A stretch of 64,000 nt of DNA. Source: Kutzneria kofuensis (GTDB taxonomy: Bacteria; Actinomycetota; Actinomycetes; Mycobacteriales; Pseudonocardiaceae). Below, in pieces: positions 1-64,000 of this stretch (position 1 is its first letter; each line of letters begins with the position of its first letter). A program made the translations under genes and the position numbers. Below the pieces are notes generated by a model. The model did no database searches, was not told the origin of the DNA, and was given only the letters and a program-made list of their open reading frames with translations. The stretch spans positions 8,496,038 through 8,560,037 of the forward strand of contig NZ_JACHIR010000001.1 of assembly GCF_014203355.1 (NCBI RefSeq). Direction: 5' to 3'.

Positions 1-2
1 GC

Positions 3-350
3 GCGCAGGCGCTGCGCGGGATCGTGGTGTGCGGCTACTGCCTGAACGGGATGAAGACCATGCCCGACCGCACCGAGCTGCACCTGCTCATGGCGGTGGA
101 CGAGAGCCCGGCCGCGGCGGCGCTGCGGGCCCTGCCGCGGGCTTTCGTCGCTCGACGCCAGGAGGCGTCGGACGCCAGACGGACCACTTTGGACCACGTC
201 GCGACGCTGCGCGCGAGCCTGCCCATCGACCTGCCGGTCATTCGCGCGGCCGGCGCCCATGTGCCGACGCTGCGCGTCACCGCCCAGGTCGGCCGGTGGC
301 GGGCGGAGCGCGGCCTCGGGCCCGTCGACTGGGATCGGTCCGGCCTGTGA
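3..350 (+). CDS. 3' end of an unrecognised gene (N-terminus outside window)
   Basis: An open frame runs in from the left edge and stops at 348-350, giving the last 115 residues of a longer protein. I do not recognise the family. The visible part begins with a small hydrophobic patch (GIVVCGYCLNGM) and continues as a helical, Arg-rich tail with no catalytic motif I can name. An internal ATG at 51 or GTG at 24 could be misread as a start, but coding character continues upstream of both. Its stop overlaps the GTG start of the next gene (GTGA), so the two are probably translationally coupled and belong to the biosynthetic operon. Confidence 0.6.
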   Translation, partial: AQALRGIVVCGYCLNGMKTMPDRTELHLLMAVDESPAAAALRALPRAFVARRQEASDARRTTLDHVATLRASLPIDLPVIRAAGAHVPTLRVTAQVGRWRAERGLGPVDWDRSGL

Positions 351-1375
351 CCGACGGGCACGACCTGACCGGCACGCCCCGGCCCTGGCCCGCCGACGTG
401 GCCGAGCTGTGGCGGGACGGCCTGGCCGAGGCCAGCCGGGCCGCCTCGTGGGAATCCCGCCCGCCTTGGCGCGGAGTGCCCGCGCTGCGCGACGCGCTCG
501 GCCGCCTCGTCGACTTCGACCAGGCGGCCGAGTTCCTGGTCACCGGCGGCATCCGACCGCTGATCGGCGCGTTCGCGCTGACCGGCCGCCGGGTCGTGGT
601 CGAACGGCCCAGCTTCGAGGGCGTGGCGACCGCGTTCCGGCGCTGCGGCGCGCGGGTGCTGCGGGCGGACATCGACCAGGCGCTGCGGCTGGCCCGGCCG
701 GCCGGCGACCACCTGCTGTGGATCACCTCGCCGTGGCGCAACCCCGACGGCTGGAGCCTGGACCCGGACGTCGTCGAGCGGCTGGCCGACTTCGTGCGGC
801 GGGGCGGGATGCTGGTGCAGAACGAGACCTACCGCCTGTTCTCCCCGTCGACGTCCCCGGCGCCGGCGCGGGTGCCCGGCGCCTTCGTCGCCGGCTCCCT
901 CACGAAGGCCGCCGGCCCCTGGTCCCGGCTCGGCTGGCTGATCGCTCCCGCCGTGCCCGGTCCGGTCGAGGCGCACCTGCGTGCGTCCGCCCCGCCGACG
1001 CTGTGGCAGGAGGCCTGGGCGCTGTTCGCCGCCGCGGGCGGATTCGATCGGTTGGGCCGGCGGGCCGCGGCGGTGGGGGCGTTGACCGATCGCACGGCGG
1101 CGGCCCTCGGCGGCCCCGTGACCGGAGGGACGAGCCTGCTGGTCAGCGTCAACAGCTCCGACCCGGTTGCCTTGCTGCGCCGGCGTTTCGGTCTGCTCGT
1201 CGGAAGCGGCACGGACTTCGCGGCACCGAACACCACGGCACGGTTGTGTTTCCTGGGCTGCAGTCCGGAGTGCGACCATGTCGGGGTCGAGGCGCTGGTG
1301 CGCTCCGGAGCCGCCCGGATCGTCCATGGTGGACGGAAGGCCGGGCGGCCGCTCGAACGGGGCGGGGCGGCGTGA
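347..1375 (+). CDS. PLP-dependent aminotransferase-fold protein (class I/II) with altered cofactor Asp
   Basis: A 342-residue protein starting at the GTG that overlaps the upstream stop. A longer frame extends leftwards but is a shadow of the preceding gene. Fold type I hallmarks are visible: NPDG (N132, the NP[TD]G substrate loop), NETY at 159-162 where DxxY normally binds the pyridine ring, and SLTK with K187 as the likely Schiff-base lysine, followed by SRLGW. The residue that normally protonates the PLP nitrogen is Asp; here it reads Asn159. The family includes HisC-, CobD- and AspC-like enzymes and the exact reaction cannot be told. In context it may prepare or tailor the amino acid unit of the cluster. 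Its stop abuts the stop of the convergent gene at 1376. Confidence 0.8.
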   Translation: MTDGHDLTGTPRPWPADVAELWRDGLAEASRAASWESRPPWRGVPALRDALGRLVDFDQAAEFLVTGGIRPLIGAFALTGRRVVVERPSFEGVATAFRRCGARVLRADIDQALRLARPAGDHLLWITSPWRNPDGWSLDPDVVERLADFVRRGGMLVQNETYRLFSPSTSPAPARVPGAFVAGSLTKAAGPWSRLGWLIAPAVPGPVEAHLRASAPPTLWQEAWALFAAAGGFDRLGRRAAAVGALTDRTAAALGGPVTGGTSLLVSVNSSDPVALLRRRFGLLVGSGTDFAAPNTTARLCFLGCSPECDHVGVEALVRSGAARIVHGGRKAGRPLERGGAA

Positions 1376-1717
1376 CTACCGGGACACCAGCAGCCCGCCG
1401 ATCTCGAGCACGTCGTCGAGCAGCCGGCGGATCTGCTCGATCTCCGCCGGGGTGCAGTCGATGAGCACCTTGACCTCGGCGTCCCGCTTGACCGGGTCCG
1501 CGGTCACGAAGACCCCCACCACGCCGGAACCCGTCGCGCTGCCGCGGAACACGTCGATGGCGTGGCCGTCGCCGCCGGTCGTCCCGTCGAGATAGCCGTA
1601 GTCCACCGGATACACAGCCTGCGGCACCCGCGGATGCACGGAGTCCTTGGGACGGTCGACGGTCACCGTCGTCCCGGCCACCAGCGCGTCGAGGTTGGCG
1701 AAGAACGTCTCACTCAT
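1376..1717 (-). CDS. Short inorganic-pyrophosphatase-like protein
   Basis: 113 residues starting at ATG 1717. A longer frame to 1789 lies over the carrier-protein gene and is not needed. It keeps the soluble-pyrophosphatase-like pattern VDRPKDS..HP followed by YPVDYGYL and a GGDGHAIDVFRGS segment in place of the DGDPLDV metal site. It is about 50 residues shorter than typical family I pyrophosphatases and the Asp spacing is altered. It may hydrolyse the PPi released by the adenylating enzyme at 6318-7799, or a different phosphate anhydride, or be non-catalytic. It overlaps the carrier-protein gene by 8 bp (ACP stop inside its start region), so the pair is one transcript. Confidence 0.72.
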   Translation of the reverse strand: MSETFFANLDALVAGTTVTVDRPKDSVHPRVPQAVYPVDYGYLDGTTGGDGHAIDVFRGSATGSGVVGVFVTADPVKRDAEVKVLIDCTPAEIEQIRRLLDDVLEIGGLLVSR

Positions 1718-1961
1718 CCGCGCCCACCTTGGCCGCGATGAGGTCGACGATCCGTCGCACCGACCGGAAGTTCTCGAAGTCCAGCTCATCGTCCTCGAAG
1801 ACGAGGGCGAATCGGTTTTCCAGGCTCAGCGTCAGGTCGACGCTGCGCAGCGAGTCCAGGCCGTGGTACGTCAGGGGATCGAGGTCGCCGATGCGCCGCT
1901 CGTCGCCGAGTATCTGTTCGATCCGGGACCGCACGATCCCGGTTATCTCGTCTCGGTTCAT
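1710..1961 (-). CDS. Acyl/peptidyl carrier protein
   Basis: 83 residues starting at ATG 1961 after an AGG-containing leader; an upstream in-frame ATG at 2045 is unlikely. The protein is a four-helix carrier with the phosphopantetheine motif HGLDSL (Ser37) and an acidic C-terminal half. Single-domain carriers of this kind hold an amino acid or acyl unit as a thioester. Candidate partners in the cluster are the AMP-forming ligase (loading), the PLP decarboxylase and acyl-CoA dehydrogenase (tailoring) and the condensation-like protein (release or transfer). It is transcribed divergently from the condensation-like gene and shares a promoter region with it. Confidence 0.88.
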   Translation of the reverse strand: MNRDEITGIVRSRIEQILGDERRIGDLDPLTYHGLDSLRSVDLTLSLENRFALVFEDDELDFENFRSVRRIVDLIAAKVGADE

Positions 1962-2030
1962 CCGGTTGCCTTTCAGGAGATGGCGAACGGTCCGCCCAAG
2001 TCTATGCTGAGCGGCATCCGTTGCGCACCA

Positions 2031-2044
2031 TGCCATTTCTGGCA
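2031..2044. promoter_or_regulatory. Inverted repeat in the divergent ACP / condensation-gene promoter
   Basis: TGCCA-tttc-TGGCA lies about 70 bp upstream of the ACP start (1961) and 78 bp upstream of the condensation-like start (2122), nearly midway between them. It is a plausible operator for a shared regulator. The regulator is unknown; the cluster's SARP would be expected to prefer direct repeats instead. Confidence 0.35.
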
Positions 2045-2121
2045 ATCACACGGTTGATTCGATGCCGGCAGAACGGGATCGCACCGATCCGCCTGCGGCG
2101 TCCCGACCCACGAAGGCTGAC

Positions 2122-3507
2122 ATGACAGAGAGCACTGCCGCCGATCCGTCCCCGATCCCGCTCACGTTCGGCCAGGACCACGAGTTGCCCCTGGCGATGC
2201 GGACCGAGCCGCCGCCGAACGCGATCCAGGTCGCGGTGCGGATCGAGGGACAACTCGACGCCGACCTGCTCGCGCAGGCGCTGCGGCACGTGACGGCCGA
2301 CAACGACGGCCTCCGGATGCGGTTGCTGGACGGCACGATCTCCCGCGCCGCGGCCGCCGGGCAGGTGACGCTGCCCGTGCCGGCGGTGGATTCGCCCGAC
2401 CGGCCGCTGCTGGTGCGGCAGCTGGTGAAGGCCCGCGACGAGGACCAGTTCGGCTTGTACGTCCGCCGGCTGCGGGCGGTCAACAAGTCGCGGCAGTGGG
2501 ATCTCGTCCAGGGGCCGCCGTACGCGTTCCGGCTGCTGCGACTGACGGCCGATCACCACGCCTTCCTCGGCGACTTCTCCCGTTTCGTCCTGGACGGACG
2601 GGGGCGGGTGCTGTTCCTGACCCGCCTCTGGGACGCCTACAGCGCCCTCGCCTGCGGGCGGAAGCCGGCGCCGACCGGTGCTCCGGACGCCTTCACGCGG
2701 GCGGCCCGGCAGCAACGCGCCACAATGGACCGACGCTCGGCCACGGTCAACCATCGTTACTGGCAGGGAAAGTTCACGGCCTTGGGGGAGCGGCTCGCCG
2801 CCGCTGGTGGGCTGACCGAGGTGGGCACGCCCAGGAGTGTGATGGCGGCGACCACCGTGGCCCGGACCCGCTCTCTTCGTTTCCGGGGACGGACCCTGGC
2901 CGAGCTGCGGGCCGCGCACGAGCGCGCCGGTGCGTCGCTGTTCCAGTGGGTCCTCGCGGCCGCCGCGGTGGAGGTCTTCCGCCGATGGCCGGATCCGGTG
3001 CTGCCGATCTCCGTCCAGGTGGACACCCGGGACAGCGACGCGATGGCGATCGTCGGCCGGTTCTCCGTCAAGCTGCCGTTGCACCTGACCCGCGCGGACG
3101 ACGTGCCCGCCATGCTCCGGGTGATCAAGGCCGAACTGCTGCATGCGTTGCGGCACCGGCACATCTCCGAGGCCCACCTTCGAGGCGCGCGTGACGCGGC
3201 GGTGGCGGAAGCCGCCCCGTCGGCCCGTGCCGCCCTGCAAGCGGTCGCGCATCGCCGTGCGCTGACGGCCCGTCTCATGGACCATGACGGCGGCCTTGTC
3301 CTCCAGGCGGCGGGACTTCGGCTCGACAGCGCCGCCTATCCGCCGGCCGCGGACTACCGCCACGACGGGGTCGACATCTCGGTGCACCAGAACGCCGAGC
3401 GGGTCGTCGTCGCCCTCGCGCTGGACTCCAGCGAGTTCACCGACCGGGACGCCGACGACTTCGCGGCCGGGGTGGAGGCCCACCTGCGCCAACCGGTTTC
3501 CGTGTGA
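2122..3507 (+). CDS. Stand-alone condensation-domain-like protein
   Basis: 461 residues. ATG 2122 is chosen over the in-frame ATG 2062 because AAGG precedes it. The layout is that of an NRPS condensation (chloramphenicol-acetyltransferase-like) domain. An N-terminal half ends in DHHAFLGDFS (H145-H146), a linker follows, and the C-terminal half contains the DTRDSD and GRFSVKLPL segments that match the second half of the fold. The canonical HHxxxDG reads HHxxxGD here, while the second, catalytic histidine is kept. Condensation domains join two thioester-bound or amine substrates. With one carrier protein in the cluster, a likely role is transfer of a carrier-bound unit to the ribosomal peptide or to a free amine. 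It opens the operon that carries the precursor and exporter. Confidence 0.75.
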   Translation: MTESTAADPSPIPLTFGQDHELPLAMRTEPPPNAIQVAVRIEGQLDADLLAQALRHVTADNDGLRMRLLDGTISRAAAAGQVTLPVPAVDSPDRPLLVRQLVKARDEDQFGLYVRRLRAVNKSRQWDLVQGPPYAFRLLRLTADHHAFLGDFSRFVLDGRGRVLFLTRLWDAYSALACGRKPAPTGAPDAFTRAARQQRATMDRRSATVNHRYWQGKFTALGERLAAAGGLTEVGTPRSVMAATTVARTRSLRFRGRTLAELRAAHERAGASLFQWVLAAAAVEVFRRWPDPVLPISVQVDTRDSDAMAIVGRFSVKLPLHLTRADDVPAMLRVIKAELLHALRHRHISEAHLRGARDAAVAEAAPSARAALQAVAHRRALTARLMDHDGGLVLQAAGLRLDSAAYPPAADYRHDGVDISVHQNAERVVVALALDSSEFTDRDADDFAAGVEAHLRQPVSV

Positions 3508-3671
3508 TCCTCGCCGTCGATCGAACGAAGATCGCGTGTCGATCCCCGTCGACCATGCTTGTCGGCGGAGCGGGCGGACCGGCTGCACCGCGCCACCCGC
3601 CGATCCGCTCCGTCCATGGGCGTGACCCGTTCCAGTGGCACGTCCCCGATGTGGGAAGGAGTGATTTGCTG

Positions 3672-3770
3672 ATGGACAACTCCGAGGTCCTCGACATCCA
3701 GGAGCTGTCGGACGAGATGCTCGCCGAGATCGTGGGCGGCAGCGGTCTGACGATCAACAGCTGCATCTGA
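3672..3770 (+). CDS. Putative RiPP precursor peptide with double-glycine leader
   Basis: A 32-residue peptide starting at ATG 3672, with GGGAAGGAG at about 3654-3662 as ribosome-binding site; a longer in-frame reading from 3504 is an artefact. The N-terminal 23 residues are acidic and amphipathic (LDIQELSDEML) and end in AEIVGG, the double-glycine motif recognised by C39 peptidases. The remaining core is only nine residues, SGLTINSCI, with Ser, Thr and one Cys. The next gene encodes a C39 peptidase-ABC exporter, which strongly supports the assignment. No LanM, LanB, YcaO, radical SAM or lasso cyclase is visible, so the maturation must be different or encoded elsewhere. Confidence 0.82.
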   Translation: MDNSEVLDIQELSDEMLAEIVGGSGLTINSCI

Positions 3771-3791
3771 CCGGCCGCTGACGGCAGCGGG

Positions 3792-3822
3792 CAGCCGGGC
3801 GGCGGCAACGACCGTCCGGCTG
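3792..3822 (+). terminator. Weak hairpin after the precursor gene
   Basis: CAGCCGG at 3792-3798 pairs with CCGGCTG at 3816-3822 in the 127-bp gap between precursor and exporter. There is no T-run. It could act as a partial terminator or processing site that keeps precursor mRNA above exporter mRNA, as is common in peptide operons. Confidence 0.3.
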
Positions 3823-3897
3823 TTCCGCCGCTCGTGCGTGTCGATCACGATCACGCCCGGCCGCTGACCCGGTGTACCCGATGACGGAGTTCAGTTG

Positions 3898-6321
3898 ATG
3901 AGCACGATGCGAGACGGCGAGCGAGCCGTGCCGAACTCGGCCAACCCCCCGGCGCCCGTGTTCCGGGAGCAGGCCATGGCCGCCCGTGGCGCGGCCCGCG
4001 AACTGGGTGCTGCGGTGTCACCGGGATTCGCGCGGCCGGCGCGGACCAACTCGGATGATTCCGAGGGTGCGGCGGATCGGCCGCGCCGGTCCTGGCTGCG
4101 GGCCGGCTGGGACGCGTTGCGGGCGCGGCGTGTTCCCGTTCGCATCCAGTCGCAGGTCAGTGACTGCGGCCCCACGTGCCTGGCGATGGTGTTCGCGCTG
4201 CACGGCGTGGAGGTGCCGATCCGCGAGCTGCGCGAGGCCGCCGGCACCGGCCGCGACGGCGTCTCCGCCCGCCGGCTGCTGGACGCGGCGCGGGACCACG
4301 GCTTCCGCGGACGCGGTGTGCGGACCACATTGGACGGTCTGCGCGACCTGCCGGCGGGCGCCATCCTGTTCTGGAACTTCAACCACTTCGTCGTGCTGGA
4401 ACGGGTCGCCGGCCGGCACATCCACCTGGTCGATCCCCAGTACGGTCGCCGCCGCATGACCTTGGACGCCGTCGGTGAGGCGTTCACCGGCGTGGCGCTA
4501 CTGCTGAGTCCGCCGTTGCCCACCACAGGTGAGAAACCCTCGATTTTCGGCCTCCCCTTTCTGGCCAAGCTGGTGCACCGGCGGCGTGCGCGCCGGCCCG
4601 AGGGCTCGTGGCGCTATGCCCGCTACTTCCTGCCCGGCGATCGCCGCTGGATCCCGTTTGTCCTCTGTTCGTTGCTGCTGCTCGGCTTCAACCTCGCGAC
4701 GCCGCTGGTCACCAAGGCGGTCGCCGACCACGCCACCGGGGGCCGCACCGGCGGCACGGCCCTGTTCCTGCTCGGCGTCGCACTGCTCGCCGTCCTCTAC
4801 TTCCTGCTCCAGTTCGCCCGGTCGGTCGCCTTCGCGGCCATCCAGACGCGAGTCGACGAGGAGGTGACGACCGGCGTGCTGCACCGTCTGCTGGCGCTGC
4901 CCTACGGCTTCTTCGCCACCCGCGCGCCGGGCGACCTGATGCAGCGCGTGCGCACCAGCACCGCGGTGCGGCAGATCCTCTCGGCCACCGCGTTCACCAG
5001 CATGTTCGACGGCCTGTTGGTGCTGTTCTACATGGCCCTGCTGCTCCTGGCGGACCCGCTGCTGGCCGGTCTGGCCATCGCGCTGGCCCTCGCCCAGGTC
5101 GCGGTGCTCGTGCTGTCCTGGCGCCGGCAGGAATACGCCAGCGTCGACGCGCTGGAGGCCCGGTCGCGGGCCGACGCCGAGCTGGTCGAACTCCTCGAGG
5201 GCCTCAGCACGCTCAAGGCCGCCGGACTGGAGGACGTGGCCGCGCGCCGGTGGAGCCACACGCTGGCCGACGAGTTGAACGCGCGCACCCGCAGCCGCCG
5301 GCTGCTGGCCGTCTCCTCGGTGCTCAGCAGCGCGCTGCAGATCGCGGCCCCGCTGCTGGTACTCGTAGTGGGCTCCGTCCGCGTCGACGAAGGGCTGCTG
5401 TCCACCGGAGACGTGCTCGGTTTCAGCGTGTTGGCCATGGGCCTGCTGGTGCCCCTGGCCAATCTGGTGCAGACGGGTTTGCAGCTGTCCGGACTTGGCG
5501 CCTCCTTCGCCCGGCTAGGCGACATCATGGAGGCCGTGCCCGAGCGCGCCGCCCGGGACGGGGCGGCGGCCCCGACCGACCCGGACCCGGGCGGCGCGCT
5601 CAGCTTCGAGAACGTCTCGTTCGCCTATCCCGGCAGCGAACCGGTGCTCGACGAGGTCTCCTTCACCGTGCCGGCGGGCAGCTTCACCGTCATCCTCGGG
5701 GCGTCGGGTTCGGGCAAGTCGACCTGCGCCCTGCTGGCGGCCGGCCTGTACCCGGCCACCTCCGGGCGCGTGCGGGCTCTCGGCCGGGACCTGGCCCGCA
5801 CCGACACCGTGGCCTACCGCCGCTCGATCGCCTTCGTCAACCAGGACTCCCGGCTGTTCGCCGGCTCGATCCGCGACAACATCACCTTCGGCAGCACGGA
5901 CACCGACATCGAAGCGATCAAGACGGCCGCCCGGCTGGCCGAGATCCACCAGGACATCAGGACCCTGCCCCTGAAGTACCAGACCGTCCTGGGTTCCGGC
6001 GGCGCCGGGCTGTCCGGGGGACAGCGGCAGCGCGTCGCCCTGGCCCGGGCCCTCATGCGCCGGCCCGAGATCCTCATCCTGGACGAGGCCACCAGCGCGC
6101 TGGACCCGGCCCTGGAACGCCGGATCTTCCGCTCGCTGGTCGAACTCGGCACCACCCTGGTGGTCATCGCCCACCGGCTGACCGCCGTCGAGGAGGCGGA
6201 CCAGATCGTGGTCCTGGACCAGGGCCGGGTGGTCCAGCGCGGCCACCACCGCGACCTGGTCGCCCAGGACGGCCCGTACCGCTCGCTGACCCAACGCGAC
6301 GTCGCCCGGAGCGATGCGTGA
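3898..6321 (+). CDS. C39 peptidase-containing ABC exporter (bacteriocin-type processing transporter)
   Basis: 807 residues; ATG 3898 has GGAG at 3886-3889. After a 75-residue Arg/Ala-rich extension, the C39 peptidase shows QSQVSDCGPTC (C90), NFNHFVVL (H163) and LVDPQYG (D179), the catalytic triad. The transmembrane domain follows (about 230-500, several Leu/Ala/Val segments). The nucleotide-binding domain has Walker A GASGSGKST (K607), LSGGQRQR, ILILDEATSALD and IAHRL. Such proteins cleave leaders after GG and export the core. The substrate is very likely the peptide at 3672-3770 after modification. The long N-terminal extension before the peptidase is unusual. Confidence 0.93.
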   Translation: MSTMRDGERAVPNSANPPAPVFREQAMAARGAARELGAAVSPGFARPARTNSDDSEGAADRPRRSWLRAGWDALRARRVPVRIQSQVSDCGPTCLAMVFALHGVEVPIRELREAAGTGRDGVSARRLLDAARDHGFRGRGVRTTLDGLRDLPAGAILFWNFNHFVVLERVAGRHIHLVDPQYGRRRMTLDAVGEAFTGVALLLSPPLPTTGEKPSIFGLPFLAKLVHRRRARRPEGSWRYARYFLPGDRRWIPFVLCSLLLLGFNLATPLVTKAVADHATGGRTGGTALFLLGVALLAVLYFLLQFARSVAFAAIQTRVDEEVTTGVLHRLLALPYGFFATRAPGDLMQRVRTSTAVRQILSATAFTSMFDGLLVLFYMALLLLADPLLAGLAIALALAQVAVLVLSWRRQEYASVDALEARSRADAELVELLEGLSTLKAAGLEDVAARRWSHTLADELNARTRSRRLLAVSSVLSSALQIAAPLLVLVVGSVRVDEGLLSTGDVLGFSVLAMGLLVPLANLVQTGLQLSGLGASFARLGDIMEAVPERAARDGAAAPTDPDPGGALSFENVSFAYPGSEPVLDEVSFTVPAGSFTVILGASGSGKSTCALLAAGLYPATSGRVRALGRDLARTDTVAYRRSIAFVNQDSRLFAGSIRDNITFGSTDTDIEAIKTAARLAEIHQDIRTLPLKYQTVLGSGGAGLSGGQRQRVALARALMRRPEILILDEATSALDPALERRIFRSLVELGTTLVVIAHRLTAVEEADQIVVLDQGRVVQRGHHRDLVAQDGPYRSLTQRDVARSDA

Positions 6322-7799
6322 CGATGCGGGAACCGGTGGTGGGAAACGTCGTGGCCGTTCTCGACCAGGCCGCGGCGCGGCACGGTGCTCGCCCGGCGGT
6401 GAGAGACGCGACCGGGCGCTGGACCTGGGCCGAACTCGACCAGGCCAGCCAGCGCGTCGCTCGGGCGCTCGGAGCACGCGGCATCGGCCCGGGCAGCCGA
6501 GTCCTCTCGATCGCGCCGCCTGGACGGGACTTCGCCGCGCTGCTGTTCGGCACGATGCGCGCCGGCGCCAGCCTCATCCCGGCCCGCCCGGACGCCAGCG
6601 CTTTCGAGCTCGACCACATTCGCGCCGACGCCGCCCCGGCCCTGGTGGTCGGCAGCGACGACCGGCCGACACCGGCCGTGCCGGTGACCACGTTGCTGCG
6701 CCAGGGATCCGAGGACCGAAGCGGGCCGTCGCCCGCCGGTTCCCTGATAGCGGGCGACCAGGAGTGCCTGCTGCTCTACACCTCCGGCTCGACCGGCCGG
6801 CCCAAGGGCATCGTCTGCCCGCACGCGTCGGTTGCCTTCGCGGTGCGGGCGATCGGGGAACGTCTCGGCTACCGGCCCGACGACGTCGTCTGGAACCGCC
6901 TGCCGATGTGTTTCGACTACGGGCTCTACCAGCTGTTCCTGTGTGCGCTCGCCGGTGCGGAGCTGGTCACGCCGCCCGGCGTGATGTCCGCCGCCGAGCT
7001 CGTCGCGCTCCGCGAGGCCGGGGCCAGCGTGCTGCCGATCGTGCCGACCGCGGGTGACCTGTTGGCCCGCCTGGCCGTCAGGGACCGGCGGCCCACGAAC
7101 GTCCGCCTCGTCACGAACACGGGTGCGGCGCTGACCGGCCCGCTGGCCGAACGGGTGCGCCTGGCCTTCCCGGACGTCGCGGTCGTATGCATGTACGGCA
7201 TGACCGAGTGCAAGCGCATCACCATCGCCGATCCGGACGAGGACCTGGCCCATCCGGCCACCGTCGGGCGCCCGCTGCCCGGCACCCGCGTGCTCGTGGT
7301 GGACGCCGAAGGACGGAACCAGCCACCCGGCGCCCCCGGCGAGATCGTCGCCGTCGGCCCGCACGTGATGGCCGGCTACTGGAACAGTCCACAAGAGACT
7401 GCCCGCCGCTTCCGCCCCGCGCCGGACACCGGTGAGCCGGCGGTGTTCACCGGCGACCGCGGTTACCTCGATCCGGACGGACGCCTGTACTTCCTCGGCC
7501 GCGACGACGACGTCTTCAAACACCGCGGCTGGCGCATGAGCACCCTGGAACTGGAAACGGCGCTGCTGGACATACCCGACGTGCGCGCCGCCGCCGCATT
7601 GCCGCCCGACGCCGCCGGCACCCTGACCGTCTGGGCGGTCACCTCGCTGCCCGCCGACCACGTGCGCGACGCGTTGGCCGAGCGGCTGGGCGCCGCCCGT
7701 GCGCCGGACCGCTGCGTCGTGCTGCCCGAGCTGCCACAGACGCCCAACGGCAAGGTCGACCGGGCCGCCCTGCGTGCGTTGCGGGAGGCAGCGCCATGA
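6318..7799 (+). CDS. AMP-forming ligase / stand-alone adenylation enzyme
   Basis: 493 residues from GTG 6318, which overlaps the exporter stop and has GGAG six bases upstream; ATG 6324 is the alternative. Adenylation motifs in order: LLLYTSGSTGRPKG (A3), FDYGLYQLF (A4), MYGMTEC (A5), FTGDRGY (A7), GRDDDVFKHRGWR (A8) and PNGKVDR with the catalytic K479 (A10). The FDYG..QL and CKR-type A5 region resembles the acyl-CoA ligases that travel with carrier proteins and PLP decarboxylases in exosortase-A loci. It should activate a carboxylic or amino acid and load the carrier protein. Its stop overlaps the decarboxylase start by 4 bp. Confidence 0.88.
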   Translation: MTMREPVVGNVVAVLDQAAARHGARPAVRDATGRWTWAELDQASQRVARALGARGIGPGSRVLSIAPPGRDFAALLFGTMRAGASLIPARPDASAFELDHIRADAAPALVVGSDDRPTPAVPVTTLLRQGSEDRSGPSPAGSLIAGDQECLLLYTSGSTGRPKGIVCPHASVAFAVRAIGERLGYRPDDVVWNRLPMCFDYGLYQLFLCALAGAELVTPPGVMSAAELVALREAGASVLPIVPTAGDLLARLAVRDRRPTNVRLVTNTGAALTGPLAERVRLAFPDVAVVCMYGMTECKRITIADPDEDLAHPATVGRPLPGTRVLVVDAEGRNQPPGAPGEIVAVGPHVMAGYWNSPQETARRFRPAPDTGEPAVFTGDRGYLDPDGRLYFLGRDDDVFKHRGWRMSTLELETALLDIPDVRAAAALPPDAAGTLTVWAVTSLPADHVRDALAERLGAARAPDRCVVLPELPQTPNGKVDRAALRALREAAP

Positions 7800-9082
7800 C
7801 GCCGGCCGACTCTCCACGGGATGCCGACCTCGGTCTCGATCCGGCCTTGCTGGAGGACATCGCCCGCGACTACGGGACGCCGGCGTACGTCTACGACCTG
7901 GACGCCGTGCGGGCGGCGTACATCGCTCTCACCGCCGACCTCCCGCAGCCGAGCGACCTCCTGTACTCCCTCAAGGCCAATCCGCATCCCGCGGTGGTCG
8001 AGGCGCTCGTCGCCGTCGGTGCCGGGGCGGAAGTGAGTTCGAGCGGCGAGCTGGCCGTCGCACTGGCCGCCGGCTGCCCGCCCCGGCACGTGCTGTACAC
8101 CGGGCCCGGCAAGACCGCTGACGAGGTGCGGACCGCGCTGGCGGCGGGGGTCCGCCTGTTCTCGGTCGAGTCGCCCGGCGACCGTGCCCGCGTCGAGCAG
8201 GCGTGCGAACTGCTCGATGTCACCGTCGATGTCCTGGTGCGGCTGAACTATCCCCGGGCCAGCGCGGGCGGCTCGTTGCGGATGACCGGCCGCCCGACGG
8301 CTTTCGGCGTCGACGTGGGCGATGCCGGGGCGGTGACCGCGCTGCTGCGCCCCGGCCGGCGGGTGCGTCCGGTCGGCACGCACACCTTCTTCGCGACCAA
8401 CGTGGCGGACGAGCAGGACCTGCGCGCGGAGTTCCACAACGCGCTGGCCGTCGTCCGCGCGGTTGGTGGCGACGGTTTCGCGCCCACCGTGCTCGCTCTC
8501 GGCGGCGGGTTCTCCGCGCCCAACGCGCGGCCGGGAACCTTGCCGCGGTACCACAGCCTGCGGGCCGACCTGGCCGAGCAGTTGGACGTCGCCTTCCCCG
8601 CCTGGCGATCCGGCGTGCCGCGGGTGCTGTTCGAGTCCGGGCGCCACCTCACCGCCACGAGTGGCACGCTGCTGACCACGGTGCTGGACACCAAACGCTC
8701 AGGCGACCGCACCTTCGTCGTGCTCGACGCGGGCGTGAACGTGCTCGGCGGCATGACCGGCCTCGGCCGGCTGCGGGCGCCCGACGCCCAGGCCCGGGTG
8801 GTCGGCCGGACCGACCGGCCGGACGAGCCCGAGCAGCGGGTGACCCTGGTCGGCCCCCTCTGCACCCCGCTCGACGTGCTGAGCACCACGGCCACGATCG
8901 CCGCGCCGCGCCGCGGTCAGCTGCTGGCGATCCCCAACGTCGGCGCGTACGGCACGACCGCCAGCCTGCTCGCCTTCCTCAGCCGTCCGGCGCCGGTCGA
9001 GGTGATCGTCGACCACGGTGTGGTGCGGCGCGCGGAACGGCTCGTGCTTCACTCCGAGGAGGTACATCCCGATTCTCAATGA
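7796..9082 (+). CDS. Type III PLP-dependent decarboxylase (LysA/BtrK-like)
   Basis: 428 residues, starting in an ATGA overlap with the ligase gene. The alanine-racemase-type barrel shows YSLKANPHP (K60 as Schiff base), a glycine-rich phosphate-binding segment LALGGGFS, and GPLCTPLDVL (C356) in the C-terminal beta domain. Relatives decarboxylate diaminopimelate, ornithine or, in butirosin biosynthesis (BtrK), an amino acid held on a carrier protein. The neighbouring ligase and ACP make the carrier-bound reaction the best guess. The last codons lie on the junction with an IS110 element. Without the insertion the frame would run on to 10535, so the C-terminal tail may have been changed by the transposition. 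Confidence 0.88.
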   Translation: MTPADSPRDADLGLDPALLEDIARDYGTPAYVYDLDAVRAAYIALTADLPQPSDLLYSLKANPHPAVVEALVAVGAGAEVSSSGELAVALAAGCPPRHVLYTGPGKTADEVRTALAAGVRLFSVESPGDRARVEQACELLDVTVDVLVRLNYPRASAGGSLRMTGRPTAFGVDVGDAGAVTALLRPGRRVRPVGTHTFFATNVADEQDLRAEFHNALAVVRAVGGDGFAPTVLALGGGFSAPNARPGTLPRYHSLRADLAEQLDVAFPAWRSGVPRVLFESGRHLTATSGTLLTTVLDTKRSGDRTFVVLDAGVNVLGGMTGLGRLRAPDAQARVVGRTDRPDEPEQRVTLVGPLCTPLDVLSTTATIAAPRRGQLLAIPNVGAYGTTASLLAFLSRPAPVEVIVDHGVVRRAERLVLHSEEVHPDSQ

Positions 9083-10383
9083 AGTTGTCAAGATGAGAAC
9101 GTCAAGCAGCGTTTGCCGAGAGGGGCGGGACGAGTGCGTAGCAGCGGTCGTCGCGCAGCAGTGCCCACAGGACGTTGACGCGGCGGCGTGCCAGGGCCAG
9201 GACGGCCTGGGTGTGGCGCTTGCCCTCGGATCTCTTGCGGTCATAGAAGGTCCGCGACTGGTCGTTGCAGCCGATGCTGACCAGTGCGGAGGTGTAGAGG
9301 GCGCGTTGCAGGCCGCGATGGTAGCGGCGGGGTCGGCGCAGGTTACCGCTGACCCGGCCGGAATCGTGCGGTGCCGGGGCCAGGCCGGCGTAGCCGGCCA
9401 GGTGATCAGCGGAGGCGAACGCGGTCATGTCACCGCCGGTGGCCGCGAGAAACTCCGCACCGAGCAGCACTCCGATACCGGGCATGCTCAACAGGGTCGC
9501 GGCGTGTCGGTGCCGGCGAAACCGGCCCTCGATGAGCTTGTCGGTCTGCTTGAGCTGCTCATCGAGGGAGATCACTCCCTTCGCCATGTCCGCGACGAGC
9601 TGCGCGGCCAACTGCTCGCCGGGCAGCACGGTGTGCTGGGAGCTCGCCGCTGCCACGGCTGCGGCAGCCAGTGCGGCGGCGCTGCGGACTTTCTGCGACC
9701 GCAGCCAGTCCTCAAGCCCGCCAACTCCGAGCCGGCGGATGGCTGTCGGTGTCTGGACGTGGGTGAGCAGGACCAGCGGGCCGTGGTTGGTCAGGTCCAA
9801 CGCCCGTTCCAGGGCAGGGCTGATGCCCAACAATTGGTCGTGCAGCCGGTTGACCAGGCGCACGCGGTCACCGGCGAGGTCACGACGGCGCGCGACCAAC
9901 ATTCGCAACTCGACGATCAGTTCGTCGTCGACGCGCAGCGGGGACAGGTCCCGGCGCATGCGCGCCTGGTCGGCGATGATCGCGGCGTCTTTCGCGTCGG
10001 TCTTGCCCTCGCCCCGGTAGCCGCCGGCGGCGCGGTTGACCTGCTGGCCCGACAGGTGGACCACCTGCTGCCCGTGAGCGACCAGCAGCGCCAGCAGCAA
10101 CGCGGCGCCACCAGTACAGACGTCGACGGCCCAGCGGACCTGGTCGGCCAACGCGGTGATCTGGCCGATCAGCTCCAGCACCGCGGTCTCGTCGTTGACC
10201 ACCCGGCGCGACAGCAGCCGGACACCATCGGCGTCGATCACCACGACGTGGTGGTGTCCCTTGCCGATGTCCACCCCTGCCCACGCACGTTCCACTCGTG
10301 TCTCCCTGCTCTGACCAGCGTGTTCTCCCGTAGACGACCTCGCCGGCCTATCCCTACGCAGCGATCGGGTCGCAATTCTCAAT
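9072..10383 (-). mobile_element. IS110-type insertion element
   Basis: The transposase gene is flanked by two copies of ATTCTCAAT, at 9072-9080 and 10375-10383, which I take as the element ends. IS110 elements lack terminal inverted repeats and none is seen here. Family members insert through a short shared core guided by a bridge RNA encoded in a non-coding end. The 5' non-coding end here is about 80 bp (10296-10380). The element separates the decarboxylase from the acyl-CoA dehydrogenase gene and may weaken transcription of the latter. Confidence 0.75.
9102..10295 (-). CDS. IS110 family transposase
   Basis: 397 residues from GTG 10295 (GGAG-like sequence upstream); a longer frame to 10382 reaches the element end. 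The N-terminal DEDD/RuvC-like domain begins AGVDIGKGHHHVVVID and continues with a GKTDAKDA motif. The C-terminal Transposase_20 domain carries MPGIGVLLGAEFLA and a GLAPAPHDSG segment, with a Ser nearby in the GRVSGN context. Both domains are complete, so the enzyme may be active. Transcription opposes the biosynthetic operon. Confidence 0.93.
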   Translation of the reverse strand: MERAWAGVDIGKGHHHVVVIDADGVRLLSRRVVNDETAVLELIGQITALADQVRWAVDVCTGGAALLLALLVAHGQQVVHLSGQQVNRAAGGYRGEGKTDAKDAAIIADQARMRRDLSPLRVDDELIVELRMLVARRRDLAGDRVRLVNRLHDQLLGISPALERALDLTNHGPLVLLTHVQTPTAIRRLGVGGLEDWLRSQKVRSAAALAAAAVAAASSQHTVLPGEQLAAQLVADMAKGVISLDEQLKQTDKLIEGRFRRHRHAATLLSMPGIGVLLGAEFLAATGGDMTAFASADHLAGYAGLAPAPHDSGRVSGNLRRPRRYHRGLQRALYTSALVSIGCNDQSRTFYDRKRSEGKRHTQAVLALARRRVNVLWALLRDDRCYALVPPLSANAA

Positions 10384-10412
10384 CAGCGGCCGGGTCGTCA
10401 AGGAGGTGCCGG

Positions 10413-10535
10413 GTGGCCAATCGGAACAAGCCACACCAACCGCAGATGACTGAAAGCCACGCCCGGCGCCCCTGGGACCACTCGAACCCTACGACTGGCC
10501 CGAGCCGACCCAAGGAAGAAGGTAGGGATGGCTGA
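10413..10535 (+). CDS. Possible 40-residue hydrophilic peptide (or displaced decarboxylase tail)
   Basis: GTG 10413 lies six bases after a perfect AGGAGG (10401-10406). The frame ends at 10535, overlapping the next start in ATGGCTGA. The product is rich in Asn, Pro, His, Arg and Lys (begins VANRNKPHQPQ) and has no recognisable domain. If the IS110 element is removed together with one ATTCTCAAT copy, this frame is continuous with the upstream decarboxylase. It may therefore be the original C-terminal tail of that enzyme, now expressed separately or not at all. Confidence 0.4.
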   Translation: MANRNKPHQPQMTESHARRPWDHSNPTTGPSRPKEEGRDG

Positions 10536-11730
10536 CCGATCCGCCGTGCGCGTCCGGGACGCGCTCGAATCCCTCGACTCGCTCGTCCCGTTGCTGGCCG
10601 CGAACGCCGCGACCGTGGACCGGGAGGCCCGTTTCCCGGCGGAGAACCTCGATGCGCTGCGCGCCGCCGGTTTGCTCGGCCTGCTCGTGCCCGAGGACCA
10701 CGGCGGCCAAGGCCTCGGCCTGGCCGACCTGGTGACGGTCGCGCAGCGGCTTGCCGGGGGCTGCCTGTCCACGGCCATGATCCTGGCCATGCACTGCCAG
10801 CAGGTCGACGTCCTGGTCCGCCACGCCGGCCCGAGACTGCGGGCCGAGCTGCTGCCGCGGATCGCCGCCGGCGAGGTGTACCTGGCGTCCGTCACCACCG
10901 AGGCGGGGACCGGGGGCCATCTGCTCTCTGCGGACGCATCCCTCGAACGCGGGGGAGCGGACGGGGCGGCCACGGCCGAAGCGTCCATCCGGTTTCGCCG
11001 CGACGCGCCGGTCGTCACCGGCGCCGCCCACGCCGACGGGTTCCTGATCACCATGCGCGATGGTCCCGACCAGGGGGAGCACGCGGTGAGCCTGGTCTAC
11101 GCCGACCGGGCCGACCTCGACATCGAGCGCTACGGCGCCTGGAACCCGATGGGCATGCGGGCGACCGAGAGCGGCGCCGTGCGGCTGGCCGGGGCCATTC
11201 GCCCGGACCAGGTCGTCGGCCCGCCCGGCGGCTTTCGCGCCGTCGCCCTCGACAGCATGATCCCGGTGGGGCACCTGGCTTGGAGCGCCTGCTGGCTCGG
11301 GGCCGCGCGGGCCGTCTTCTCCGCCTTGGTGCGGCACCTGGCCCGCGACGGCCGAACCGACGTCGCCTCCCCGCTGGTGCGTGAGCGTGTCGCCCGGATC
11401 CGACTCGACCTGGAACTGGTGAGCGCCTATCTCGGGCGGGTCCGCGAGGAGGTCGAGCGGGTCCGGGCGCGGGCGGCTCCGTGCGACGCCCCGTCGCTGC
11501 AGATCCACCTCAACAGCCTGAAGATCGCCGCGTCCGAGTTGACCTACCGGGCCGTCGACCGGATGGTGCAGCTGGCCGGGATGTCCGTCGGGTACAGCGC
11601 CGACTCGGCGATCCCGCTCGAACGGGCCCTGCGTGACCTCCGCTCGGCCGCGCTGAACTACTCCAACGACCGCCTGTGGACCGCCACCGGCGGCCTGTGT
11701 CTGCTGGACCGCAAGGTCGAACTGCTGTGA
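10528..11730 (+). CDS. Acyl-CoA dehydrogenase family flavoprotein
   Basis: 400 residues. The N-terminal helical domain (ENLDALRAAGLLGLLVPEDHGG) and middle domain (ASVTTEAGTGG) are typical, as is the C-terminal helical bundle ending in ALNYSNDRLW. The usual catalytic Glu near YG.. is not obvious to me in the C-terminal domain, so the reaction may be dehydrogenation, oxygenation or something else. In carrier-protein pathways such enzymes oxidise aminoacyl or acyl thioesters on an ACP. The gene overlaps the small frame upstream by 8 bp and converges on the SARP gene. Confidence 0.85.
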   Translation: MADRSAVRVRDALESLDSLVPLLAANAATVDREARFPAENLDALRAAGLLGLLVPEDHGGQGLGLADLVTVAQRLAGGCLSTAMILAMHCQQVDVLVRHAGPRLRAELLPRIAAGEVYLASVTTEAGTGGHLLSADASLERGGADGAATAEASIRFRRDAPVVTGAAHADGFLITMRDGPDQGEHAVSLVYADRADLDIERYGAWNPMGMRATESGAVRLAGAIRPDQVVGPPGGFRAVALDSMIPVGHLAWSACWLGAARAVFSALVRHLARDGRTDVASPLVRERVARIRLDLELVSAYLGRVREEVERVRARAAPCDAPSLQIHLNSLKIAASELTYRAVDRMVQLAGMSVGYSADSAIPLERALRDLRSAALNYSNDRLWTATGGLCLLDRKVELL

Positions 11731-11749
11731 TCCGGCCGATCGGCCACGG

Positions 11750-14700
11750 TTAGGCGCCTTCCCGCTCGTCGGCCGGGTCCACCGAGTCCAGCTTGTCCCG
11801 CAGCACCCGGACCCACGGGGTGCCCATGGCCACGTGGTGGCGCAGCGCGTACTGCCACTGCTGCGCCGCCTCGTCCAGGTCGCCCAGCTCCGCCAGCACG
11901 TCGCCGACACCGGCCAGCGCCTTGCCCAGCTCGAGCCGGCACTCGACCCGCTCCGCCAGGTCGACCGCGTTGCGGTAGTGGGACATCGCCGCGGTGAGCT
12001 CGTGCCGGGCGAGGTGCACGGCGGCGAGGATGTTCATCGCCTCCGCCTCGACCGCGGGACGCTGGATGGTCCACAGCAGCTCCAGCGCCCGCATCCCGTG
12101 CGTCAGCGCATCGTCCAGCCGGCCCATGCGACGGTCGGCGTCGGCCATCCGCATCAGCGTCATCGCTTCGCCCGCGCGGAAACCGATGTCCTGCGTCGTC
12201 CGCATCGCCCGAGCCAGGATGTCGGTGGCGGCGGTGTGATCGCCCAGTTCCAGCTCGGCGGCGGCGATCGTCTCCATGGTGGTCACCATGTAGACCCCGT
12301 GGTTGAGCTGCTCGTGCAGCAACAGCGCCGTTCGGCCCACGTCCCGGGCCTCCCGGTTACGTCCCAACGCCAGGTGCACCACCGACAGCGTGCTGAGCGC
12401 CACGCCCTCCTCGAACAGGCTGCCCATCTCCCGATGCGCCGCGAGCGCCCGCTCCAGATAGGACAACGCCTCCGTGTAGCGGCCGACGCTCTGCGACAGC
12501 AGGCCGATCCGGCTCAGGCACACGGCCTCGGACTCGCGGTCGCCGGATTCCTCCGATATCGACAGCGCCCGCTTCATGTTGGTGAAGACCTCGCCGACCT
12601 TGCCCATCTGCCACTGCACCGACGACAGCGAACTGAGGTTCATGACCTCGATCGCGCGGTCGCCGCTGCGGGCCGCGGCCACGAGCGCGTTGTGCAGCAT
12701 GTCGACGTGGTTGTGCAGGCGCCCGCGGATCTGCAGGTAGCTGGCCATGGCCCGGGGCAGGTGACTGCCGTGGTGGTCCGGGCCGTGTTCGGTGATGAAG
12801 GCGATCGCCGCGAACAGGCCGTCCTGCTCATGGTCGAACCAGGCCAGGCCGTCGGCCTGGGTTTCGAACGTCGGTATGCCGCTCGTCGGGGCCGAGACCT
12901 GCAGCGTGAGCCGCCGCCGACCCGGGTGGATGCTCGCGGCGGCCTCATCGGCCGTGACCAGGTAGAAGTCCAACAGCCGTCGCAACGCCGCCTGCCGCTC
13001 GGGCTCCGTGTCCTCGGCGTAGCCGGCCCGCAGCGCGTAGCTGCGCAGCAGGCCGTGCAGCGCGTACCGGTCCGCGCGGGGCTGGAGCAACAGGTGGGCG
13101 TCGAGCAGGTGCTCCAGGGTCCGGCTGGTCTGGCCGAGCGGCATGTTCGCGATGGCGGCCGCCGCGTGCACGCCGAAGTCGTTGCCCAGAGTCATGCCGA
13201 CGTAGCGGAACAGGCGGCGGGCGCTGGCGGGCAGCCGCTGATAGGACATCTCGATCGTCCTCGACACGCTGCGTTCGGCGGTCGACAGCTCGTCCAGCCG
13301 GTCGTCCTCCTTCCGAAGGCGCCGCACGAGGTCCCCCATCGTCCACATAGGACGGCTTCGGAGCCGGGCGGCGGCGATGCGCAGGGCCAGCGGCAGATGT
13401 CCGCACACCGCGGTCAGCTCGCGGACGTCCGTGGCGGACCTGGTGATCTGCTCCTTGCCGAGGATCCGGCCGAGCAGGTCCATGGCCTCCTCGTCGGTCA
13501 TGGGCCGCAGCGAGATCGGCGCCACGCCGTCCAGGTCGGTGATCCGGGACCGGCTGGTGACCAGCAGCAGGCAGCCGCCCGCGCCCGGCAGCAGCGGGCG
13601 GATCTGGCCGATGCCCACCGCGTCGTCGAGCACGACCAGCATCCGCTTGCCCGCCATCCGCGTCCGCCACATCGCCGAGCGGGCGGCCACCTCGTCCGGG
13701 ATCTGGTCGCCCTCGACCCCGACGGCCTTCAGCAGCTGTTCGAGCGCCCCCATCGGGTCGAGCGGCTCAGCACCCTCGACATGGCCGCGCAGGTCGATGA
13801 ACAGCTGGCCGTCGGGAAACTGGTCCGCGATCGCGTAGGCGGCGTGCAGCGCGAAGGAGGTCTTGCCGACCCCGGCCATGCCGTCGACGGCGACGATGGT
13901 CAGCCGGCCGCGTTCGGCGGCGGCCATCGCCAGGTTCGCCACGCTCGCCAGTTCGGCCACGCGGCCGACGAAGTCGGGGAGGGTGTAGGGAAGTGTGTTC
14001 GGCCGGGTCGCCGGCTCCTCGGCGACCTCGACCGCCGGTCTGAGGCGGATCGCCGGAGTCGCCGGACGCACGTCCAGCTCGGGGTCGCCGCGCAGGATCT
14101 GCTCGTAGAGCCGAGACAGCTGCGGCCCCGGATCCACCCCCAGCTCGTCGGCCAGCACGGTGCGGGCATCGGCGTAGGAGCGCAACGCCTCGGCCTGCCG
14201 GCCGGTCCGGTACAGCGCGAGCATCAGCTGCGCCCGGAGGGTCTCCCGCAGCGGGTGACGCTGCACCAACAGGTTCAGGTCGGTCACGACCGCCGCCGCC
14301 ATCCCCAGCGACAGGCGCAGGCCGATCAGGCGCTCGGTGACCACCAGGCGTTGCTCGTCCAGCTGGGCGATGGCTGGGCTCAGCACCGGGCCGCCGAGGC
14401 CGTAGAGCGCCGAATCCCGCCACAGCTTCAGGCCCAGGTCCAACTGGATGGCCGCGTTCTCCGGCAGGCCGGACTCCATGGCCTCGTCGGCCCGGGCCAG
14501 CCGCAGGTTGAACAGGTTGAGGTCGAGCTGCTCGTCGCTCAGGTGCATTCGGTAGCCGGGACCGTCGGTGACGATGAGCGTGCTGTCCAGGTTCTTGCGC
14601 AGGTCAGCGATGATCTTGCGAACCTGGTGCGGCGCGGTGGCCGGGAGCTCGCCCTCCCAGGCCGCGTCGACCAGCCGGTCCACCGGCACGATGCGATTGT

Positions 14701-14806
14701 TCGACAGCAGCAGCACCGCCAGCACGTACTGGTGTCTGCGGCCGCGAAGAGGCAGCCGGCCCCGCTCGGTCCACACCTCCAACGGCCCGAGAACCTTAAA
14801 CTCCAC
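11750..14806 (-). CDS. AfsR-like SARP regulator: BTAD, NB-ARC and TPR domains
   Basis: 1018 residues from GTG 14806, with GGGAGG upstream. The N-terminal OmpR-type winged helix (EFKVLGPLEVW, RRHQYVLAVLLL) and BTAD domain fill about residues 1-245. A STAND/NB-ARC ATPase follows with Walker A GMAGVGKTS and the Walker-B-like RMLVVLDDAVG. TPR repeats occupy the last 350 residues. Proteins of this type activate secondary-metabolite genes by binding direct repeats near the -35 region. It is the natural candidate regulator for the hybrid peptide cluster, from which it is transcribed convergently. Confidence 0.92.
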   Translation of the reverse strand: MEFKVLGPLEVWTERGRLPLRGRRHQYVLAVLLLSNNRIVPVDRLVDAAWEGELPATAPHQVRKIIADLRKNLDSTLIVTDGPGYRMHLSDEQLDLNLFNLRLARADEAMESGLPENAAIQLDLGLKLWRDSALYGLGGPVLSPAIAQLDEQRLVVTERLIGLRLSLGMAAAVVTDLNLLVQRHPLRETLRAQLMLALYRTGRQAEALRSYADARTVLADELGVDPGPQLSRLYEQILRGDPELDVRPATPAIRLRPAVEVAEEPATRPNTLPYTLPDFVGRVAELASVANLAMAAAERGRLTIVAVDGMAGVGKTSFALHAAYAIADQFPDGQLFIDLRGHVEGAEPLDPMGALEQLLKAVGVEGDQIPDEVAARSAMWRTRMAGKRMLVVLDDAVGIGQIRPLLPGAGGCLLLVTSRSRITDLDGVAPISLRPMTDEEAMDLLGRILGKEQITRSATDVRELTAVCGHLPLALRIAAARLRSRPMWTMGDLVRRLRKEDDRLDELSTAERSVSRTIEMSYQRLPASARRLFRYVGMTLGNDFGVHAAAAIANMPLGQTSRTLEHLLDAHLLLQPRADRYALHGLLRSYALRAGYAEDTEPERQAALRRLLDFYLVTADEAAASIHPGRRRLTLQVSAPTSGIPTFETQADGLAWFDHEQDGLFAAIAFITEHGPDHHGSHLPRAMASYLQIRGRLHNHVDMLHNALVAAARSGDRAIEVMNLSSLSSVQWQMGKVGEVFTNMKRALSISEESGDRESEAVCLSRIGLLSQSVGRYTEALSYLERALAAHREMGSLFEEGVALSTLSVVHLALGRNREARDVGRTALLLHEQLNHGVYMVTTMETIAAAELELGDHTAATDILARAMRTTQDIGFRAGEAMTLMRMADADRRMGRLDDALTHGMRALELLWTIQRPAVEAEAMNILAAVHLARHELTAAMSHYRNAVDLAERVECRLELGKALAGVGDVLAELGDLDEAAQQWQYALRHHVAMGTPWVRVLRDKLDSVDPADEREGA

Positions 14807-15694
14807 GAGCCACCTCCCTCCCCGTGCGCCGACGCCCTTCGGGTCGAACCCTCATGCGCCCGCACGCGGGGAGTGAGCCGTCCGCCCGTGGCCGACCTCG
14901 GTGCGCGATGTCAGACCCCCAGATGATCACGCGTCGCCCCGGCCGAGTGCGGCAGGCGGGCTTGTTCGGCGGTGCTCGGACCCGCGACTCCGGGGTCCGG
15001 ACGCCACCGGCATCCTCCGGCCCTCATGCATTGATCATGTATCGACATCTACATGATTTGAGTGCGGTTGTGCACGCAACAGTCCGTCCGTCCCGCGTCC
15101 GATGGTCATTCGGTCACAGGGCGTTTCGGCCGATCCGTCCAAAGCCGAAGCGATCAGGGCGTTCAGCGCGATCTCGACCCGAAGCTTGTCTCATCGACCC
15201 GGGTGCGGGTGCGGGTGCGCGGCGCGGAAGGTTGTCGCCGCAGGCCAGGAGCCGCACCGGCCGTACCGGGAACACGCGTGCGCACCAACCCGCTGGCCTC
15301 CGAGTCAGGCACGGCCCCGGTGTCCTCCTCACGGGATGCCTCGGACATCGCTGCGTTCAGTACCAGGTGTCCAGCCCGACCGAACAGTGACGTCGGCGGG
15401 CTGGCCCAGGGGGCAGATGGAGACCTGCAGACCCAAACGGTTCAACCTCAGTAGCTGACGGCCCTGCCGGTGAAGTAGGGCTTATACGCCGATCAGGACC
15501 GACCGGGCAATCGTCATGTATAGAAGGTATGCCGCCCCCAACCCGCAGGTTGAAACTCAAGTCAGGGCACGTCGCGAAAGCCACGGCCAGGCCGACACAC
15601 TCCGCCTGCCCTACTCCCACCGACACTGTCCTCGACACGCGGCGCGATCGTCACCGGGTAGAAGCCGCGCGAGTGCCTACGTGAGACGGCCGAC
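14807..15694. other. Non-coding stretch upstream of the SARP gene
   Basis: About 890 bp with only short, Arg/Pro-rich frames that look like chance. It contains the SARP promoter, the inverted repeat at 15034-15057 and a second TCATGTAT copy near 15513. I see no convincing gene. Confidence 0.5.
15034..15057. promoter_or_regulatory. Inverted repeat ATCATGTA-N8-TACATGAT
   Basis: Perfect 8-bp arms with an 8-bp spacer in an AT-rich patch 228 bp upstream of the SARP start. The shape fits a dimeric regulator site. The half site TCATGTAT recurs near 15513, which supports a specific binding protein. Confidence 0.4.
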
Positions 15695-15732
15695 TGCGTG
15701 GGCTGCCATTGCCGGCAACGGCAGCCCACGCA
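15695..15732 (-). terminator. Strong hairpin terminator for the secreted-protein gene
   Basis: TGCGTGGGCTGCC at 15695-15707 pairs perfectly with GGCAGCCCACGCA at 15720-15732 around a 12-base loop. It lies 28 bp past the stop of the gene at 15760-17103, as expected for an actinomycete terminator lacking a T-run. Confidence 0.75.
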
Positions 15733-15759
15733 CACTCTCCTACCATCCGGGATGCGGCC

Positions 15760-17103
15760 TCAGCCCTGGAAGTAGGATCCCGAGAAGTCCACCGCAGACC
15801 CCGGCGCCGGCTCGATCAGGTCCTCCTGCGGCTCGGCGGCCAGATATGCGATCACCGGGCAGTCGATCAGCGCCTTGACGCTGCCGTACGGCGCGCCGCC
15901 CGGGGCGGTGAGCAGGTCCGGGTGCTCGGCGGCGAGCTTGAGGATCTGGAACTCGTCGGTCTGCCGGGTGTTCAGCCCCTGCTGGACGGCCTTGGGTGTC
16001 CATTCGCCGAACTGGGCCTCCCACAGCGGGCTGTAGGCGGCACGGCGGTTGTTCTGCGTCAGGGTCGGGAAATCGCCCTGCACGTTGAGCGCGTCGCCGC
16101 CGTGACTGAGCGCCTGCAGCAATGCCGTGTCCTGAAGCGAGGCGTCGTCGGCGGCATGTCCGTCCAGAATCAGATGTGACAGGCCCTGCGCCTGCGGGTT
16201 GTTGGCGCCGGTCTGCCCGTTGACGAAGGCGAAGATGCGCTCCCGTGCACTGCCGAGCGAGTCGTCGCCTCCGGTGAAGGCCACGTTGTTCAGCGCCGGC
16301 ACATAGGTGGCGCGCTCCAGTACCGCGGTCGTCGAGTCGCTGGCGTCGGTGGACAGGTACACGATCGGCTGGCCCGAGTCGAAACCGCGGATGAACAGCA
16401 GGTCGACGGACGCGCCGTGGAACTGGGCGGGCCCGGTGTCCTTGGCCGCCGGGTGCACGGCCAGCACCCGGTCGGCGGTGTCGGTGTGGTGTACGACGTC
16501 GAACGGCCCGTCGCCGACGGCGACGATCGGCGCGTTGTAGACGGTCGGCGAGCCGGCGACGCGGATGAAGGGACTGTAGTTCGCGTCGCCGACTGCGCCC
16601 GGGACCGCCTGGCTGGGCGGAAATCCGGTGTTGCCGGGTGTGAGCACGCGGTTGGGGCTGAAGTCGGGGACGCCGGCGAAGTGGATCGTCCCGTCGCCGA
16701 ACACGTTGCCGGTCGGTGCGGTGAGCGTGACGTTCTGCACGCAGGTCTGACAGCCGATGCCGGCATTGGCGAGCTTGGGCGCGTAGTTCAGCCCGAGGTC
16801 GTCGGCGGCGCCCTGGTCGGAGGCCTCGGTGAGCACGTACCAGACTGTCCGTCCCTTGAACTCGCCCTTGTGCAAGGGAAGCCGGACGAACTCGTGCTGC
16901 AGGTCGACCTTGATCGCGCTCGGCAGAATGGTCTTGCTGACCGGCAGAGTTCCGGTGCTGGCACCGGTGCCGGTGGTGGCGGGGTGACCGCCGCCGGCGG
17001 CCGACGCGCTGGCCTGGGTGGAGACGACGGAGGCGAGAACCGAGGCCATGGCTAAGCCCATGGCGGAGAGGATGATCGCACGGCGGCGATCGCGCATTCT
17101 CAC
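15760..17103 (-). CDS. Secreted protein of unknown function
   Basis: 447 residues from GTG 17103, which has AAGGAG six bases upstream; ATG 17097 is two codons inside. A signal peptide is clear (RDRRR followed by a 20-residue hydrophobic stretch, cleavage near ASASAAGG). The mature protein has VDLQHEFVRLPLHKGEF and GRTVWYVLTEASDQ near its N-terminus, a Cys pair GCQTCV, and an Asp-rich second half ending in GSYFQG. I do not know the family; proteins with this look are annotated as hypothetical. A perfect inverted repeat sits at 17169-17188 in its promoter region. Confidence 0.8.
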   Translation of the reverse strand: MRMRDRRRAIILSAMGLAMASVLASVVSTQASASAAGGGHPATTGTGASTGTLPVSKTILPSAIKVDLQHEFVRLPLHKGEFKGRTVWYVLTEASDQGAADDLGLNYAPKLANAGIGCQTCVQNVTLTAPTGNVFGDGTIHFAGVPDFSPNRVLTPGNTGFPPSQAVPGAVGDANYSPFIRVAGSPTVYNAPIVAVGDGPFDVVHHTDTADRVLAVHPAAKDTGPAQFHGASVDLLFIRGFDSGQPIVYLSTDASDSTTAVLERATYVPALNNVAFTGGDDSLGSARERIFAFVNGQTGANNPQAQGLSHLILDGHAADDASLQDTALLQALSHGGDALNVQGDFPTLTQNNRRAAYSPLWEAQFGEWTPKAVQQGLNTRQTDEFQILKLAAEHPDLLTAPGGAPYGSVKALIDCPVIAYLAAEPQEDLIEPAPGSAVDFSGSYFQG

Positions 17104-17168
17104 GTGATGCTCCTTGCAGTCAAGGGAATGTCGTGCTTGCGCAAGCCCGATAGGTTGCTGCGGAACGA

Positions 17169-17188
17169 GATTCCGCGCTTGCGGAATC
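17169..17188. promoter_or_regulatory. Inverted repeat GATTCCGC-gctt-GCGGAATC
   Basis: Perfect 8-bp arms, 66 bp upstream of the secreted-protein start. Related CGGAA/TTCCG pieces recur nearby (GTTCC-tta-CGGAAC around 17223), suggesting a cluster of operator half sites. Confidence 0.4.
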
Positions 17189-17238
17189 GGCGTCGATGAC
17201 GCTACCCGCAACCATCACGCTTGTTCCTTACGGAACGG

Positions 17239-17505
17239 TTATCGACATTCGTCTTCGTGGGCCCGCCAGGGCCGTCGGCGACAGGGCAAGGGTGAGCGCG
17301 ACCGGTCGTGCAGGGTTGGACAGCCTTCTCGCCGCCACACTTGCGTCGCCGGCGGACCAACCTGTGCGATTGGTGACGTCGCGGTTGCCCCTGCCAACAC
17401 GACAACGCCTGCCGCGACCGCGAAAGCCTGGCCAGCCGCGACGTCGATCGCCGTGAGCAGCCCGATGCCGAGGACGGAATCCAGTTCACGACTCGAGGTC
17501 AGCAC
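17239..17505 (-). other. Possible relic of a membrane transporter in a gene-poor gap
   Basis: Inside the 432-bp gap 17104-17535, a minus-strand frame starts LTSSRELDSVLGIGLLTA and continues hydrophobically. It vaguely recalls the last helices of an MFS drug exporter, then degenerates. No complete gene is present. Treat it as a weak relic or chance. Confidence 0.2.
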
Positions 17506-17535
17506 GCCGGCCGCCCCGCAACGGCCGATCCACTG

Positions 17536-18219
17536 TCAGGCCGGGCGCAGAGCCCGGTAGTAGGTGATCTGCCCCATGACCGGGTGACGGCGTGAGGCCA
17601 CCTCGGCGCAGTCGAGACCCGCCGCGTTCAGCATTCGCGGGATACCGTCGCCCTGGTTGTCGGCCAGGTGACCGGACTTCACCATGCGCCGAGCCAGCAA
17701 TCCGTGGATCCCGTGCTTGTGTCCGGCGAAATCCACCAGGTGCAAGCTGCCGCCCGGGCGGAGCACCCGCACCACCTCCGCGGCGGCGGCGACTCTGGTG
17801 TCGTGGTCCAGATGGTGCAGCATCAACGCCGACAGCACTCGGTCGAAACTGCCGTCGGGATGCGGCAACCGCTGCGCGTAGCCGCGCTCGAACCGGATTC
17901 CGTTGAGGCCACGAGCCTTCCGCCGCGCGCGGGCGAGTGCCAGCGGATCCGGATCGGAACCGACCAACTCGACGCCCGGGTGGGTGCGCTTGACGCGGAT
18001 CGCCACGTTGCCGGTGCCGCAGCCGATCTCCAGCACGCGCTGCCCAGCGGTGAGCTCGGCCTGCTCGATCAGGGTTCGATGGATGGCCGCCGCCCCGAGC
18101 GCGGCGGTGAACAGATCGTAGAACGGCAGCAAGGCGTCACGCCCGGCAGCGGGGAGGTAGTCGTGACGCTGCTTGCTCGGGGCCGTCGAGGTGGGATGAT
18201 ATTTCGTCACGGGTTCCAT
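17536..18219 (-). CDS. Class I SAM-dependent methyltransferase
   Basis: 227 residues with motif I VLEIGCGTGNVA, an acidic loop GSDPDP, motif II SFDRVLSALMLHHL and motif III LRPGGSLHLVDF. This is the UbiE/Methyltransf_11 type, which methylates small molecules or lipids; the substrate is unknown. It is divergent from the AraC-type gene at 18284 with a 64-bp shared promoter, so that regulator probably controls it. Confidence 0.9.
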   Translation of the reverse strand: MEPVTKYHPTSTAPSKQRHDYLPAAGRDALLPFYDLFTAALGAAAIHRTLIEQAELTAGQRVLEIGCGTGNVAIRVKRTHPGVELVGSDPDPLALARARRKARGLNGIRFERGYAQRLPHPDGSFDRVLSALMLHHLDHDTRVAAAAEVVRVLRPGGSLHLVDFAGHKHGIHGLLARRMVKSGHLADNQGDGIPRMLNAAGLDCAEVASRRHPVMGQITYYRALRPA

Positions 18220-18283
18220 GATGAAGCCAGGTCAGACGGGAAACATGGTCGATTGTTGGTGAAAGTAGGACTATCTTTGGTTC

Positions 18284-19189
18284 ATGTCCGAGGTGGCGAG
18301 GCCGGTGGGTTACCGCGCCGGAGTGCCGGTCTACCACTACCGCAGCGCGCCGGAGACACCGCCGGTCTCGGTGCTGCGGTTCGACGCGACCGGCGGGCCG
18401 GGCCACGGACAGCGCCACATTCACGACTTCCCGGTGCTGATGTACATCGAACGAGCCGGGCAGATGACGCTGGGCGACCCGCCTCGTCCGGTGCTGGACG
18501 GGGACGCATACGTGCTGGCCGCGGGCCAGGTCGTCGATCCGACTGCGGTGAACGCGATCACGGCGGGTCGCGCGGTGTTCTTCGATCCGACGGCACTGGG
18601 CGAGGCCGGCCCGTCGTCATCGTGGCGGAGTCATCCACTGCTGTTGCCGTTCCTGCACGGGATTCCGAGTGGGCTGCTTCGGCTGCGCGTTCCGCCGGCG
18701 CGGCAGCCGGTGTGGACGGCCACGATCGCGGCGATCGAAACAGAACTGGCCGACCGCGCCGTGGGGTACCGACAGGCCACGCTCGCGCACCTGACGCTTC
18801 TGCTGGTCGACGTCGCACGGCTGGCCACGGACGTGGTGGGCGACCTACGACGCAGCGATGAGCCCCTGCTGGCCGAGGTGTTCGACGTGATCGAGCGGCG
18901 ATTCACCGAACCGCTGTCGCTGCGCGACGTGGCCAGCAATGTCGGGGTGACGCCGGGGTATCTGACCACGGTGGTCCGGCAGCGCACCGGACGCACCGTC
19001 CTGGACTGGATCACCGAACGCCGCATGGTCCAGGCCCGCCGGCTGCTCGCCGAGACGGGCCTGCCGGTCAGCGAGATCGCCCACCGCGTGGGCATCCCCG
19101 ATGCGGGCTATTTCGCGCGGGTGTTCCGCCACAGCAACGGAATGACACCACGGGCATGGCGCCGAGACGCCGGTGGAACGCCGACATGA
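18284..19189 (+). CDS. AraC family transcriptional regulator
   Basis: 301 residues. A cupin-like N-terminal sensor domain (GQRHIHDFPVLMYIERAG) precedes two helix-turn-helix motifs at the C-terminus: SLRDVASNVGVTPGYLTTVV and ISEIAHRVG-type residues SEIAHRVGIPDAGYFARVF with the closing RHSNGMTPRAWR. It likely senses a small ligand and regulates the divergent methyltransferase gene. Confidence 0.92.
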   Translation: MSEVARPVGYRAGVPVYHYRSAPETPPVSVLRFDATGGPGHGQRHIHDFPVLMYIERAGQMTLGDPPRPVLDGDAYVLAAGQVVDPTAVNAITAGRAVFFDPTALGEAGPSSSWRSHPLLLPFLHGIPSGLLRLRVPPARQPVWTATIAAIETELADRAVGYRQATLAHLTLLLVDVARLATDVVGDLRRSDEPLLAEVFDVIERRFTEPLSLRDVASNVGVTPGYLTTVVRQRTGRTVLDWITERRMVQARRLLAETGLPVSEIAHRVGIPDAGYFARVFRHSNGMTPRAWRRDAGGTPT

Positions 19190-19270
19190 GCGCGCATGTC
19201 CGGCCCGGAGTACGGTTTCGCCCCCTGGCGCGGTCCTCAAACGGGTTGGATTCCGGTTCGCGGCCGTCGC

Positions 19271-20362
19271 TTACGGATGGATGCCGAAGGGGCCGAGGAG
19301 TCCGCCGTCGATCCGATGGGACTCCAGCAGCGCGAAGGCGTTGTCGAAGGTGAAGACGTCGGCGGCGGCCAGTAGCCCGGCGTACTTGGCAGTCACCGGC
19401 TCGGCGGCTTGGCGGGCGACCGCGTCGAGGTAGGCCTTGAAGATCGCCCAGGCGTTGCCGCTGGGCCCGTATTTCTCGAAGTAGGGCGTGGGGTCCACCG
19501 TGGCCGAGGCGTTGCGGACCGCGGCGTCGAGGTCGGCCATGTACTGCTTCTGGATGTCGCCGTCGGCACGGACACCGAGGCGTCCGAGATGGCCGCCGAC
19601 CAAAGTCTGCCACGGGTACGCCATCGCCACGTCGTGGGCCTTCACCCAGGCGGGGATGTCCTGGGACACAGCGAGGTTCTTGAACGGCACCCAGCCCGGG
19701 TAGAGCACGTCCACGACCATGAGGGTTCGCTGGGCTGGTGCGTAGACGAAGATGTTGTCGGGCGAGTGGTTCGGACCGTGGTGGGCAAGCTCCAGCCGCT
19801 CACCGCCCACCTTGAGAACGTAGCGGTCCTCAAACGTTTCCGTCGGCGCCGGCCGGTTGGGGTCCCGGTCGAGCAGGAGCAACCGACGGGTCTCCGTGTG
19901 CCCGATGCGCACTACGTCCTTGCCGAAGATGACCGACGCGCCGATGTGGTCGGCGTGGGAGTGGGAGTAGATCAGGTGCGTGACCCTGTTGGGCATGCCG
20001 TTGGCTCGAGTGACCTCGGTGATGGCGCGCAGCAGGTTGCGTCCGATCGTGGGCGGTGCGTCGACGAGCACGACACCTTCACGCGTGGTCAGGAACATGG
20101 CCTGGTAGAAGGAGTCGGTCACCCAGTAGAGATTTCCCTGGATTCGGCTGACGTAGTAGCCGTCCGTGTTCAGCGCCGGTCCGACCGAGGCCGCGGGCAC
20201 TGGCGCGTAGTCCGGCAGGGGGTCCGGCTCCGCCGCGGTGGCGGAGCCGGCCAGCGGTCCGCCGAGCAGCCCCGCCGCGGCGGGCACGACAGCGGCCAGC
20301 GCCACACTTTTCAGTAAGGTCCGGCGCGTGGCGGATTCGATGCGTTCGGGTCTGTTCGTCAT
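19271..20362 (-). CDS. Tat-exported metallo-beta-lactamase-fold hydrolase
   Basis: 363 residues. The N-terminus has a twin-arginine signal (ATRRTLLKSVALAAVVP). The zinc motif HSHADHIG is intact, with later ligands in HHGPNHSPDN and PWQTLVGGHLGRLG. The MBL fold covers about 60-300. It is a periplasm-side hydrolase of unknown substrate; relatives include lactonases and alkylsulfatase-like proteins. It lies convergent to the AraC gene. Confidence 0.87.
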   Translation of the reverse strand: MTNRPERIESATRRTLLKSVALAAVVPAAAGLLGGPLAGSATAAEPDPLPDYAPVPAASVGPALNTDGYYVSRIQGNLYWVTDSFYQAMFLTTREGVVLVDAPPTIGRNLLRAITEVTRANGMPNRVTHLIYSHSHADHIGASVIFGKDVVRIGHTETRRLLLLDRDPNRPAPTETFEDRYVLKVGGERLELAHHGPNHSPDNIFVYAPAQRTLMVVDVLYPGWVPFKNLAVSQDIPAWVKAHDVAMAYPWQTLVGGHLGRLGVRADGDIQKQYMADLDAAVRNASATVDPTPYFEKYGPSGNAWAIFKAYLDAVARQAAEPVTAKYAGLLAAADVFTFDNAFALLESHRIDGGLLGPFGIHP

Positions 20363-20465
20363 GGCACATCCTTCGAAGGGGAGGGAAGAGAGGAAGCCGG
20401 TGCATTCCGGGTGGTCGTCGGCACGCCCATCACGGCGGCCCGGCCCGGCTGACGCCAGGCGCTCG

Positions 20466-21227
20466 TCATGCCGTCTTGATCGTCCCGCCGTCGATCACCA
20501 GGTCCGTGCCGGTGATCCACCGCGCCTGCGGACCGAGCAGGAACGCAATGGCGTCGGCGATCTCGTCGGCCTCGCCCATCCGTCCGAGCGCGATGCCCAT
20601 GCTCGTCGGCACTCCCTCGTCGAGCACCTGCTCCCGCGTGGCACCGGAGGCGGCGGCCATACCGTCGGCGAGCCGGCCGTCATCGGTCCAGCCCGGTGTG
20701 CGGACTGGACCTGGCGACACCGCGTTGACCCGCACACCTCGCGGCGCGAACTCCTCTGACAGCGTCGTGGTGAGGTTGGTGAGCGCGGCTTTGTGCGCGG
20801 AGTAGTCGACGACCATGGGGAACGGCAGTCGAGCGTTGATCGATGAGACGTTGACGACGGCGCCGCCGCGCTCCAGCAGCGCAGGAAGCAACGCGCGGGT
20901 CAGCCGCACAGCCGACAGCACGTTCGCGGCGAATCCCTGTTCCCACTGCGCGTCGGTGACATCGAGGAACGAACTCCGGGCGTCGAACTGCCCGACGTTG
21001 TTGACCAGCGCGTCCACCCGGCCGCGCTGGAGCGCGGCGGCAGCGAGCGCCTCCACCCCCTCGGCTGTGGCGAGGTCAGCCCGCACCACGGTCAGGTCCT
21101 CCCCGTGCTCCGGCACGGCCGAGCGCGAGCCTGTGACCACGGCGTACCCATCCTTGCGCAGGCGCTCGACGACCGCCGCGCCGATGCCCTTCGTACCTCC
21201 GCTGACCACGGCCACCCTGGTGTTCAC
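20466..21227 (-). CDS. SDR family oxidoreductase
   Basis: 253 residues from GTG 21227 with GGAGG five bases upstream; a longer frame runs across the promoter and TetR start. Classical SDR motifs: SGGTKGIGAAV (cofactor), NNVGQ (NNAG), Ser in NVSSINAR, YSAHK (catalytic Tyr/Lys) and SPGPVRTPGW. The substrate is unknown. The gene is divergent from a TetR regulator, and two TetR-type operators fill the gap, so it is probably the main target of that repressor. Confidence 0.92.
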   Translation of the reverse strand: MNTRVAVVSGGTKGIGAAVVERLRKDGYAVVTGSRSAVPEHGEDLTVVRADLATAEGVEALAAAALQRGRVDALVNNVGQFDARSSFLDVTDAQWEQGFAANVLSAVRLTRALLPALLERGGAVVNVSSINARLPFPMVVDYSAHKAALTNLTTTLSEEFAPRGVRVNAVSPGPVRTPGWTDDGRLADGMAAASGATREQVLDEGVPTSMGIALGRMGEADEIADAIAFLLGPQARWITGTDLVIDGGTIKTA

Positions 21228-21243
21228 CACTGCCTCCCTGTTT

Positions 21244-21294
21244 GGGAGCGATCGCTCCCGTATGTGGGCACAGTAGTACGGGAGCGGGCGCTCC
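21244..21294. promoter_or_regulatory. Two TetR-type operators between SDR and TetR genes
   Basis: GGGAGCGATCGCTCCC at 21244-21259 is a perfect 16-bp palindrome. GGAGCGGGCGCTCC at 21281-21294 repeats the arms with a mismatched centre. Both lie in the 91-bp divergent promoter region and probably bind the TetR protein encoded at 21319, giving autoregulation and control of the SDR. Confidence 0.75.
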
Positions 21295-21318
21295 ACAACT
21301 TCGCGTAGACTGGGCGTT

Positions 21319-21888
21319 GTGCCACGGCCCCGGGAGTTCGACGAACAGGACGCGGTCGCGCGCGCCACGGACCTGTTCCACCGGCGCGGCTACCACGCCA
21401 CGTCCACACGCGACCTCGGCGAAGCGCTAGCGCTCAACCCGAGCAGTCTCTACCGCGCGTTCGGCGACAAGCACGCACTGTTCCTCCGCGCGCTGGACCA
21501 CTACCAGGCATGCGAGTCCGCGCGCTGCGCCGCAGCACTGGAATACGACCGACCCGTCCGCGTCGTGCTGCGCGACTGGCTCTACTTGATGATCGAGACC
21601 ACCGACACGGCAGGCTGCTTCCTCGTCAACACCGCCATCGAACTGGGCACCGGCGACCCCGAAACAGCCCGGCGCGTGGACGCGGCCTTCGAAGGCACGA
21701 CCGACGCGATCGCCGCACTACTACGCCGTGGGATCACCGCAGGTGAACTGCCCGCCGACCTCGACGCGGACGCCACTGCGGACCTGCTGTTCACCACCCT
21801 CGCCGGGCTACGGGTACGCCACCGCGCCGGCCACGACTCGAGAAAACTCCGCGCAGCAGTCGACCGAGCCCTGCGCATACTCGACTGA
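21319..21888 (+). CDS. TetR family repressor
   Basis: 189 residues from GTG 21319. The N-terminal helix-turn-helix is clear (ATDLFHRRGYHATSTRDLG, then LNPSSLYRAFGDKHALF). The ligand domain contains TAGCFLVNTAIELG, common to the TetR_C group that controls SDR or nitroreductase genes. It sits next to its probable operators. Confidence 0.93.
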   Translation: MPRPREFDEQDAVARATDLFHRRGYHATSTRDLGEALALNPSSLYRAFGDKHALFLRALDHYQACESARCAAALEYDRPVRVVLRDWLYLMIETTDTAGCFLVNTAIELGTGDPETARRVDAAFEGTTDAIAALLRRGITAGELPADLDADATADLLFTTLAGLRVRHRAGHDSRKLRAAVDRALRILD

Positions 21889-22368
21889 ACGCGCCAGAAA
21901 GCGCGATCCGAGTCGCCGGTTCGGCAGCTTCGGGTCGTGCCGGATCTTGCCTCCCGGCCGGAACGGCTCCACTGGGTTGTCGTGCGCGTTCGGTCGCTGG
22001 TCCCGGTTGATGGCTCTGCTCGGCAGTTGACGCCCCGCCGGGGGAGGCTCGCGTTCACCCGCTCGCACCGTGAGCGTGGGGCCCAGCATCTCGGCCGCGG
22101 CGACTCTGCCAAGTCGGTGTCCGTGGGGTTGGCGATCAGCTCTGGCGAGACCTACCCGCGCGCGGTTGGTCGCCCCGTGGACGCCGCCAGTGCCGAGGGC
22201 GTGCACCGAGTGCGTGGAACGGCTTGAGATGCGGCCGACGCTGGATCATTCTGCAAGTTTCACCGGCCGCGCCAGGTGAAACAGGGCGAAACCGGCCGTC
22301 GGTTGACGCCCGGTGGGAACGTGCCGAACCTCGCCGTGGCCGAGTTCCACGACACGAGGAGTTGCAGG
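21889..22368. other. Gap without a supported gene
   Basis: 480 bp between the TetR gene and the glycosidase gene. Frames here are short and Arg-rich. The right part (22247-22310) has TTTCA/TGAAAC elements (AAGTTTCACC, GTGAAACAGGGCGAAACC) that may belong to the glycosidase promoter. Confidence 0.45.
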
Positions 22369-24549
22369 ATGCGGACATCGCACCGAGATCACCGGAGGCG
22401 GTGGGCGGCGCTGCCCCTTGCGGCGCTGCTGGCCGCCGCTTGGGCGGCCGGGACGCCGCCGGCCGCGGTCGCGGCCGCTGACGCCCCTGCGGCCATCAGC
22501 GCGTCGGTGAGCGTGAACGCGGGCAGCGCCCTCGCGACCGTGCCGAGCACCGCGATCGGCGTCAACGGCTCGGTGTACGACGCCGCACTCACCGACGCCG
22601 CGGTCCCCGGACTGTTGAAGTCGGCCGGCACCAACCTGATCCGCTTCCCCGGCGGCACGTCGTCGGACACCTACAACTGGCGGACCAACACCGACGTGGT
22701 GTCCGGTCAGCGGCAGGCGGTGGACTTCGACCACTACGCCACGCTGCTCGCCCAGACCGGGGCGCAGGGCATGATCACCGTCAACTACGGCACCGGTGAC
22801 GCGGCCGGCGCGACGCAGAGCCCGGCCGAGACCGGGGCGCAGCTCGCCGCGGACTGGGTGCGCTACGCCAACGTCACCCACCACTACGGCATCAAGTACT
22901 GGGAGATCGGCAACGAGATCTACGGCAACGGGACCTACGGCGGCAGCTGGGAGCCCGACCGGCACTGCACCGCCGCGACGAACCCGACCGACTGCGGCCC
23001 GGCCGTCTACGCGCAGCACGTCAAGGAGTACATCAGCGCGATGAAGGCGGTCGACCCCGGCATCGTGGTCGGCGTCGTGCTGACCGCGCCCGGCAACTGG
23101 CCCGACGGCAACACCTCGGCGGGCAGCCCGCAGCCGTGGAACCAGACCGTCCTGTCCGCGCTGGGCAACCAGATCGGGTTCGCCGACGTGCACTGGTACC
23201 CGCAGAACCCGAGCACCGTCACGCCGCCGGGGCCGACCGACGCCGGCCTGCTCGCCGCCAACGCCCAGATCCCGGGCATGGTGTCGTCGCTGCGGTCGCT
23301 GCTGTCCCAGAGCGCCGGCGCCGACGTGCCGATCATGATCACCGAGACGAACTCGGTGTCGTCCAACCCCGGCAAGCAGACGCTGAGCATCGTCAACGCG
23401 CTGCACCTGGAGCAGGACTATCTCGGCTGGCTGGGCGCGGGCGTCGCGAACGTCGACTGGTGGCAGATCCACAACGGCATCGTCACCACCGGCGACAACG
23501 GCCCGTCGTTGTACGGCGACGCGACCTACGGCGACTACGGCATGTTGTCCGACGCGAGCTGCGACACGGCCAACGGCGTCCGGGTGTGCGAACCGGCCGC
23601 GGACACGCCGTTCCCCGCCTACTACGGCCTCCAGTTGCTCGGCCAGTTCATCCACCCCGGCGACACGCTGGTGTCCGCGTCGTCCACCGCGTCGCTCGTG
23701 CAGTCGTTCGCGGTGAAGAAGGCCGACGGTTCGCTGAAGGTCATGCTCGTCAACGACGATCCGACCAACAGCTACGCGGTGAACCTCGCCTACACCGGGT
23801 TCACGCCCAGCGGCGCCACGCCGACCGTGGCCACGCTCGCGCCACCCGGCACCGGCATCACCACGACGACCGCCGGGTCCGCGGCGTCGCAGACCATCGC
23901 GCCGTACACCGCGACCGTGGTCACGCTCCAGCCCGGCACGACCCAGAACCCGCCGAGCACTCCGGGCACGCCGGTGGCCTCCGCCGTCACGTCGACGTCG
24001 GTCGGCCTGAGCTGGACCGCGTCCACGAGCACCAACGGCATCGCCGGCTACGACGTCGTCCGGGTCAACGGCACCACCGAGACCGTGGTTGCCTCCTCGA
24101 CCACGAACGCCGCGACCGTCACCGGCCTCATGCCGTCCACCGCCTACACGTTCGCCGTGTACGCCAAGGACACCGCCGGCAACCGTTCGGCCCGGTCCGG
24201 CACGGTCGCGGTCACGACGGGCTCGGTTTCCTCCGGCGGCTGCAAGGTGACGTACCAGCCGAACAGCTGGCCCGGCGGCTTCACCGGCGGCGTGACCATC
24301 ACCAACACCGGGTCCACGGCATGGCACGGCTGGACGGTGACGTTCACCTTCGGCGGTGACCAGAAGATCACCAACGCCTGGAACGCCACCGTGACGCAGT
24401 CCGGAGCCAAGGCCACCGCGGTGAACGTCGGCTACAACGGAGACGTCGCGGCCGGCGGGTCGGCGTCGTTCGGCTTCCAGGGCACCTGGTCGAGTTCGAG
24501 CGCGGCGCCGACCGGGTTCGCCGTCAACGGCGCGACCTGCACGAGTTGA
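22369..24549 (+). CDS. Secreted clan GH-A-type glycoside hydrolase with FnIII and CBM2
   Basis: 726 residues from ATG 22369 (GAGGAG upstream). A signal peptide is followed by a TIM-barrel hydrolase domain (about 40-480) resembling alpha-L-arabinofuranosidase/GH51-GH79-type proteins: FPGGTSSDTYNWR, WEIGNEIYG (E183, probable acid/base) and IMITETNSV (E326, probable nucleophile). A fibronectin type III module (about 525-615) and a C-terminal CBM2 (GCKVTYQPNSWPGGFTGGV to the end) target it to cellulose or xylan. The family number is uncertain. It leads a block of CBM2-tagged enzymes. Confidence 0.87.
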   Translation: MRTSHRDHRRRWAALPLAALLAAAWAAGTPPAAVAAADAPAAISASVSVNAGSALATVPSTAIGVNGSVYDAALTDAAVPGLLKSAGTNLIRFPGGTSSDTYNWRTNTDVVSGQRQAVDFDHYATLLAQTGAQGMITVNYGTGDAAGATQSPAETGAQLAADWVRYANVTHHYGIKYWEIGNEIYGNGTYGGSWEPDRHCTAATNPTDCGPAVYAQHVKEYISAMKAVDPGIVVGVVLTAPGNWPDGNTSAGSPQPWNQTVLSALGNQIGFADVHWYPQNPSTVTPPGPTDAGLLAANAQIPGMVSSLRSLLSQSAGADVPIMITETNSVSSNPGKQTLSIVNALHLEQDYLGWLGAGVANVDWWQIHNGIVTTGDNGPSLYGDATYGDYGMLSDASCDTANGVRVCEPAADTPFPAYYGLQLLGQFIHPGDTLVSASSTASLVQSFAVKKADGSLKVMLVNDDPTNSYAVNLAYTGFTPSGATPTVATLAPPGTGITTTTAGSAASQTIAPYTATVVTLQPGTTQNPPSTPGTPVASAVTSTSVGLSWTASTSTNGIAGYDVVRVNGTTETVVASSTTNAATVTGLMPSTAYTFAVYAKDTAGNRSARSGTVAVTTGSVSSGGCKVTYQPNSWPGGFTGGVTITNTGSTAWHGWTVTFTFGGDQKITNAWNATVTQSGAKATAVNVGYNGDVAAGGSASFGFQGTWSSSSAAPTGFAVNGATCTS

Positions 24550-24556
24550 CCGACCG

Positions 24557-24599
24557 CCGGCGGGTGGTTCGGGGTGCGGCACCTCGAACCACCCGCCGG
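24557..24599 (+). terminator. Hairpin terminator after the glycosidase gene
   Basis: CCGGCGGGTGGTTCG at 24557-24571 pairs exactly with CGAACCACCCGCCGG at 24585-24599, loop 13 bases, seven bases past the stop. Confidence 0.8.
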
Positions 24600-24600
24600 T

Positions 24601-24609
24601 GAAACTTTC
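24601..24609. promoter_or_regulatory. GAAACTTTC palindrome upstream of the CBM2-Cip1 gene
   Basis: A 9-bp palindrome about 100 bp before the start at 24710. Boxes of the form CGAAANTTTCG are described upstream of actinomycete xylanase genes, so this is a possible regulatory site for the polysaccharide genes. The match is short. Confidence 0.35.
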
Positions 24610-24709
24610 CACGGACATCCCCAGTTCAGCCCGCCGGCGGACGTCAAGTGTTGAGGGGTGAACCACGTGGGCGTCACGCTGCTCGGCATCCACCGACGAC
24701 AGGAGTGAC

Positions 24710-25906
24710 ATGGATGCGTTACGCCGCAGGACATCCGCTCGGCGTCTCGCCGCGGTCCTCGCCGCGCTCGGCAGCCTCGTGCTCGTCGCGATCGTCGTGC
24801 CGAACGCCCGAGCCACCAGCGGCACGGCGTCGGCCGCGACTCCGTCGTGCCAGGTGACCGACCAGATCAACCAGTGGGCCGGCGGGTTCACGTCGAACAT
24901 CACGGTGACCAACAACGGCCCGGCCGTCTCCTCCTGGACGGTGACCTGGACCTTCGGCGGCAACCAGCACGTGACGTCGGCCTGGTCGGCTCAGGTGGCC
25001 CAGACCGGGGCGGCGGTCACCGCGACCAACCAGTCCTACAACGGCTCGCTGCCCACCGGTGGCTCCGTGAGCTTCGGTTTCCAGGCAACGTTTTCCGGTG
25101 CCAACGACACGCCGGCTGACTTCGCCGTCAACGGGCAGCCCTGCAATGGCAACACCCCGCCGACATCCACGACCACTACCACCACCACGACCCCACCGGC
25201 CGGCACCGGTTGCACCTCGGCCACCGCGATCCGTTGCGACGGTTTCGAGGACCAGACCGGCCCGGCGCCATCGGGCCACTGGAGCACGGTGACACCCAAC
25301 TGCTCCGGCGCCGGCACCGCGACGATCAGCACCGCGACCGCGCACACGGGAACCCGTTCGTTGCAGGTCAACGGCGCGGACGGCTACTGCAACCACGTGT
25401 TCGTCGACGACACGACCGATCCGCCGGCCGCGAGCCCGACCTGGTTCGTGCGGTTCTGGATCAAGCACACCACCCCGCTGCCCACCGGCCACGTGACGTT
25501 CCTGGCGATGAACGACGCCGCGGCCGGCAACACCGACCTCCGGCTCGGCGGCCAGAACGGCGCCCTGATGTGGAACCGGCAGTCCGACGACGCCACGCTC
25601 CCCGACCAGAGCCCCGCCGGCGTCGCGCAGAGCGTGCAACTGCCGGTCAACGCCTGGACGTGCGTGGAGTTCTCCGTCAGCGGCGCCGACGGCCAGATCC
25701 ACACCTGGGTGAACGGGTCCGCGGTGCCCGGCCTGACCGAGGACGGCGTGCCCACCTCGAACATCGACGACCAGTGGCTGGGCCGCACCTGGCGGCCGAA
25801 GCTGACCGATCTGAAGCTGGGCTGGGAGAGCTACGGCGGCGGTGGGCCCGACGGGCTCTGGTTCGACGACGTGGCGCTGGGCACCAGCCGGATCGGCTGC
25901 GACTGA
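24710..25906 (+). CDS. Secreted CBM2 protein with Cip1-like C-terminal domain
   Basis: 398 residues. An Arg-containing signal peptide leads to an N-terminal CBM2 (about 45-145; CQVTDQINQWAGGFTSNI, W residues in SSWTVTWTFGG). A Thr/Pro linker (about 150-165) follows, then a C-terminal jelly-roll domain beginning RCDGFEDQTG and ending LWFDDVALGTSRIGCD. That domain resembles Cip1 of Trichoderma and polysaccharide-lyase-like actinobacterial proteins. Cip1 binds cellulose and its homologues may be glucuronan lyases. It lies between a glycosidase and an LPMO, so a role in biomass attack is likely. Confidence 0.8.
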   Translation: MDALRRRTSARRLAAVLAALGSLVLVAIVVPNARATSGTASAATPSCQVTDQINQWAGGFTSNITVTNNGPAVSSWTVTWTFGGNQHVTSAWSAQVAQTGAAVTATNQSYNGSLPTGGSVSFGFQATFSGANDTPADFAVNGQPCNGNTPPTSTTTTTTTTPPAGTGCTSATAIRCDGFEDQTGPAPSGHWSTVTPNCSGAGTATISTATAHTGTRSLQVNGADGYCNHVFVDDTTDPPAASPTWFVRFWIKHTTPLPTGHVTFLAMNDAAAGNTDLRLGGQNGALMWNRQSDDATLPDQSPAGVAQSVQLPVNAWTCVEFSVSGADGQIHTWVNGSAVPGLTEDGVPTSNIDDQWLGRTWRPKLTDLKLGWESYGGGGPDGLWFDDVALGTSRIGCD

Positions 25907-25945
25907 CCGGGAAACCAACCGTCACCACAATGGAGGATGAGTGAT

Positions 25946-26983
25946 GTGAGGATTCGACGCACAGTCCTGGCGGCCGCGATCGGCGTCGTCTCGGCGCTGG
26001 CCACGGTCGTCGCCGCGGCGCCCCAGGCGTCGGCGCACGGTGCGATGGTCTCCATCGGCAGCCGGACGTTCCTGTGCTACGAGGACGGCCTCACGTCGTC
26101 CGGCCAGGAGATCCCGCAGAACCCCGCCTGCCAGGCGGCCACCGCGACCAGCGGTGTGGTCCCGCTGTACAACTGGTTCGCCGTCGGCAACCGCACCGCC
26201 AACGGCGGCAAGGCCGGCGTGATCCCGGACGGCAAGCTGTGCAGCGGCAACAGCAACTACTACGACTTCTCCGGGTTCGACCAGGCTCGCTCGGACTGGC
26301 CGATCACCCACCTCACCGCCGGGTCGACCATCACCGTCAAGTACAACAAGTGGGCCGCGCATCCCGGCACGTTCAACCTGTACATCACCAAGGACGGCTG
26401 GGACTCCACGCGGCCGCTGACGTGGGCCGACCTCGAGTCGGTTCCGTTCTCCACGGCCACCAACCCGCCGTCGGTCGGCGATTCGGGCAGCGCCAGCAGC
26501 TACTACTACTGGACCGCGACGCTGCCGGCCAACAAGACCGGCAACCACATCATCTTCTCGCAGTGGGTCCGGTCCGACAGCACGGAGAACTTCCTCGGCT
26601 GCTCGGACGTCAAGTTCGACGGCGGCAACGGCAACGTGACCGGCATCGGCGCGGGAGCGCCACCGCCGCCCACCTCGACGCCGTGCACCGCGTCGTACGC
26701 GGTCACCAGCACCTGGCCGGGCGGATTCCAGGCCCAGGTGACGGTGAGCAACCCGAGCACGTCGGCGATGACCGGCTGGACGGTCGGCTGGACGGTGGCG
26801 GAGGGCGAGACCGTCACCAGTTCCTGGAACGGCACGCTGACCCAGGCGGGATCGCTGGCCACGGTCAAGGCGGCGAACTGGAACAACCAGCTCGCGGCCG
26901 GCGGCACCACCAACTTCGGCTTCACCGCCACCTACAACGGCACGCCGCCCGTGCCGACCAGCGTCTCCTGCCAGAGCCCGTAG
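25946..26983 (+). CDS. AA10 lytic polysaccharide monooxygenase with CBM2
   Basis: 345 residues. GTG 25946 is preferred because GGAGG (25932-25936) is 9 bases upstream; ATG 25937 touches the ribosome-binding site. The signal peptide ends ASA before H31, giving the N-terminal His of the copper histidine brace (HGAM). The second brace residue is H139 in AAHPGTFNLY. The AA10 domain (31-235) carries SGSASSYYYW and the C-terminal CBM2 spans about 250-345. The enzyme oxidatively cleaves crystalline cellulose or chitin; the CBM2 and neighbours suggest cellulose. A 39-bp gap to the Cip1-like gene suggests co-transcription. Confidence 0.95.
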   Translation: MRIRRTVLAAAIGVVSALATVVAAAPQASAHGAMVSIGSRTFLCYEDGLTSSGQEIPQNPACQAATATSGVVPLYNWFAVGNRTANGGKAGVIPDGKLCSGNSNYYDFSGFDQARSDWPITHLTAGSTITVKYNKWAAHPGTFNLYITKDGWDSTRPLTWADLESVPFSTATNPPSVGDSGSASSYYYWTATLPANKTGNHIIFSQWVRSDSTENFLGCSDVKFDGGNGNVTGIGAGAPPPPTSTPCTASYAVTSTWPGGFQAQVTVSNPSTSAMTGWTVGWTVAEGETVTSSWNGTLTQAGSLATVKAANWNNQLAAGGTTNFGFTATYNGTPPVPTSVSCQSP

Positions 26984-26990
26984 TGCTGTC

Positions 26991-27018
26991 ACCGGGCGGC
27001 GCCGCGGCGCCGCCCGGT
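26991..27018 (+). terminator. 28-bp perfect palindrome after the LPMO gene
   Basis: ACCGGGCGGCGCC at 26991-27003 pairs with GGCGCCGCCCGGT at 27006-27018 around GC. It is a strong GC hairpin eight bases past the stop and probably an intrinsic terminator, though the lipoprotein gene starts only 18 bp later. Confidence 0.7.
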
Positions 27019-27036
27019 GCGGAAAGGCCGTGACCG

Positions 27037-27924
27037 ATGATCGCTCACACCCGCTCGCGCCGCGCCTGCGTCGTGGCGGCACTGCTCGGCACGGTCGTGA
27101 CGGTCGCCGCGTGCAGCGGACCGACCACCGCCGAACCGCCGATGGCGGGAATGGACGACATGACGGGCATGTCGATGGCTCCGACCGTGTCCTCGATGGC
27201 CGAGGCCCAGCCGGTCGGCGACGGGCTTTCCAGCAGCGTCAACGGATACTCGTTCGTGCTGGCGACCGACACCGTGCCGGCCGGCGCGCCGGTCGGCTTC
27301 GACTTCCACATCAGCGGGCCGAGCGGCCAGCCGGTCACCAGATACCGGCCCTACGAGAGCCAGTTGATGCTGTTCGATCTCGTCCGCTCGGATCTGACCG
27401 GCTATCAGCACATCGACCCGGCGATGCGGCAGGACGGCACGTGGAGCGCGCAGCTGACCGCGCTGTCACCGGGTTCCTACCGCGCCTACGTCACATTCGC
27501 CGCACCCGACACCGGCAAGCCGTTGGTGTACACGCTGTCCCGGCCGTTCACCGTGCCCGGCCGGTCCGCCGACGTCGCGCTGCCGGGGCCGTCCGCCAGC
27601 GTTCGCCAGGGCAGCCTGACCGTGTCCATGTCAGGTCAACCGAAGGTCGGCGTCGCGAGCCCACTGACCTTCGACTTCACCGACGGCGGAAAGGCGATCA
27701 GCTACTTCCAACGTCGTCTCGACGGCTACGCGCACATTGTCGCGTTCCACGCCGGCGACCTCGCCTTCGCCCATCTGACGCCCGCGGACAAGGTTGCGGG
27801 CCGCAGCGATGTGTCGGCACTGAGCACGCGGGCGCTGTTCCCGGCCGGCGGCGCCTGGCGCCTCTTCGCCGAGTTCCAGACCAGCGGAGCACCGCAGACA
27901 GCGGCCTTCACGGTCGAGGTCTGA
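27037..27924 (+). CDS. Met-rich lipoprotein, possible copper-handling protein
   Basis: 295 residues with a lipoprotein signal and lipobox (VTVAAC, Cys at about 26). Directly after the Cys is a Met-rich run (MAGMDDMTGMSMAP), and HID, HIV and HAGD histidines recur later (for example YQHIDPAM, YAHIVAFHAGD). The rest looks like two beta-sandwich domains. I do not know the family. Met/His-rich lipoproteins often bind copper, and the gene follows a copper-dependent LPMO, so delivery or buffering of copper at the cell surface is a reasonable guess. Nothing in the sequence proves it. Confidence 0.75.
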   Translation: MIAHTRSRRACVVAALLGTVVTVAACSGPTTAEPPMAGMDDMTGMSMAPTVSSMAEAQPVGDGLSSSVNGYSFVLATDTVPAGAPVGFDFHISGPSGQPVTRYRPYESQLMLFDLVRSDLTGYQHIDPAMRQDGTWSAQLTALSPGSYRAYVTFAAPDTGKPLVYTLSRPFTVPGRSADVALPGPSASVRQGSLTVSMSGQPKVGVASPLTFDFTDGGKAISYFQRRLDGYAHIVAFHAGDLAFAHLTPADKVAGRSDVSALSTRALFPAGGAWRLFAEFQTSGAPQTAAFTVEV

Positions 27925-28030
27925 CGGCGTCGAATTCACTGGAACCCGCGCCGGATGACCGGATGACCAACCCGGGTCCGTTTTCACACCACCCCCGGAC
28001 CAGCCTGGACACCCGACGCGGCCGAACACG

Positions 28031-29836
28031 TCATGGGCGGTTGAGGAGGTCGAGCACCTTGGCGGCCATCGTGGCGGGGTCGCCGTCCTCGGGCCGGAGC
28101 ACGAGGGCGGGCTCGACGGGAACCTCGTAGGGATCGTCGATCCCGGTGAAGCCCCTGATCTCGCCGGCCCTGGCCCGCGCGTACATGCCCTTGGGGTCAC
28201 GGGCCTCGCAGACCTCGACGGGCGTGTCCACGAACACCTCCAGAAAGGCGAGCCCGGCCGCCGCGTGTCGGGCTCGGACCAGCTCGCGGTCGGCGCGGTA
28301 CGGGCTGATCAGCGACACGACCGCGACCACGCCGGCGTCGGCGAACAGCTGTGCCACCTCGCCGACCCGCCGAACGTTCTCGGCCCGGTCACGCGGGCTG
28401 AACCTCAGATCGGCGTTGAGGCCGTGCCGCAGGTTGTCCCCGTCGAGCAGGTAGGCCGGGCGGCCGGCGGCCACCAGGCGGCGTTCCAACTCGGTGGCGA
28501 TGGTGGACTTCCCCGAGGCGGACAGTCCGGTGAGCCACACCGTCATGCCCCTGGTCGCGCGATCGGACCGGCTGACCGCGGCGGGATGCCAGACCACGGA
28601 CGCGCTCGGCTCGGTGATCATGCCGGCGGCCACCGTGCTGTTGGTCGCGTCGTCGACCAGGATGAAGCTGCCGGTCGACCGGTTGCGGCGATAGGCGTCG
28701 AACAGCAGCGGCGTCTGCGTGCGCAGCCGGACCCGTCCGATCTCGTTGAGCGACAGGGAATTCGCCGTCTCGTCGCGGTGCAGGGTGTTGATGTCGATGC
28801 GGTAGGCCAGTTCGCGCACCTGTGCCCGGACCGAGCGCGTGGTGTGCCGCAGGGTGTAGCGGGCGCCCGGCGTCAGCGTGGACCGTTCGGTGAGCCAGCA
28901 GACCATGGCGTCGATCTCCTGGCCGACGTGTGGCCGGTTGTGCGGCCGGCAGATCAGGTCGCCCCGCGCGACGTCCAACTCGTCGTCGAGGCGCACCGTG
29001 ACCGCCTGCGGCGGGAACGCCTCGCCGACCGGTTCACCACCAGGGCCCCAGATGGACCGCACCCGCGAGGTGAAGCCCGCCGGCAGCACCACCACCTCGT
29101 CACCGGGTTTGAGCACGCCACCGGCCACGGTGCCCGCGTAACCCCGGAAGTCCCGCGTGCGGATCGCGTACTGGACCGGGAGCCTCGTGTCGATGAGGTT
29201 GCGGTCCGAGGCGACATGCACCTCCTCCAGGTGGTGCAGCAGCGAAGTGCCTTCGTACCAAGGCATGTTCGCACTGCGCTGCACGACGTTGTCGCCGTGC
29301 AGCGCGGAAACGGGCACGAACGCGAGGTCGGCCACGTTCAGCTTCATCGCGAACCGGCGGAATTCCTCGCGGATCTCCTCGAACCGCTCGGCCGACCAGT
29401 CGACGAGATCCATCTTGTTCACGCACAGCACCAGATGCGCGACGCCGAGCAGGCTGGCGATGAACGCGTGCCGCCGGGACTGCTCGACCACGCCCTTGCG
29501 CGCGTCGACCAGGATCAGCGCCAGATCCGCGTTGGACGCCCCGGTGACCATGTTCCGGGTGTACTGCACGTGCCCGGGCGTGTCGGCGATGATGATCTTC
29601 CGCTTGGGGGTGGTGAGATAGCGGTAGGCGACGTCGATGGTGATGCCCTGTTCGCGTTCGGCCCGCAGCCCGTCGGTCAGCAGGGCAAGGTTCAGCTCGT
29701 CCTCGCCGCGCTCACGGCTGGTTCGCTCCACCGCGGCGAGCTGGTCGGCGAAGATCGCTTTGGAGTCGTGGAGCAGCCGGCCGATCAGGGTGGACTTCCC
29801 GTCGTCGACACTGCCCGCGGTGGCCAGCCGAAGCAT
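28031..29836 (-). CDS. cysNC: Bifunctional sulfate adenylyltransferase GTPase subunit / APS kinase
   Basis: 601 residues from ATG 29836, which overlaps the cysD stop by one base (TGATG). The N-terminal CysN GTPase has GSVDDGKSTLIGRLLHD, DTPGHVQYTRNM and NKMDLVD, with EF-Tu-like domains to about residue 430. The C-terminal CysC kinase has LTGLSASGKSTIA, DGDNLRHGLN and KGMYARARAG. With CysD it converts sulfate to APS and then PAPS. No PAPS reductase is nearby, so here the PAPS probably feeds the sulfotransferase at 33469. Most annotations call such fusions cysNC or cysN/cysC. Confidence 0.96.
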   Translation of the reverse strand: MLRLATAGSVDDGKSTLIGRLLHDSKAIFADQLAAVERTSRERGEDELNLALLTDGLRAEREQGITIDVAYRYLTTPKRKIIIADTPGHVQYTRNMVTGASNADLALILVDARKGVVEQSRRHAFIASLLGVAHLVLCVNKMDLVDWSAERFEEIREEFRRFAMKLNVADLAFVPVSALHGDNVVQRSANMPWYEGTSLLHHLEEVHVASDRNLIDTRLPVQYAIRTRDFRGYAGTVAGGVLKPGDEVVVLPAGFTSRVRSIWGPGGEPVGEAFPPQAVTVRLDDELDVARGDLICRPHNRPHVGQEIDAMVCWLTERSTLTPGARYTLRHTTRSVRAQVRELAYRIDINTLHRDETANSLSLNEIGRVRLRTQTPLLFDAYRRNRSTGSFILVDDATNSTVAAGMITEPSASVVWHPAAVSRSDRATRGMTVWLTGLSASGKSTIATELERRLVAAGRPAYLLDGDNLRHGLNADLRFSPRDRAENVRRVGEVAQLFADAGVVAVVSLISPYRADRELVRARHAAAGLAFLEVFVDTPVEVCEARDPKGMYARARAGEIRGFTGIDDPYEVPVEPALVLRPEDGDPATMAAKVLDLLNRP

Positions 29837-30747
29837 CAGAAGTACCCCTCCTTCTTGCGATCCTCCATACCGGCCTCGGATATCCGGTCGTCGGCGCGAG
29901 TCGCGCCGCGCTCGGTGATCCGGCTGGCCGCCACCTCGGCGATCACCGCTTCCGCCGTGGTGGCAGTGGATTCCACGCAGCCGGTGCACGTGGCGTCGCC
30001 GACGGTTCGGAAGCGCACCGACGCCTCGAACGGCTCCTCGCCGTCGATCAGTTCGACGAACCTGGTGTGTGCCAACAACATCCCGTCCCGGTGAAACACC
30101 GGACGCCGGTGCGCGTAGTAGATCGACGGCAGGTCGATGCGCTCGTCACGGATGTAGCGCCAGATGTCCACCTCGGTCCAGTTGGACAGCGGGAAGACGC
30201 GGATGTGCTCACCCTTGCGATGCGCCCCGTTGTAGAGATTCCACAGCTCGGGGCGCTGGTTGCGGGGGTCCCACTGGCCGAACTCGTCCCGGAAGCTGAA
30301 CACCCGCTCCTTGGCGCGCGCCTTCTCCTCGTCTCGCCGCGCGCCACCGAACACCGCGTCGAAGCCGTGCTCGGCGATGCCCCGCAGCAGCGTCACGGTC
30401 TGCAGCCGGTTGCGGCTGGCCCGCGGCCCGGTCTCCTCGACCACCCGGCCCGCGTCGATGTCGTCCTGCACGGCGGCGACCACCAGGCGCACGCCGAACC
30501 GCGCCACGGCGCGGTCCCGGAACTCGATCACCTCGTCGAAGTTGTGCCCGGTGTCCACGTGCATCACCGGGAACGGCACCGGCGCCGGCCAGAACGCCTT
30601 GGCCGCCAGGTGCAGCATCACCACGGAGTCCTTGCCACCGGAGAACAGCAGCGCCGGTCGTTCGAAGGTGGCCGCGACCTCGCGCAGGACGTGCACCGAC
30701 TCGGCTTCCAGCATGCGCAGCGGGGACAGTTCGTATGCAGTGGTCAC
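29836..30747 (-). CDS. cysD: Sulfate adenylyltransferase subunit 2
   Basis: 303 residues, full family length. The PP-loop LFSGGKDSVVMLHLA, the GGARRDEEKARAKER segment and the WTEVDIWRYI motif identify CysD. It forms the ATP sulfurylase complex with CysN encoded by the next gene. Its start lies 33 bp from a KstR-like box at 30780-30793 that it shares with the divergent SnoaL-like gene, so sulfate activation may be co-regulated with the catabolic block. Confidence 0.97.
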   Translation of the reverse strand: MTTAYELSPLRMLEAESVHVLREVAATFERPALLFSGGKDSVVMLHLAAKAFWPAPVPFPVMHVDTGHNFDEVIEFRDRAVARFGVRLVVAAVQDDIDAGRVVEETGPRASRNRLQTVTLLRGIAEHGFDAVFGGARRDEEKARAKERVFSFRDEFGQWDPRNQRPELWNLYNGAHRKGEHIRVFPLSNWTEVDIWRYIRDERIDLPSIYYAHRRPVFHRDGMLLAHTRFVELIDGEEPFEASVRFRTVGDATCTGCVESTATTAEAVIAEVAASRITERGATRADDRISEAGMEDRKKEGYF

Positions 30748-30779
30748 GGGTCGACCCGCCCTTCACGTCGAGAGGAAAC

Positions 30780-30793
30780 TAGAACAGGTTCTT
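30780..30793. promoter_or_regulatory. KstR-like box TAGAACAGGTTCTT
   Basis: Matches TnnAACnnGTTnnA except the last base. It lies between cysD and the SnoaL-like gene, and is preceded by AAAC and followed by GTTCT, as is the box at 34722. KstR is the TetR-family repressor of cholesterol catabolism in related actinobacteria. Confidence 0.6.
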
Positions 30794-30851
30794 GTTCTCG
30801 GTCAACCGGTGCCGGAAGCTGGACGACGCCACCGAGGCCAAGGAGGGACCC

Positions 30852-31331
30852 GTGACGGACCTGATCGCACTCGAGGAGATTCGCCGGCTGAAATACCGCT
30901 ATCTGCGCAGCCTCGACCTCAAGCGCTGGGACGAGTTCGCCCAGACGCTGGCCGTGGACGCCACGGCCGACTACGGCACCCCGGTCTACGGCGAGCGGCT
31001 GAGGCTGGCCGGCCGCGACGAGATCGTGGCGTTCATGAGCCGCCGGCTCGGGCCGGACGTCATCACCGTGCACCTCGCCGGCCAGCCCGAGATCGACATC
31101 GACGGCGACGAGGCGACCGGGACGTGGGGCATGCAGGACACCGTGATCGCGACCGAGCGTCAGGTCGTGATCCAGGGCGCCGCGTTCTACGAGGACCGGT
31201 ACCGGTGCGGCGAGGACGGCGTGTGGCGGATCAGCCACACCGGCTACGACCGGACCTACGAGGCGATGTTCGCGCTGACGGACCTGCCCGGCTTCAAGCT
31301 CACCGCCAACCGGTGGGCCGGCGTCCGCTGA
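30852..31331 (+). CDS. SnoaL-like (NTF2-fold) protein
   Basis: 159 residues from GTG 30852 with AAGGAGGG upstream; the in-frame 30792 start overlaps the operator. The cone-shaped NTF2 fold is suggested by IRRLKYRYLRSLDLKRWDEF, ATADYGTP and YEDRYRCGEDGVWRISHTGY. Such proteins act as cyclases, isomerases or hydratases, often in steroid or polyketide metabolism. The last 32 bp overlap the 3' end of the convergent IclR gene. Confidence 0.85.
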   Translation: MTDLIALEEIRRLKYRYLRSLDLKRWDEFAQTLAVDATADYGTPVYGERLRLAGRDEIVAFMSRRLGPDVITVHLAGQPEIDIDGDEATGTWGMQDTVIATERQVVIQGAAFYEDRYRCGEDGVWRISHTGYDRTYEAMFALTDLPGFKLTANRWAGVR

Positions 31332-32199
31332 CCTGCTCCGTGACCGCGTCGGCCGCGGCGACGAGAGCGTTGCCGCGCCGCGCGATCTCGGCGCCGGTGA
31401 TGGCGTCGCCGACGTACAGGGTGAGCACGAGTTCCTGGCCGCCGTCGGCGTCGAACGTCGGCGCCGCGATGAGGCTCACCGGGTGCTTGCGGCGTGTGGC
31501 CAGGTCCGCGCCGAGGTACACCCGCTCGCCGAGGCTGGAGACCATCTCGCCGACCAGTTCACGCACCTGTGCCGGCAGGTCGTACGCGGCGACGCCGGCC
31601 ATCAGCGAGTGCAGCCGCATGCCGGCGGGGGACAGGCTTTCCACCAGATACCCGCGCTCGCGGCACTCGCCGACGACCCGGCGCAGGTGCGCGCGGTCGA
31701 TCCGGGACGGCAGCGTCGGCGGCCGGGCCAGCCATTCGTCGAGCGCCCGGTCGCCGCCCCAGAGCACGTACATCAGCCCCACGGGTGGGGCGAACGGGTA
31801 GGTCTGGCCGACCTTGACCGCGGCGGCGGCCCGCGCGGGCCCGGTGCGCTCCAACACCATGATCTGCTCGCCGACCACCGCGGACGCCGTGCACACCGTG
31901 TCGTAGCGTGCGCTCAGGTCGGCGAGTTCGCGCCGGGCCAGCGCCGCGGCCGCGAAGTCGTGCTGAGCCACCCGTCCCGCGGCGATCAGCGCCGGTCCCA
32001 GCCTGTAGACCTTGGTCGCCGGATCGTGCACCAGGTAGCCGCCGCGGGTCAGCGCGGTCACGATGCCCAGGCAGGTCGGCTTGGCCAGGCCGACACCGCG
32101 GGCGAGTTCGGACAGGCCGAAGCGCTCGCCCGGACGGGCGACCAGGAAGTCCAGCACCGCGACCACGCGCTCGGTCGGCGGCGACTGACGGGTCACCAT
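31300..32199 (-). CDS. IclR family transcriptional regulator
   Basis: 299 residues; ATG 32199 is chosen over 32217 because the latter overlaps the operator. The N-terminal winged helix (VLDFLVARPGERFGLSELAR, GLAKPTCLGIVTAL) is followed by the effector domain with KVGQTYPFAPPVGL and a C-terminal YVGDAITGAEIA segment. It is divergent from the DUF1214-like gene, with a KstR-like box 11 bp from its start, so it may be a local regulator under a global repressor. Confidence 0.9.
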   Translation of the reverse strand: MVTRQSPPTERVVAVLDFLVARPGERFGLSELARGVGLAKPTCLGIVTALTRGGYLVHDPATKVYRLGPALIAAGRVAQHDFAAAALARRELADLSARYDTVCTASAVVGEQIMVLERTGPARAAAAVKVGQTYPFAPPVGLMYVLWGGDRALDEWLARPPTLPSRIDRAHLRRVVGECRERGYLVESLSPAGMRLHSLMAGVAAYDLPAQVRELVGEMVSSLGERVYLGADLATRRKHPVSLIAAPTFDADGGQELVLTLYVGDAITGAEIARRGNALVAAADAVTEQVSGRRPTGWR

Positions 32200-32209
32200 T
32201 GCCAATCCA

Positions 32210-32223
32210 TAGAACACGTTCTA
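32210..32223. promoter_or_regulatory. KstR-like box TAGAACACGTTCTA
   Basis: An exact match to TnnAACnnGTTnnA with symmetrical arms TAGAAC/GTTCTA. It sits 11 bp from the IclR start and 76 bp from the DUF1214-like start. Confidence 0.7.
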
Positions 32224-32298
32224 GCCTGGCCGGGCCGACGTTTGTACCACATCGGTACATATTTGGACCGCTGCCACCGAGGTGTCAAGGAGCCGCCC

Positions 32299-33465
32299 GT
32301 GCTCACCCAGCCGTTCGCGGACGCCGTCGCCGAGGCCGAGAAGGTCATCACCGGCGCCCCGCACATCCGGACCGAGCAGGATCTCGTCGAGGGATACGAC
32401 TACCTGGCCGGCAGCATCCGGGCCTCGCTGCAGCTGGCCTGGGCCTACCAGCGCGACTTCCCGTACTTCGTCCGGTCCACCGGCCCCTACACCAAGCTGG
32501 GCCTGGACAACCCGGACACCCTGTACTTCCACTCCTACCTGCGCGACGACTGCGAGTACGTGGTGACCGGCCGGCGCGGCAGCACCGCCGACCTGAGCTT
32601 TCAGGTGCTTGCCGGGGACTACTCGCCGGTCGAGGTGCCCGACAGCCTGACCGCGTTCGACGACCGGGCCTTCGAGATCGGCGAGGACGGCGCCTTCGAG
32701 GTGCGGTTCGGGCCGGCGAAGCCGAACGCCGGCCCGAACTACTTCACCCTCGGTCCCGGTTCGGCGATGCTCATCGTGCGGGAGGTCTTCAGCGACTGGA
32801 GCACCGAACAGCCCGGCGTCATCCGCATCCACCGGGCCGGCGCCACCGGCGCCCCGCCGCCGTTGACCAGGGACGTGCTCGCCAAACGCTACGGCGTCGC
32901 CGGCAAGATCCTGCTCAGCCGGCTGCGCACCTTCCTCGCCTTCCCCGAGTGGTTCTACCTCAAGCTGCCGGTCAACACGATGACCGAACCGCGGGCCACG
33001 CCCGGCGGGCTGAGCACGCAGTTCTCCTCGGTCGGCCACTACGACCTCGCCGACGACCAGGCCATGATCGTCACCGTGCCGGCGTCGGACGCGCCGTACC
33101 AGGGCTTCCAACTCGGCAGCATGTGGTACGTGTCGCTGGACTACATCAACCACCAGACCAGCCTCACCGCCGACCAGGCCCGCGTCGACCCGGACGGCCG
33201 GCTGCGGTTCGTGGTCAGCGAGCGCGACCCTGGGCTGGCCAACTGGCTGGAGTGCACCGGGCACCGTCGTGGCTACCTGCAGATCCGGTGGCAGCGGCTG
33301 GCCAGGAAACTCGGACCGGCGGACGGCCCCGAGGTCGAGGTGGTCGACTTCGACCAACTGCCGCACCGGCTGCCGTTCCACGAGCGGGCGCGAGTGACAC
33401 CGCAGGAGTACGCCGAGCGGATCTCGGCGCGTCGGGCCGCCGTCGCCGACCGGATGCTGGGCTGA
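32299..33465 (+). CDS. DUF1214-like protein of unknown function
   Basis: 388 residues from GTG 32299 with AAGGAG at 32287-32292. The frame is open far upstream but that part is a shadow of the IclR gene. The sequence has the look of the DUF1214 group common in mycobacteria: NPDTLYFHSYLRDDCEYVV, GRRGSTADLSFQV and a C-terminal VSERDPGLANWLECTGHRRG. No catalytic motif is visible. It precedes the sulfotransferase by 3 bp and is probably co-transcribed with it. Confidence 0.75.
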   Translation: MLTQPFADAVAEAEKVITGAPHIRTEQDLVEGYDYLAGSIRASLQLAWAYQRDFPYFVRSTGPYTKLGLDNPDTLYFHSYLRDDCEYVVTGRRGSTADLSFQVLAGDYSPVEVPDSLTAFDDRAFEIGEDGAFEVRFGPAKPNAGPNYFTLGPGSAMLIVREVFSDWSTEQPGVIRIHRAGATGAPPPLTRDVLAKRYGVAGKILLSRLRTFLAFPEWFYLKLPVNTMTEPRATPGGLSTQFSSVGHYDLADDQAMIVTVPASDAPYQGFQLGSMWYVSLDYINHQTSLTADQARVDPDGRLRFVVSERDPGLANWLECTGHRRGYLQIRWQRLARKLGPADGPEVEVVDFDQLPHRLPFHERARVTPQEYAERISARRAAVADRMLG

Positions 33466-33468
33466 CCG

Positions 33469-34644
33469 ATGGACCAGATGCGCACAGGACGGGACAGCGT
33501 CGGCACGGTCGAGGACTTGCACGCCTCGGCGACCAGGATCACCGGGCTTGCCGACTTCGGCGCCGACGAGTACCGCGACGGACTCGCGGTACTGCTGGAG
33601 TCCTACGCACGCGACGCCGCCCTCACACCGTTGGGAAACAAGGTGATGCGCGCGTTCCTGCGCGGTGCGCTGGTGGCCAGGCTGCTCAGCGAGGCCGCGT
33701 GGCAGCAGTATCCGGAGTACGCACAGGCGCCGGTCGAGCGGCCGATCTTCGTGACCGGCCTGCCGCGCACCGGCACGACCGCGTTGCACCGGTTGCTCTC
33801 CGCGGATCCCGCGCACCAGGGACTCCAGGTGTGGCTCACCGAAGTGCCGCAACCCCGCCCGCCGCGTGAGACCTGGGCGGACAACCCCGTGTTCCAGGCG
33901 ATCGAGGAGAACTACCGCCGGCACCACGTCGAACATCCCGAGTTCATGGGGCTGCACTACATGTCCGCCGACGAGGTGGAGGAATGCTGGCAACTGCTCC
34001 GCCAGTCGATGCGGTCGATCTCCTACGAATGCCTGGCGCATCTGCCGACGTACTCCGCCTGGTTGGACGGCCAGGACTGGACCCCGGCCTACCGCCGGCA
34101 CCGGCGCAACCTCCAGTTGATCGGACTGCCCGACCGCCATCGCCGCTGGGTGCTCAAGAATCCCAGCCACCTGTTCGCCCTCGACGCGCTGCTGGCCGTG
34201 TACCCGGACGCGCTGGTGATCCAGACGCACCGGTCGCCGCGGGCCGCCATCGCGTCGGTGTGCAGCCTGAACCAGCAGGCGAGCGCCGGCTGGTCGACCG
34301 TGTTCCGCGGTGACGTCGTGGGGCGGGACCAGTTGGAGCTGTGGGCGCGCGGCCTGGAACGCTTCACCGCCGATCGCGCCAACCACGACCAGGCCCAGTT
34401 CCTCGACGTGCACTACGACGACCTGGTCAAGGATCCGATCGGGACGGTGCGGGCGATCTACGCGCACTTCGGGCTGGCGCTGACCGAGCGGGCGGAAACC
34501 GCGATGACGGCCATGCACGCGGACAGCACCTCCGGCCGGCGCCAGCCGGCCCACCGCTACCAGCTGTCGGACTTCGGGCTGACCGGCGAGGAAGTCGACG
34601 AGCGCTTCGCCGACTACCTGCGGGCCCATGGCCGGGACCGGTGA
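33469..34644 (+). CDS. PAPS-dependent sulfotransferase family protein
   Basis: 391 residues. The 5'-phosphosulfate loop GLPRTGTTALHRLLS (about residues 100-114) and the 3'-phosphate site around VIQTHRSPRAAIASVCS are intact, and LDVHYDDLVKDP is typical of the mycobacterial Sulfotransfer_3 group. It should transfer sulfate from PAPS to a hydroxyl, possibly of a sterol or lipid given the neighbours. cysD and cysNC 4 kb away supply PAPS. Confidence 0.87.
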   Translation: MDQMRTGRDSVGTVEDLHASATRITGLADFGADEYRDGLAVLLESYARDAALTPLGNKVMRAFLRGALVARLLSEAAWQQYPEYAQAPVERPIFVTGLPRTGTTALHRLLSADPAHQGLQVWLTEVPQPRPPRETWADNPVFQAIEENYRRHHVEHPEFMGLHYMSADEVEECWQLLRQSMRSISYECLAHLPTYSAWLDGQDWTPAYRRHRRNLQLIGLPDRHRRWVLKNPSHLFALDALLAVYPDALVIQTHRSPRAAIASVCSLNQQASAGWSTVFRGDVVGRDQLELWARGLERFTADRANHDQAQFLDVHYDDLVKDPIGTVRAIYAHFGLALTERAETAMTAMHADSTSGRRQPAHRYQLSDFGLTGEEVDERFADYLRAHGRDR

Positions 34645-34721
34645 CGACAGTCGGCGTTGCTCGCACCGGCGGGCTGCGGATTTCGTCGCTGGCGACGCCA
34701 GCTCGCACTCCCGCCAAAAAC

Positions 34722-34735
34722 TAGAACCTGTTACA
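34722..34735. promoter_or_regulatory. KstR-like box TAGAACCTGTTACA
   Basis: An exact match to TnnAACnnGTTnnA. With its flanks (AAAC before, GTTCT after) it mirrors the box at 30780. It ends eight bases before the GTG start at 34744, so the SDR mRNA is probably leaderless and blocked directly when the site is occupied. Confidence 0.65.
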
Positions 34736-34743
34736 GTTCTGGT

Positions 34744-35532
34744 GTGATCTTCGATCGGTTGCGAGTGACGGACAAGGTCGCGGTGGTCACCGGCGCCGGC
34801 CGTGGCATCGGGGCGGCGACGGCGGTGGCGCTGGCGGAGGCGGGCGCCGACGTGGTGATCTCCTCCCGCACGGAGGCCGAGCTGAACGACGTGGCGGCGC
34901 GGATCGAGAAGGCCGGCCGCAAGGCTCACGTCGTGCCGGCCGACTTGAGTGATCCGGAGGCCGCCGCGGGGCTGGCGGGCGCGGCGGTGGACGTCCTGGG
35001 CCGGCTCGACATCGTGGTGAACAACGTCGGTGGCACCTACCCGCGCCCGTTGCTCGAGACCACCGTCGAATTCCTCGAAGAAGCGTTCCGCTTCAACGTG
35101 TCGACCGCGCACGCCCTGACGGTTGCGGCGACACCGGCGATGTTGGCCACTGGTGGCGGCGCGATCGTGAACATCTCCTCCGCGATGGGGCGGGTCGCCG
35201 GACGTGGCTTCGCGGCCTACGGCACGGCAAAGGCCGCGCTCGCGCACTACACACGCCTGACGGCGGCCGATCTCGCGCCGCGTATCCGGGTCAACGCGAT
35301 CGCCGTCGGCTCGGTGGCCACATCGGCGCTGGACATCGTGGTGCGCAATGCCGAGCTGCGAGCGAAGATGGAAGCCGCCACACCGCTGCACGCCATCGGT
35401 GACCCCGACGACATCGCCGCGACGGTCGTGTATCTGGCTTCGTCCGCCGGTGGTTTCGTGACCGGCAAGGTGATCGAGGTGGACGGTGGCCTGCAGGCGC
35501 CCAATCTGGAGCTCGGCCTGCCGGATCTCTGA
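34744..35532 (+). CDS. SDR family oxidoreductase
   Basis: 262 residues from GTG 34744. Motifs: [32 protein letters not shown] and the C-terminal [13 protein letters not shown]. Many relatives act on hydroxysteroids or acyl chains. There is no ribosome-binding site and an operator lies immediately upstream, suggesting a leaderless transcript. The next gene follows after 17 bp. Confidence 0.92.
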
Positions 35533-35549
35533 CCGAGGAGGGTGCGCTG

Positions 35550-36620
35550 GTGGCCTACCGGGTGGTGCAGTGGAGCACCGGCAACGTCGGGCGGCACGCG
35601 ATCGCGGGCGTCGCCGCGCGTCCGGACCTGGAACTCGTCGGCGTCTGGGTGTCCACTCCGGACAAGGTTGGCAGGGACGCGGGAGAACTCGCCGGACTGG
35701 GACGGGAACTCGGCGTCGTCGCGACGAACGACGCCGACGAGATACTCGCGCTGCGACCCGACTGCGTCGTGTACACGGCGATGGCCGACGATCGGCTGGT
35801 GGCGGCGCTGGAAGACCTGCGGCGCATCCTGCGGGCCGGGATCAACGTGGTGTCCAGCTGCCCGGTCTTCCTCCAGTTCCCGAAGGGGACGGTGCCCGAC
35901 GAAGTGTCGGAACCGGTTCGCCTTGCCGCGGTCGAGGGCGGCGTGTCGTTGTGGGTCAACGGCATCGACCCTGGATTCGCCAACGACTGGTTGCCGCTGG
36001 CGGTCACCGGCATCAGCGAGCGCATGGACCAGGTTCGCTGCCTGGAGATCCTGGACTACAGCACCTATCACAACCGGAAGGTGCTGTTCGACATCATGGG
36101 ATTCGGCGGCCCGCTGGGGGAGACCCCGCTGTTGTTGCAGCCGGGCGTGCTGAGTCTGGCCTGGGGCAGTGTGGTGCGTCAGCTCGCGTCCGGTTTGGAC
36201 ATCGAACTGGACGGAGTGGAGGAGAGCTACCAGCGCCTTGCGGCGCCGGAGACCTTCGAGATCGGCGCGGGCGAGATCGCCGCGGGCACGGCGGCCGCGC
36301 TCCGGTTCGAGGTGCGAGGAATGCGCGGCGGCCGTCCGGTCTGCGTGCTGGAGCACGTCACCCGGCTGCGCCCCGACCTCGGGCCGGACTGGCCGCAGCC
36401 GGCGGGCCAGGGCTGCTACCGGGTCGAGGTGACCGGCGAGCCGAACTACACGCTCGACCTGACCTTGCTCGGTTCGGACGGGGACCACAACACGGCCGGT
36501 CTCAAGGCGACCGCGATGCGTCTGGTGAACGCGATCCCGGCGGTGGTGGCGGCAAGGCCCGGGCTGCTCACCGCGTTCGACCTCCCGCTGGTCACCGGCC
36601 GCGGCCTGCTTCGCAGCTGA
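35550..36620 (+). CDS. Dihydrodipicolinate reductase-like NAD(P)-binding protein
   Basis: 356 residues from GTG 35550 with GAGGAGGG upstream. The Rossmann motif VVQWSTGNVGRHAI and the WVST..KVGRDAG segment match the mycobacterial dihydrodipicolinate-reductase-like proteins that are frequent in steroid and lipid degradation loci. The catalytic region includes SSCPVFLQFP and WVNGIDPGFANDWLPL. It is not the lysine-pathway DapB, which is shorter. Reaction unknown; likely co-transcribed with the SDR. Confidence 0.85.
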   Translation: MAYRVVQWSTGNVGRHAIAGVAARPDLELVGVWVSTPDKVGRDAGELAGLGRELGVVATNDADEILALRPDCVVYTAMADDRLVAALEDLRRILRAGINVVSSCPVFLQFPKGTVPDEVSEPVRLAAVEGGVSLWVNGIDPGFANDWLPLAVTGISERMDQVRCLEILDYSTYHNRKVLFDIMGFGGPLGETPLLLQPGVLSLAWGSVVRQLASGLDIELDGVEESYQRLAAPETFEIGAGEIAAGTAAALRFEVRGMRGGRPVCVLEHVTRLRPDLGPDWPQPAGQGCYRVEVTGEPNYTLDLTLLGSDGDHNTAGLKATAMRLVNAIPAVVAARPGLLTAFDLPLVTGRGLLRS

Positions 36621-36745
36621 CGACCTTGATGATCGAGTCGGCGAGTTCCGGTTCCTCGTCCGGGACCGGGCAGGCCGGTTCGCGGCCTCGCTACAGCGGT
36701 CGACGGCCGCACCGTTCCCGGGACGGAGCAGACCTGGGGCACGGC

Positions 36746-37534
36746 TCAGCTGACCGCGTGGCCGCGGGTGGCGGCGAGCTCGCGGACGGCGTCGGCGACG
36801 GCTGGGGAGTCCTTGCTGAGGATCTTGCTGTGGTTGCTGGCGACCTTGGCGCTCACCTTGAGGTTGGGGTTGGCGGTGAGCAACGGGTCGAGCACGGTGC
36901 GGCCTTCCTCCATCTCCCCGTCCTTGGTCCCGAGGTTGTCGCCGGTGGCCAGCACGAACCGGACGGGACAGGTCAGGCGCTCCAGGACGGGCCCGCTGGC
37001 GGCGGAGACCTCGTTGACCTCGATGTTGACGTCGGCGTGCTGGTCGGCGCTCATCCGCGCGGCCAGGCCCAGGCGGGCGGCGATCGGGAAGGCCCACCGC
37101 ATCCGGCGGAACAGCTTGCGGATCCGCACCCGGCCGGCCTCGCCGGTGAGGCCGATGGGGAACGCGTCCACGGTGACCAGCCCGGCGACGCGGTCGGGGT
37201 GCCGGTCGGCCCAGTGCCACCCGAGGATGCCCCCGTAGGACCAGCCCACCAGAATCGGCTGTTCCACGCCCCGCGCGGTGAGGACGGCGTCCAGGTCCCG
37301 AAGGCACGCCTCGAACGAGTACTCGGCGGAGCGCTTCGACTTGCCACGGGCCCGCTCGTCGTACGCGATGTGCCGGTAGCCGCTGCCGAGCTCGGAGATG
37401 ACGCGGCGCCAGTGCGACTGGTCGGCGTAGGAGCCGTTCAGGTAGACGACGGGTCGGCCGGAGCCGCCGGTGTCGGTGACGTACAGGGCAGTGTCGTCGA
37501 CGGGCAGCAGGCCGGTCCAGGGGGCGGTGCTCAT
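36746..37534 (-). CDS. Alpha/beta hydrolase
   Basis: 262 residues. Oxyanion region VVYLNGSYADQSHW, nucleophile elbow GWSYGG (Ser about 97), Asp in VLATGDNLG and His in ASNHSKIL form a plausible triad. The HG motif near the oxyanion hole reads NG. Substrate unknown. The gene is divergent from the exporter operon and shares the region with the 11-bp-period repeats at 37590-37657. Confidence 0.85.
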   Translation of the reverse strand: MSTAPWTGLLPVDDTALYVTDTGGSGRPVVYLNGSYADQSHWRRVISELGSGYRHIAYDERARGKSKRSAEYSFEACLRDLDAVLTARGVEQPILVGWSYGGILGWHWADRHPDRVAGLVTVDAFPIGLTGEAGRVRIRKLFRRMRWAFPIAARLGLAARMSADQHADVNIEVNEVSAASGPVLERLTCPVRFVLATGDNLGTKDGEMEEGRTVLDPLLTANPNLKVSAKVASNHSKILSKDSPAVADAVRELAATRGHAVS

Positions 37535-37589
37535 GGTGTTGCCTCCGAGGGCGGAAGTGGATGACTGAAGCCACCATCACCGGTGGTGC

Positions 37590-37657
37590 TGACACCGGGC
37601 AGCCACCGCGCTGACACGGCCCCGAGGCATGTCAGAGGCGTGTCAGGCGGGTGACAC
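37590..37657 (+). promoter_or_regulatory. 11-bp-period repeats, probable SARP site for the exporter
   Basis: TGTCAG at 37630 and 37641 and TGACAC at 37652 are spaced by exactly 11 bp. Two further TGACAC copies lie at 37590 and 37612, 22 bp apart. SARP regulators bind such direct repeats close to -10 regions. A similar array precedes the P450 gene at 42551. Confidence 0.6.
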
Positions 37658-37680
37658 CGGACCCGATGACAGTGCTGGGC

Positions 37681-38613
37681 ATGACAAACCTGGCGATCGC
37701 GGCCTCCGGGCTGCGGAAGGCGTACAAGGACAAGACGGTGCTCGACGGCATCGACCTGAATGTCGGCACGGGCACGGTCTTCTCCCTGCTCGGTCCGAAC
37801 GGCGCCGGCAAGACGACGACGGTGAACGTGCTGACCACGTTGATCAGGGCCGATGGCGGCACGGTCCGCGTGGCCGGGCACGACGTGGCGACGGAGGCCG
37901 CGGCGGTGCGGTCGGCGATCGGGGTGACCGGTCAGTTCGCGGCGGTGGACGAGTTGCTGACGGGGGAGGAGAACCTCCGGCTGATGGTGGACCTGAGCCC
38001 GCGAGCCGAGGACGGCATCGTCGGCCGGCTGCTGGAGCGCTTCGATCTGGTCGAGTCGGCGCGGAAGCCGGCATCCACCTACTCGGGAGGCATGCGCCGC
38101 AAGCTCGATCTGGCGATGACGCTGGTCGGCGACCCACGCATCATCTTCCTGGACGAGCCGACGACCGGGCTGGACCCGCGCAGCCGCCGCACCATGTGGT
38201 CGATCATCCGGGAACTGGTGGCCGACGGCGTGACGGTCTTCCTCACCACCCAGTACCTCGAGGAAGCCGACCAACTGGCCGACCGGATCGCGGTACTCGA
38301 CCACGGCCGCCTGGTCGCCGAGGGCACTCCCGCCGAGCTCAAGCGCCGCATCCCCGGGACGCACGTCCGGCTCCGGTTCACCACCGCCGCCGAGCTCGAC
38401 GCGGCCGCCCGGATCATCACCGACGCCACCCGTGAGGACGAGGCGCTGGCCCTGCGGGTGCCCGGCGACGGCGGCACGCGGTCGCTGCGGGCCCTGCTCG
38501 ACCGGCTCGACGAGTACTCGATCAGCGCCGAGGAGCTCTCCGTGCACACCCCGGATCTCGACGACGTCTTCCTCGCCCTGACGGGCCACGCCACGGAGGT
38601 GGCCGCGAAATGA
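37681..38613 (+). CDS. DrrA-type ABC exporter ATP-binding protein
   Basis: 310 residues from ATG 37681; GTG 37651 is in frame but lies inside the repeat array. Walker A GPNGAGKTT, signature YSGGMRRKLDLAMTL, Walker B RIIFLDEPTTGLDPRSRR and the DrrA-like C-terminal domain (DLDDVFLALTG) mark a daunorubicin-resistance-type exporter. It works with the permease whose start overlaps its stop. There is no clear ribosome-binding site, so the transcript may be leaderless. Confidence 0.93.
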   Translation: MTNLAIAASGLRKAYKDKTVLDGIDLNVGTGTVFSLLGPNGAGKTTTVNVLTTLIRADGGTVRVAGHDVATEAAAVRSAIGVTGQFAAVDELLTGEENLRLMVDLSPRAEDGIVGRLLERFDLVESARKPASTYSGGMRRKLDLAMTLVGDPRIIFLDEPTTGLDPRSRRTMWSIIRELVADGVTVFLTTQYLEEADQLADRIAVLDHGRLVAEGTPAELKRRIPGTHVRLRFTTAAELDAAARIITDATREDEALALRVPGDGGTRSLRALLDRLDEYSISAEELSVHTPDLDDVFLALTGHATEVAAK

Positions 38614-39353
38614 AGTCCCAGTCGATGGTGATGCTGCGACGCAACCTCAAGCACGTCGCCCGGAACCCGACCTCGGTGTTCAACGCGGTGCTGATGCCGG
38701 TCGTGGTCATGCTGATGTTCGTGTACCTGCTGGGCGGCGCCTTCAGCGTCGGCGTGGACTACGTCGACTACGCCACACCGGGCATGCTGCTGCTGGCCGT
38801 CTGCTACGGACTGGGGGCGGTGGCGACGTCGGTGAACTCCGACATGACCAAGGGCGTCATCAACCGGTTCAAGGTCATGGACGTCTCCCGCGGCGCGGTG
38901 CTGACCGGCCACGTCGTAGCCAGCGTGCTGACCAACCTGGTCGCCATCGGGGCGATCATCGGGGTGGCCTTCCTGCTGGGCTTCAGCCCGGCGGCGAGCC
39001 TGCTGGACTGGCTCGGCGTGGTCGGCATGGTGGTGCTGCTCGCGGTCGCAGCCGGCTGGTTCACGGTCGCGCTGGGACTGTTCGCGAAGTCCCCGGAGAC
39101 GGCGGGGCTGGCCGCCGTGCCGCTGGTCATGCTGCCGTTCTTCAGCAGCGCGATCGTCCCCGCCGCGAAGATGGGGCCGGGCGTCCGGGAATTCGCCCAG
39201 TACCAGCCGTTCACGCCGATCATCGAGACGTTGCGAGGGTTGCTCAACGGCGCCCCGGCCGCCGGCGATGCGATCGCCGCCGTCGCCTGGTGCGTCGGCA
39301 TCGCCCTCGTCGGCTACCTGTGGGCGCGGTCCACGTTCACCCGCCGAGCGTGA
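38610..39353 (+). CDS. ABC-2 type permease (DrrB-like)
   Basis: 247 residues with six hydrophobic segments, starting in an ATGA overlap with the ATPase gene. The ABC-2 signature region (NRFKVMDVSRGAVLTGHV) and the QYQPFTPIIETLRGLL end are typical. It should form the membrane channel of an efflux pump for a hydrophobic compound. The final 17 bp overlap the 3' end of the convergent SARP gene. Confidence 0.92.
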   Translation: MKSQSMVMLRRNLKHVARNPTSVFNAVLMPVVVMLMFVYLLGGAFSVGVDYVDYATPGMLLLAVCYGLGAVATSVNSDMTKGVINRFKVMDVSRGAVLTGHVVASVLTNLVAIGAIIGVAFLLGFSPAASLLDWLGVVGMVVLLAVAAGWFTVALGLFAKSPETAGLAAVPLVMLPFFSSAIVPAAKMGPGVREFAQYQPFTPIIETLRGLLNGAPAAGDAIAAVAWCVGIALVGYLWARSTFTRRA

Positions 39354-42300
39354 CCGCGGCCAGCTCGCGCCAGCTCGCCCGGGTCCCCTCCTGAGTCGCC
39401 TCGGCGAACCGCTTGTCGCCGAGGCGACTTCGCGTGGCCTGCTCGATTCGGGTCACGTCCGGCTGGGAGCGGTCCGGCAGGCCGCGGAGGCCGACGCTCG
39501 CCGCCAGCAGCCGCGCCGCCTGCTCGTCCTGTTGCTGACGCAGCGCCAGGTCGGCCAGCCCGAGCAGCGCCTGCGCGATCACCGGTGTGCTCCCGTGCTC
39601 AGCCGCGGCCGCGAAGGCGGCGACGCGGTGTGCACGGGCTTCGTCGACATCCTCGGTCAGGTAGCCGAGGATGTCATGCCGCATCGCCCGGACCTGTGCC
39701 CGCTCGGCGGCGCTGCCCAGCAAGCCGGTCGCGACGTCGAGTTGCCGGCGCGCCTGCTCGGCGTCACCGCGCCAGCGGGCGAGGTTCGCCTTCCCCAGGG
39801 CCAACTCGATCAACGCCCCCGGCCATGCCACCCGCTCCGCGGACCGCTGCGCCTGCGCCATGGCGGCGGCGCTCGACTCGTCGTCGCCGGCCAGCCAGTG
39901 CAACTGGGCCTGCCGCGACCGCATCCGCACGACGTCCTCGATCGCGCCGACTTCGGTGACCACGGCGATCGCCTGCTCGTAGTGCTCGCACGCGCCGGTG
40001 AAATCGCCGCGCATGGCGATTCGGTCGGCCAGTTCGGTCAGGGCGAACGACATGCCCCACCGCTCGCCCAGCGCCTGATACTCGGCCAGCGCCGTCTCGA
40101 GACAGGCGTCGGCCTCCCGGCTGCCGTCGCCGGCCATGATCCGCATCTTGCCGAGCTGCAGCCGGGCCAGCGCACGAACCCAGGGCTCCTCGTCGGCGAG
40201 CAGCGGCTCCCACACGGCCAGGAACGCGTCCGGCTCCCGCACCAGCTGCTCCAGCGCGGCGACGAGTCGCACCGCCGGGTGGCAGCGCTGGACCCGGCGG
40301 TTGATCTCGTGCACCTCGTGGATCCACTCGGCGGCCTGGTTCTGGTCGCTCTCCAGCCCCGACGTCACGAATCCGGTGGCCAGCGCGTACACCGCGGCCC
40401 GGACCTCGTCGGCCACCTCGCCGGGCACGGCGGCCGCCGCCATGACCAGCTCGTTGCCCTCGTTCTTGTGCCCGCCGAGCCACCAGTACCAGCCGCCGGC
40501 CGCGGCCAGCCGCATCGCCCCGGCCGCATCGCCGGCCGCGAGCGCACCGCGCATCGCCGCGACGATGTTGTCGTGTTCGACCTCGAGCGCGGCGAGCCAC
40601 TCCAGCTGCTCGGCGCCGCGAAGGTGCGGGTCGGCGGTCTCGGCGAGTTCGGTGAAGTGCGCGAGATGAGCCCGGCGGGCCAGATCGGTTTCCCCAGCCT
40701 CGGCCAGGCGCTGCTGGGCGTACTCCTTGATGGTGCCGAGCATCCGGTACCGCGGCGCTGCGTCGCCTTCGGCGACCACCAGCGATTTCTCGGTCAGCGC
40801 GGTCAGCAGGTCCAGCACCTCCCACGCGTCGACCGCGTCACCCGCGCAGACCCGCTCGGCGGCCTCCTGGCTCGCGCCGCCGGCGAACACCGACAGCCGC
40901 CGCAACGCCGCCCGCTCGGCGTCGGTCAGCAGTTCCCAGCTCCAGTCGACCATCGCGCGCAGTGTTCGGTGCCGGGGCAGTGCCGTGCGGCTGCCGCCGG
41001 TCAGCAGGCGGAACCGGTCGTCGAGCCGATGGGCGAGCTGATCCAGGGACATCGTCCGCAACCTGGCCGCGGCCAGCTCGATCGCCAGCGGCATCCCGTC
41101 CAGCGCCCGGCAGATGCGGGCCAGGGTCGACGACGTGCCGGCGTCGGCCGCGAGGTCCTTGCGCACCGCGCCGGCCCGGTCCCGCAGCAGCCGGACGGCC
41201 GGCGAGGACTCGATCTTGTCGGCGTCGGCGTCCTCCGCCGGCAGGACCAGCGGCGCGACGGGCCACAGCGCCTCGCCGGTGATGCCGAGCGGTTCCCGGC
41301 TCGTGGCGAGGATGCGCAGCCGCCGGCACTCGCCGAGCACACGGTGAGCGAAAGTCGCCGCGGACTCGATCACGTGCTCGCAGTTGTCCAGCACCAGCAC
41401 CATCGCCCGGTCGCGGAGCGCGGCGATGACCCGGTCCGTCGGCTCCGCGTCCGGCGCCTCGCCGAGCAGCGAGTCCCGGAGCTTGAGCGCGGCGAGCGTC
41501 GCCTGCGCCACGTCACCGTCCGAGCCGACGGGCGCGAGCTCCACCAGCCAGACCCCGTCCGGCTGGTCGCCGAGCACCGTGCGCGCGGTCTCCGTGGCCA
41601 GCCTGGTCTTGCCCGAGCCGCCCGGCCCGATCAGCGTGGTGAGCCGATGGCCGGCGACGAGCTCGCGGACCGCGGCGACGTCGGCGTCCTTGCCGACGTA
41701 ACTGGTCAGCTCGGCGCGCAGGTTGGTCCGGCGGGTCTCCTCCCGCCGCCCCAACTCGCCCCGCAGCAGCGCCACGTGCACCGCGGACAGCTCGGGTGAG
41801 GGGTCCACGCCCAGCTCGTCGGCCAGGGTTTCCCTGGTGCGCTGGTACAGGAGCAGCGCCTCGGTGTCGCGGCCGGTCGCGGCCAGCGCCCGCATCAGGG
41901 CGGCGACGAGCCGTTCGCGAACCGGATGTGCGACCACGAGGTCGGTCAGCTGCGTGACGATCTCCGCGCCGTGGCCGAGGCTGATCTCCGCATCGAACCG
42001 GTCCTCCAAGGCCGCCAGGCGCAGTCCCTCGAGCCGGGTGACCGCCGCGTCGAACGCCGCGCTGTCCAGCAGACCGACGTCCTGCATGGCCCCGCCGCGC
42101 CACAGGGCAAGGGCCTCGCGCAGCCGCCGTGGATCCGCTTCCTCGCGGGCCTGGCTGACGAGGCGTTGGAACCGCACGGCGTCGACGGCATCCGGTGCCA
42201 CCGTCAGGCGGTAGCCGTTCGCCTGCCCGTCGACCGTCCCGTCCGGCAGCACCTTCCGCAGCCGGGAAACCAGGCGCTGCAAGGCATTCGCCGCGTCGGC

Positions 42301-42468
42301 GGGTGGGTTCTCGCCCCAGATCCAGTCGACGAGCGTCGCCTTCGGGACCACGTGACCCGGTTCGAGCGCGAGGGCGGCCAGCAGTCCGCGCAGCCGGGCG
42401 CCCGGCACGTCGGTCGGCGCACCGCCCTCCGTGCGTACCTCGAATGGTCCGAGCATCCCGATCTGCAC
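39337..42468 (-). CDS. SARP-type regulator with AAA/NB-ARC ATPase and TPR-like repeats
   Basis: 1043 residues from GTG 42468 (VQIGMLGPFEVR); an ATG at 42507 would add 13 residues. The OmpR-like winged helix (RLRGLLAALALEPGHVV) and BTAD domain (to about 245) precede an ATPase with GPGGSGKTRLA, VLVLDNCEHV and ILATSREPL. The C-terminal half is TPR-like helices. These are LuxR/AfsR-like STAND activators. It lies between the exporter and the P450 gene, both of which have 11-bp-period repeats in their promoters, so it probably activates both. Confidence 0.92.
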   Translation of the reverse strand: MQIGMLGPFEVRTEGGAPTDVPGARLRGLLAALALEPGHVVPKATLVDWIWGENPPADAANALQRLVSRLRKVLPDGTVDGQANGYRLTVAPDAVDAVRFQRLVSQAREEADPRRLREALALWRGGAMQDVGLLDSAAFDAAVTRLEGLRLAALEDRFDAEISLGHGAEIVTQLTDLVVAHPVRERLVAALMRALAATGRDTEALLLYQRTRETLADELGVDPSPELSAVHVALLRGELGRREETRRTNLRAELTSYVGKDADVAAVRELVAGHRLTTLIGPGGSGKTRLATETARTVLGDQPDGVWLVELAPVGSDGDVAQATLAALKLRDSLLGEAPDAEPTDRVIAALRDRAMVLVLDNCEHVIESAATFAHRVLGECRRLRILATSREPLGITGEALWPVAPLVLPAEDADADKIESSPAVRLLRDRAGAVRKDLAADAGTSSTLARICRALDGMPLAIELAAARLRTMSLDQLAHRLDDRFRLLTGGSRTALPRHRTLRAMVDWSWELLTDAERAALRRLSVFAGGASQEAAERVCAGDAVDAWEVLDLLTALTEKSLVVAEGDAAPRYRMLGTIKEYAQQRLAEAGETDLARRAHLAHFTELAETADPHLRGAEQLEWLAALEVEHDNIVAAMRGALAAGDAAGAMRLAAAGGWYWWLGGHKNEGNELVMAAAAVPGEVADEVRAAVYALATGFVTSGLESDQNQAAEWIHEVHEINRRVQRCHPAVRLVAALEQLVREPDAFLAVWEPLLADEEPWVRALARLQLGKMRIMAGDGSREADACLETALAEYQALGERWGMSFALTELADRIAMRGDFTGACEHYEQAIAVVTEVGAIEDVVRMRSRQAQLHWLAGDDESSAAAMAQAQRSAERVAWPGALIELALGKANLARWRGDAEQARRQLDVATGLLGSAAERAQVRAMRHDILGYLTEDVDEARAHRVAAFAAAAEHGSTPVIAQALLGLADLALRQQQDEQAARLLAASVGLRGLPDRSQPDVTRIEQATRSRLGDKRFAEATQEGTRASWRELAAVTLGG

Positions 42469-42550
42469 CGGCCGATTTTGCCATGGGGGATCGGCTCGCT
42501 TCGGCAACTTGCGCCGGCTCTGACACCGATCGCGGCCACCACGTGATCGG

Positions 42551-42578
42551 TGTCAGGCCCGTGACCGTTCGGTGTCAG
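42551..42578 (+). promoter_or_regulatory. 11-bp-period repeats, probable SARP site for the P450 gene
   Basis: TGTCAG (42551), TGACCG (42562) and TGTCAG (42573) are spaced by 11 bp in the 158-bp gap between the divergent SARP and P450 genes. Another TGACAC lies at 42521. The elements match those upstream of the exporter. Confidence 0.6.
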
Positions 42579-42626
42579 TGGAGCCGGCCACTGTGGTGAC
42601 AGCAATCGTCACGAGAGGAACTTCCG

Positions 42627-43853
42627 ATGAGCCACCCGGTTCCCGTTCCGCAGGGCCTGCCCACCGAGCGCGACGCCAGTCCGTTCGACCCGCCCCGCCG
42701 GATCAGCCGCCTGCGCGAGGCCCGCCCGGTCAGCCCGCTGGTCTTCCCGGACGGCCACGAGGGCTGGCTGGTCACCGGCTACGACGAGGTCCGCCAGGTG
42801 CTGGCCGACACCCGCTTCAGCTCCCGCCAGGACGTCGGCGTCCTGCACGTGCCCTGGGAAACGCCGGGCATGCCGCCGGCCACCGAGCCGTCCCCGCAGG
42901 TGCCGGGCCTGTTCATCGCGATGGACCCGCCGGACCACACCCGGTTGCGGCGCAAGCTGATCGGCGCCTTCACCGTGAAACGGATGAAGATGCTCGAGGA
43001 GCACATCGTCGAGATCACCGAGCGGCAGCTGGACGAGCTGGCCGGCCTCACCCCGCCGGTCGACCTGGTCAAGGCGTTCGCGCTGCCGGTGCCGTCGCTG
43101 GTGATCTGCGAGCTGCTCGGCGTGCCCTACCAGGACCGGGAGACCTTCCAGGCCAACTCCGCCCAGTTCCTGGTCAAGGACCAGTCGCTGGAGGAGAAGA
43201 TGGGCGCGTGGAACGCGCTGACCTCGTACCTGGCCGGGCTGATCACCGCCAAGCGGGCCGAGCCGGGCGAGGACATGCTGTCCGACCTGGCCCGCGATGA
43301 CGACCTGAGCGTCGAGGAGCTGATCGGCATCGCCTTCCTGCTGCTGCTCGCCGGCCACGAGACCACCGCGAACATGCTGGCGCTGGGCACTTTCGCGCTG
43401 CTGGAGCACCCCGAGCAGCTGGCCGAGCTGCGCGCCGACCCGGAGCTGATGCCCGATGCCGTCGAGGAGCTCATGCGCTACCTCGCCGTCGCCGACACGT
43501 TCCTGCGCTACGCCACGGAGGACATCGAGGTCGGCGGGGAGACGATCACCAAGGGGTCGACCGTCGTCGTCTCCCTGCTGGCCGCCGGCCACGACCCGCA
43601 GCGCTTCGACAACGGCGACACCCTGGACGTCCACCGCAGGGCCCGCGGCCACGTGTCCTTCGGCCACGGCGTGCACCAGTGCCTGGGCCAGCAACTGGCC
43701 CGTGTCGAGATGCGGGCCGGCTTCGCCGGGCTGCTGCGCCGCTTTCCGACTCTGCGACTGGCCATCCCGGCCGGCGAGGTGCGGCTGCGCACCGACATGA
43801 GCATCTACGGCGTGCACGAGCTGCCGGTCACCTGGACGGACACCGCGCCTTAG
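42627..43853 (+). CDS. Cytochrome P450 (bacterial class I type)
   Basis: 408 residues; GAGAGGA precedes ATG 42627. The I-helix AGHETT, the K-helix ELMR (ExxR) and the haem loop FGHGVHQCLGQ with C352 are intact. The sequence is of the CYP105/CYP107-like secondary-metabolism type. It hydroxylates an unknown substrate with electrons from ferredoxin; no ferredoxin gene is adjacent. Probably co-regulated with the DrrAB exporter by the intervening SARP, which suggests xenobiotic or metabolite tailoring and export. Confidence 0.94.
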   Translation: MSHPVPVPQGLPTERDASPFDPPRRISRLREARPVSPLVFPDGHEGWLVTGYDEVRQVLADTRFSSRQDVGVLHVPWETPGMPPATEPSPQVPGLFIAMDPPDHTRLRRKLIGAFTVKRMKMLEEHIVEITERQLDELAGLTPPVDLVKAFALPVPSLVICELLGVPYQDRETFQANSAQFLVKDQSLEEKMGAWNALTSYLAGLITAKRAEPGEDMLSDLARDDDLSVEELIGIAFLLLLAGHETTANMLALGTFALLEHPEQLAELRADPELMPDAVEELMRYLAVADTFLRYATEDIEVGGETITKGSTVVVSLLAAGHDPQRFDNGDTLDVHRRARGHVSFGHGVHQCLGQQLARVEMRAGFAGLLRRFPTLRLAIPAGEVRLRTDMSIYGVHELPVTWTDTAP

Positions 43854-44025
43854 GCGTGACGATCACGGGGCGGAGCCAGCTGGGAAGGCCGTGTTCGCCG
43901 CGTCGATGACGACCTGCACGTCGAGACCGCGCACGACCGGGTCGGCGGACTTGCTCAGCGCCGACGCGGTGAACCGGACGACAGACGACGAGCTCGGCGA
44001 CCACCGACGATGGGCCGGGCGGGTA

Positions 44026-45123
44026 TCAGGCAGTCGAGACCTGCGCCGGCTCGAAGCGCCGCTTCTGGCGCAGAAAGTTCGACTCGAACCAACGGTAGCT
44101 GGCCGACGCGACCAGGACCGTGACCCCGACGACGAGGACGAACCTGAGCAGCGGTGGGTTGTAGCCGAGCCGGTCCAGCAGTTTTGCCAGCGGGACGAGC
44201 ACGAGCATGTGGAGCAGGTACATGCCGTAGCTCACCGTGCCGATCCAGTTCACGGGGCGAGCGCACAACAGGCCGGCCAGGCCGTGATCCTCGCGTAGCA
44301 CACACGCAGCGACCAGCAGCGTCATCAGACCGACCACCGTCAGCACGCCCCAGGGGTGTTCCATCGCGTCCATCACGGCCAGTCCGACCAGGACGAGAAC
44401 CAGCGCCGTTGGACTGCCGAACCGGCCGCCCACCAGCGTCCGCATCAGGTCATAGCCGCGCCGGCTGTGCAGCACATGTGCCAGCAGGACTCCGAGCAGC
44501 AGACCGGCCGGAAGGTAGACCACGAGCGTGTCCGCGGCCTTCGCCGTGCCCTACCAGACCGTGGCCGCCGGTGTGGACAGCGCGACGCTGACCATCAGGA
44601 TCGCCACGGCGAGCAGAACCGGCCATTTCCGGGCGGTGAACCGTTCGATGACGGGCCATACCAGATAGAACTGCTCCTCGGCGGCCAACGACCAGGCCAG
44701 GTAGAGCTCGCTGCCCAGGGGCACGAACCAGTTCGACGTGTAGGTCAGGAACGCCGGCAGGTTGTGCAGGTAGTCGTTCCCGTAGGCCGACGGCTTCCAC
44801 ACCAGGAGCACGAGGACGGCGTAGATCGCCACCACGGTGTAGTAGAGCGGGAAGATGCGCAGGCTGCGGCGGGCGTAGAAACGCCGAAGCGAGATCTGTC
44901 CGTGCTGGTCTCGTTCCCTGAGCAGCAGGGTGGTGATGAGGAAACCACTGATGACGAAAAACAGGGAGACACCGAGGTAGCCGGTGCGCGGTACGGGTAT
45001 GCCGGCGACATCGCCGCCGCAGTGGTGCCAGATCACCGCGAGGATGCTCAGGCATCGCAGGCCGTTCAGCGACGCGAAAACTTTCGTGCGCCGATACGTG
45101 TCGTAACCCACCAATCCCGCCAT
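44026..45123 (-). pseudogene. Membrane acyltransferase 3 family gene with an internal amber codon
   Basis: The N-terminal part (45123 to 44554) has the family motifs SLNGLRCLSILAVIWHHCGG, GVSLFFVISGFLITTLLL and SLAAEEQFYLVWPV. The C-terminal part (44550 to 44026) continues in the same frame with SYGMYLLHMLVLVP and YRWFE. A single TAG at 44551-44553 splits them. Without it the protein would be about 365 residues, a normal length. It is therefore a recent nonsense allele, unless the stop is a sequencing error or read through. It would O-acylate a sugar or lipid at the membrane. Confidence 0.8.
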
Positions 45124-45697
45124 ACCTCGCGAGGCGCGCCAGCCTACCTTCCTCCCGGCCTCCGCCCCGAAGCAGTCCACAACCCGGCGCTGAAACAGTT
45201 CGTTCTTGAATCCGACAACCCGCGTGAAGAGGTCGAGATTGCTCTCCGCAACCACCTCCTCGATGCTCAGTTCGAACCGGACGCACGCCACGAGCGAGGT
45301 GGAGATTCGCCCTGCCCTGGGGCGAGCTTGCGGTGTTCGCTGACGGCCACACCATCCCCAAGGCGCTACGACCTACGGCCGTCGTCCTCGCCCGCCTGGA
45401 CGACCGCTTCCGTCCGGCCCTGCTCAGCACTCACCGATCGCCGGACCACCACCTCCCATTCGCGGCAGTATGGCCCGCGGACCGGCTGGAGCAGGCCGAA
45501 GCGACGTGCAACTGACACACCACGGCCTGAACCAGAGGCGGATCGCCAGCATGGCCCAGGTCAGGGTAAGGATCGCCAGACAACCAGTCCGGTGTGGCGA
45601 CGGCCTTCCTCAAGGGGGCGCTGCCGATCAAGGATGTGGGAACTTGCTCTCCGGTGTTCCGAGCGGGCGAAACACCGGAGAGTTCGTGCGGGAACGG
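45124..45697. other. Gap with unrecognised gene debris
   Basis: About 570 bp. Several overlapping frames are open on both strands (for example AVFADGHTIPKALRPTAVVL near 45333 and LPFAAVWPADRLEQAEA near 45460), suggesting remains of a mobile-element gene. No frame is long or complete and I cannot name a family. Confidence 0.35.
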
Positions 45698-46216
45698 TTA
45701 GCTGACCGGCGCCATCAGGTCAGTGATCCGCACGCGCGCGCCGAGGCCGGACGGCCACGCCACCGTCACCTCGTCGCCGAGACTGCCCTGGCCGGGCAGG
45801 TCGAAGCGGATCGAGGCCGGGTGAACCATCGGGCCCTCCGACTGCGAGGCCACGTACACCGTCGCCTCATGACTGGCGTCGACCGGCAGTTCCACGTAGG
45901 CATGGTGTCCCCCGTTGAGGGGAACGTTCATGTCCTGTCCCTTTTCGTCGAGGAACCGCACGTTGCTCAAGCCACCGCCGATCTTGCAGGTCACGCCGTC
46001 CCTGGCGGCGAACGCGATCCGGAACAACTTGCTGCCGCTGTTCGGCGAGTGCGCGTCGCGGGCGGTGATCTGCAGGTCATGTCCGGTGCACCAGCCGACA
46101 TCGCCGGCGGTCGTCCGCGTGCCGTCGGCTGCGAAAGCGACGGCCGTCCCCGTCACGCCCAGGGCGACGGCGCCGGCCAGCGCCGCCACGGTCATGGTGT
46201 GCCGCAACTTGCTCAC
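45698..46216 (-). CDS. Secreted DUF4232-like protein
   Basis: 172 residues from GTG 46216 (GAGGGG upstream). A signal peptide (KLRHTMTVAALAGAVALGV, cleavage near AFA-AD) precedes a beta-sandwich with paired Cys (GWCTGHDLQITA and VTCKIGGG). The pattern, Cys near the start, GSKLFRIAF, then C..GG, fits the DUF4232 domain of exported actinobacterial proteins, whose role is unknown. Confidence 0.78.
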   Translation of the reverse strand: MSKLRHTMTVAALAGAVALGVTGTAVAFAADGTRTTAGDVGWCTGHDLQITARDAHSPNSGSKLFRIAFAARDGVTCKIGGGLSNVRFLDEKGQDMNVPLNGGHHAYVELPVDASHEATVYVASQSEGPMVHPASIRFDLPGQGSLGDEVTVAWPSGLGARVRITDLMAPVS

Positions 46217-46767
46217 GTCGTACCCCTCTATCGCTTTGACCGGTTGTTGCTCACCACCGGTAGACGCCACACGGTCAAGGCCGGTTGCGATCACACAATT
46301 CCCGGGCCGCAGTCGCGCCGGTAGGAAGTGGCTGGGCCTCGGTCAGCACTCCACGTCGAGTGCGCCGCTGATCCGTTGGTGGTGAGCCCCTCCGTGCACT
46401 GCTTCCGACCCCCTGCACGATGCCGAGTCGAACGCTGCTTGGGTTGACCGAGACGCAGTTCTCAGGCGACAGGCGCGGCGTGATGACAAGATCGCTGCCC
46501 GGTAGCGGCAACACAGTGGTGGGGGAGTGCCCGATGTGGGTACAGCCGAACCAACGTTGACGGTGGTCAACTTCCGAAGCCCCGACGCATCCTCGGACGT
46601 CGACCATCCGGGGGACTGCGGTGCCCTTGATGCCCTGCGGTCGGCGTTGCCTTGGCGCACTTTCCGCTGACACAAGGGCCAGAAGAACCATTCACAACAT
46701 CAAGGGCTGTTGTGAGAACTGCTCGGATCCGTGCCGGCGACCCCACGCGGGCCGCCGGCACGGCCGG
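46217..46767. other. Gap without a supported gene
   Basis: About 550 bp between two minus-strand genes. Short frames only. A TTCACAACATCAAGGGCTG tract near 46691 is less GC-rich than the surroundings. Nothing recognised. Confidence 0.4.
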
Positions 46768-48963
46768 TCATGCGACGGTGAGCGAGTAGAAGCCGCGCCC
46801 GAACGTGGCGATCACCAGACGATGGTGCGACTGGTCGTAGGCGATGTCGTCGACGGGCACCAGCGGCAGGTTCTGGCCCAGCCGAGCCCACTGGGCGGAC
46901 CCCGCCGTGCCGGCGAAGACGCCCTGGTCCGTGCCGGCGTAGAGAATGCCGCCCGCGCCGATCACGAGGGTGTTCACCGGCGCCTGCGGCAGATTCCCGG
47001 ACAGATCCGTCCAGTGCCCGCCGCTGTCGCCGGTGCGCAGCACATGCGGCTGCGGGGAACCGGACCGGTAGCCGGACAGCGTGACGTAGGCGGCGCTCGG
47101 GTTCTGCGGATCCACCACGACCCGCGTCACCCACGGCTGCCCGGTGAGCACGTTCGTCCAGGTGGTGCCGAGATCGTGCGTGACCCAGACCCGGCCGTCG
47201 TCGGTGCCGACCCAGACCGTGTGCTGGTCACGTGCCGCGGCGACGGTGGTGATGGTGCCGAACGGATAGTCGTCCTTGCCGGGGCCGCCGGTCAGGTCGG
47301 GGCTGATCGCGGTCCAGGTGACGCCGCCGTCGGTGGAGCGGTTGAGCCGGTTTCCGCCGTAGTACATGACTTTCGGGTTGGTCGGGTCGAACTGGACGGG
47401 GGTGAACCAGTTGCGGCGATCGGCGGTGGTGGCGTCGGTGAATTCGGTCATCGAGGCGCCGCCGTTGGTGGACCGCGCGCACTCGCCGTACTGGAGGCAG
47501 GCGAAGACGATGTTGTCGTCGGCCGGGCTGATCAGGTTCTCCTGGCCGTCACCGCCGAAGTACTCGTTGAACCGCGTGCCGCCCCACGACCGCAGCGATC
47601 CGTTGTCCTGCGCGCCGCCGGAGACGCGCGAGGTGTCCGCCGCGGTGATCGCCACGCTGTAGAGCTGCGTGAACGGCTCGCTGACGGCGTGTGTCCAGCC
47701 GCCGTCGCCGTTGCTGTCGGAGCGGTAGACGCCGCCGTCGTTGCCGAGGTACACGCGCTTGGGATGGCGCGGATCCCAGACGATGACGTGCTGATCGGAG
47801 TGCACGGCGTCGTTGGCGGTCCAGGTCTTGCCGGCGTCGTGCGAGGTCAGCAGGGGCACGCCGGCCAGCTGGACGTGGTTGGCGTCGCGCGGGTCCACCC
47901 AGATCTTGCCGAACCACCAGCTGTAGCTGGACTGCGAGTCGACGAGCTCCGGGTCGTCGGGCAGGCGGGTCCACGTGGTGCCGGCGTCGGCGGAGGTGTA
48001 GGCGCTGCCGTAGGAGCCGGCGGTCGTGCCGACGATGGCGTACATCCGTCCCGACTGGGAGGCCGAGATGCCGAATCCGTACCGGCCGACGTCGGGTCCG
48101 GTGGCCGGCAGCCCGCCGCCGAGCTGCTGCCAGGTGGCGCCGCTGTCGGTCGAGCGGTACAGGCCGGAGCCGACGCCGCCGTAAACCCGCTGGTCGGGCT
48201 GTCGGCGATGATCCCAGAGCGCGGCGTAGACACGGTGCGGGTCGGCCGGATCGAACTGGACGTCGACCGCCCCGGTGAACGCGTTGGGCACATCGAGCAC
48301 CTTGCGCCACGTGCTGCCGCCGTCGGAGCTGAGGTAGACGCCGCGATCCCCGCCGGGCGTGTACAGCGATCCGTTCGCCGCGACCAGGATCCGCTGCGGA
48401 TTGGTCGGGTCGATGGCGATCGCGCCGATGGTGCCGGAGTCGGACAGCCCCACCTGCCGCCAGGTCGCGCCGTGATCGGTGGAGCGGTAGACGCCGGTGC
48501 CCTCATAAGTGACGCTGCCGCCGCCCGGATTGGGCTCGCCGGTGCCGACGAAGACCGTGCCGTTGGGTGCTACCGCGACAGCACCCATCGCCTGCGTCGC
48601 ATCCTGCGGCCAGGCGGCGGTGAAGGTGCGGCCCGCGTCTGTCGACCGCCAGAGGCCGCCGCTCGCCGAGGCCGCGTACAACGCGTCGGTGGTGGTCGGG
48701 TCCATGGCCAGGCCGACCACGCGGCCGCCGATGTTCGTCGGGCCCAGCGACTGCCAGGTGCCGCCGACCTTCGGCAGGCGGCGGGCCTGAGCCGCGGCGA
48801 TGTCGTAGGCGTGCCGGGGAAGGGTCTGGCCCGGCACCGTTTTCTGCACGTAGCTGTAGTCGGCGGGGGCCGCCGGGCCACCGTCATCGTCGTCGTCCAT
48901 GGGATGAGCCGAGGGAACGACCAGCGTGGCGGCGAGCGCGACGACCGTTGCTAACCGAAGCAT
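46768..48963 (-). CDS. Secreted BNR/VPS10-type beta-propeller protein (GH74-like)
   Basis: 731 residues from ATG 48963 with AAGGAGAT upstream. A signal peptide and a DDDDDGG patch precede repeats of the type YRSTDHGATW, YLSSDGGSTW, YRSTDSGATW, TSHDAGKTW and NRSTDGGVTW, spaced by about 50-100 residues. These are BNR/Asp-box blades that form one or two propellers, as in GH74 xyloglucanases and sortilin-type proteins. I cannot identify the two catalytic Asp of GH74 with confidence. It is exported and likely binds or cleaves a polysaccharide. Confidence 0.85.
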   Translation of the reverse strand: MLRLATVVALAATLVVPSAHPMDDDDDGGPAAPADYSYVQKTVPGQTLPRHAYDIAAAQARRLPKVGGTWQSLGPTNIGGRVVGLAMDPTTTDALYAASASGGLWRSTDAGRTFTAAWPQDATQAMGAVAVAPNGTVFVGTGEPNPGGGSVTYEGTGVYRSTDHGATWRQVGLSDSGTIGAIAIDPTNPQRILVAANGSLYTPGGDRGVYLSSDGGSTWRKVLDVPNAFTGAVDVQFDPADPHRVYAALWDHRRQPDQRVYGGVGSGLYRSTDSGATWQQLGGGLPATGPDVGRYGFGISASQSGRMYAIVGTTAGSYGSAYTSADAGTTWTRLPDDPELVDSQSSYSWWFGKIWVDPRDANHVQLAGVPLLTSHDAGKTWTANDAVHSDQHVIVWDPRHPKRVYLGNDGGVYRSDSNGDGGWTHAVSEPFTQLYSVAITAADTSRVSGGAQDNGSLRSWGGTRFNEYFGGDGQENLISPADDNIVFACLQYGECARSTNGGASMTEFTDATTADRRNWFTPVQFDPTNPKVMYYGGNRLNRSTDGGVTWTAISPDLTGGPGKDDYPFGTITTVAAARDQHTVWVGTDDGRVWVTHDLGTTWTNVLTGQPWVTRVVVDPQNPSAAYVTLSGYRSGSPQPHVLRTGDSGGHWTDLSGNLPQAPVNTLVIGAGGILYAGTDQGVFAGTAGSAQWARLGQNLPLVPVDDIAYDQSHHRLVIATFGRGFYSLTVA

Positions 48964-49409
48964 CCGATCTCCTTCGTACGGATCCGAGCCGTGACGATGG
49001 CGACGCTAGGAGTAATGGTCGGCGCGTACCAGCCGTCGAAGGTCGGCCAGTCGTGGTGGCGTGCCTCATCGGTCAGCGTCGCCGGCCGCAGTGAAGGCCG
49101 AGTCGGTCCCTGGGCGTAGAGCAAGAGCAGCAGACCGGCGACACGGTCTTCGGGTTTGACGGATGGGTCGTTCAGCAGCCAGCGGGCCTGTTCCCAGCGG
49201 TTTTCGGTGTCGATGACGCGTACTGGTCCGCCCCATCTGGCTGCGGGATAGGTCGGCCGGGTCAGCTTCTGTTTCTTGGCCCATCGCACGAAATGGCCGG
49301 GCTCGTCCCGGTGTGTGGCTTTCTCGTCGGTGAGCCAGGGATCGAGATCGGGCTGCCCGCGGGTAGCAAGTGTCAGGTCGTGCGAGGCCAGCCGATCGAG
49401 GAAGTGCAT
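48964..49409 (-). pseudogene. Fragment of an integrase/tyrosine-recombinase-like gene
   Basis: The frame from 49409 reads FLDRLASHDLTLATRGQ, PGHFVRWAKKQKLT, ARWGGPVRVIDTENRWEQAR and VKPEDRVAGLLLLLYAQ. This matches the central part of site-specific recombinase-like proteins found widely in streptomycetes. Both the N-terminal third and the catalytic C-terminal domain are missing, and the last 40 codons are out of family. It is a relic of a mobile element. Confidence 0.6.
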
Positions 49410-49600
49410 CAGCGGGCAAGATCGGCCGGGGCCTCGGGTGGCGCTTCGGTTCTGGCAACCCCATCAGTGCGTACACCTAACGTGCACCGCCGGCCGACAA
49501 AACTGTTGGTCTCGACGGTCGTCATGGCTCCGCTCAGCGCGGTACTAGGGCGGAGCCGGCGGAGAGATCAAGGGTCGACTGCTGCTAAGTGGCAGTCCAC

Positions 49601-50530
49601 TCAGTTCAGCGCGCGCCGCAGCACGGCGATCCGCTCCCGGTGCTCGCGAACCGTGACCTCAGCGGTGGGGGCGATGGCCGATGAGCCGTGGAAGGTGCCG
49701 GGGAACAGGTGCAGTTCCACCTGGACGCCGGCGGCGAGCAGCGCCTGCGCGTAGGCGATGGCCTCGTCGCGCAGCGGGTCGTGCTCCATCACGGCGATGT
49801 ACGCCGGCGGTAGGCCCTCCAGGTCGGTGCAGCGAGACGGTGCGGCGTAAGGGGAAACGGCGTCGCCGCCACGCACGCCCGGGCCCAGGTAGGCGTCCCA
49901 GCTGCGGATCGCGTTCTCCCGGCTGAACATGGGCGTGTCCACGAACTCGACCATGGACCGGGTGGTCAGCCGGTCGTCGATCTCGGGGGTGTTCAGGTAC
50001 TGGAAGGCGATCGCCGGCCCGCCGCAGTCCCGGGCCAGCAGGGCAAGCCCGGCGGCCAGGCCACCGCCGGCGCTGATGCCGTGCAGCGCGATCCGTGTCG
50101 GGTCCACCGCCGGATGCTCGGCCAGCCAGACCAGCGCGGCATGGCAGTCCTCGATGGCCGCCGGGAATCGGTTCTCGGGGGAGAGTCGGTAGTCCACCGA
50201 CACCACGACCGCCTCTACCTCGCGGGCCAGATCGGCATGCAGCCCGTCGTTGGTGTCCAGGTCGCCGATCGTGAACCCGCCCGGGTGCATGGCCAGGATG
50301 CCCGGTAGCCCCGTCCGGCCCTCGGGCTGGTAGACGCGGACGCTCACGTCGGGCCCGACGATCTGGTCGGTGATCGTCAGGCCGGTGGGGTCGGCCGGCG
50401 CCTGGAGGTGCTTGAGCCCGGCCAGGCGGGCCCGGCTGGCGGCGACGTCGGTGGGGCCGGTGGGCGGGGGCATCGCGGCGAAGGCCGCGACCAGCGCCGG
50501 ATCGACCCGGTACTTCGGCGGAATGCTCAT
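49601..50530 (-). CDS. HSL-family alpha/beta hydrolase (esterase)
   Basis: 309 residues. The oxyanion motif HPGGFTIGD replaces HGGG, the nucleophile elbow is GISAGGG (Ser about 168), and the YRLSPENRFP motif after strand 5 is typical of the hormone-sensitive-lipase group. Asp in EHDPLRDE and His in FPGTFHGSS complete the triad. It probably hydrolyses short-chain esters. An IclR gene lies 86 bp upstream in the same orientation and may control it. Confidence 0.9.
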   Translation of the reverse strand: MSIPPKYRVDPALVAAFAAMPPPTGPTDVAASRARLAGLKHLQAPADPTGLTITDQIVGPDVSVRVYQPEGRTGLPGILAMHPGGFTIGDLDTNDGLHADLAREVEAVVVSVDYRLSPENRFPAAIEDCHAALVWLAEHPAVDPTRIALHGISAGGGLAAGLALLARDCGGPAIAFQYLNTPEIDDRLTTRSMVEFVDTPMFSRENAIRSWDAYLGPGVRGGDAVSPYAAPSRCTDLEGLPPAYIAVMEHDPLRDEAIAYAQALLAAGVQVELHLFPGTFHGSSAIAPTAEVTVREHRERIAVLRRALN

Positions 50531-50616
50531 CGGCGTGAATTATTCGGAATCGGCGCGGTCCGCGGCAATACCCGGATGCCTTGCGGTCATTATGTGACAG
50601 GCCGCGAAATGCTCGA

Positions 50617-51441
50617 TCACATGGTGAAAGGATTCTGCTTGCGTAGGATCGCGCGCAGCCGTTCCATCTCCTCGACCAGCGTGCGGGCCGCGGTCTCTCG
50701 GGTCTGGGGATCGAAGCGGGACTCCGGCGCGGAGACGGTGTAGACCGCCAGCCCCGGCTGCACCCAGGGGATCGGAGCGGCGATGGTGACCGCGCCCTCG
50801 ATGGTCTCGTCGACGCCGGCCAGGTAGCCCCGGTTGCGGCCCTGCTCGAGCTCGGCCAGCAGCGCGTCGACGCCGCCGACCGGGGCGGGTATGTCCGACT
50901 CGGCCAGCAGCGCGCGCACACCGGCCTCGTCCAGGTCGAGCAGCATCGCCTTGCCGGCCGGGCCGCGGGTGAGCGGGAACCCCACACCGATGCCGGCCTC
51001 GACCCGCTGAGGATGGGGGCTGGGCAGCTCCTGCGTGCAGGTGCACTTGTTGCCCAGCCGCCAGTACACGGCCACCGTCTCGCCGGTCAGCGCCCGCAGC
51101 CGGGTCAGGCTGGACTGGGTCTGCACGACGAAGGCGTCCCGGTGCAGCAGCACGCCGGCCAGCCGGAGGATCTCCGGCCCGGGACCGTAGGCCCGACTGC
51201 CCCGATCGAACACGAGGAAGTTCTCGGCCTCCAGCGCGCGCAGCAGCCGGTACGCGGTCGGCTGCGAGAAGCCGAACTTCTCGGCCACCTCGGGTCCGGT
51301 CAGCGTGGGCTGCTGCGGGGTGAAGGCACGCAGGATGGACAGTGCGCGGAAGACGCTCTGCGTCCCCGTCACCGCCGGCTCGACCTCGGTCAGGGTCCGC
51401 TCCGATCCGCTCGTCGTGTTGGGTGGCAAGTCTGGGGGCAC
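50617..51441 (-). CDS. IclR family transcriptional regulator
   Basis: 274 residues. The N-terminal winged helix shows SVFRALSILRAF, GPEVAEKFGFSQPTAYRLLRAL and the ligand domain has GVGFPLTRGPAGKAML and ETIEGAVTIAAPI. An upstream in-frame start would be possible, but 51441 gives a normal length. It is followed by the esterase gene and preceded by a decayed PPOX gene. Confidence 0.9.
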   Translation of the reverse strand: MPPDLPPNTTSGSERTLTEVEPAVTGTQSVFRALSILRAFTPQQPTLTGPEVAEKFGFSQPTAYRLLRALEAENFLVFDRGSRAYGPGPEILRLAGVLLHRDAFVVQTQSSLTRLRALTGETVAVYWRLGNKCTCTQELPSPHPQRVEAGIGVGFPLTRGPAGKAMLLDLDEAGVRALLAESDIPAPVGGVDALLAELEQGRNRGYLAGVDETIEGAVTIAAPIPWVQPGLAVYTVSAPESRFDPQTRETAARTLVEEMERLRAILRKQNPFTM

Positions 51442-51460
51442 GGGTGGCGGCCCCGCCAGT

Positions 51461-51756
51461 TCAGGCCTTCCTCGTCTCGACGACGTCGAGAATCCGGCCC
51501 GTGCCCTTGATCGTCATCGCACCGGCCGGCAGGGTACCGGCCGAGTTGCACGGCGCCACCGTGACCAGAGAATTGTTGCGCAGGAGCTTGAGCTTGCCGG
51601 TGTCGGCATAGCTGAGTATGTAGAGCGTGTCGTCGCTGACCACCCCGCCGGTCGGAGTCGCGACCGGCCGCCGTCCTCGCGAAATGTAGTCAGGTTGACG
51701 TTGAAGCTTTTGGTCAGGCCGGCGATCACCTGACTCTTCGCGTCTCGAACTGTCAT
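51461..51756 (-). pseudogene. PPOX-class (FMN/F420-type) enzyme with a frameshift
   Basis: The frame from ATG 51756 encodes a normal start (VIAGLTKSFNVNLTTFREDG). Near 51668 the homologous reading jumps to another frame, PVATPTGGVV then LYILSYADTGKLKLLRNN and VTVAPCNSAGTLP. A single lost C in a GGCCGG context would explain the shift. The reading also ends about 40 residues early. Intact members are PPOX-class flavin or F420-dependent oxidoreductases of about 130 residues. Confidence 0.7.
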
Positions 51757-52011
51757 GGCTCGATCCTATGTGACAATGGCCTCCTACTGACGATCCGGGC
51801 GGATTCAACTGCCCATACCGCCATTGTCACGCGGTGATTGGTCGACCCCGCTTCCTTGCCCCGGCCGGCGGTTCTTTGGGCCGATCACATTGTGATCGGC
51901 GACGTGCTCCTCGATTACATGATGACCGTGTTCTTCCTGATGGGACCCACTTTGTGAGGCTCGGTCACGGTGTAGGTTCGACCGGTGTCGCCGAGTGCTA
52001 ACGTGGGTGTT

Positions 52012-52145
52012 GTGGCCGACAATAAGGGCAATATTCCGGTCCTGTCCCTGGCTCGGGAGAAGGACGCGCCGCTCGATCCTCCGAGTCGTTACGCCCAGCT
52101 CCGAATGGAGGCCCCGCTGTCGCGGGTCACGCTGGCGGAAGGGGC
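52012..52145 (+). pseudogene. 5' fragment of a cytochrome P450 gene
   Basis: From GTG 52012, about 44 codons read VLSLAREKDAPLDPPSRY and AQLRMEAPLSRVTLAEG, the conserved N-terminus of actinobacterial P450s. Homology stops at about 52142, where an alpha/beta hydrolase begins in another frame. No I-helix, ExxR or haem loop follows. It marks a deletion joining two genes. Confidence 0.7.
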
Positions 52146-52793
52146 GATGCCTTCTGCCGTGAAGTCGCGGCCGAGCTGGATGTTGTGGTGGCGTCAGTGG
52201 AATACCGGCTGGCGCCGGAGCACCCGTTCCCGGCCCCGCTCGAGGACTGCTACGCCGGACTGCGTTGGCTGGCCGAGGATCCCGGCGTCGACCGGACGCG
52301 CATCGCCATCGGTGGGGCCAGCGCGGGCGGCGGGCTGGCCGCCGCGTTGGCCCTGCTGGTCCGTGAGCGCGGCGAGGTCACGCCGGTGTTCCAGCTGCTG
52401 ATCTATCCGATGCTGGACGACCGGACCGCCGACCGCACCGACGTCGACCCCCGGACGCTGCGGCTGTGGAGCCAGCACAGCAACCGGTTCGGCTGGCGTT
52501 CCTACCTCGGCGCGGCGGTGAAGGACGTGCGCTACCTGGCCGCCGCCGGCCGCTGTGAGGATCTCGCCGGGCTGCCGCCGGCGTGGATCGGCGTCGGTAC
52601 CAGGGATCTGTTCCTCGACGAGGACGTCGCCTACGCCGCCCGGCTCACCGACGCCGGCGTGCCGTGCACCCTGGAAGTCGTCCCCGGTGCCTACCACGGC
52701 TTCGATGCCACCGAACGCTCCGCCGCCGTCTCGCGGGACTTCCGGCGAGCACAGCTGTCCGCATTGGACACCGCACTGAATGGAGCGGCATGA
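52146..52793 (+). pseudogene. 5'-truncated HSL-family alpha/beta hydrolase
   Basis: Hydrolase homology begins at about 52146 (GDAFCREVAAELDVVV) and runs to the stop at 52791-52793. YRLAPEHPFP, GGASAGGG (nucleophile Ser), and the later Asp and GAYHGFD His are kept, but the first 80 or so residues, including the HGGG oxyanion motif, are missing. An internal GTG or ATG near 52185 could give a 202-residue product, unlikely to be active. Its stop overlaps the start of the next hydrolase gene. Confidence 0.7.
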
Positions 52794-53689
52794 TGCCCCG
52801 GTCCGTGGACACTGCCACCCTTTCCATCGCGTACGAGGAATATCCGGGCGACGGGCCGGCGATCGTGCTCGTGCACGGCTGGCCTGACGGCCCGCGCGGC
52901 TGGCGGCGGGTCGCCGAGACGCTGGCCGCTGCTGGTCGTCGTGTGCTGGTGCCGGCCATTCGCGGCTTCGGTGGCACTCGGTTCCGTGATCCGGCGACGC
53001 CGCGCAGCGGTCAGCTGGCGGCCCTTGGCCGGGATCTGCTGGAGTTCTGCCAAGCCCTGGGCCTCGACGCCCCGGTCCTCATTGGACATGACTGGGGTGC
53101 TCGGGCAGCGGCCAATGCCTGCGGGCTGAACCCGTCGGCTGTCGCCGGTCTCGGTCTGCTGTCCGTCGGCTACGGCACCAACGACCCGACCCAGCCCATC
53201 GGCCTGGAGCAGGCACGAAACTACTGGTACCACTGGTATCTCGCCTCTGACCGCGGTCCGGCCGAGTTGCGGGAGCGGCGCGTCGAGTTCACGCGGTTCA
53301 TGTGGGAGACGTGGTCCCCGTCCGGCTGGTTCGACGAGGCCGAGTTCGCCGCCACCGCCGCCGACTTCGCCAACGACGACTGGGCCGACGTGGTGCTGCA
53401 CTCCTACCGCCACCGCTGGGGCTTCGTCGCCGGCGACACCCGCTACGACGAGGACGAGCGCCGCCTGCTACCCGCCCCGGTCCTGGCCCAGCCGACCCTC
53501 GTCCTGCACGGCGCCGCCGACCGCTGCAACGACCCGGCCACCTCGGCCGGCAAGGAGTCCTTCTTTACCGGCCGGTACCAGCGGGTGCTGCTGGACGGCG
53601 TCGGGCACTTCCCGCAGCGCGAGGCCCCCGACGCCGTCGCCCGTCACATCCTGGAGTTCTTCCCGAGCCACTCCGCCCCGGCGCGGTAG
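52793..53689 (+). CDS. Epoxide hydrolase-like alpha/beta hydrolase
   Basis: 298 residues from ATG 52793 (GGAG seven bases upstream; ATG 52790 is possible). The HGWPDGPRGW oxyanion segment, nucleophile elbow GHDWGA (Asp) and late GVGHFPQREAP His are those of the epoxide hydrolase/haloalkane dehalogenase branch, where an Asp nucleophile is used. The lid domain includes YWYHWYL. Substrate unknown. Its start is coupled to the stop of the truncated hydrolase. Confidence 0.88.
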   Translation: MPRSVDTATLSIAYEEYPGDGPAIVLVHGWPDGPRGWRRVAETLAAAGRRVLVPAIRGFGGTRFRDPATPRSGQLAALGRDLLEFCQALGLDAPVLIGHDWGARAAANACGLNPSAVAGLGLLSVGYGTNDPTQPIGLEQARNYWYHWYLASDRGPAELRERRVEFTRFMWETWSPSGWFDEAEFAATAADFANDDWADVVLHSYRHRWGFVAGDTRYDEDERRLLPAPVLAQPTLVLHGAADRCNDPATSAGKESFFTGRYQRVLLDGVGHFPQREAPDAVARHILEFFPSHSAPAR

Positions 53690-53848
53690 AGCTCCTGCAC
53701 CGCTTCGCCGGTCAGGCCAGGGAGGCCGGCCTCCTCCTGGATATAGGCGAGGTGCCGGCAGCCCTCGGGGAACCGGGCCAGCCGCTCCTGGTGGAGCTCG
53801 ACGCGTACGGCCGGTCGAAGACGCTTGGCGCTCGCAGCAGCGAGAGCG

Positions 53849-54784
53849 TCAGGGCCGCAGCGCGGCCTGCACCATCCGTGCCACCTTCATGAACTGCTGT
53901 GGACTCACGGAGTCGATCGGGGCTGGCGGCTGCGCTCCTTGGGAGCGGGCGAGGACGACGTCGTCGGGCACGGCCCGCAGGTGCACGATCACCAGTCCCG
54001 GCGGCACGCAGAGCAGGTACTGGCCGAAGTTGCCGATCGCCAGGAAGGACCCGCGCCCCAGCAGCCGCGGGAGCCACCACAGGTAGCCATAGTCGAGCTG
54101 CACCCCGACACCGCGATCGACCTGGACCGACGTGCTCTCGGCCACCCACGACGCCGGCACCACCGGCCGGCCGTCCCACCGCCCGCCCTGCAGCATCATC
54201 GCGCCGAGCCGCCCGAGGTCACGGGCAGAAAGGAAGAAGTGGTGCGCGAGGTGTTCGGACACCTCCGGGCGGCCCAGCAGTCGCTGGAGCCCCGGCTCGA
54301 AGTCGTCGAAGCCGAGCGGCGCGGCCAGGTCCTCGGCGAACGCATCGAACACGGACCGCCCGGTGCACCGCTGGAAGATCGTGCCGAGGGCGTTGAAGTC
54401 CCAGTTGTTGTAGTGGAACAACGCTCCCGGCGGCTGGGAGCCCCGAGCCGGCCCGTCCCGCTCGGGCCCGGCCACAGTCGCCGGCGGGTGATAAACACCG
54501 GAACTCGACGTCAGCAGGTCGCGCACCGTGGCGCGGCGTTCCTGCGGCAGCAGCCCACCGATGTCGTCGATTCCGAGCTCGCCAAGGGTCGCGCCGAGCC
54601 GGATGGTTCCGCTGGCGACCGCGGGTCCGTAAAGGACGGACAGGACGCTTTTGCGCGCCGAGGCCAGATAGGTCGGAGCGGTCGTCGCGCCGTGGTCGAG
54701 CACGACCTGGCCTTGGTCGAGCACGAGGAATGCCGTGGTCGGCAGGGCGTCGAGCGCATCGACGACGTTGTGGAGGGCCGTCAT
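53849..54784 (-). CDS. Serine beta-lactamase-like / penicillin-binding-fold hydrolase
   Basis: 311 residues. SARK (SxxK, Ser about 43) and YNN (YxN, in FHYNNWDFN) are the class C-type motifs; the third motif is less clear (a GNFGQYL segment). There is no signal peptide, so the protein is cytoplasmic and more likely an esterase or amidase than a resistance enzyme. Its start overlaps the stop of the Clp_N/HTH gene by 4 bp, so it is the downstream partner of that regulator. Confidence 0.87.
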   Translation of the reverse strand: MTALHNVVDALDALPTTAFLVLDQGQVVLDHGATTAPTYLASARKSVLSVLYGPAVASGTIRLGATLGELGIDDIGGLLPQERRATVRDLLTSSSGVYHPPATVAGPERDGPARGSQPPGALFHYNNWDFNALGTIFQRCTGRSVFDAFAEDLAAPLGFDDFEPGLQRLLGRPEVSEHLAHHFFLSARDLGRLGAMMLQGGRWDGRPVVPASWVAESTSVQVDRGVGVQLDYGYLWWLPRLLGRGSFLAIGNFGQYLLCVPPGLVIVHLRAVPDDVVLARSQGAQPPAPIDSVSPQQFMKVARMVQAALRP

Positions 54785-55518
54785 GTCGGGTCCTTAGCTG
54801 GGGGGCCGGCAAGTCCGAGGATCTGGGCGAGCGCGGCCGGCCGGGTGACACCGTGCGCCGTGAGCACCTTGCCGGCGCGAGTACCGGGCGTACGCAGGAG
54901 CCCGAGGAAGAGGTGCGCCACCGTCACGCCACGGCCGTGTGCCTCGGCGAGCGCGCCGTCGATGGCCCGGCGGACGTCCTGGCCGATCGGCGGTTGCGCG
55001 AGGCCGGCCGTGGCGGCCGGCCGGTCATTGTCCGGCTCCTGCCCGAGGGCTGCGCGAAGGTCCGACGGATCAACGTCGAGCGCGAGGATGACGGCGCCGG
55101 CCAACCCTGCTGGGTCGTCGAGGATCGCGACGAGGAGGTCGCCGCTGTCGACCGCGTCGTGGCCGAGCCGACCCGCGCGTGTTTGGGCCTGGCGGAGGCA
55201 GTCGAGCGCGTCGTCGTTGAATCCCTGCAGGACACCGGCGCGGATGAGATCGTCAACGGTCAACTGCGCGATCAACGGTGCGTATCGCTGTTGCGCGCCC
55301 TGCCGGCTGAGGCCGCGGGACGCGCCGATGTCCGCCCACGAGCAACCTTCGGCGCGTGCCAACTCCACGAAGAAGCCGACCAGGCTGTCGCCGAGGACGT
55401 TGAGCTCACCGGCGATCCGCTCCGCGGTGGCAATCTGCCGGACCGGATCGCGCGGCTCGGCGATGCCGTCGAGGAGCACCAGGCCGACGAGCTCGGGCAG
55501 AGTGGGCATCTGAGGCAT
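54781..55518 (-). CDS. Clp_N-domain protein with helix-turn-helix (probable regulator)
   Basis: 245 residues from ATG 55518. The first 80 residues hold a helix-turn-helix (SWADIGASRGLSRQ). Two Clp R-type repeats follow, with ALDCLRQAQTRAGRLGHDAV and the second, VRRAIDGALAEAHGRGV then THLFLGLL-type AHLFLGLLRTPG. There is no ATPase domain. Related actinobacterial proteins are annotated as Clp protease N-terminal domain proteins. Two inverted repeats TGTCAAC-N6-GTTGACA begin at its start codon, suggesting autoregulation. Confidence 0.85.
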   Translation of the reverse strand: MPQMPTLPELVGLVLLDGIAEPRDPVRQIATAERIAGELNVLGDSLVGFFVELARAEGCSWADIGASRGLSRQGAQQRYAPLIAQLTVDDLIRAGVLQGFNDDALDCLRQAQTRAGRLGHDAVDSGDLLVAILDDPAGLAGAVILALDVDPSDLRAALGQEPDNDRPAATAGLAQPPIGQDVRRAIDGALAEAHGRGVTVAHLFLGLLRTPGTRAGKVLTAHGVTRPAALAQILGLAGPPAKDPT

Positions 55519-55566
55519 GTCAACACACTAGTTGACAGGCGACATATGTCAACAGATCGGTTGACA
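55518..55566. promoter_or_regulatory. Twin operators TGTCAAC-N6-GTTGACA at the Clp_N/HTH start
   Basis: Identical inverted repeats at 55518-55537 and 55547-55566, 29 bp apart. The first touches the ATG of the gene. This is the layout of an autorepressed promoter, with the HTH protein as the natural ligand. Confidence 0.7.
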
Positions 55567-56293
55567 ATGGCTGGGAAGATCTGTATACGGACGTGTGGTG
55601 GTTGCCGGATGTCCTCCGCGATCTGGCCGAGGTCGTAGACCGGGCGGCCTTTCTCATCGCCGGTGAGGTGTCCGGTGGTGGTCGTGGGGTACAGCCGGGT
55701 GTAGCCCTCGGGGATGTGGGTGAGCAGCAGGTGCAGCCCTTCCGAATCCGTGGTGTCGTTCTGCGGAGTGGTCGGGTCAAGGCTGAACTCGGCGCCAAAC
55801 CACAGTCACGATGCCTTACGATCGCCACGCCCACGCCGAACCGAAAATCAGTATCGGTTCGGAGGTCATCAGCGCGCACAGACCGGCCCCAGGCTCCCGA
55901 GAATGACGTTGTACACGTCACCGCCCCGCTGACCGGTGCCGAAGCGCAAATCGTCGTCTCTCTGAGAGATGTGGATTCGGTGTCCGGCAACCAGGCGCTG
56001 ATCACGGGTGCCCTCTACCGGATCACGGCGAGCAGCCGGCTCAGTCTCGAGCTGTGGCCGGTGGCATGGCAGTTGCGCCCGGGCAACCAGCTCGAGCTGG
56101 AGATCGCGCAAGTGGGGGCTCAATGTGGTGACTGCACACCATGCCGTTCACGTTTCGGACTGTCGATCACCTTGCCAATTTCACCTGATAGGGTGATTCA
56201 TGGGCGGTCGGACGGCTGCCAGACTTACGCACCCGTCAACCAAGATCGTCACGGAGCCGCCACCGTGTCCGGTCGACGACCTCGGGACTTGTT
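55567..56293. other. Gap with two gene relics
   Basis: On the plus strand 55902-56118 reads VHVTAPLTGAEAQIVVSLRD, then SRLSLELWPVAWQLRPGNQL and EIAQVG. This resembles the C-terminal domain of CocE/X-prolyl dipeptidyl-peptidase-like hydrolases without the rest. On the minus strand about 55800-55590 encodes GLHLLLTHIPEGYTRLYP and GRPVYDLGQIAEDI, protein-like but not recognised, and lacks a start. Both seem to be fragments left by deletion. Confidence 0.4.
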
Positions 56294-57199
56294 ATGCGCG
56301 GTGGCAGCTTGTCCGCGCCCGGAGTGTTCCGGGCTTGGTGGTGGCGCAGTTCTCAGGCCCAGCGCCTGGCGCTGACGAGCGTGGCGACGGTGGCGGGCCT
56401 CGCCCTGTCCGGTGCGGCCCTGCTCTGGCCGCGGGGAATGCCCGCTTTCCTCGACGGCGTCTCGAGCTTCGCTGATTCCCCGGCCAGCAGCACCACCACG
56501 ACCGCTGACATTGCGATGCCGGTTGTTACGCCCACACCGGATGACCCGGTGATCACCGTGAAGGCCGTGTCCACCGCGGCCCGCTTCGACGGAGTCGACG
56601 CCACCGGTCGTCCGGTGGCGATTCGCGTGTCGGGCATCGTCTCGGCGGCGGGGTGCTGGTCAACCGAATCCGTGCGCCAGGCGAGTGAAGCGTTGCTCGA
56701 CAAGCGTGTCTGGCTGGTCCACGCCACCATCGCGCACCCGGATCCAGACGGCCGCGTGCCGGCCCAGGTGCTGCTGCCAGACGGCCACGACTACGCGCTC
56801 ACCATGCTACGGGCCGGGGCTGTCCGCGTCGGCACCGGACCCGAGCAGGGCAAACTGACAGCCGCGGAGGCCGACGCGCGGCAAGCCCGGCGGGGATTGT
56901 GGGGCTCCTCGTGCACGCCGGCAAGCAGCGAAGGATCAACGGCCGGGCAGCCCGTACAGACGACGTCGGCGACCGGCCCCACCACCACGACGTCCGCTGT
57001 GGACCCCACGGTCACGGCTCATCCGACCACGTCCACCGACCTGCCCACCACAACCCACTCCGGCCAACAAGGTGGCCAGAGCGATGTGCAGGTGGGCCAG
57101 CCGTGCTCGCCGGAGGGTGCGTCCGGCGTCACCTCGCAGGGGCAGGCCGTCACGTGCGTGCAAGGGATGGACGGCCAAACCAGGTGGAGGAAGTCGTGA
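56294..57199 (+). CDS. Membrane-anchored SNase-like (thermonuclease-fold) protein
   Basis: 301 residues. A transmembrane segment lies at about 27-48 (LALTSVATVAGLALSGAALL), then a Thr/Pro linker. An SNase-like domain follows: VAIRVSGIVSAAGCW, VWLVHATIAHPDPDGRVPAQ, YALTMLRAGAVRV and LTAAEADARQARRGLWGSSC. The catalytic Arg/Glu set of staphylococcal nuclease is not clear, so it may only keep the fold. The tail is rich in Thr and Ser. Its stop overlaps the next start (GTGA). Confidence 0.7.
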   Translation: MRGGSLSAPGVFRAWWWRSSQAQRLALTSVATVAGLALSGAALLWPRGMPAFLDGVSSFADSPASSTTTTADIAMPVVTPTPDDPVITVKAVSTAARFDGVDATGRPVAIRVSGIVSAAGCWSTESVRQASEALLDKRVWLVHATIAHPDPDGRVPAQVLLPDGHDYALTMLRAGAVRVGTGPEQGKLTAAEADARQARRGLWGSSCTPASSEGSTAGQPVQTTSATGPTTTTSAVDPTVTAHPTTSTDLPTTTHSGQQGGQSDVQVGQPCSPEGASGVTSQGQAVTCVQGMDGQTRWRKS

Positions 57200-57729
57200 C
57201 CGGGGACAGCGAAACCGAACTGGCCCTCACCGAGTTCTTCACCAGATTCGCCGAGCGCCGCGCGGCGAAACAGGAGTTGAGCCTGCCCGACGGCAGCCCT
57301 CCGCGCGGGCTGGCAGAGGACGGCCTGGTGCGCACGACCGGCTGGCTCCAGTTCGGGCCCCGTCCCGTCAGTTCAGCGCTGATCGCCGCGGTGGTGGGGC
57401 TGTTGGTGGCCATCGTCGCCACAGTCGCTGTGCTACCGGTCTTTCCTGGCATCAGTGGCCTGATTCCGCTGCTCCCGACGGCCTGCTACGCGTTTTGGCG
57501 GCTGCTGACGGTACGGCTGATGCCGGCGTCCAGTGCCCGCAACCTCGCAACGGTTACCGCACAGCAGCTACAGGCCGGCGACTGGGTGCGGTTGCACGGC
57601 TCGATCGGTCCCGTCGGGCAGGTCGCGCAGGCCGAGGTCGGCGGCACGTGCAAGGTGACGTTCGTTGGCGGCGTTGAGCGAGAATGGTCCGCCGGCGACC
57701 GGTTGCACCTCGTCGAACTGCTGGATTAG
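57196..57729 (+). CDS. Membrane protein of unknown function
   Basis: 177 residues from GTG 57196, overlapping the previous stop, with GGAGGAA upstream. Two hydrophobic segments lie at about 62-102 (SSALIAAVVGLLVAIVATVA and ISGLIPLLPTACYAFWRLL). The C-terminal 60 residues (QLQAGDWVRLHGSIGPVG, GTCKVTFVGGVEREW) look like an SH3-type beta barrel. Paired with the SNase-like protein; the two may form a membrane complex. Function unknown. Confidence 0.72.
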   Translation: MTGDSETELALTEFFTRFAERRAAKQELSLPDGSPPRGLAEDGLVRTTGWLQFGPRPVSSALIAAVVGLLVAIVATVAVLPVFPGISGLIPLLPTACYAFWRLLTVRLMPASSARNLATVTAQQLQAGDWVRLHGSIGPVGQVAQAEVGGTCKVTFVGGVEREWSAGDRLHLVELLD

Positions 57730-57802
57730 GAACCAAGGGCAGCGCCACGCTGCTTGGCGTCGGTGAGCCTGTCCCGGTCGAGAACTCGGTGGCTAGCTTT
57801 GA

Positions 57803-58204
<402 letters not shown>

Positions 58205-58231
58205 TCCCACTGCCGGCCCCAGTGGACCGGA

Positions 58232-58493
58232 TCAAGCGCACACGACGCCTTGCAGGACTGCTGAACGACTGTCAAGCAGCCGCCTAAACCCAAGGTCACA
58301 GCCAGTGTCAGTATTTTCGACCAGGACAGGCTGGGGCCAGGGGTTGCGCGGATCGCGCGGGTCGTCGCCGTCCTTTAACGCGAGGAAGTGGTCTTCTTCG
58401 TAGCTGGACGTGTTCGTGTCCGGGTAGCCGTAGTCGGCGATGCGTTGCTTCTTCAACGCGTCGCACGGAAGTAGAGCGCTCCTCAGCTTTGGG
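58232..58493 (-). pseudogene. Fragment resembling an HNH-type nuclease domain
   Basis: The minus-strand frame carries DPKLRSALLPCDALKKQRI and YGYPDTNTSSYEEDHFLAL, then DDPRDPRNPWPQP. The EEDH...PRNPWP arrangement resembles HNH-like nuclease domains of secreted actinobacterial proteins (EEDHLIPLELGG, DPRNLWPEP in relatives). Neither a full N-terminus nor the C-terminal helices remain. It ends beside the immunity-protein gene. Confidence 0.5.
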
Positions 58494-58910
58494 TCAGAAC
58501 CCGACGAGGGTGGGCTGTTGGTCGGGGTTGCCGTACGTCAAGGTCCGTCGCAGCCCGTCTCGCAGCCGTGTGGTCGCGTCCTCGTCCAGGTCGAGCTCCA
58601 GTTGGAGTTCGCCGTCGTCGACGGAGAGTTCTTCGGCGACGTCTTCGCTGAACCGGATGGTCAGCTGGGTGTCGTCGAGTTCGACGTGCTCGATGCCGCC
58701 GTACTGGACACCGCCTTGGTCGTCCATGACGCAGTAGGTGTCCATGCCGGTGGCGGTGTCCTGCTCGGTCGGGGGCTGCAGGGAGGTCTGCACGATGAGG
58801 TGACCGCCCGAGCCGTCCGCGCTCTCGGCGAGGCCGAGGGTGAAGACCTGGTCGTCGGTGTTCTCGCCGGCGGTGACGGTGGTGATCGTGCGCCAAGTGG
58901 AGGTGGGCAT
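58494..58910 (-). CDS. Imm10-like immunity protein
   Basis: 138 residues from ATG 58910 (58937 is possible). The sequence matches the Imm10 immunity family seen in polymorphic toxin systems: DDQVFTLGLAESADGSG, GMDTYCVMDDQGGVQYGG, and a C-terminal LRRTLTYGNPDQQPTLVGF. Immunity proteins neutralise a cognate toxin. The only toxin-like sequence here is the nuclease fragment just downstream; no complete toxin is in view, so the gene may be an orphan. Confidence 0.75.
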   Translation of the reverse strand: MPTSTWRTITTVTAGENTDDQVFTLGLAESADGSGGHLIVQTSLQPPTEQDTATGMDTYCVMDDQGGVQYGGIEHVELDDTQLTIRFSEDVAEELSVDDGELQLELDLDEDATTRLRDGLRRTLTYGNPDQQPTLVGF

Positions 58911-59107
58911 GGGTCCTATCCTGCCTGCTGGGACCATCGACGAGCCGTGTGAAACCCCCTGGCGTTGCGGCCGCCGGTCGGGCCGCGTCAGACGAGCAAC
59001 CCGGTGCCCGTCAATTCGACCATAAAAGCAACAAGATCAAACATTCAAGATGTTCGGATCGTAGAATCTGTCGAATATTCGGCTACTGTAGGGTAGGTAT
59101 GCCTCAC

Positions 59108-59129
59108 ATTCGATCAGGATTCGATCAGG
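59108..59129. repeat. Tandem 11-bp repeat ATTCGATCAGG x2
   Basis: Two perfect copies in direct succession, 110 bp before the LacI-type operator. The 11-bp period equals one helical turn, so two regulator molecules could bind the same face. Confidence 0.5.
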
Positions 59130-59238
59130 TTCGGAAACAATCCGTCAAACCTTGACATCGTCAGACATGGGACGCTTTCCTGAGTCGTGTGTCACCGCGC
59201 CGCCATCCTCATGAACCCGTGATCCGGTGACGCGGGAA

Positions 59239-59252
59239 TGTTAGCGCTAACA
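59239..59252. promoter_or_regulatory. LacI-family operator TGTTAGCGCTAACA
   Basis: A perfect 14-bp palindrome with the central CG typical of LacI/GalR-type operators, about 35 bp before the first frame of the GH54-GH27-GH5 block. No LacI gene lies in the window. Confidence 0.75.
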
Positions 59253-59286
59253 GCATGCCCGGCTTGACGGAGAGCAGGGAGACGGC

Positions 59287-59769
59287 ATGGGGGTCGAAAC
59301 AGGCAGATGGCTGGGTGTGGCGGCCGCGGTCGTACTCATAGCGGTGACGGGCACCGCAGCAACAAGGCGTACGAGGTGTTCGTGACTCCCGGCATCGGGT
59401 ACCGCTACGACAACGGCTGCTGCTTCGACTACGGCAACGTCGAGACCACCAACAACGACGACGGCAACGGCACGATGGAGGCCATCCACTTCGGGAACGC
59501 CTCGTACTGGGACACCGGCGCGGGCAGCGGGCCGTGGATCATGGCCGACCTGGAGAACGGCCTGCTCTCCGGTTCCGACGTGAACAGTCCGAACCCAGGT
59601 GGCTCGACGATCAACCGCCGGTACACCACCACGATGATCGAGGGCGGGTCGAACCAGTGGGCAATCCTGCCCCTGCCCCGACGTGAGCGGAGGCTCCACC
59701 GTCGACGGCGCTCTCGTCCAGCTCTGGGGCTGCAACGGCCAGCCCAACCAGCAGTGGCCCCTCGGCTGA
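59287..59769 (+). pseudogene. Decayed GH54-type arabinofuranosidase gene with ricin-lectin end
   Basis: A start at 59287 (after CGGAGAGCAGGGAG) gives a signal-peptide-like piece (GVETGRWLGVAAAVVLIAVT). A shift near 59365 then joins the catalytic-domain segment KAYEVFVTPGIGYRYDNGCC, ETTNNDDGNGTMEAIHFGN and GSGPWIMADLENGLLSG. Another break near 59660 is followed by a ricin-lectin tail (DVSGGSTVDGALVQLWGCNG, then QQWPLG). GH54 proteins are far longer. At least two internal deletions or frameshifts are present. Confidence 0.75.
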
Positions 59770-59803
59770 CCCCTGCGGAATCGAATCACGAATGAGGTCG
59801 ACG

Positions 59804-61417
59804 ATGACCCTGACCACCCATCCAAGTCGACGACGGCTCGCGGTTCTCGCCGTCGTCGCAGCGGTCGCCGTAGTCGCGGCTCCGCTCATCTCCCTCGTCA
59901 CCGCGCCCCCTGCGCTTGCCCTGGGCAACGGCCTGGCGTTGACCCCGCAGTTGGGGTTCAACGACTGGAACGCCTACGGCTGCAACGTATCCGAGTCGCT
60001 CATCAAGTCAACGGCCCTTGCCATGCACAACAACGGCATGCAGGCCGCGGGCTACCAGTACGTCAACATCGACGACTGCTGGATGACCTCCAGCCGCAAC
60101 AGCGCCGGTCAGTTGGTGCCCGATCCGAACAAGTTCCCCGACGGCATCTCGGGCACCGCCTCCTACGTGCATTCGCTGGGCCTGAAGCTGGGGATCTACG
60201 AGGACGCGGGCACGAAAACGTGCGCCGGATATCCCGGCAGCCTCGGGCACGAGAGCACCGACGCGAATACCTTCGCCTCCTGGGGCGTGGACTACCTCAA
60301 ATACGACAACTGCAACAACCAGGGCATCAGCGCCCAGACCCGCTACACCACGATGCGGGACGCTCTGGCCGCCACCGGCCGCCCGATCCTGTTCAGCCTG
60401 TGCAACTGGGGCCAGGAGAACGTGTGGACCTGGGGCGCAGGCGTCGGCAACTCCTGGCGCACCACCGGTGACATCAACGCCAGCTTCGCCAGCATGCTCT
60501 CCATCTTCCACAGCAACGTGGGCCTGGCTTCGTATGCCGGCCCCGGGCACTGGAACGACCCGGACATGCTGGAGATCGGCAACGGCATGTCCGCCACCGA
60601 GGACCGGACCGAGTTCAGTCTCTGGGCCATGATGGCAGCCCCGCTGATCTCCGGCACCAACATCGCGAACGCGAGCAGCGGCACCCTGTCGATCCTGACC
60701 AACAAGAACCTCATCGCCATCGACCAGGACTCACTCGGCAAGCAGGGCACCGAGGTGTCCGCCAGCAACGGTCTCGACGTGCTGGCGAAGCCCCTGTCGA
60801 ACGGTGACGTCGCCGTCGCGCTGTTCAACGAGAACGGCTCCACCGCCACGATCTCCACCACGGCGGGCGCGATCGGCAAGACCGGGGCGAGCAGCTACAC
60901 CCTGACCGACCAGTGGACCGGCGCCACCTCTACCACCAGCGGCGCCATCAGTGCCTCCGTGCCCGCACACGGCACGGTCGTCTACCGGGTCGTGGGCGGT
61001 TCGTCGTCCGGCGGCGGGGCTGGTTCGGGCCCGCTGCATGCGGTGGGTGCGGGCAAGTGCCTTGATGACCCGAACTCGACCACGACGCCGGGCACGCAGC
61101 AGCAGATCTGGGACTGCAACGGTGGCGCGGCCCAGACCTGGACGCACACGGCGTCCAACCAGTTGACCCTCACGGTCGCAGGCACGACCTTGTGCCTGGA
61201 CGCCAACAACAATCAGACCTCCCCGGGTACCGCGGTACAGACGTGGAGCTGCAACGGCGGGGCGAACCAGCAGTGGCAGCTCAACTCCAACGGCACGGTC
61301 ACCGGCGTGCAGTCCGGCCTGTGCCTGGACGTGACCGGCGGGTCCACCGCGGATGGCGCCCTGGTCGAGCTGTGGACCTGCAACGGCGGCAGCAACCAGC
61401 AATGGAAACTCGGCTAG
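59804..61417 (+). CDS. Secreted GH27 alpha-galactosidase with ricin-type lectin domain
   Basis: 537 residues. ATG 59804 has GAGG six bases upstream; ATG 59792 is in frame. A signal peptide ends near ALA-LGNG. The GH27 barrel has GFNDWNAYGC, YVNIDDCWM, YLKYDNCN (catalytic Asp nucleophile) and WNDPDMLEIGNG (acid/base Asp). A C-terminal beta domain and a Gly/Ser linker (SSGGGAGSG) lead to a ricin B/CBM13 lectin with QxW repeats (AAQTW, NQQWQL, NQQWKL). It releases alpha-galactose (or beta-L-arabinopyranose) from plant polymers. The next gene starts after 10 bp. Confidence 0.94.
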   Translation: MTLTTHPSRRRLAVLAVVAAVAVVAAPLISLVTAPPALALGNGLALTPQLGFNDWNAYGCNVSESLIKSTALAMHNNGMQAAGYQYVNIDDCWMTSSRNSAGQLVPDPNKFPDGISGTASYVHSLGLKLGIYEDAGTKTCAGYPGSLGHESTDANTFASWGVDYLKYDNCNNQGISAQTRYTTMRDALAATGRPILFSLCNWGQENVWTWGAGVGNSWRTTGDINASFASMLSIFHSNVGLASYAGPGHWNDPDMLEIGNGMSATEDRTEFSLWAMMAAPLISGTNIANASSGTLSILTNKNLIAIDQDSLGKQGTEVSASNGLDVLAKPLSNGDVAVALFNENGSTATISTTAGAIGKTGASSYTLTDQWTGATSTTSGAISASVPAHGTVVYRVVGGSSSGGGAGSGPLHAVGAGKCLDDPNSTTTPGTQQQIWDCNGGAAQTWTHTASNQLTLTVAGTTLCLDANNNQTSPGTAVQTWSCNGGANQQWQLNSNGTVTGVQSGLCLDVTGGSTADGALVELWTCNGGSNQQWKLG

Positions 61418-61427
61418 GGAGCAACGG

Positions 61428-62867
61428 ATGACACCGACCACGCGGCTCGAGCGCCTCACCTCGCTCGGTGTCCTCGTCGCCCTGCTGCTGAGCCTGCTCG
61501 GCGTGCAGGTGGCGGCCAGCACGAGCGCGTACGCCGCCACCAACCAGTTCCACGGCGTGAACTGGGCCGACCCCAACGACAACTTCGTCACCGGCAACAT
61601 CACGCCGGTCGGCCTGTCGAACACGGACAGCTATTCGACCACGTACGCGAAGGCCACCCCCATCCTCAAGGGCTACCAGGCGCTGGGCGCCAACACCGTG
61701 CGCATGGGGTTCAACCAGGCGACTGTCACCGGCAGTTGGTGGAACAGCTACACCGCCGCCTTTGACGCGGCCATCGCGCTGGGTATGAAGGTCGTGCTCG
61801 TCCCCTGGCTGCAGAACGGCGTGATCGGCGACACCAACTCGTTCTACGCGATGTGGAACACCGTGATCGGCAAATACGTGGGCAACAACCAAGTGTACTT
61901 CGGCATCATGAACGAGCCGTGGGGCTACAGCGCCACCGACGAGGACAACCTCGCGGCGGCCTGGGTGGCGCACTTCTCGCAGGTGCCCCGCGGGCGGATC
62001 CTGGTGCCCGGCGCCTGGGAGGGGAACCTGTGCACCGTCGGCGCCGACTCCCGTCTCGCCGGCACCCTGCTCTCGCTCCACGACTACACCCTCGGCGGAG
62101 AGACCCACCCCACCGAGGCCGATTGGATCACCAGCTTCGAGAACAACGTCTGCGGATACGACAGCCGCGCCGTGCTCACCGAGTTCGGTGTCCCGATGAA
62201 CACCGGCGTGAACTACGACGGGCCCCGCGACGGCACCAACGACGTGTCCTTCCTCTACGCCCTCACCGACACCGTGCGCAAGCAGGGCATGGGCTCGCTC
62301 CTGTGGACCGGCGTGAAGTTCGCCGACCAGACCCAGGGCCCCGGCCCGTGTGAGAACGCGTCCTGCGCGATCACCTCTTTGCAGGGCAGCGCGCCGAACT
62401 ACACGCTCAGCATCAACAACCAGTCCGGCCTCGACCGGCTTCAGTACGGCTGGGGTGCCGGCAGCACGGGCGGTGGCGGCACGGGCGGCCCCGTCCATGC
62501 GGTCGGCGCGGGCAAGTGCCTGGACGTGCCCGGCGCATCGCAGGCCAACGGCGCAGTGGCGCAGATCTGGGACTGCACCGGCGGCAGCAACCAGACCTGG
62601 ACCCACACCTCGGGCAACCAGTTGACCGTCTACGGCACGAAGTGTCTGGACGCCACCGGCAACCAGACCAGCGCGGGCACACCGGTGGAGATCTGGGACT
62701 GCAACGGCGGCGCGAACCAGCAGTGGAACCTCAACTCCAACGGCACCATCACCGGCGTCCAGTCCGGCCTGTGCCTCGACGTGACCGGCGGCTCCACCGC
62801 CGACGGCGCCAAGGTTCAACTGTGGACCTGCAACGGCGCCAGCAACCAGCAGTGGACGCTGGGCTGA
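61428..62867 (+). CDS. Secreted GH5-like glycoside hydrolase with ricin-type lectin domain
   Basis: 479 residues from ATG 61428 (GGGAG upstream). A signal peptide is followed by a TIM barrel with FHGVNWADP, GANTVRMGF, FGIMNEPWG (acid/base Glu) and VLTEFGVP (nucleophile Glu), the GH5 arrangement. After a Gly-rich linker the C-terminal ricin-type lectin (NQTW, NQQWNL, NQQWTL) is almost identical in layout to that of the preceding GH27 enzyme. It probably cleaves beta-mannan, galactan or glucan. Co-transcribed with the alpha-galactosidase. Confidence 0.93.
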   Translation: MTPTTRLERLTSLGVLVALLLSLLGVQVAASTSAYAATNQFHGVNWADPNDNFVTGNITPVGLSNTDSYSTTYAKATPILKGYQALGANTVRMGFNQATVTGSWWNSYTAAFDAAIALGMKVVLVPWLQNGVIGDTNSFYAMWNTVIGKYVGNNQVYFGIMNEPWGYSATDEDNLAAAWVAHFSQVPRGRILVPGAWEGNLCTVGADSRLAGTLLSLHDYTLGGETHPTEADWITSFENNVCGYDSRAVLTEFGVPMNTGVNYDGPRDGTNDVSFLYALTDTVRKQGMGSLLWTGVKFADQTQGPGPCENASCAITSLQGSAPNYTLSINNQSGLDRLQYGWGAGSTGGGGTGGPVHAVGAGKCLDVPGASQANGAVAQIWDCTGGSNQTWTHTSGNQLTVYGTKCLDATGNQTSAGTPVEIWDCNGGANQQWNLNSNGTITGVQSGLCLDVTGGSTADGAKVQLWTCNGASNQQWTLG

Positions 62868-62884
62868 CCCAACCGGGCTGACAC

Positions 62885-62953
62885 GTCCGGGACCGCAGTT
62901 CCCGGACAACCTCGCGGTGTACGGGACGATCCGACACGATCGTCCCGTACACC
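62885..62953 (+). terminator. Two tandem hairpins after the GH5 gene
   Basis: GTCCGGGA (62885-62892) pairs with TCCCGGAC (62900-62907). A second, stronger stem of 16 bp follows, GGTGTACGGGACGATC (62916-62931) with GATCGTCCCGTACACC (62938-62953), loop CGACAC. Together they form a double terminator that closes the operon. Confidence 0.8.
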
Positions 62954-62974
62954 GCCGTTCCGCGAGCGACTGCC

Positions 62975-63209
62975 CGGACGCCTCCTGCCGTTGCCAACCA
63001 GCCGGACGACCTGCCGACGCCGCGAGCAGTTGCCGCGGGATCGACACGGGCGGCCGCGGTTCGGTCTGGTGGATGTGCACGTCGCCTCGCACGACGCCGG
63101 CTTGCACGACCCCGGCCACCTCGTGGGCGCTGATCTTGTTGACGGTCTCCGGCGTCTGATCGCCATCGCTGCCAACGTCATCGGCGCGTCGCTGGTCTGC
63201 GTCCGCCAT
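62975..63209 (-). pseudogene. 5' fragment of a STAND/NB-ARC-type regulator gene
   Basis: The minus-strand reading MADADQRRADDV, then ISAHEVAGVVQAGVVRGDVH and PPVSIPRQLLAAS, resembles the N-terminal linker of actinobacterial NB-ARC/TPR proteins, which start with a similar VHGPVVQAG..GDVH motif before the ATPase domain. No P-loop follows. Weak evidence; it could be chance. Confidence 0.35.
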
Positions 63210-63625
63210 CGCCTCGACCCCCGTCGCACGCCCGCGGAGCACTCGACGCTAACCAGCCGGAACCGCGGAGACCACGCGATTCACGCGAACACGCGTGTCC
63301 CGGCCGCCGCGAGCCACTGATTTGAGGGGTGCCAATAACTTCGTGCTCGATCGTCCGCGGCGAGTCGCCAAGGCCACTCAAACGGCGTAACGGGCGCCAG
63401 AGCATGATCAATGTCAATTGTAAGCACAAGCAATTGTGTGGCAAGACGACGCCACAGGCAACATGTCTCCTCGCTTCGACCTTGCTTGCCTGAAGCAATG
63501 AGGGTAGAGCTGAGCCTTGTGTCACAAAATTTCTAGGTTGACCTTCCGGCAGTGGACACGCAGAAGACAACGCTTCGACTGACTTCACCCTGGAGGTTTT
63601 TGAGCCTGCCCGGTCGGAGGAGGTA

Positions 63626-63724
63626 ATGGATCATGAGAACAAAGCTACCCGGGGCGCTCGCGCAAGAGAGTATTTGTGTCGCTGTCCAAGCAACCGTCAG
63701 GGACAGTTCACGACGGACGACTAG
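63626..63724 (+). CDS. Possible 32-residue peptide
   Basis: ATG 63626 has GGAGG five bases upstream, and the frame ends at 63724. The product is basic with two Cys (YLCRCPSN) and no known domain. An overlapping frame from ATG 63633 (77 residues) is equally possible. No context supports either. Confidence 0.2.
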   Translation: MDHENKATRGARAREYLCRCPSNRQGQFTTDD

Positions 63725-63874
63725 AACTGGAAGCTTGAAGATCGCTTTGGGGTGGGCCGTTCCTGATATCGTTGCCGTAGAACAAACCTCAGTCGGGTTG
63801 GGCAGCCCGTCTGCTGGCCGGACGACACATCTGGCACACAGGCATCAATCCTCTAGCGAGGAATGAGGTAAACA

Positions 63875-63934
63875 ATGATGGGAGCTCGGAGATTGCTGTT
63901 CACCCTACTCGCGGCAACGGTGATGACTTATTGA
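63875..63934 (+). other. Signal-peptide-like frame cut short by a stop
   Basis: GAGG at 63865-63868 precedes ATG 63875. The 19 residues (MMGARRLLFTLLAATVMTY) look like the start of a signal peptide, then a TGA stops the frame. It may be the remains of a secreted-protein gene. Confidence 0.25.
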
Positions 63935-64000
63935 TTTTACACCAGCGATCGGTCGACCGAACTACAGTAAGGGCCCGTTATCCCACTAGCTTGAGGTTTA

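Follow-up and report, generated by a model that had tools for sequence, protein, structure and literature searches.

To our knowledge, few hybrids of a ribosomal peptide and a carrier-protein product have been described. Siderophore microcins are made from a long peptide that carries a GG leader and a Ser-rich tail ending in Ser, and their enterochelin is of carrier-protein origin. In goadvionins and selidamides, fatty acyl groups are transferred to a ribosomal peptide by GNAT-type acyltransferases, whereas the locus described here combines a condensation-fold protein with a GG/C39 system. A condensation fold also occurs in the X-domains of glycopeptide synthetases, which are non-catalytic and have lost the catalytic His. 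In microcin E492, MceI and MceJ link salmochelin to Ser 84 at the C-terminus (PMC6071977). In pearlins, such as 3-thiaglutamate and ammosamide, the ribosomal peptide may carry a growing small product (PMC9303977). Finally, the pathways of bolagladin (BolO, BolC, BolN, BolQ) and vicenistatin (VinN, VinL, VinO) use a ligase, a free acyl carrier protein (ACP), a BtrK-like decarboxylase and an acyl-CoA-dehydrogenase-fold protein (ACAD), and the unit that is made starts an NRPS or PKS chain.

The locus lies at the beginning of a 64,000-nucleotide stretch of Kutzneria kofuensis DNA (the window). Like the siderophore microcins (PMC6071977), it would combine a gene-encoded peptide with a small molecule and has a dedicated ABC exporter, but it differs from them in having cores of 5-15 residues, a condensation-fold protein and, as a group, actinomycete hosts. 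Its ligase, carrier protein, decarboxylase and ACAD resemble those of bolagladin and vicenistatin; here, however, the unit would meet a ribosomal peptide, and no assembly line was found among the genes scanned in the first 12 kb of the window and its left flank.

Genes of the window

All genes that a sequence-only reading of this DNA had placed here were located as stated, and their families were confirmed by Pfam, TIGR and structure matches; an IS110 transposase gene is added to them in this list:

347..1375, plus strand: aminotransferase fold, 342 aa (PF00155, 56.7 bits)
1376..1717, minus strand: pyrophosphatase-like short protein, 113 aa (PF18823 at 22.1 bits, below the 26.8 cut-off; PF00719 also below its cut-off)
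1710..1961, minus strand: stand-alone ACP, 83 aa (PF00550)
2062..3507, plus strand: single condensation-fold protein (PF00668, 56.2 bits)
3672..3770, plus strand: precursor peptide, 32 aa (TIGR01847 bacteriocin_sig, 18.8 bits, cut-off 15.7)
3672..3740, plus strand: leader of the precursor, MDNSEVLDIQELSDEMLAEIVGG (TIGR01847 above cut-off; homologous leaders in 15 other loci)
3741..3770, plus strand: predicted core SGLTINSCI (9 residues) and stop codon, with Cys as the penultimate residue
3895..6321, plus strand: C39 peptidase-ABC exporter, 808 aa from a TTG start (PF03412, PF00664, PF00005)
6324..7799, plus strand: adenylating ligase, VinN-like (best solved relative 3wvn, E 2.7e-106)
7796..9082, plus strand: PLP fold III decarboxylase, BtrK/VinO-like (best solved relatives 7ru7, E 6.7e-45, and 2j66, E 1.5e-43, named BtrK)
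9102..10382, minus strand: IS110 transposase (PF01548, PF02371)
10528..11730, plus strand: ACAD (PF02771/PF08028)

The pyrophosphatase-like gene overlaps the carrier-protein gene, the exporter stop and the ligase start are separated by a gap of 2 nt, and the ligase and decarboxylase genes overlap by 4 nt. A single operon reaching up to the ACAD gene had been proposed, and its genes are present, but the IS110 transposase gene splits the decarboxylase gene from the ACAD gene. The inserted element extends at least to 10527, as judged from other copies, which match at 69% over 9145-10527. In the closest relative of the window, locus L151, the decarboxylase and ACAD genes are directly adjacent. The cluster probably extends leftward beyond the window edge, where an NTP_transf_5 gene is found.

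Recurrence of the gene set

At least 16 loci, including the window, share the set, and their hosts include Streptomyces, Kitasatospora, Kutzneria and Actinoplanes. Thirteen loci (L151-L162 and L175) were annotated among the 80 listed of 439 confirmed (587 stretches) in a scan of genome contigs; the condensation protein alone, used as query of the genome contigs, gave no relatives. A GG-leader peptide of 30-37 residues, the condensation-fold protein and the C39 exporter are present in all 16 loci and form the constant part, while the cargo genes differ among loci. Carrier protein and adenylating ligase were each found in 14 of the 16, with profiles that had partly been built from these same loci; no carrier protein is encoded in the 20.6 kb of L151, and both carrier protein and ligase are missing near L153. 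The co-localisation of peptide and carrier genes anticipated by the sequence-only reading thus recurs, with these two exceptions for the carrier protein, and homologous clusters without the peptide, which would have counted against it, did not turn up among the 16 loci.

As controls, we used 25 C39 exporters from outside the clade, which had a condensation domain in one case (in a protein of NRPS size), a carrier protein in one and a ligase in one. Two profiles, one of the exporter (E < 1e-60) and one of the condensation-fold protein (E <= 1e-136), were run on a common set of 295 Streptomyces genomes and selected the same five, with scoring limited to the top 5-10 candidates per genome, and with four of the five having contributed rows to the condensation profile and one to the exporter profile.

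Homologous peptides, each preceded by a purine-rich stretch, were found in the 15 further loci. A peptide profile run against four whole genomes at E <= 0.1 returned only the locus copies, whereby in three of the four only part of the first-look candidates was scored; in genome G197, the profile search placed the peptide 6.8 kb downstream of the exporter. The leaders are conserved and show the hydrophobic/acidic pattern of GG leaders in all 16 loci (TIGR01847 matched 5 of 15 scanned members at E <= 1), and the cores are variable. With candidate modifying genes adjacent, the 16 loci have the make-up of RiPP clusters. The C39 Gln, Cys, His and Asp residues and the Walker residues of the ATPase are intact in every exporter, as expected of C39 peptidase exporters. 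Cores of 5-15 residues are also signal-sized, and the window peptide has a weak match to the pheromone family ComC (15.8 bits, cut-off 20.4), so the peptide could be secreted as a signal while a separate molecule is made by the carrier pathway. We regard such a regulatory linkage as quite unlikely, as the condensation-fold protein belongs to a clade of its own, occurs in every locus and adjoins the peptide or the exporter.

L151 carries its genes in one run, with identities to the window of 31% for the condensation-fold protein, 60% for the exporter, 63% for the ligase, 55% for the decarboxylase and 60% for the ACAD. Among the 16 loci, the trio of ligase, decarboxylase and ACAD is common only to the window and L151, thus a beta-alanyl cargo cannot apply to the whole family. 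This arrangement also bears on another reading, in which the carrier genes of the window form a beta-amino-acid cassette that has nothing to do with the peptide, and the peptide is a class II bacteriocin of the ordinary kind. Such cassettes are common: among 298 genomes from the order, 60 contain relatives of the decarboxylase at E <= 1e-30, and at least three among the matches listed (L068, L080, L084) lie beside a ligase, an ACP and an ACAD. However, the same set forms one run in L151, and most other members have different carrier genes at the same place, which makes a chance neighbourhood very improbable.

The aminotransferase and pyrophosphatase-like genes had been counted as parts of the system, but tblastn found neither of them in any of the other 15 loci, and both were rejected as core parts; the aminotransferase gene is probably merely adjacent and outside the conserved system. 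A RiPP synthetase immediately to the left, which could have explained the peptide without the carrier genes, was not borne out either. The B12-radical-SAM and radical-SAM/SPASM genes on that side are located 11-14 kb from the window edge, and when used as queries they matched elsewhere only in L161 (B12 type, 29%) and L154 (SPASM, 26%), in both cases at a distance of 4-5 kb from the peptide. Because of this distance and sparse recurrence, they were rejected as the peptide synthetase.

The condensation-fold protein and the peptide core

The condensation-fold proteins of the family form one clade with a support of 100/100 relative to eight NRPS condensation domains, and they are the sole putative core modifiers found in all 16 loci. 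A conserved HHAFL was considered as the HHxxxDG motif but rejected, since alignment with PvdL and the eight NRPS domains put the motif eight residues further on. At this site the window protein reads S-R-F-V-L-D-G, with Arg in place of the catalytic His. This second His of the motif, the mark of a catalytic NRPS condensation domain, is present in 8 of 8 NRPS controls and missing in 14 of the 16 loci, L152 and L153 having kept it; the Asp is found in all 16. A joining of peptide and carrier product by a canonical condensation reaction is therefore not supported.

An AlphaFold2 model of the window protein (pLDDT 83, pTM 0.82) was compared with known structures by Foldseek, and the best E-value was obtained for the teicoplanin X-domain 4tx2 (3.9e-24). 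The X-domain is a domain of an NRPS, whereas here the fold is a free protein associated with a peptide and an exporter. The absence of the catalytic His together with this top match implies that the protein may catalyse nothing. It could then be an X-domain-like scaffold through which the carrier is brought into contact with tailoring enzymes, the exporter or the precursor, in which case peptide and carrier product would still be linked, with a different chemistry and site. In all nine clade II loci, the exporter stop and the predicted start of the condensation-fold gene overlap by 13 nt; this couples the two genes and would also suit such a role. Yet ordinary condensation domains score nearly as well as the X-domain, several with higher TM-scores, two members have retained the His, and in all 16 loci the fold makes up a free-standing, unbroken protein. 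On balance, we consider a mere scaffold somewhat unlikely.

The cores are so divergent that no common target is visible. Cys is present in 14 of the 16, mostly at most five residues from the end. Only four cores end in Ser, that of the window ends in Ile, and the long Ser-rich tail of siderophore microcins is not seen in them. The two loci with a Cys-free core are L152 and L153, the same two that have kept the catalytic His; this match concerns two loci from one clade of three, and the tree needs two changes but is compatible with one.

That most cores, although variable in other respects, have a Cys close to the end could also mean that, as in the pearlin precedent (PMC9303977), this or a nearby residue is the raw material of an on-peptide synthesis, is modified with a group supplied by the carrier enzymes, and is later cut off. 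Five of the nine clade II loci encode a JmjC-type protein, which would be in line with this. Pearlins, however, depend on a PEARL and an amide link, whereas two LanB queries (lantibiotic dehydratases) and one LanC query, all Pfam-checked, gave no tblastn match in the 16 loci. In addition, export of the core is suggested by the GG site and by the intact protease residues of the exporter. A pearlin-like synthesis is improbable.

Carrier chemistry and a proposed route

The suggestion that an amino acid is loaded on the ACP and decarboxylated there held up at the level of sequence, with ligase and decarboxylase matching enzymes that load and decarboxylate acidic amino acids. When aligned to 3wvn, the ligase has kept D230 and R331 of VinN and has Thr instead of S299 (residue roles from PMC7756342). 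With the BtrK-type fold III decarboxylase and the free ACP, this predicts a beta-aminoacyl-ACP pathway of the VinN/BtrK type, for which VinN and VinO are the precedent (PMC11284099). The cargo genes of the window match the set proposed for the dehydro-beta-alanyl thioester of bolagladin (PMC7756342). In that pathway, N-acylation of the beta-alanyl group is believed to precede desaturation; an enzyme for such an acylation was not identified at the window locus.

Based on these data, the VinN-like ligase would load aspartate, or a near relative, onto the ACP via the side-chain carboxyl, and the decarboxylase would convert it to a beta-alanyl-type thioester. Provided that it is still expressed in spite of the IS110 insertion, the ACAD could desaturate this to a thioester of the dehydro-beta-alanyl type. 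The condensation-fold protein would then bring the precursor to the ACP, and the core would receive the acyl group, with the Cys thiol as the most likely site; in deprotonated form, this thiol could dispense with the missing general-base His. Finally, the C39 domain would cleave after GG and the conjugate would be exported. We infer the amino acid used, the acyl transfer, its site and the role of the product.

Overall, our preferred reading is that the locus belongs to a family of actinobacterial clusters for hybrids of ribosomal peptides and carrier-protein products, in which an acyl group passes from its carrier to a short core, most probably at Cys, and is then exported; we put this reading tentatively at slightly below even probability. 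It looks like an undescribed route to secreted peptide-small-molecule hybrids; the open literature that was searched (titles and abstract openings, subscription journals being largely uncovered) contained no description of it, and we know of no product of these clusters. A further, unlikely reading is that the short peptides with Cys serve as throwaway thiol carriers encoded by a gene. A small molecule assembled on a phosphopantetheine carrier would pass as a thioester to the Cys of a 5-15-residue core and leave through the C39 exporter, the peptide being an export ticket and no toxin. The constant trio would in that case be a general secretion module with different carrier pathways grafted onto it.

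If the hybrid reading is true, this would be a compact family with a recognisable signature, a GG peptide of 30-37 residues with a condensation-fold protein of its own clade and a C39 exporter, which makes it minable and directly testable. The condensation fold would gain a new acceptor or a new non-catalytic task, and the family could reveal a way in which small molecules made as thioesters leave bacterial cells on a peptide tag. The precursors in every locus are small enough for direct in vitro work. With respect to the ligases, the TECKR motif of VinN-like enzymes is present in the window and in L033 but absent from L151, which counts against the agreement between L151 and the window.

Gene content and controls of the 16 loci

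When the condensation-fold protein of the window was used alone against GTDB contigs, no relatives were retrieved. A search of 298 genomes of the order gave matches in 27 genomes at E <= 1e-8, and the best match outside the window's own genome (2.5e-25) was in genome G197, where a ligase (44%), a carrier protein, and an exporter (48%) adjoin the condensation-fold protein. The locus in G638 was found among 396 genomes of the phylum with the C39 domain as query, and a profile of three C39 domains matched at least 80 loci in the GTDB contigs, of which the best 12 were all actinobacterial and all contained peptide, condensation-fold protein, and exporter (12/12). Sampling of 295 Streptomyces genomes added a final locus. 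The set of 16 thus comprises the window, the G197 locus (L033/L117), L148 (G638), L151-L162, and L267 (G705). L033 was chosen by its condensation-fold protein and 14 loci (L148, L151-L162, L267) by their exporter only, therefore the presence there of the condensation-fold protein (14/14) and the peptide (14/14) is independent of the selection.

The sequence-only reading had named recurrence of the carrier genes together with short GG-leader peptides as support for its inference, and such recurrence was observed, with peptide and condensation-fold protein in 16/16 loci, and carrier protein and ligase in 14/16 each, as counted with carrier and ligase profiles built in part from these same loci. 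Within the fetched regions, the carrier protein is absent from L151 and L153, and the ligase from L153 and L161, the latter stopping at a contig end. Pfam confirms both in the window, L152, and L159. As a control set, 25 other C39 exporters were used (L118-L137 and L270-L274, two regions being cut at contig ends), of which one has a condensation domain (L125, in a protein of NRPS size), one a carrier protein (L135), and one a ligase (L125). The L125 exporter falls outside the clade, and its neighbor is a 1075-aa protein that combines condensation and adenylation domains (L125:7515-13050). In a reciprocal control on the 295 Streptomyces genomes, with five candidates scored per genome, the condensation profile picked the same five genomes as the exporter search at E <= 1e-136; four of these had contributed rows to the profile and G705 had not. 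The next match was only a 1995-aa frame (1.1e-46).

In all nine loci of clade II (L154-L159, L161, L162, and L267), the exporter stop and the predicted condensation start overlap by 13 nt. Five of them (L155-L159) encode a JmjC-type protein, recognized by Pfam for L155 only (PF08007), and these are candidate hydroxylases of the peptide or the cargo.

Cargo genes and their arrangement in the window

Gene calls and family models recovered every gene listed in the sequence-only reading. Exporter, ligase, and decarboxylase are tightly packed: 2 nt separate the exporter stop from the ligase start, and ligase and decarboxylase overlap by 4 nt. The acyl-CoA-dehydrogenase-fold (ACAD) gene is separated from them by a transposase.

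9102-10382, strand -, IS110 transposase (Pfam), between the decarboxylase and the ACAD gene

Comparison with other copies in the genome extends the element to at least 10527 (window 9102-10527). There are eight other near-full-length copies, at 69% identity, and none elsewhere in the genome exceeds this value over most of its length. Since the decarboxylase and ACAD genes are neighbors in L151, without this IS110 separation, the insertion may cut ACAD expression in the window.

The window ligase aligns with 3wvn, which we take to be VinN, across residues 22-486, and by our own count on the alignment carries Asp, Thr, and Arg at VinN D230, S299, and R331. The best solved relatives of the decarboxylase are BtrK structures, and a further decarboxylase of this family, 47% identical, is encoded in the same genome (G000:C1:6807180-6808361). 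According to PMC7756342, the VinN-like BolO, the ACP BolC, the BtrK-like BolN, and the ACAD-like BolQ are proposed to make dehydro-beta-alanine from aspartate, and deletion of bolQ gave beta-alanine instead. PMC11284099 describes VinN as loading 3-methylaspartate on VinL, on which carrier VinO decarboxylates it. Because of these bolagladin and VinN precedents and the VinN-like ligase and BtrK-like decarboxylase, our best guess for the cargo of the window and L151 is a beta-alanyl-type thioester, possibly desaturated, although a motif check did not find TECKR in the L151 ligase. Elsewhere the cargo genes vary, with PhyH-like and HAD-like proteins in L148, an ACAD and a class III aminotransferase in L152, AurF-, transglutaminase-, and transketolase-like proteins in G197, and a Rieske protein in L160.

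Peptide, condensation-fold protein, and possible group transfer

The window peptide gene is preceded by a purine-rich stretch, and its product scores above the curated threshold of TIGR01847, a model of GG leaders.

3672-3770, strand +, precursor peptide, MDNSEVLDIQELSDEMLAEIVGG/SGLTINSCI (leader/core)

Library models matching the peptides are mostly leader or bacteriocin models, and the loci have the leader pattern DIxxLSDExLDDIVGG in common. Cores range from PNACQ (5 residues) to SATVPYGCCIVLDGC (15), and 14/16 contain Cys, which in 13 of these 14 is single and second to fifth from the end; L157 has three, and the cores VGAVPAGAKVS (L152) and DAPNVPYQTS (L153) lack Cys. In Kutzneria sp. CA-103260, the precursor occurs in three identical tandem copies (L155:9269-9751).

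The 16 condensation-fold proteins form one clade (100/100) against eight NRPS domains. The window protein, modeled with AlphaFold2 from 13 sequences (pLDDT 83.0, pTM 0.82), matches condensation folds, with the best E-value for the teicoplanin X-domain 4tx2 and other condensation domains, some with higher TM-scores, close behind. The catalytic column of HHxxxDG, mapped consistently with the HMMER alignment to PvdL, is His in 8/8 NRPS domains and reads R,A,Q,Q,A,H,H,N,Q,N,N,N,N,N,N,S in alignment order in the 16 proteins, with the Asp retained in 16/16.

Peptide, condensation-fold protein, and exporter are constant while the carrier genes vary, which suggests that a carrier-bound group would be transferred onto the peptide prior to export. 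A Cys thiol could act as acceptor with no need for a general base, in keeping with the missing catalytic His. The main rival, on which the same column bears, is that the condensation-fold protein is a non-catalytic scaffold. Relevant to transfer is that the two members keeping His are the two with Cys-free cores, a match with a chance of 1 in 120 if rows are independent; both belong to one clade of three, and the tree requires two changes but is compatible with one. We regard this match as a lead, not proof. Literature searches yielded no experimental study of either transfer or product, and no title or abstract opening in the literature covered, from which subscription journals are mostly missing, describes such clusters. 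Siderophore microcins, acylated RiPPs, and pearlins come closest among known ideas; should the Cys peptide be a disposable thiol carrier for the export of a carrier-made small molecule, which we consider unlikely, the novelty would go beyond a variant of these.

Left flank and neighboring clusters

The genomic sequence continues to the left of the window (G000:C1:8496038-8560037), and 20 kb of it (L002) encode two SARP-like regulators (one by Pfam, the other by eye), a B12-radical-SAM protein, a radical-SAM/SPASM protein, a phosphotransferase, an HprK-like protein, a phosphorylase, and thymidylate-synthase-family, deoxyribosyltransferase-family, ThiD-like, ThiO-like, and cytosine-deaminase-like proteins. 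Close to the window lies an NTP_transf_5 nucleotidyltransferase, also present in L151 and the G197 locus, the only other loci with a VinN-like ligase. A profile built from the three nucleotidyltransferases found no copy in the remaining 13 loci of the clade or among the 25 control exporter regions, and in view of this common gene, the cluster probably begins beyond the window's left edge.

Beside the G197 locus, YcaO, TfuA, and radical-SAM genes (Pfam) occur with a 302-aa protein without Pfam match and a 52-aa ORF (L033:2655-6910), which may be a RiPP cluster in its own right. Some 2.5-14 kb to the left of the window's first position (L002:6077-17493), the radical-SAM/B12-SAM genes stand side by side with those of the thymidylate-synthase and nucleoside-deoxyribosyltransferase families and with the ThiD-, ThiO-, and cytosine-deaminase-like genes. 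This stretch looks like a separate modified-pyrimidine cluster, its genes presumably resembling those of the bacimethrin type.
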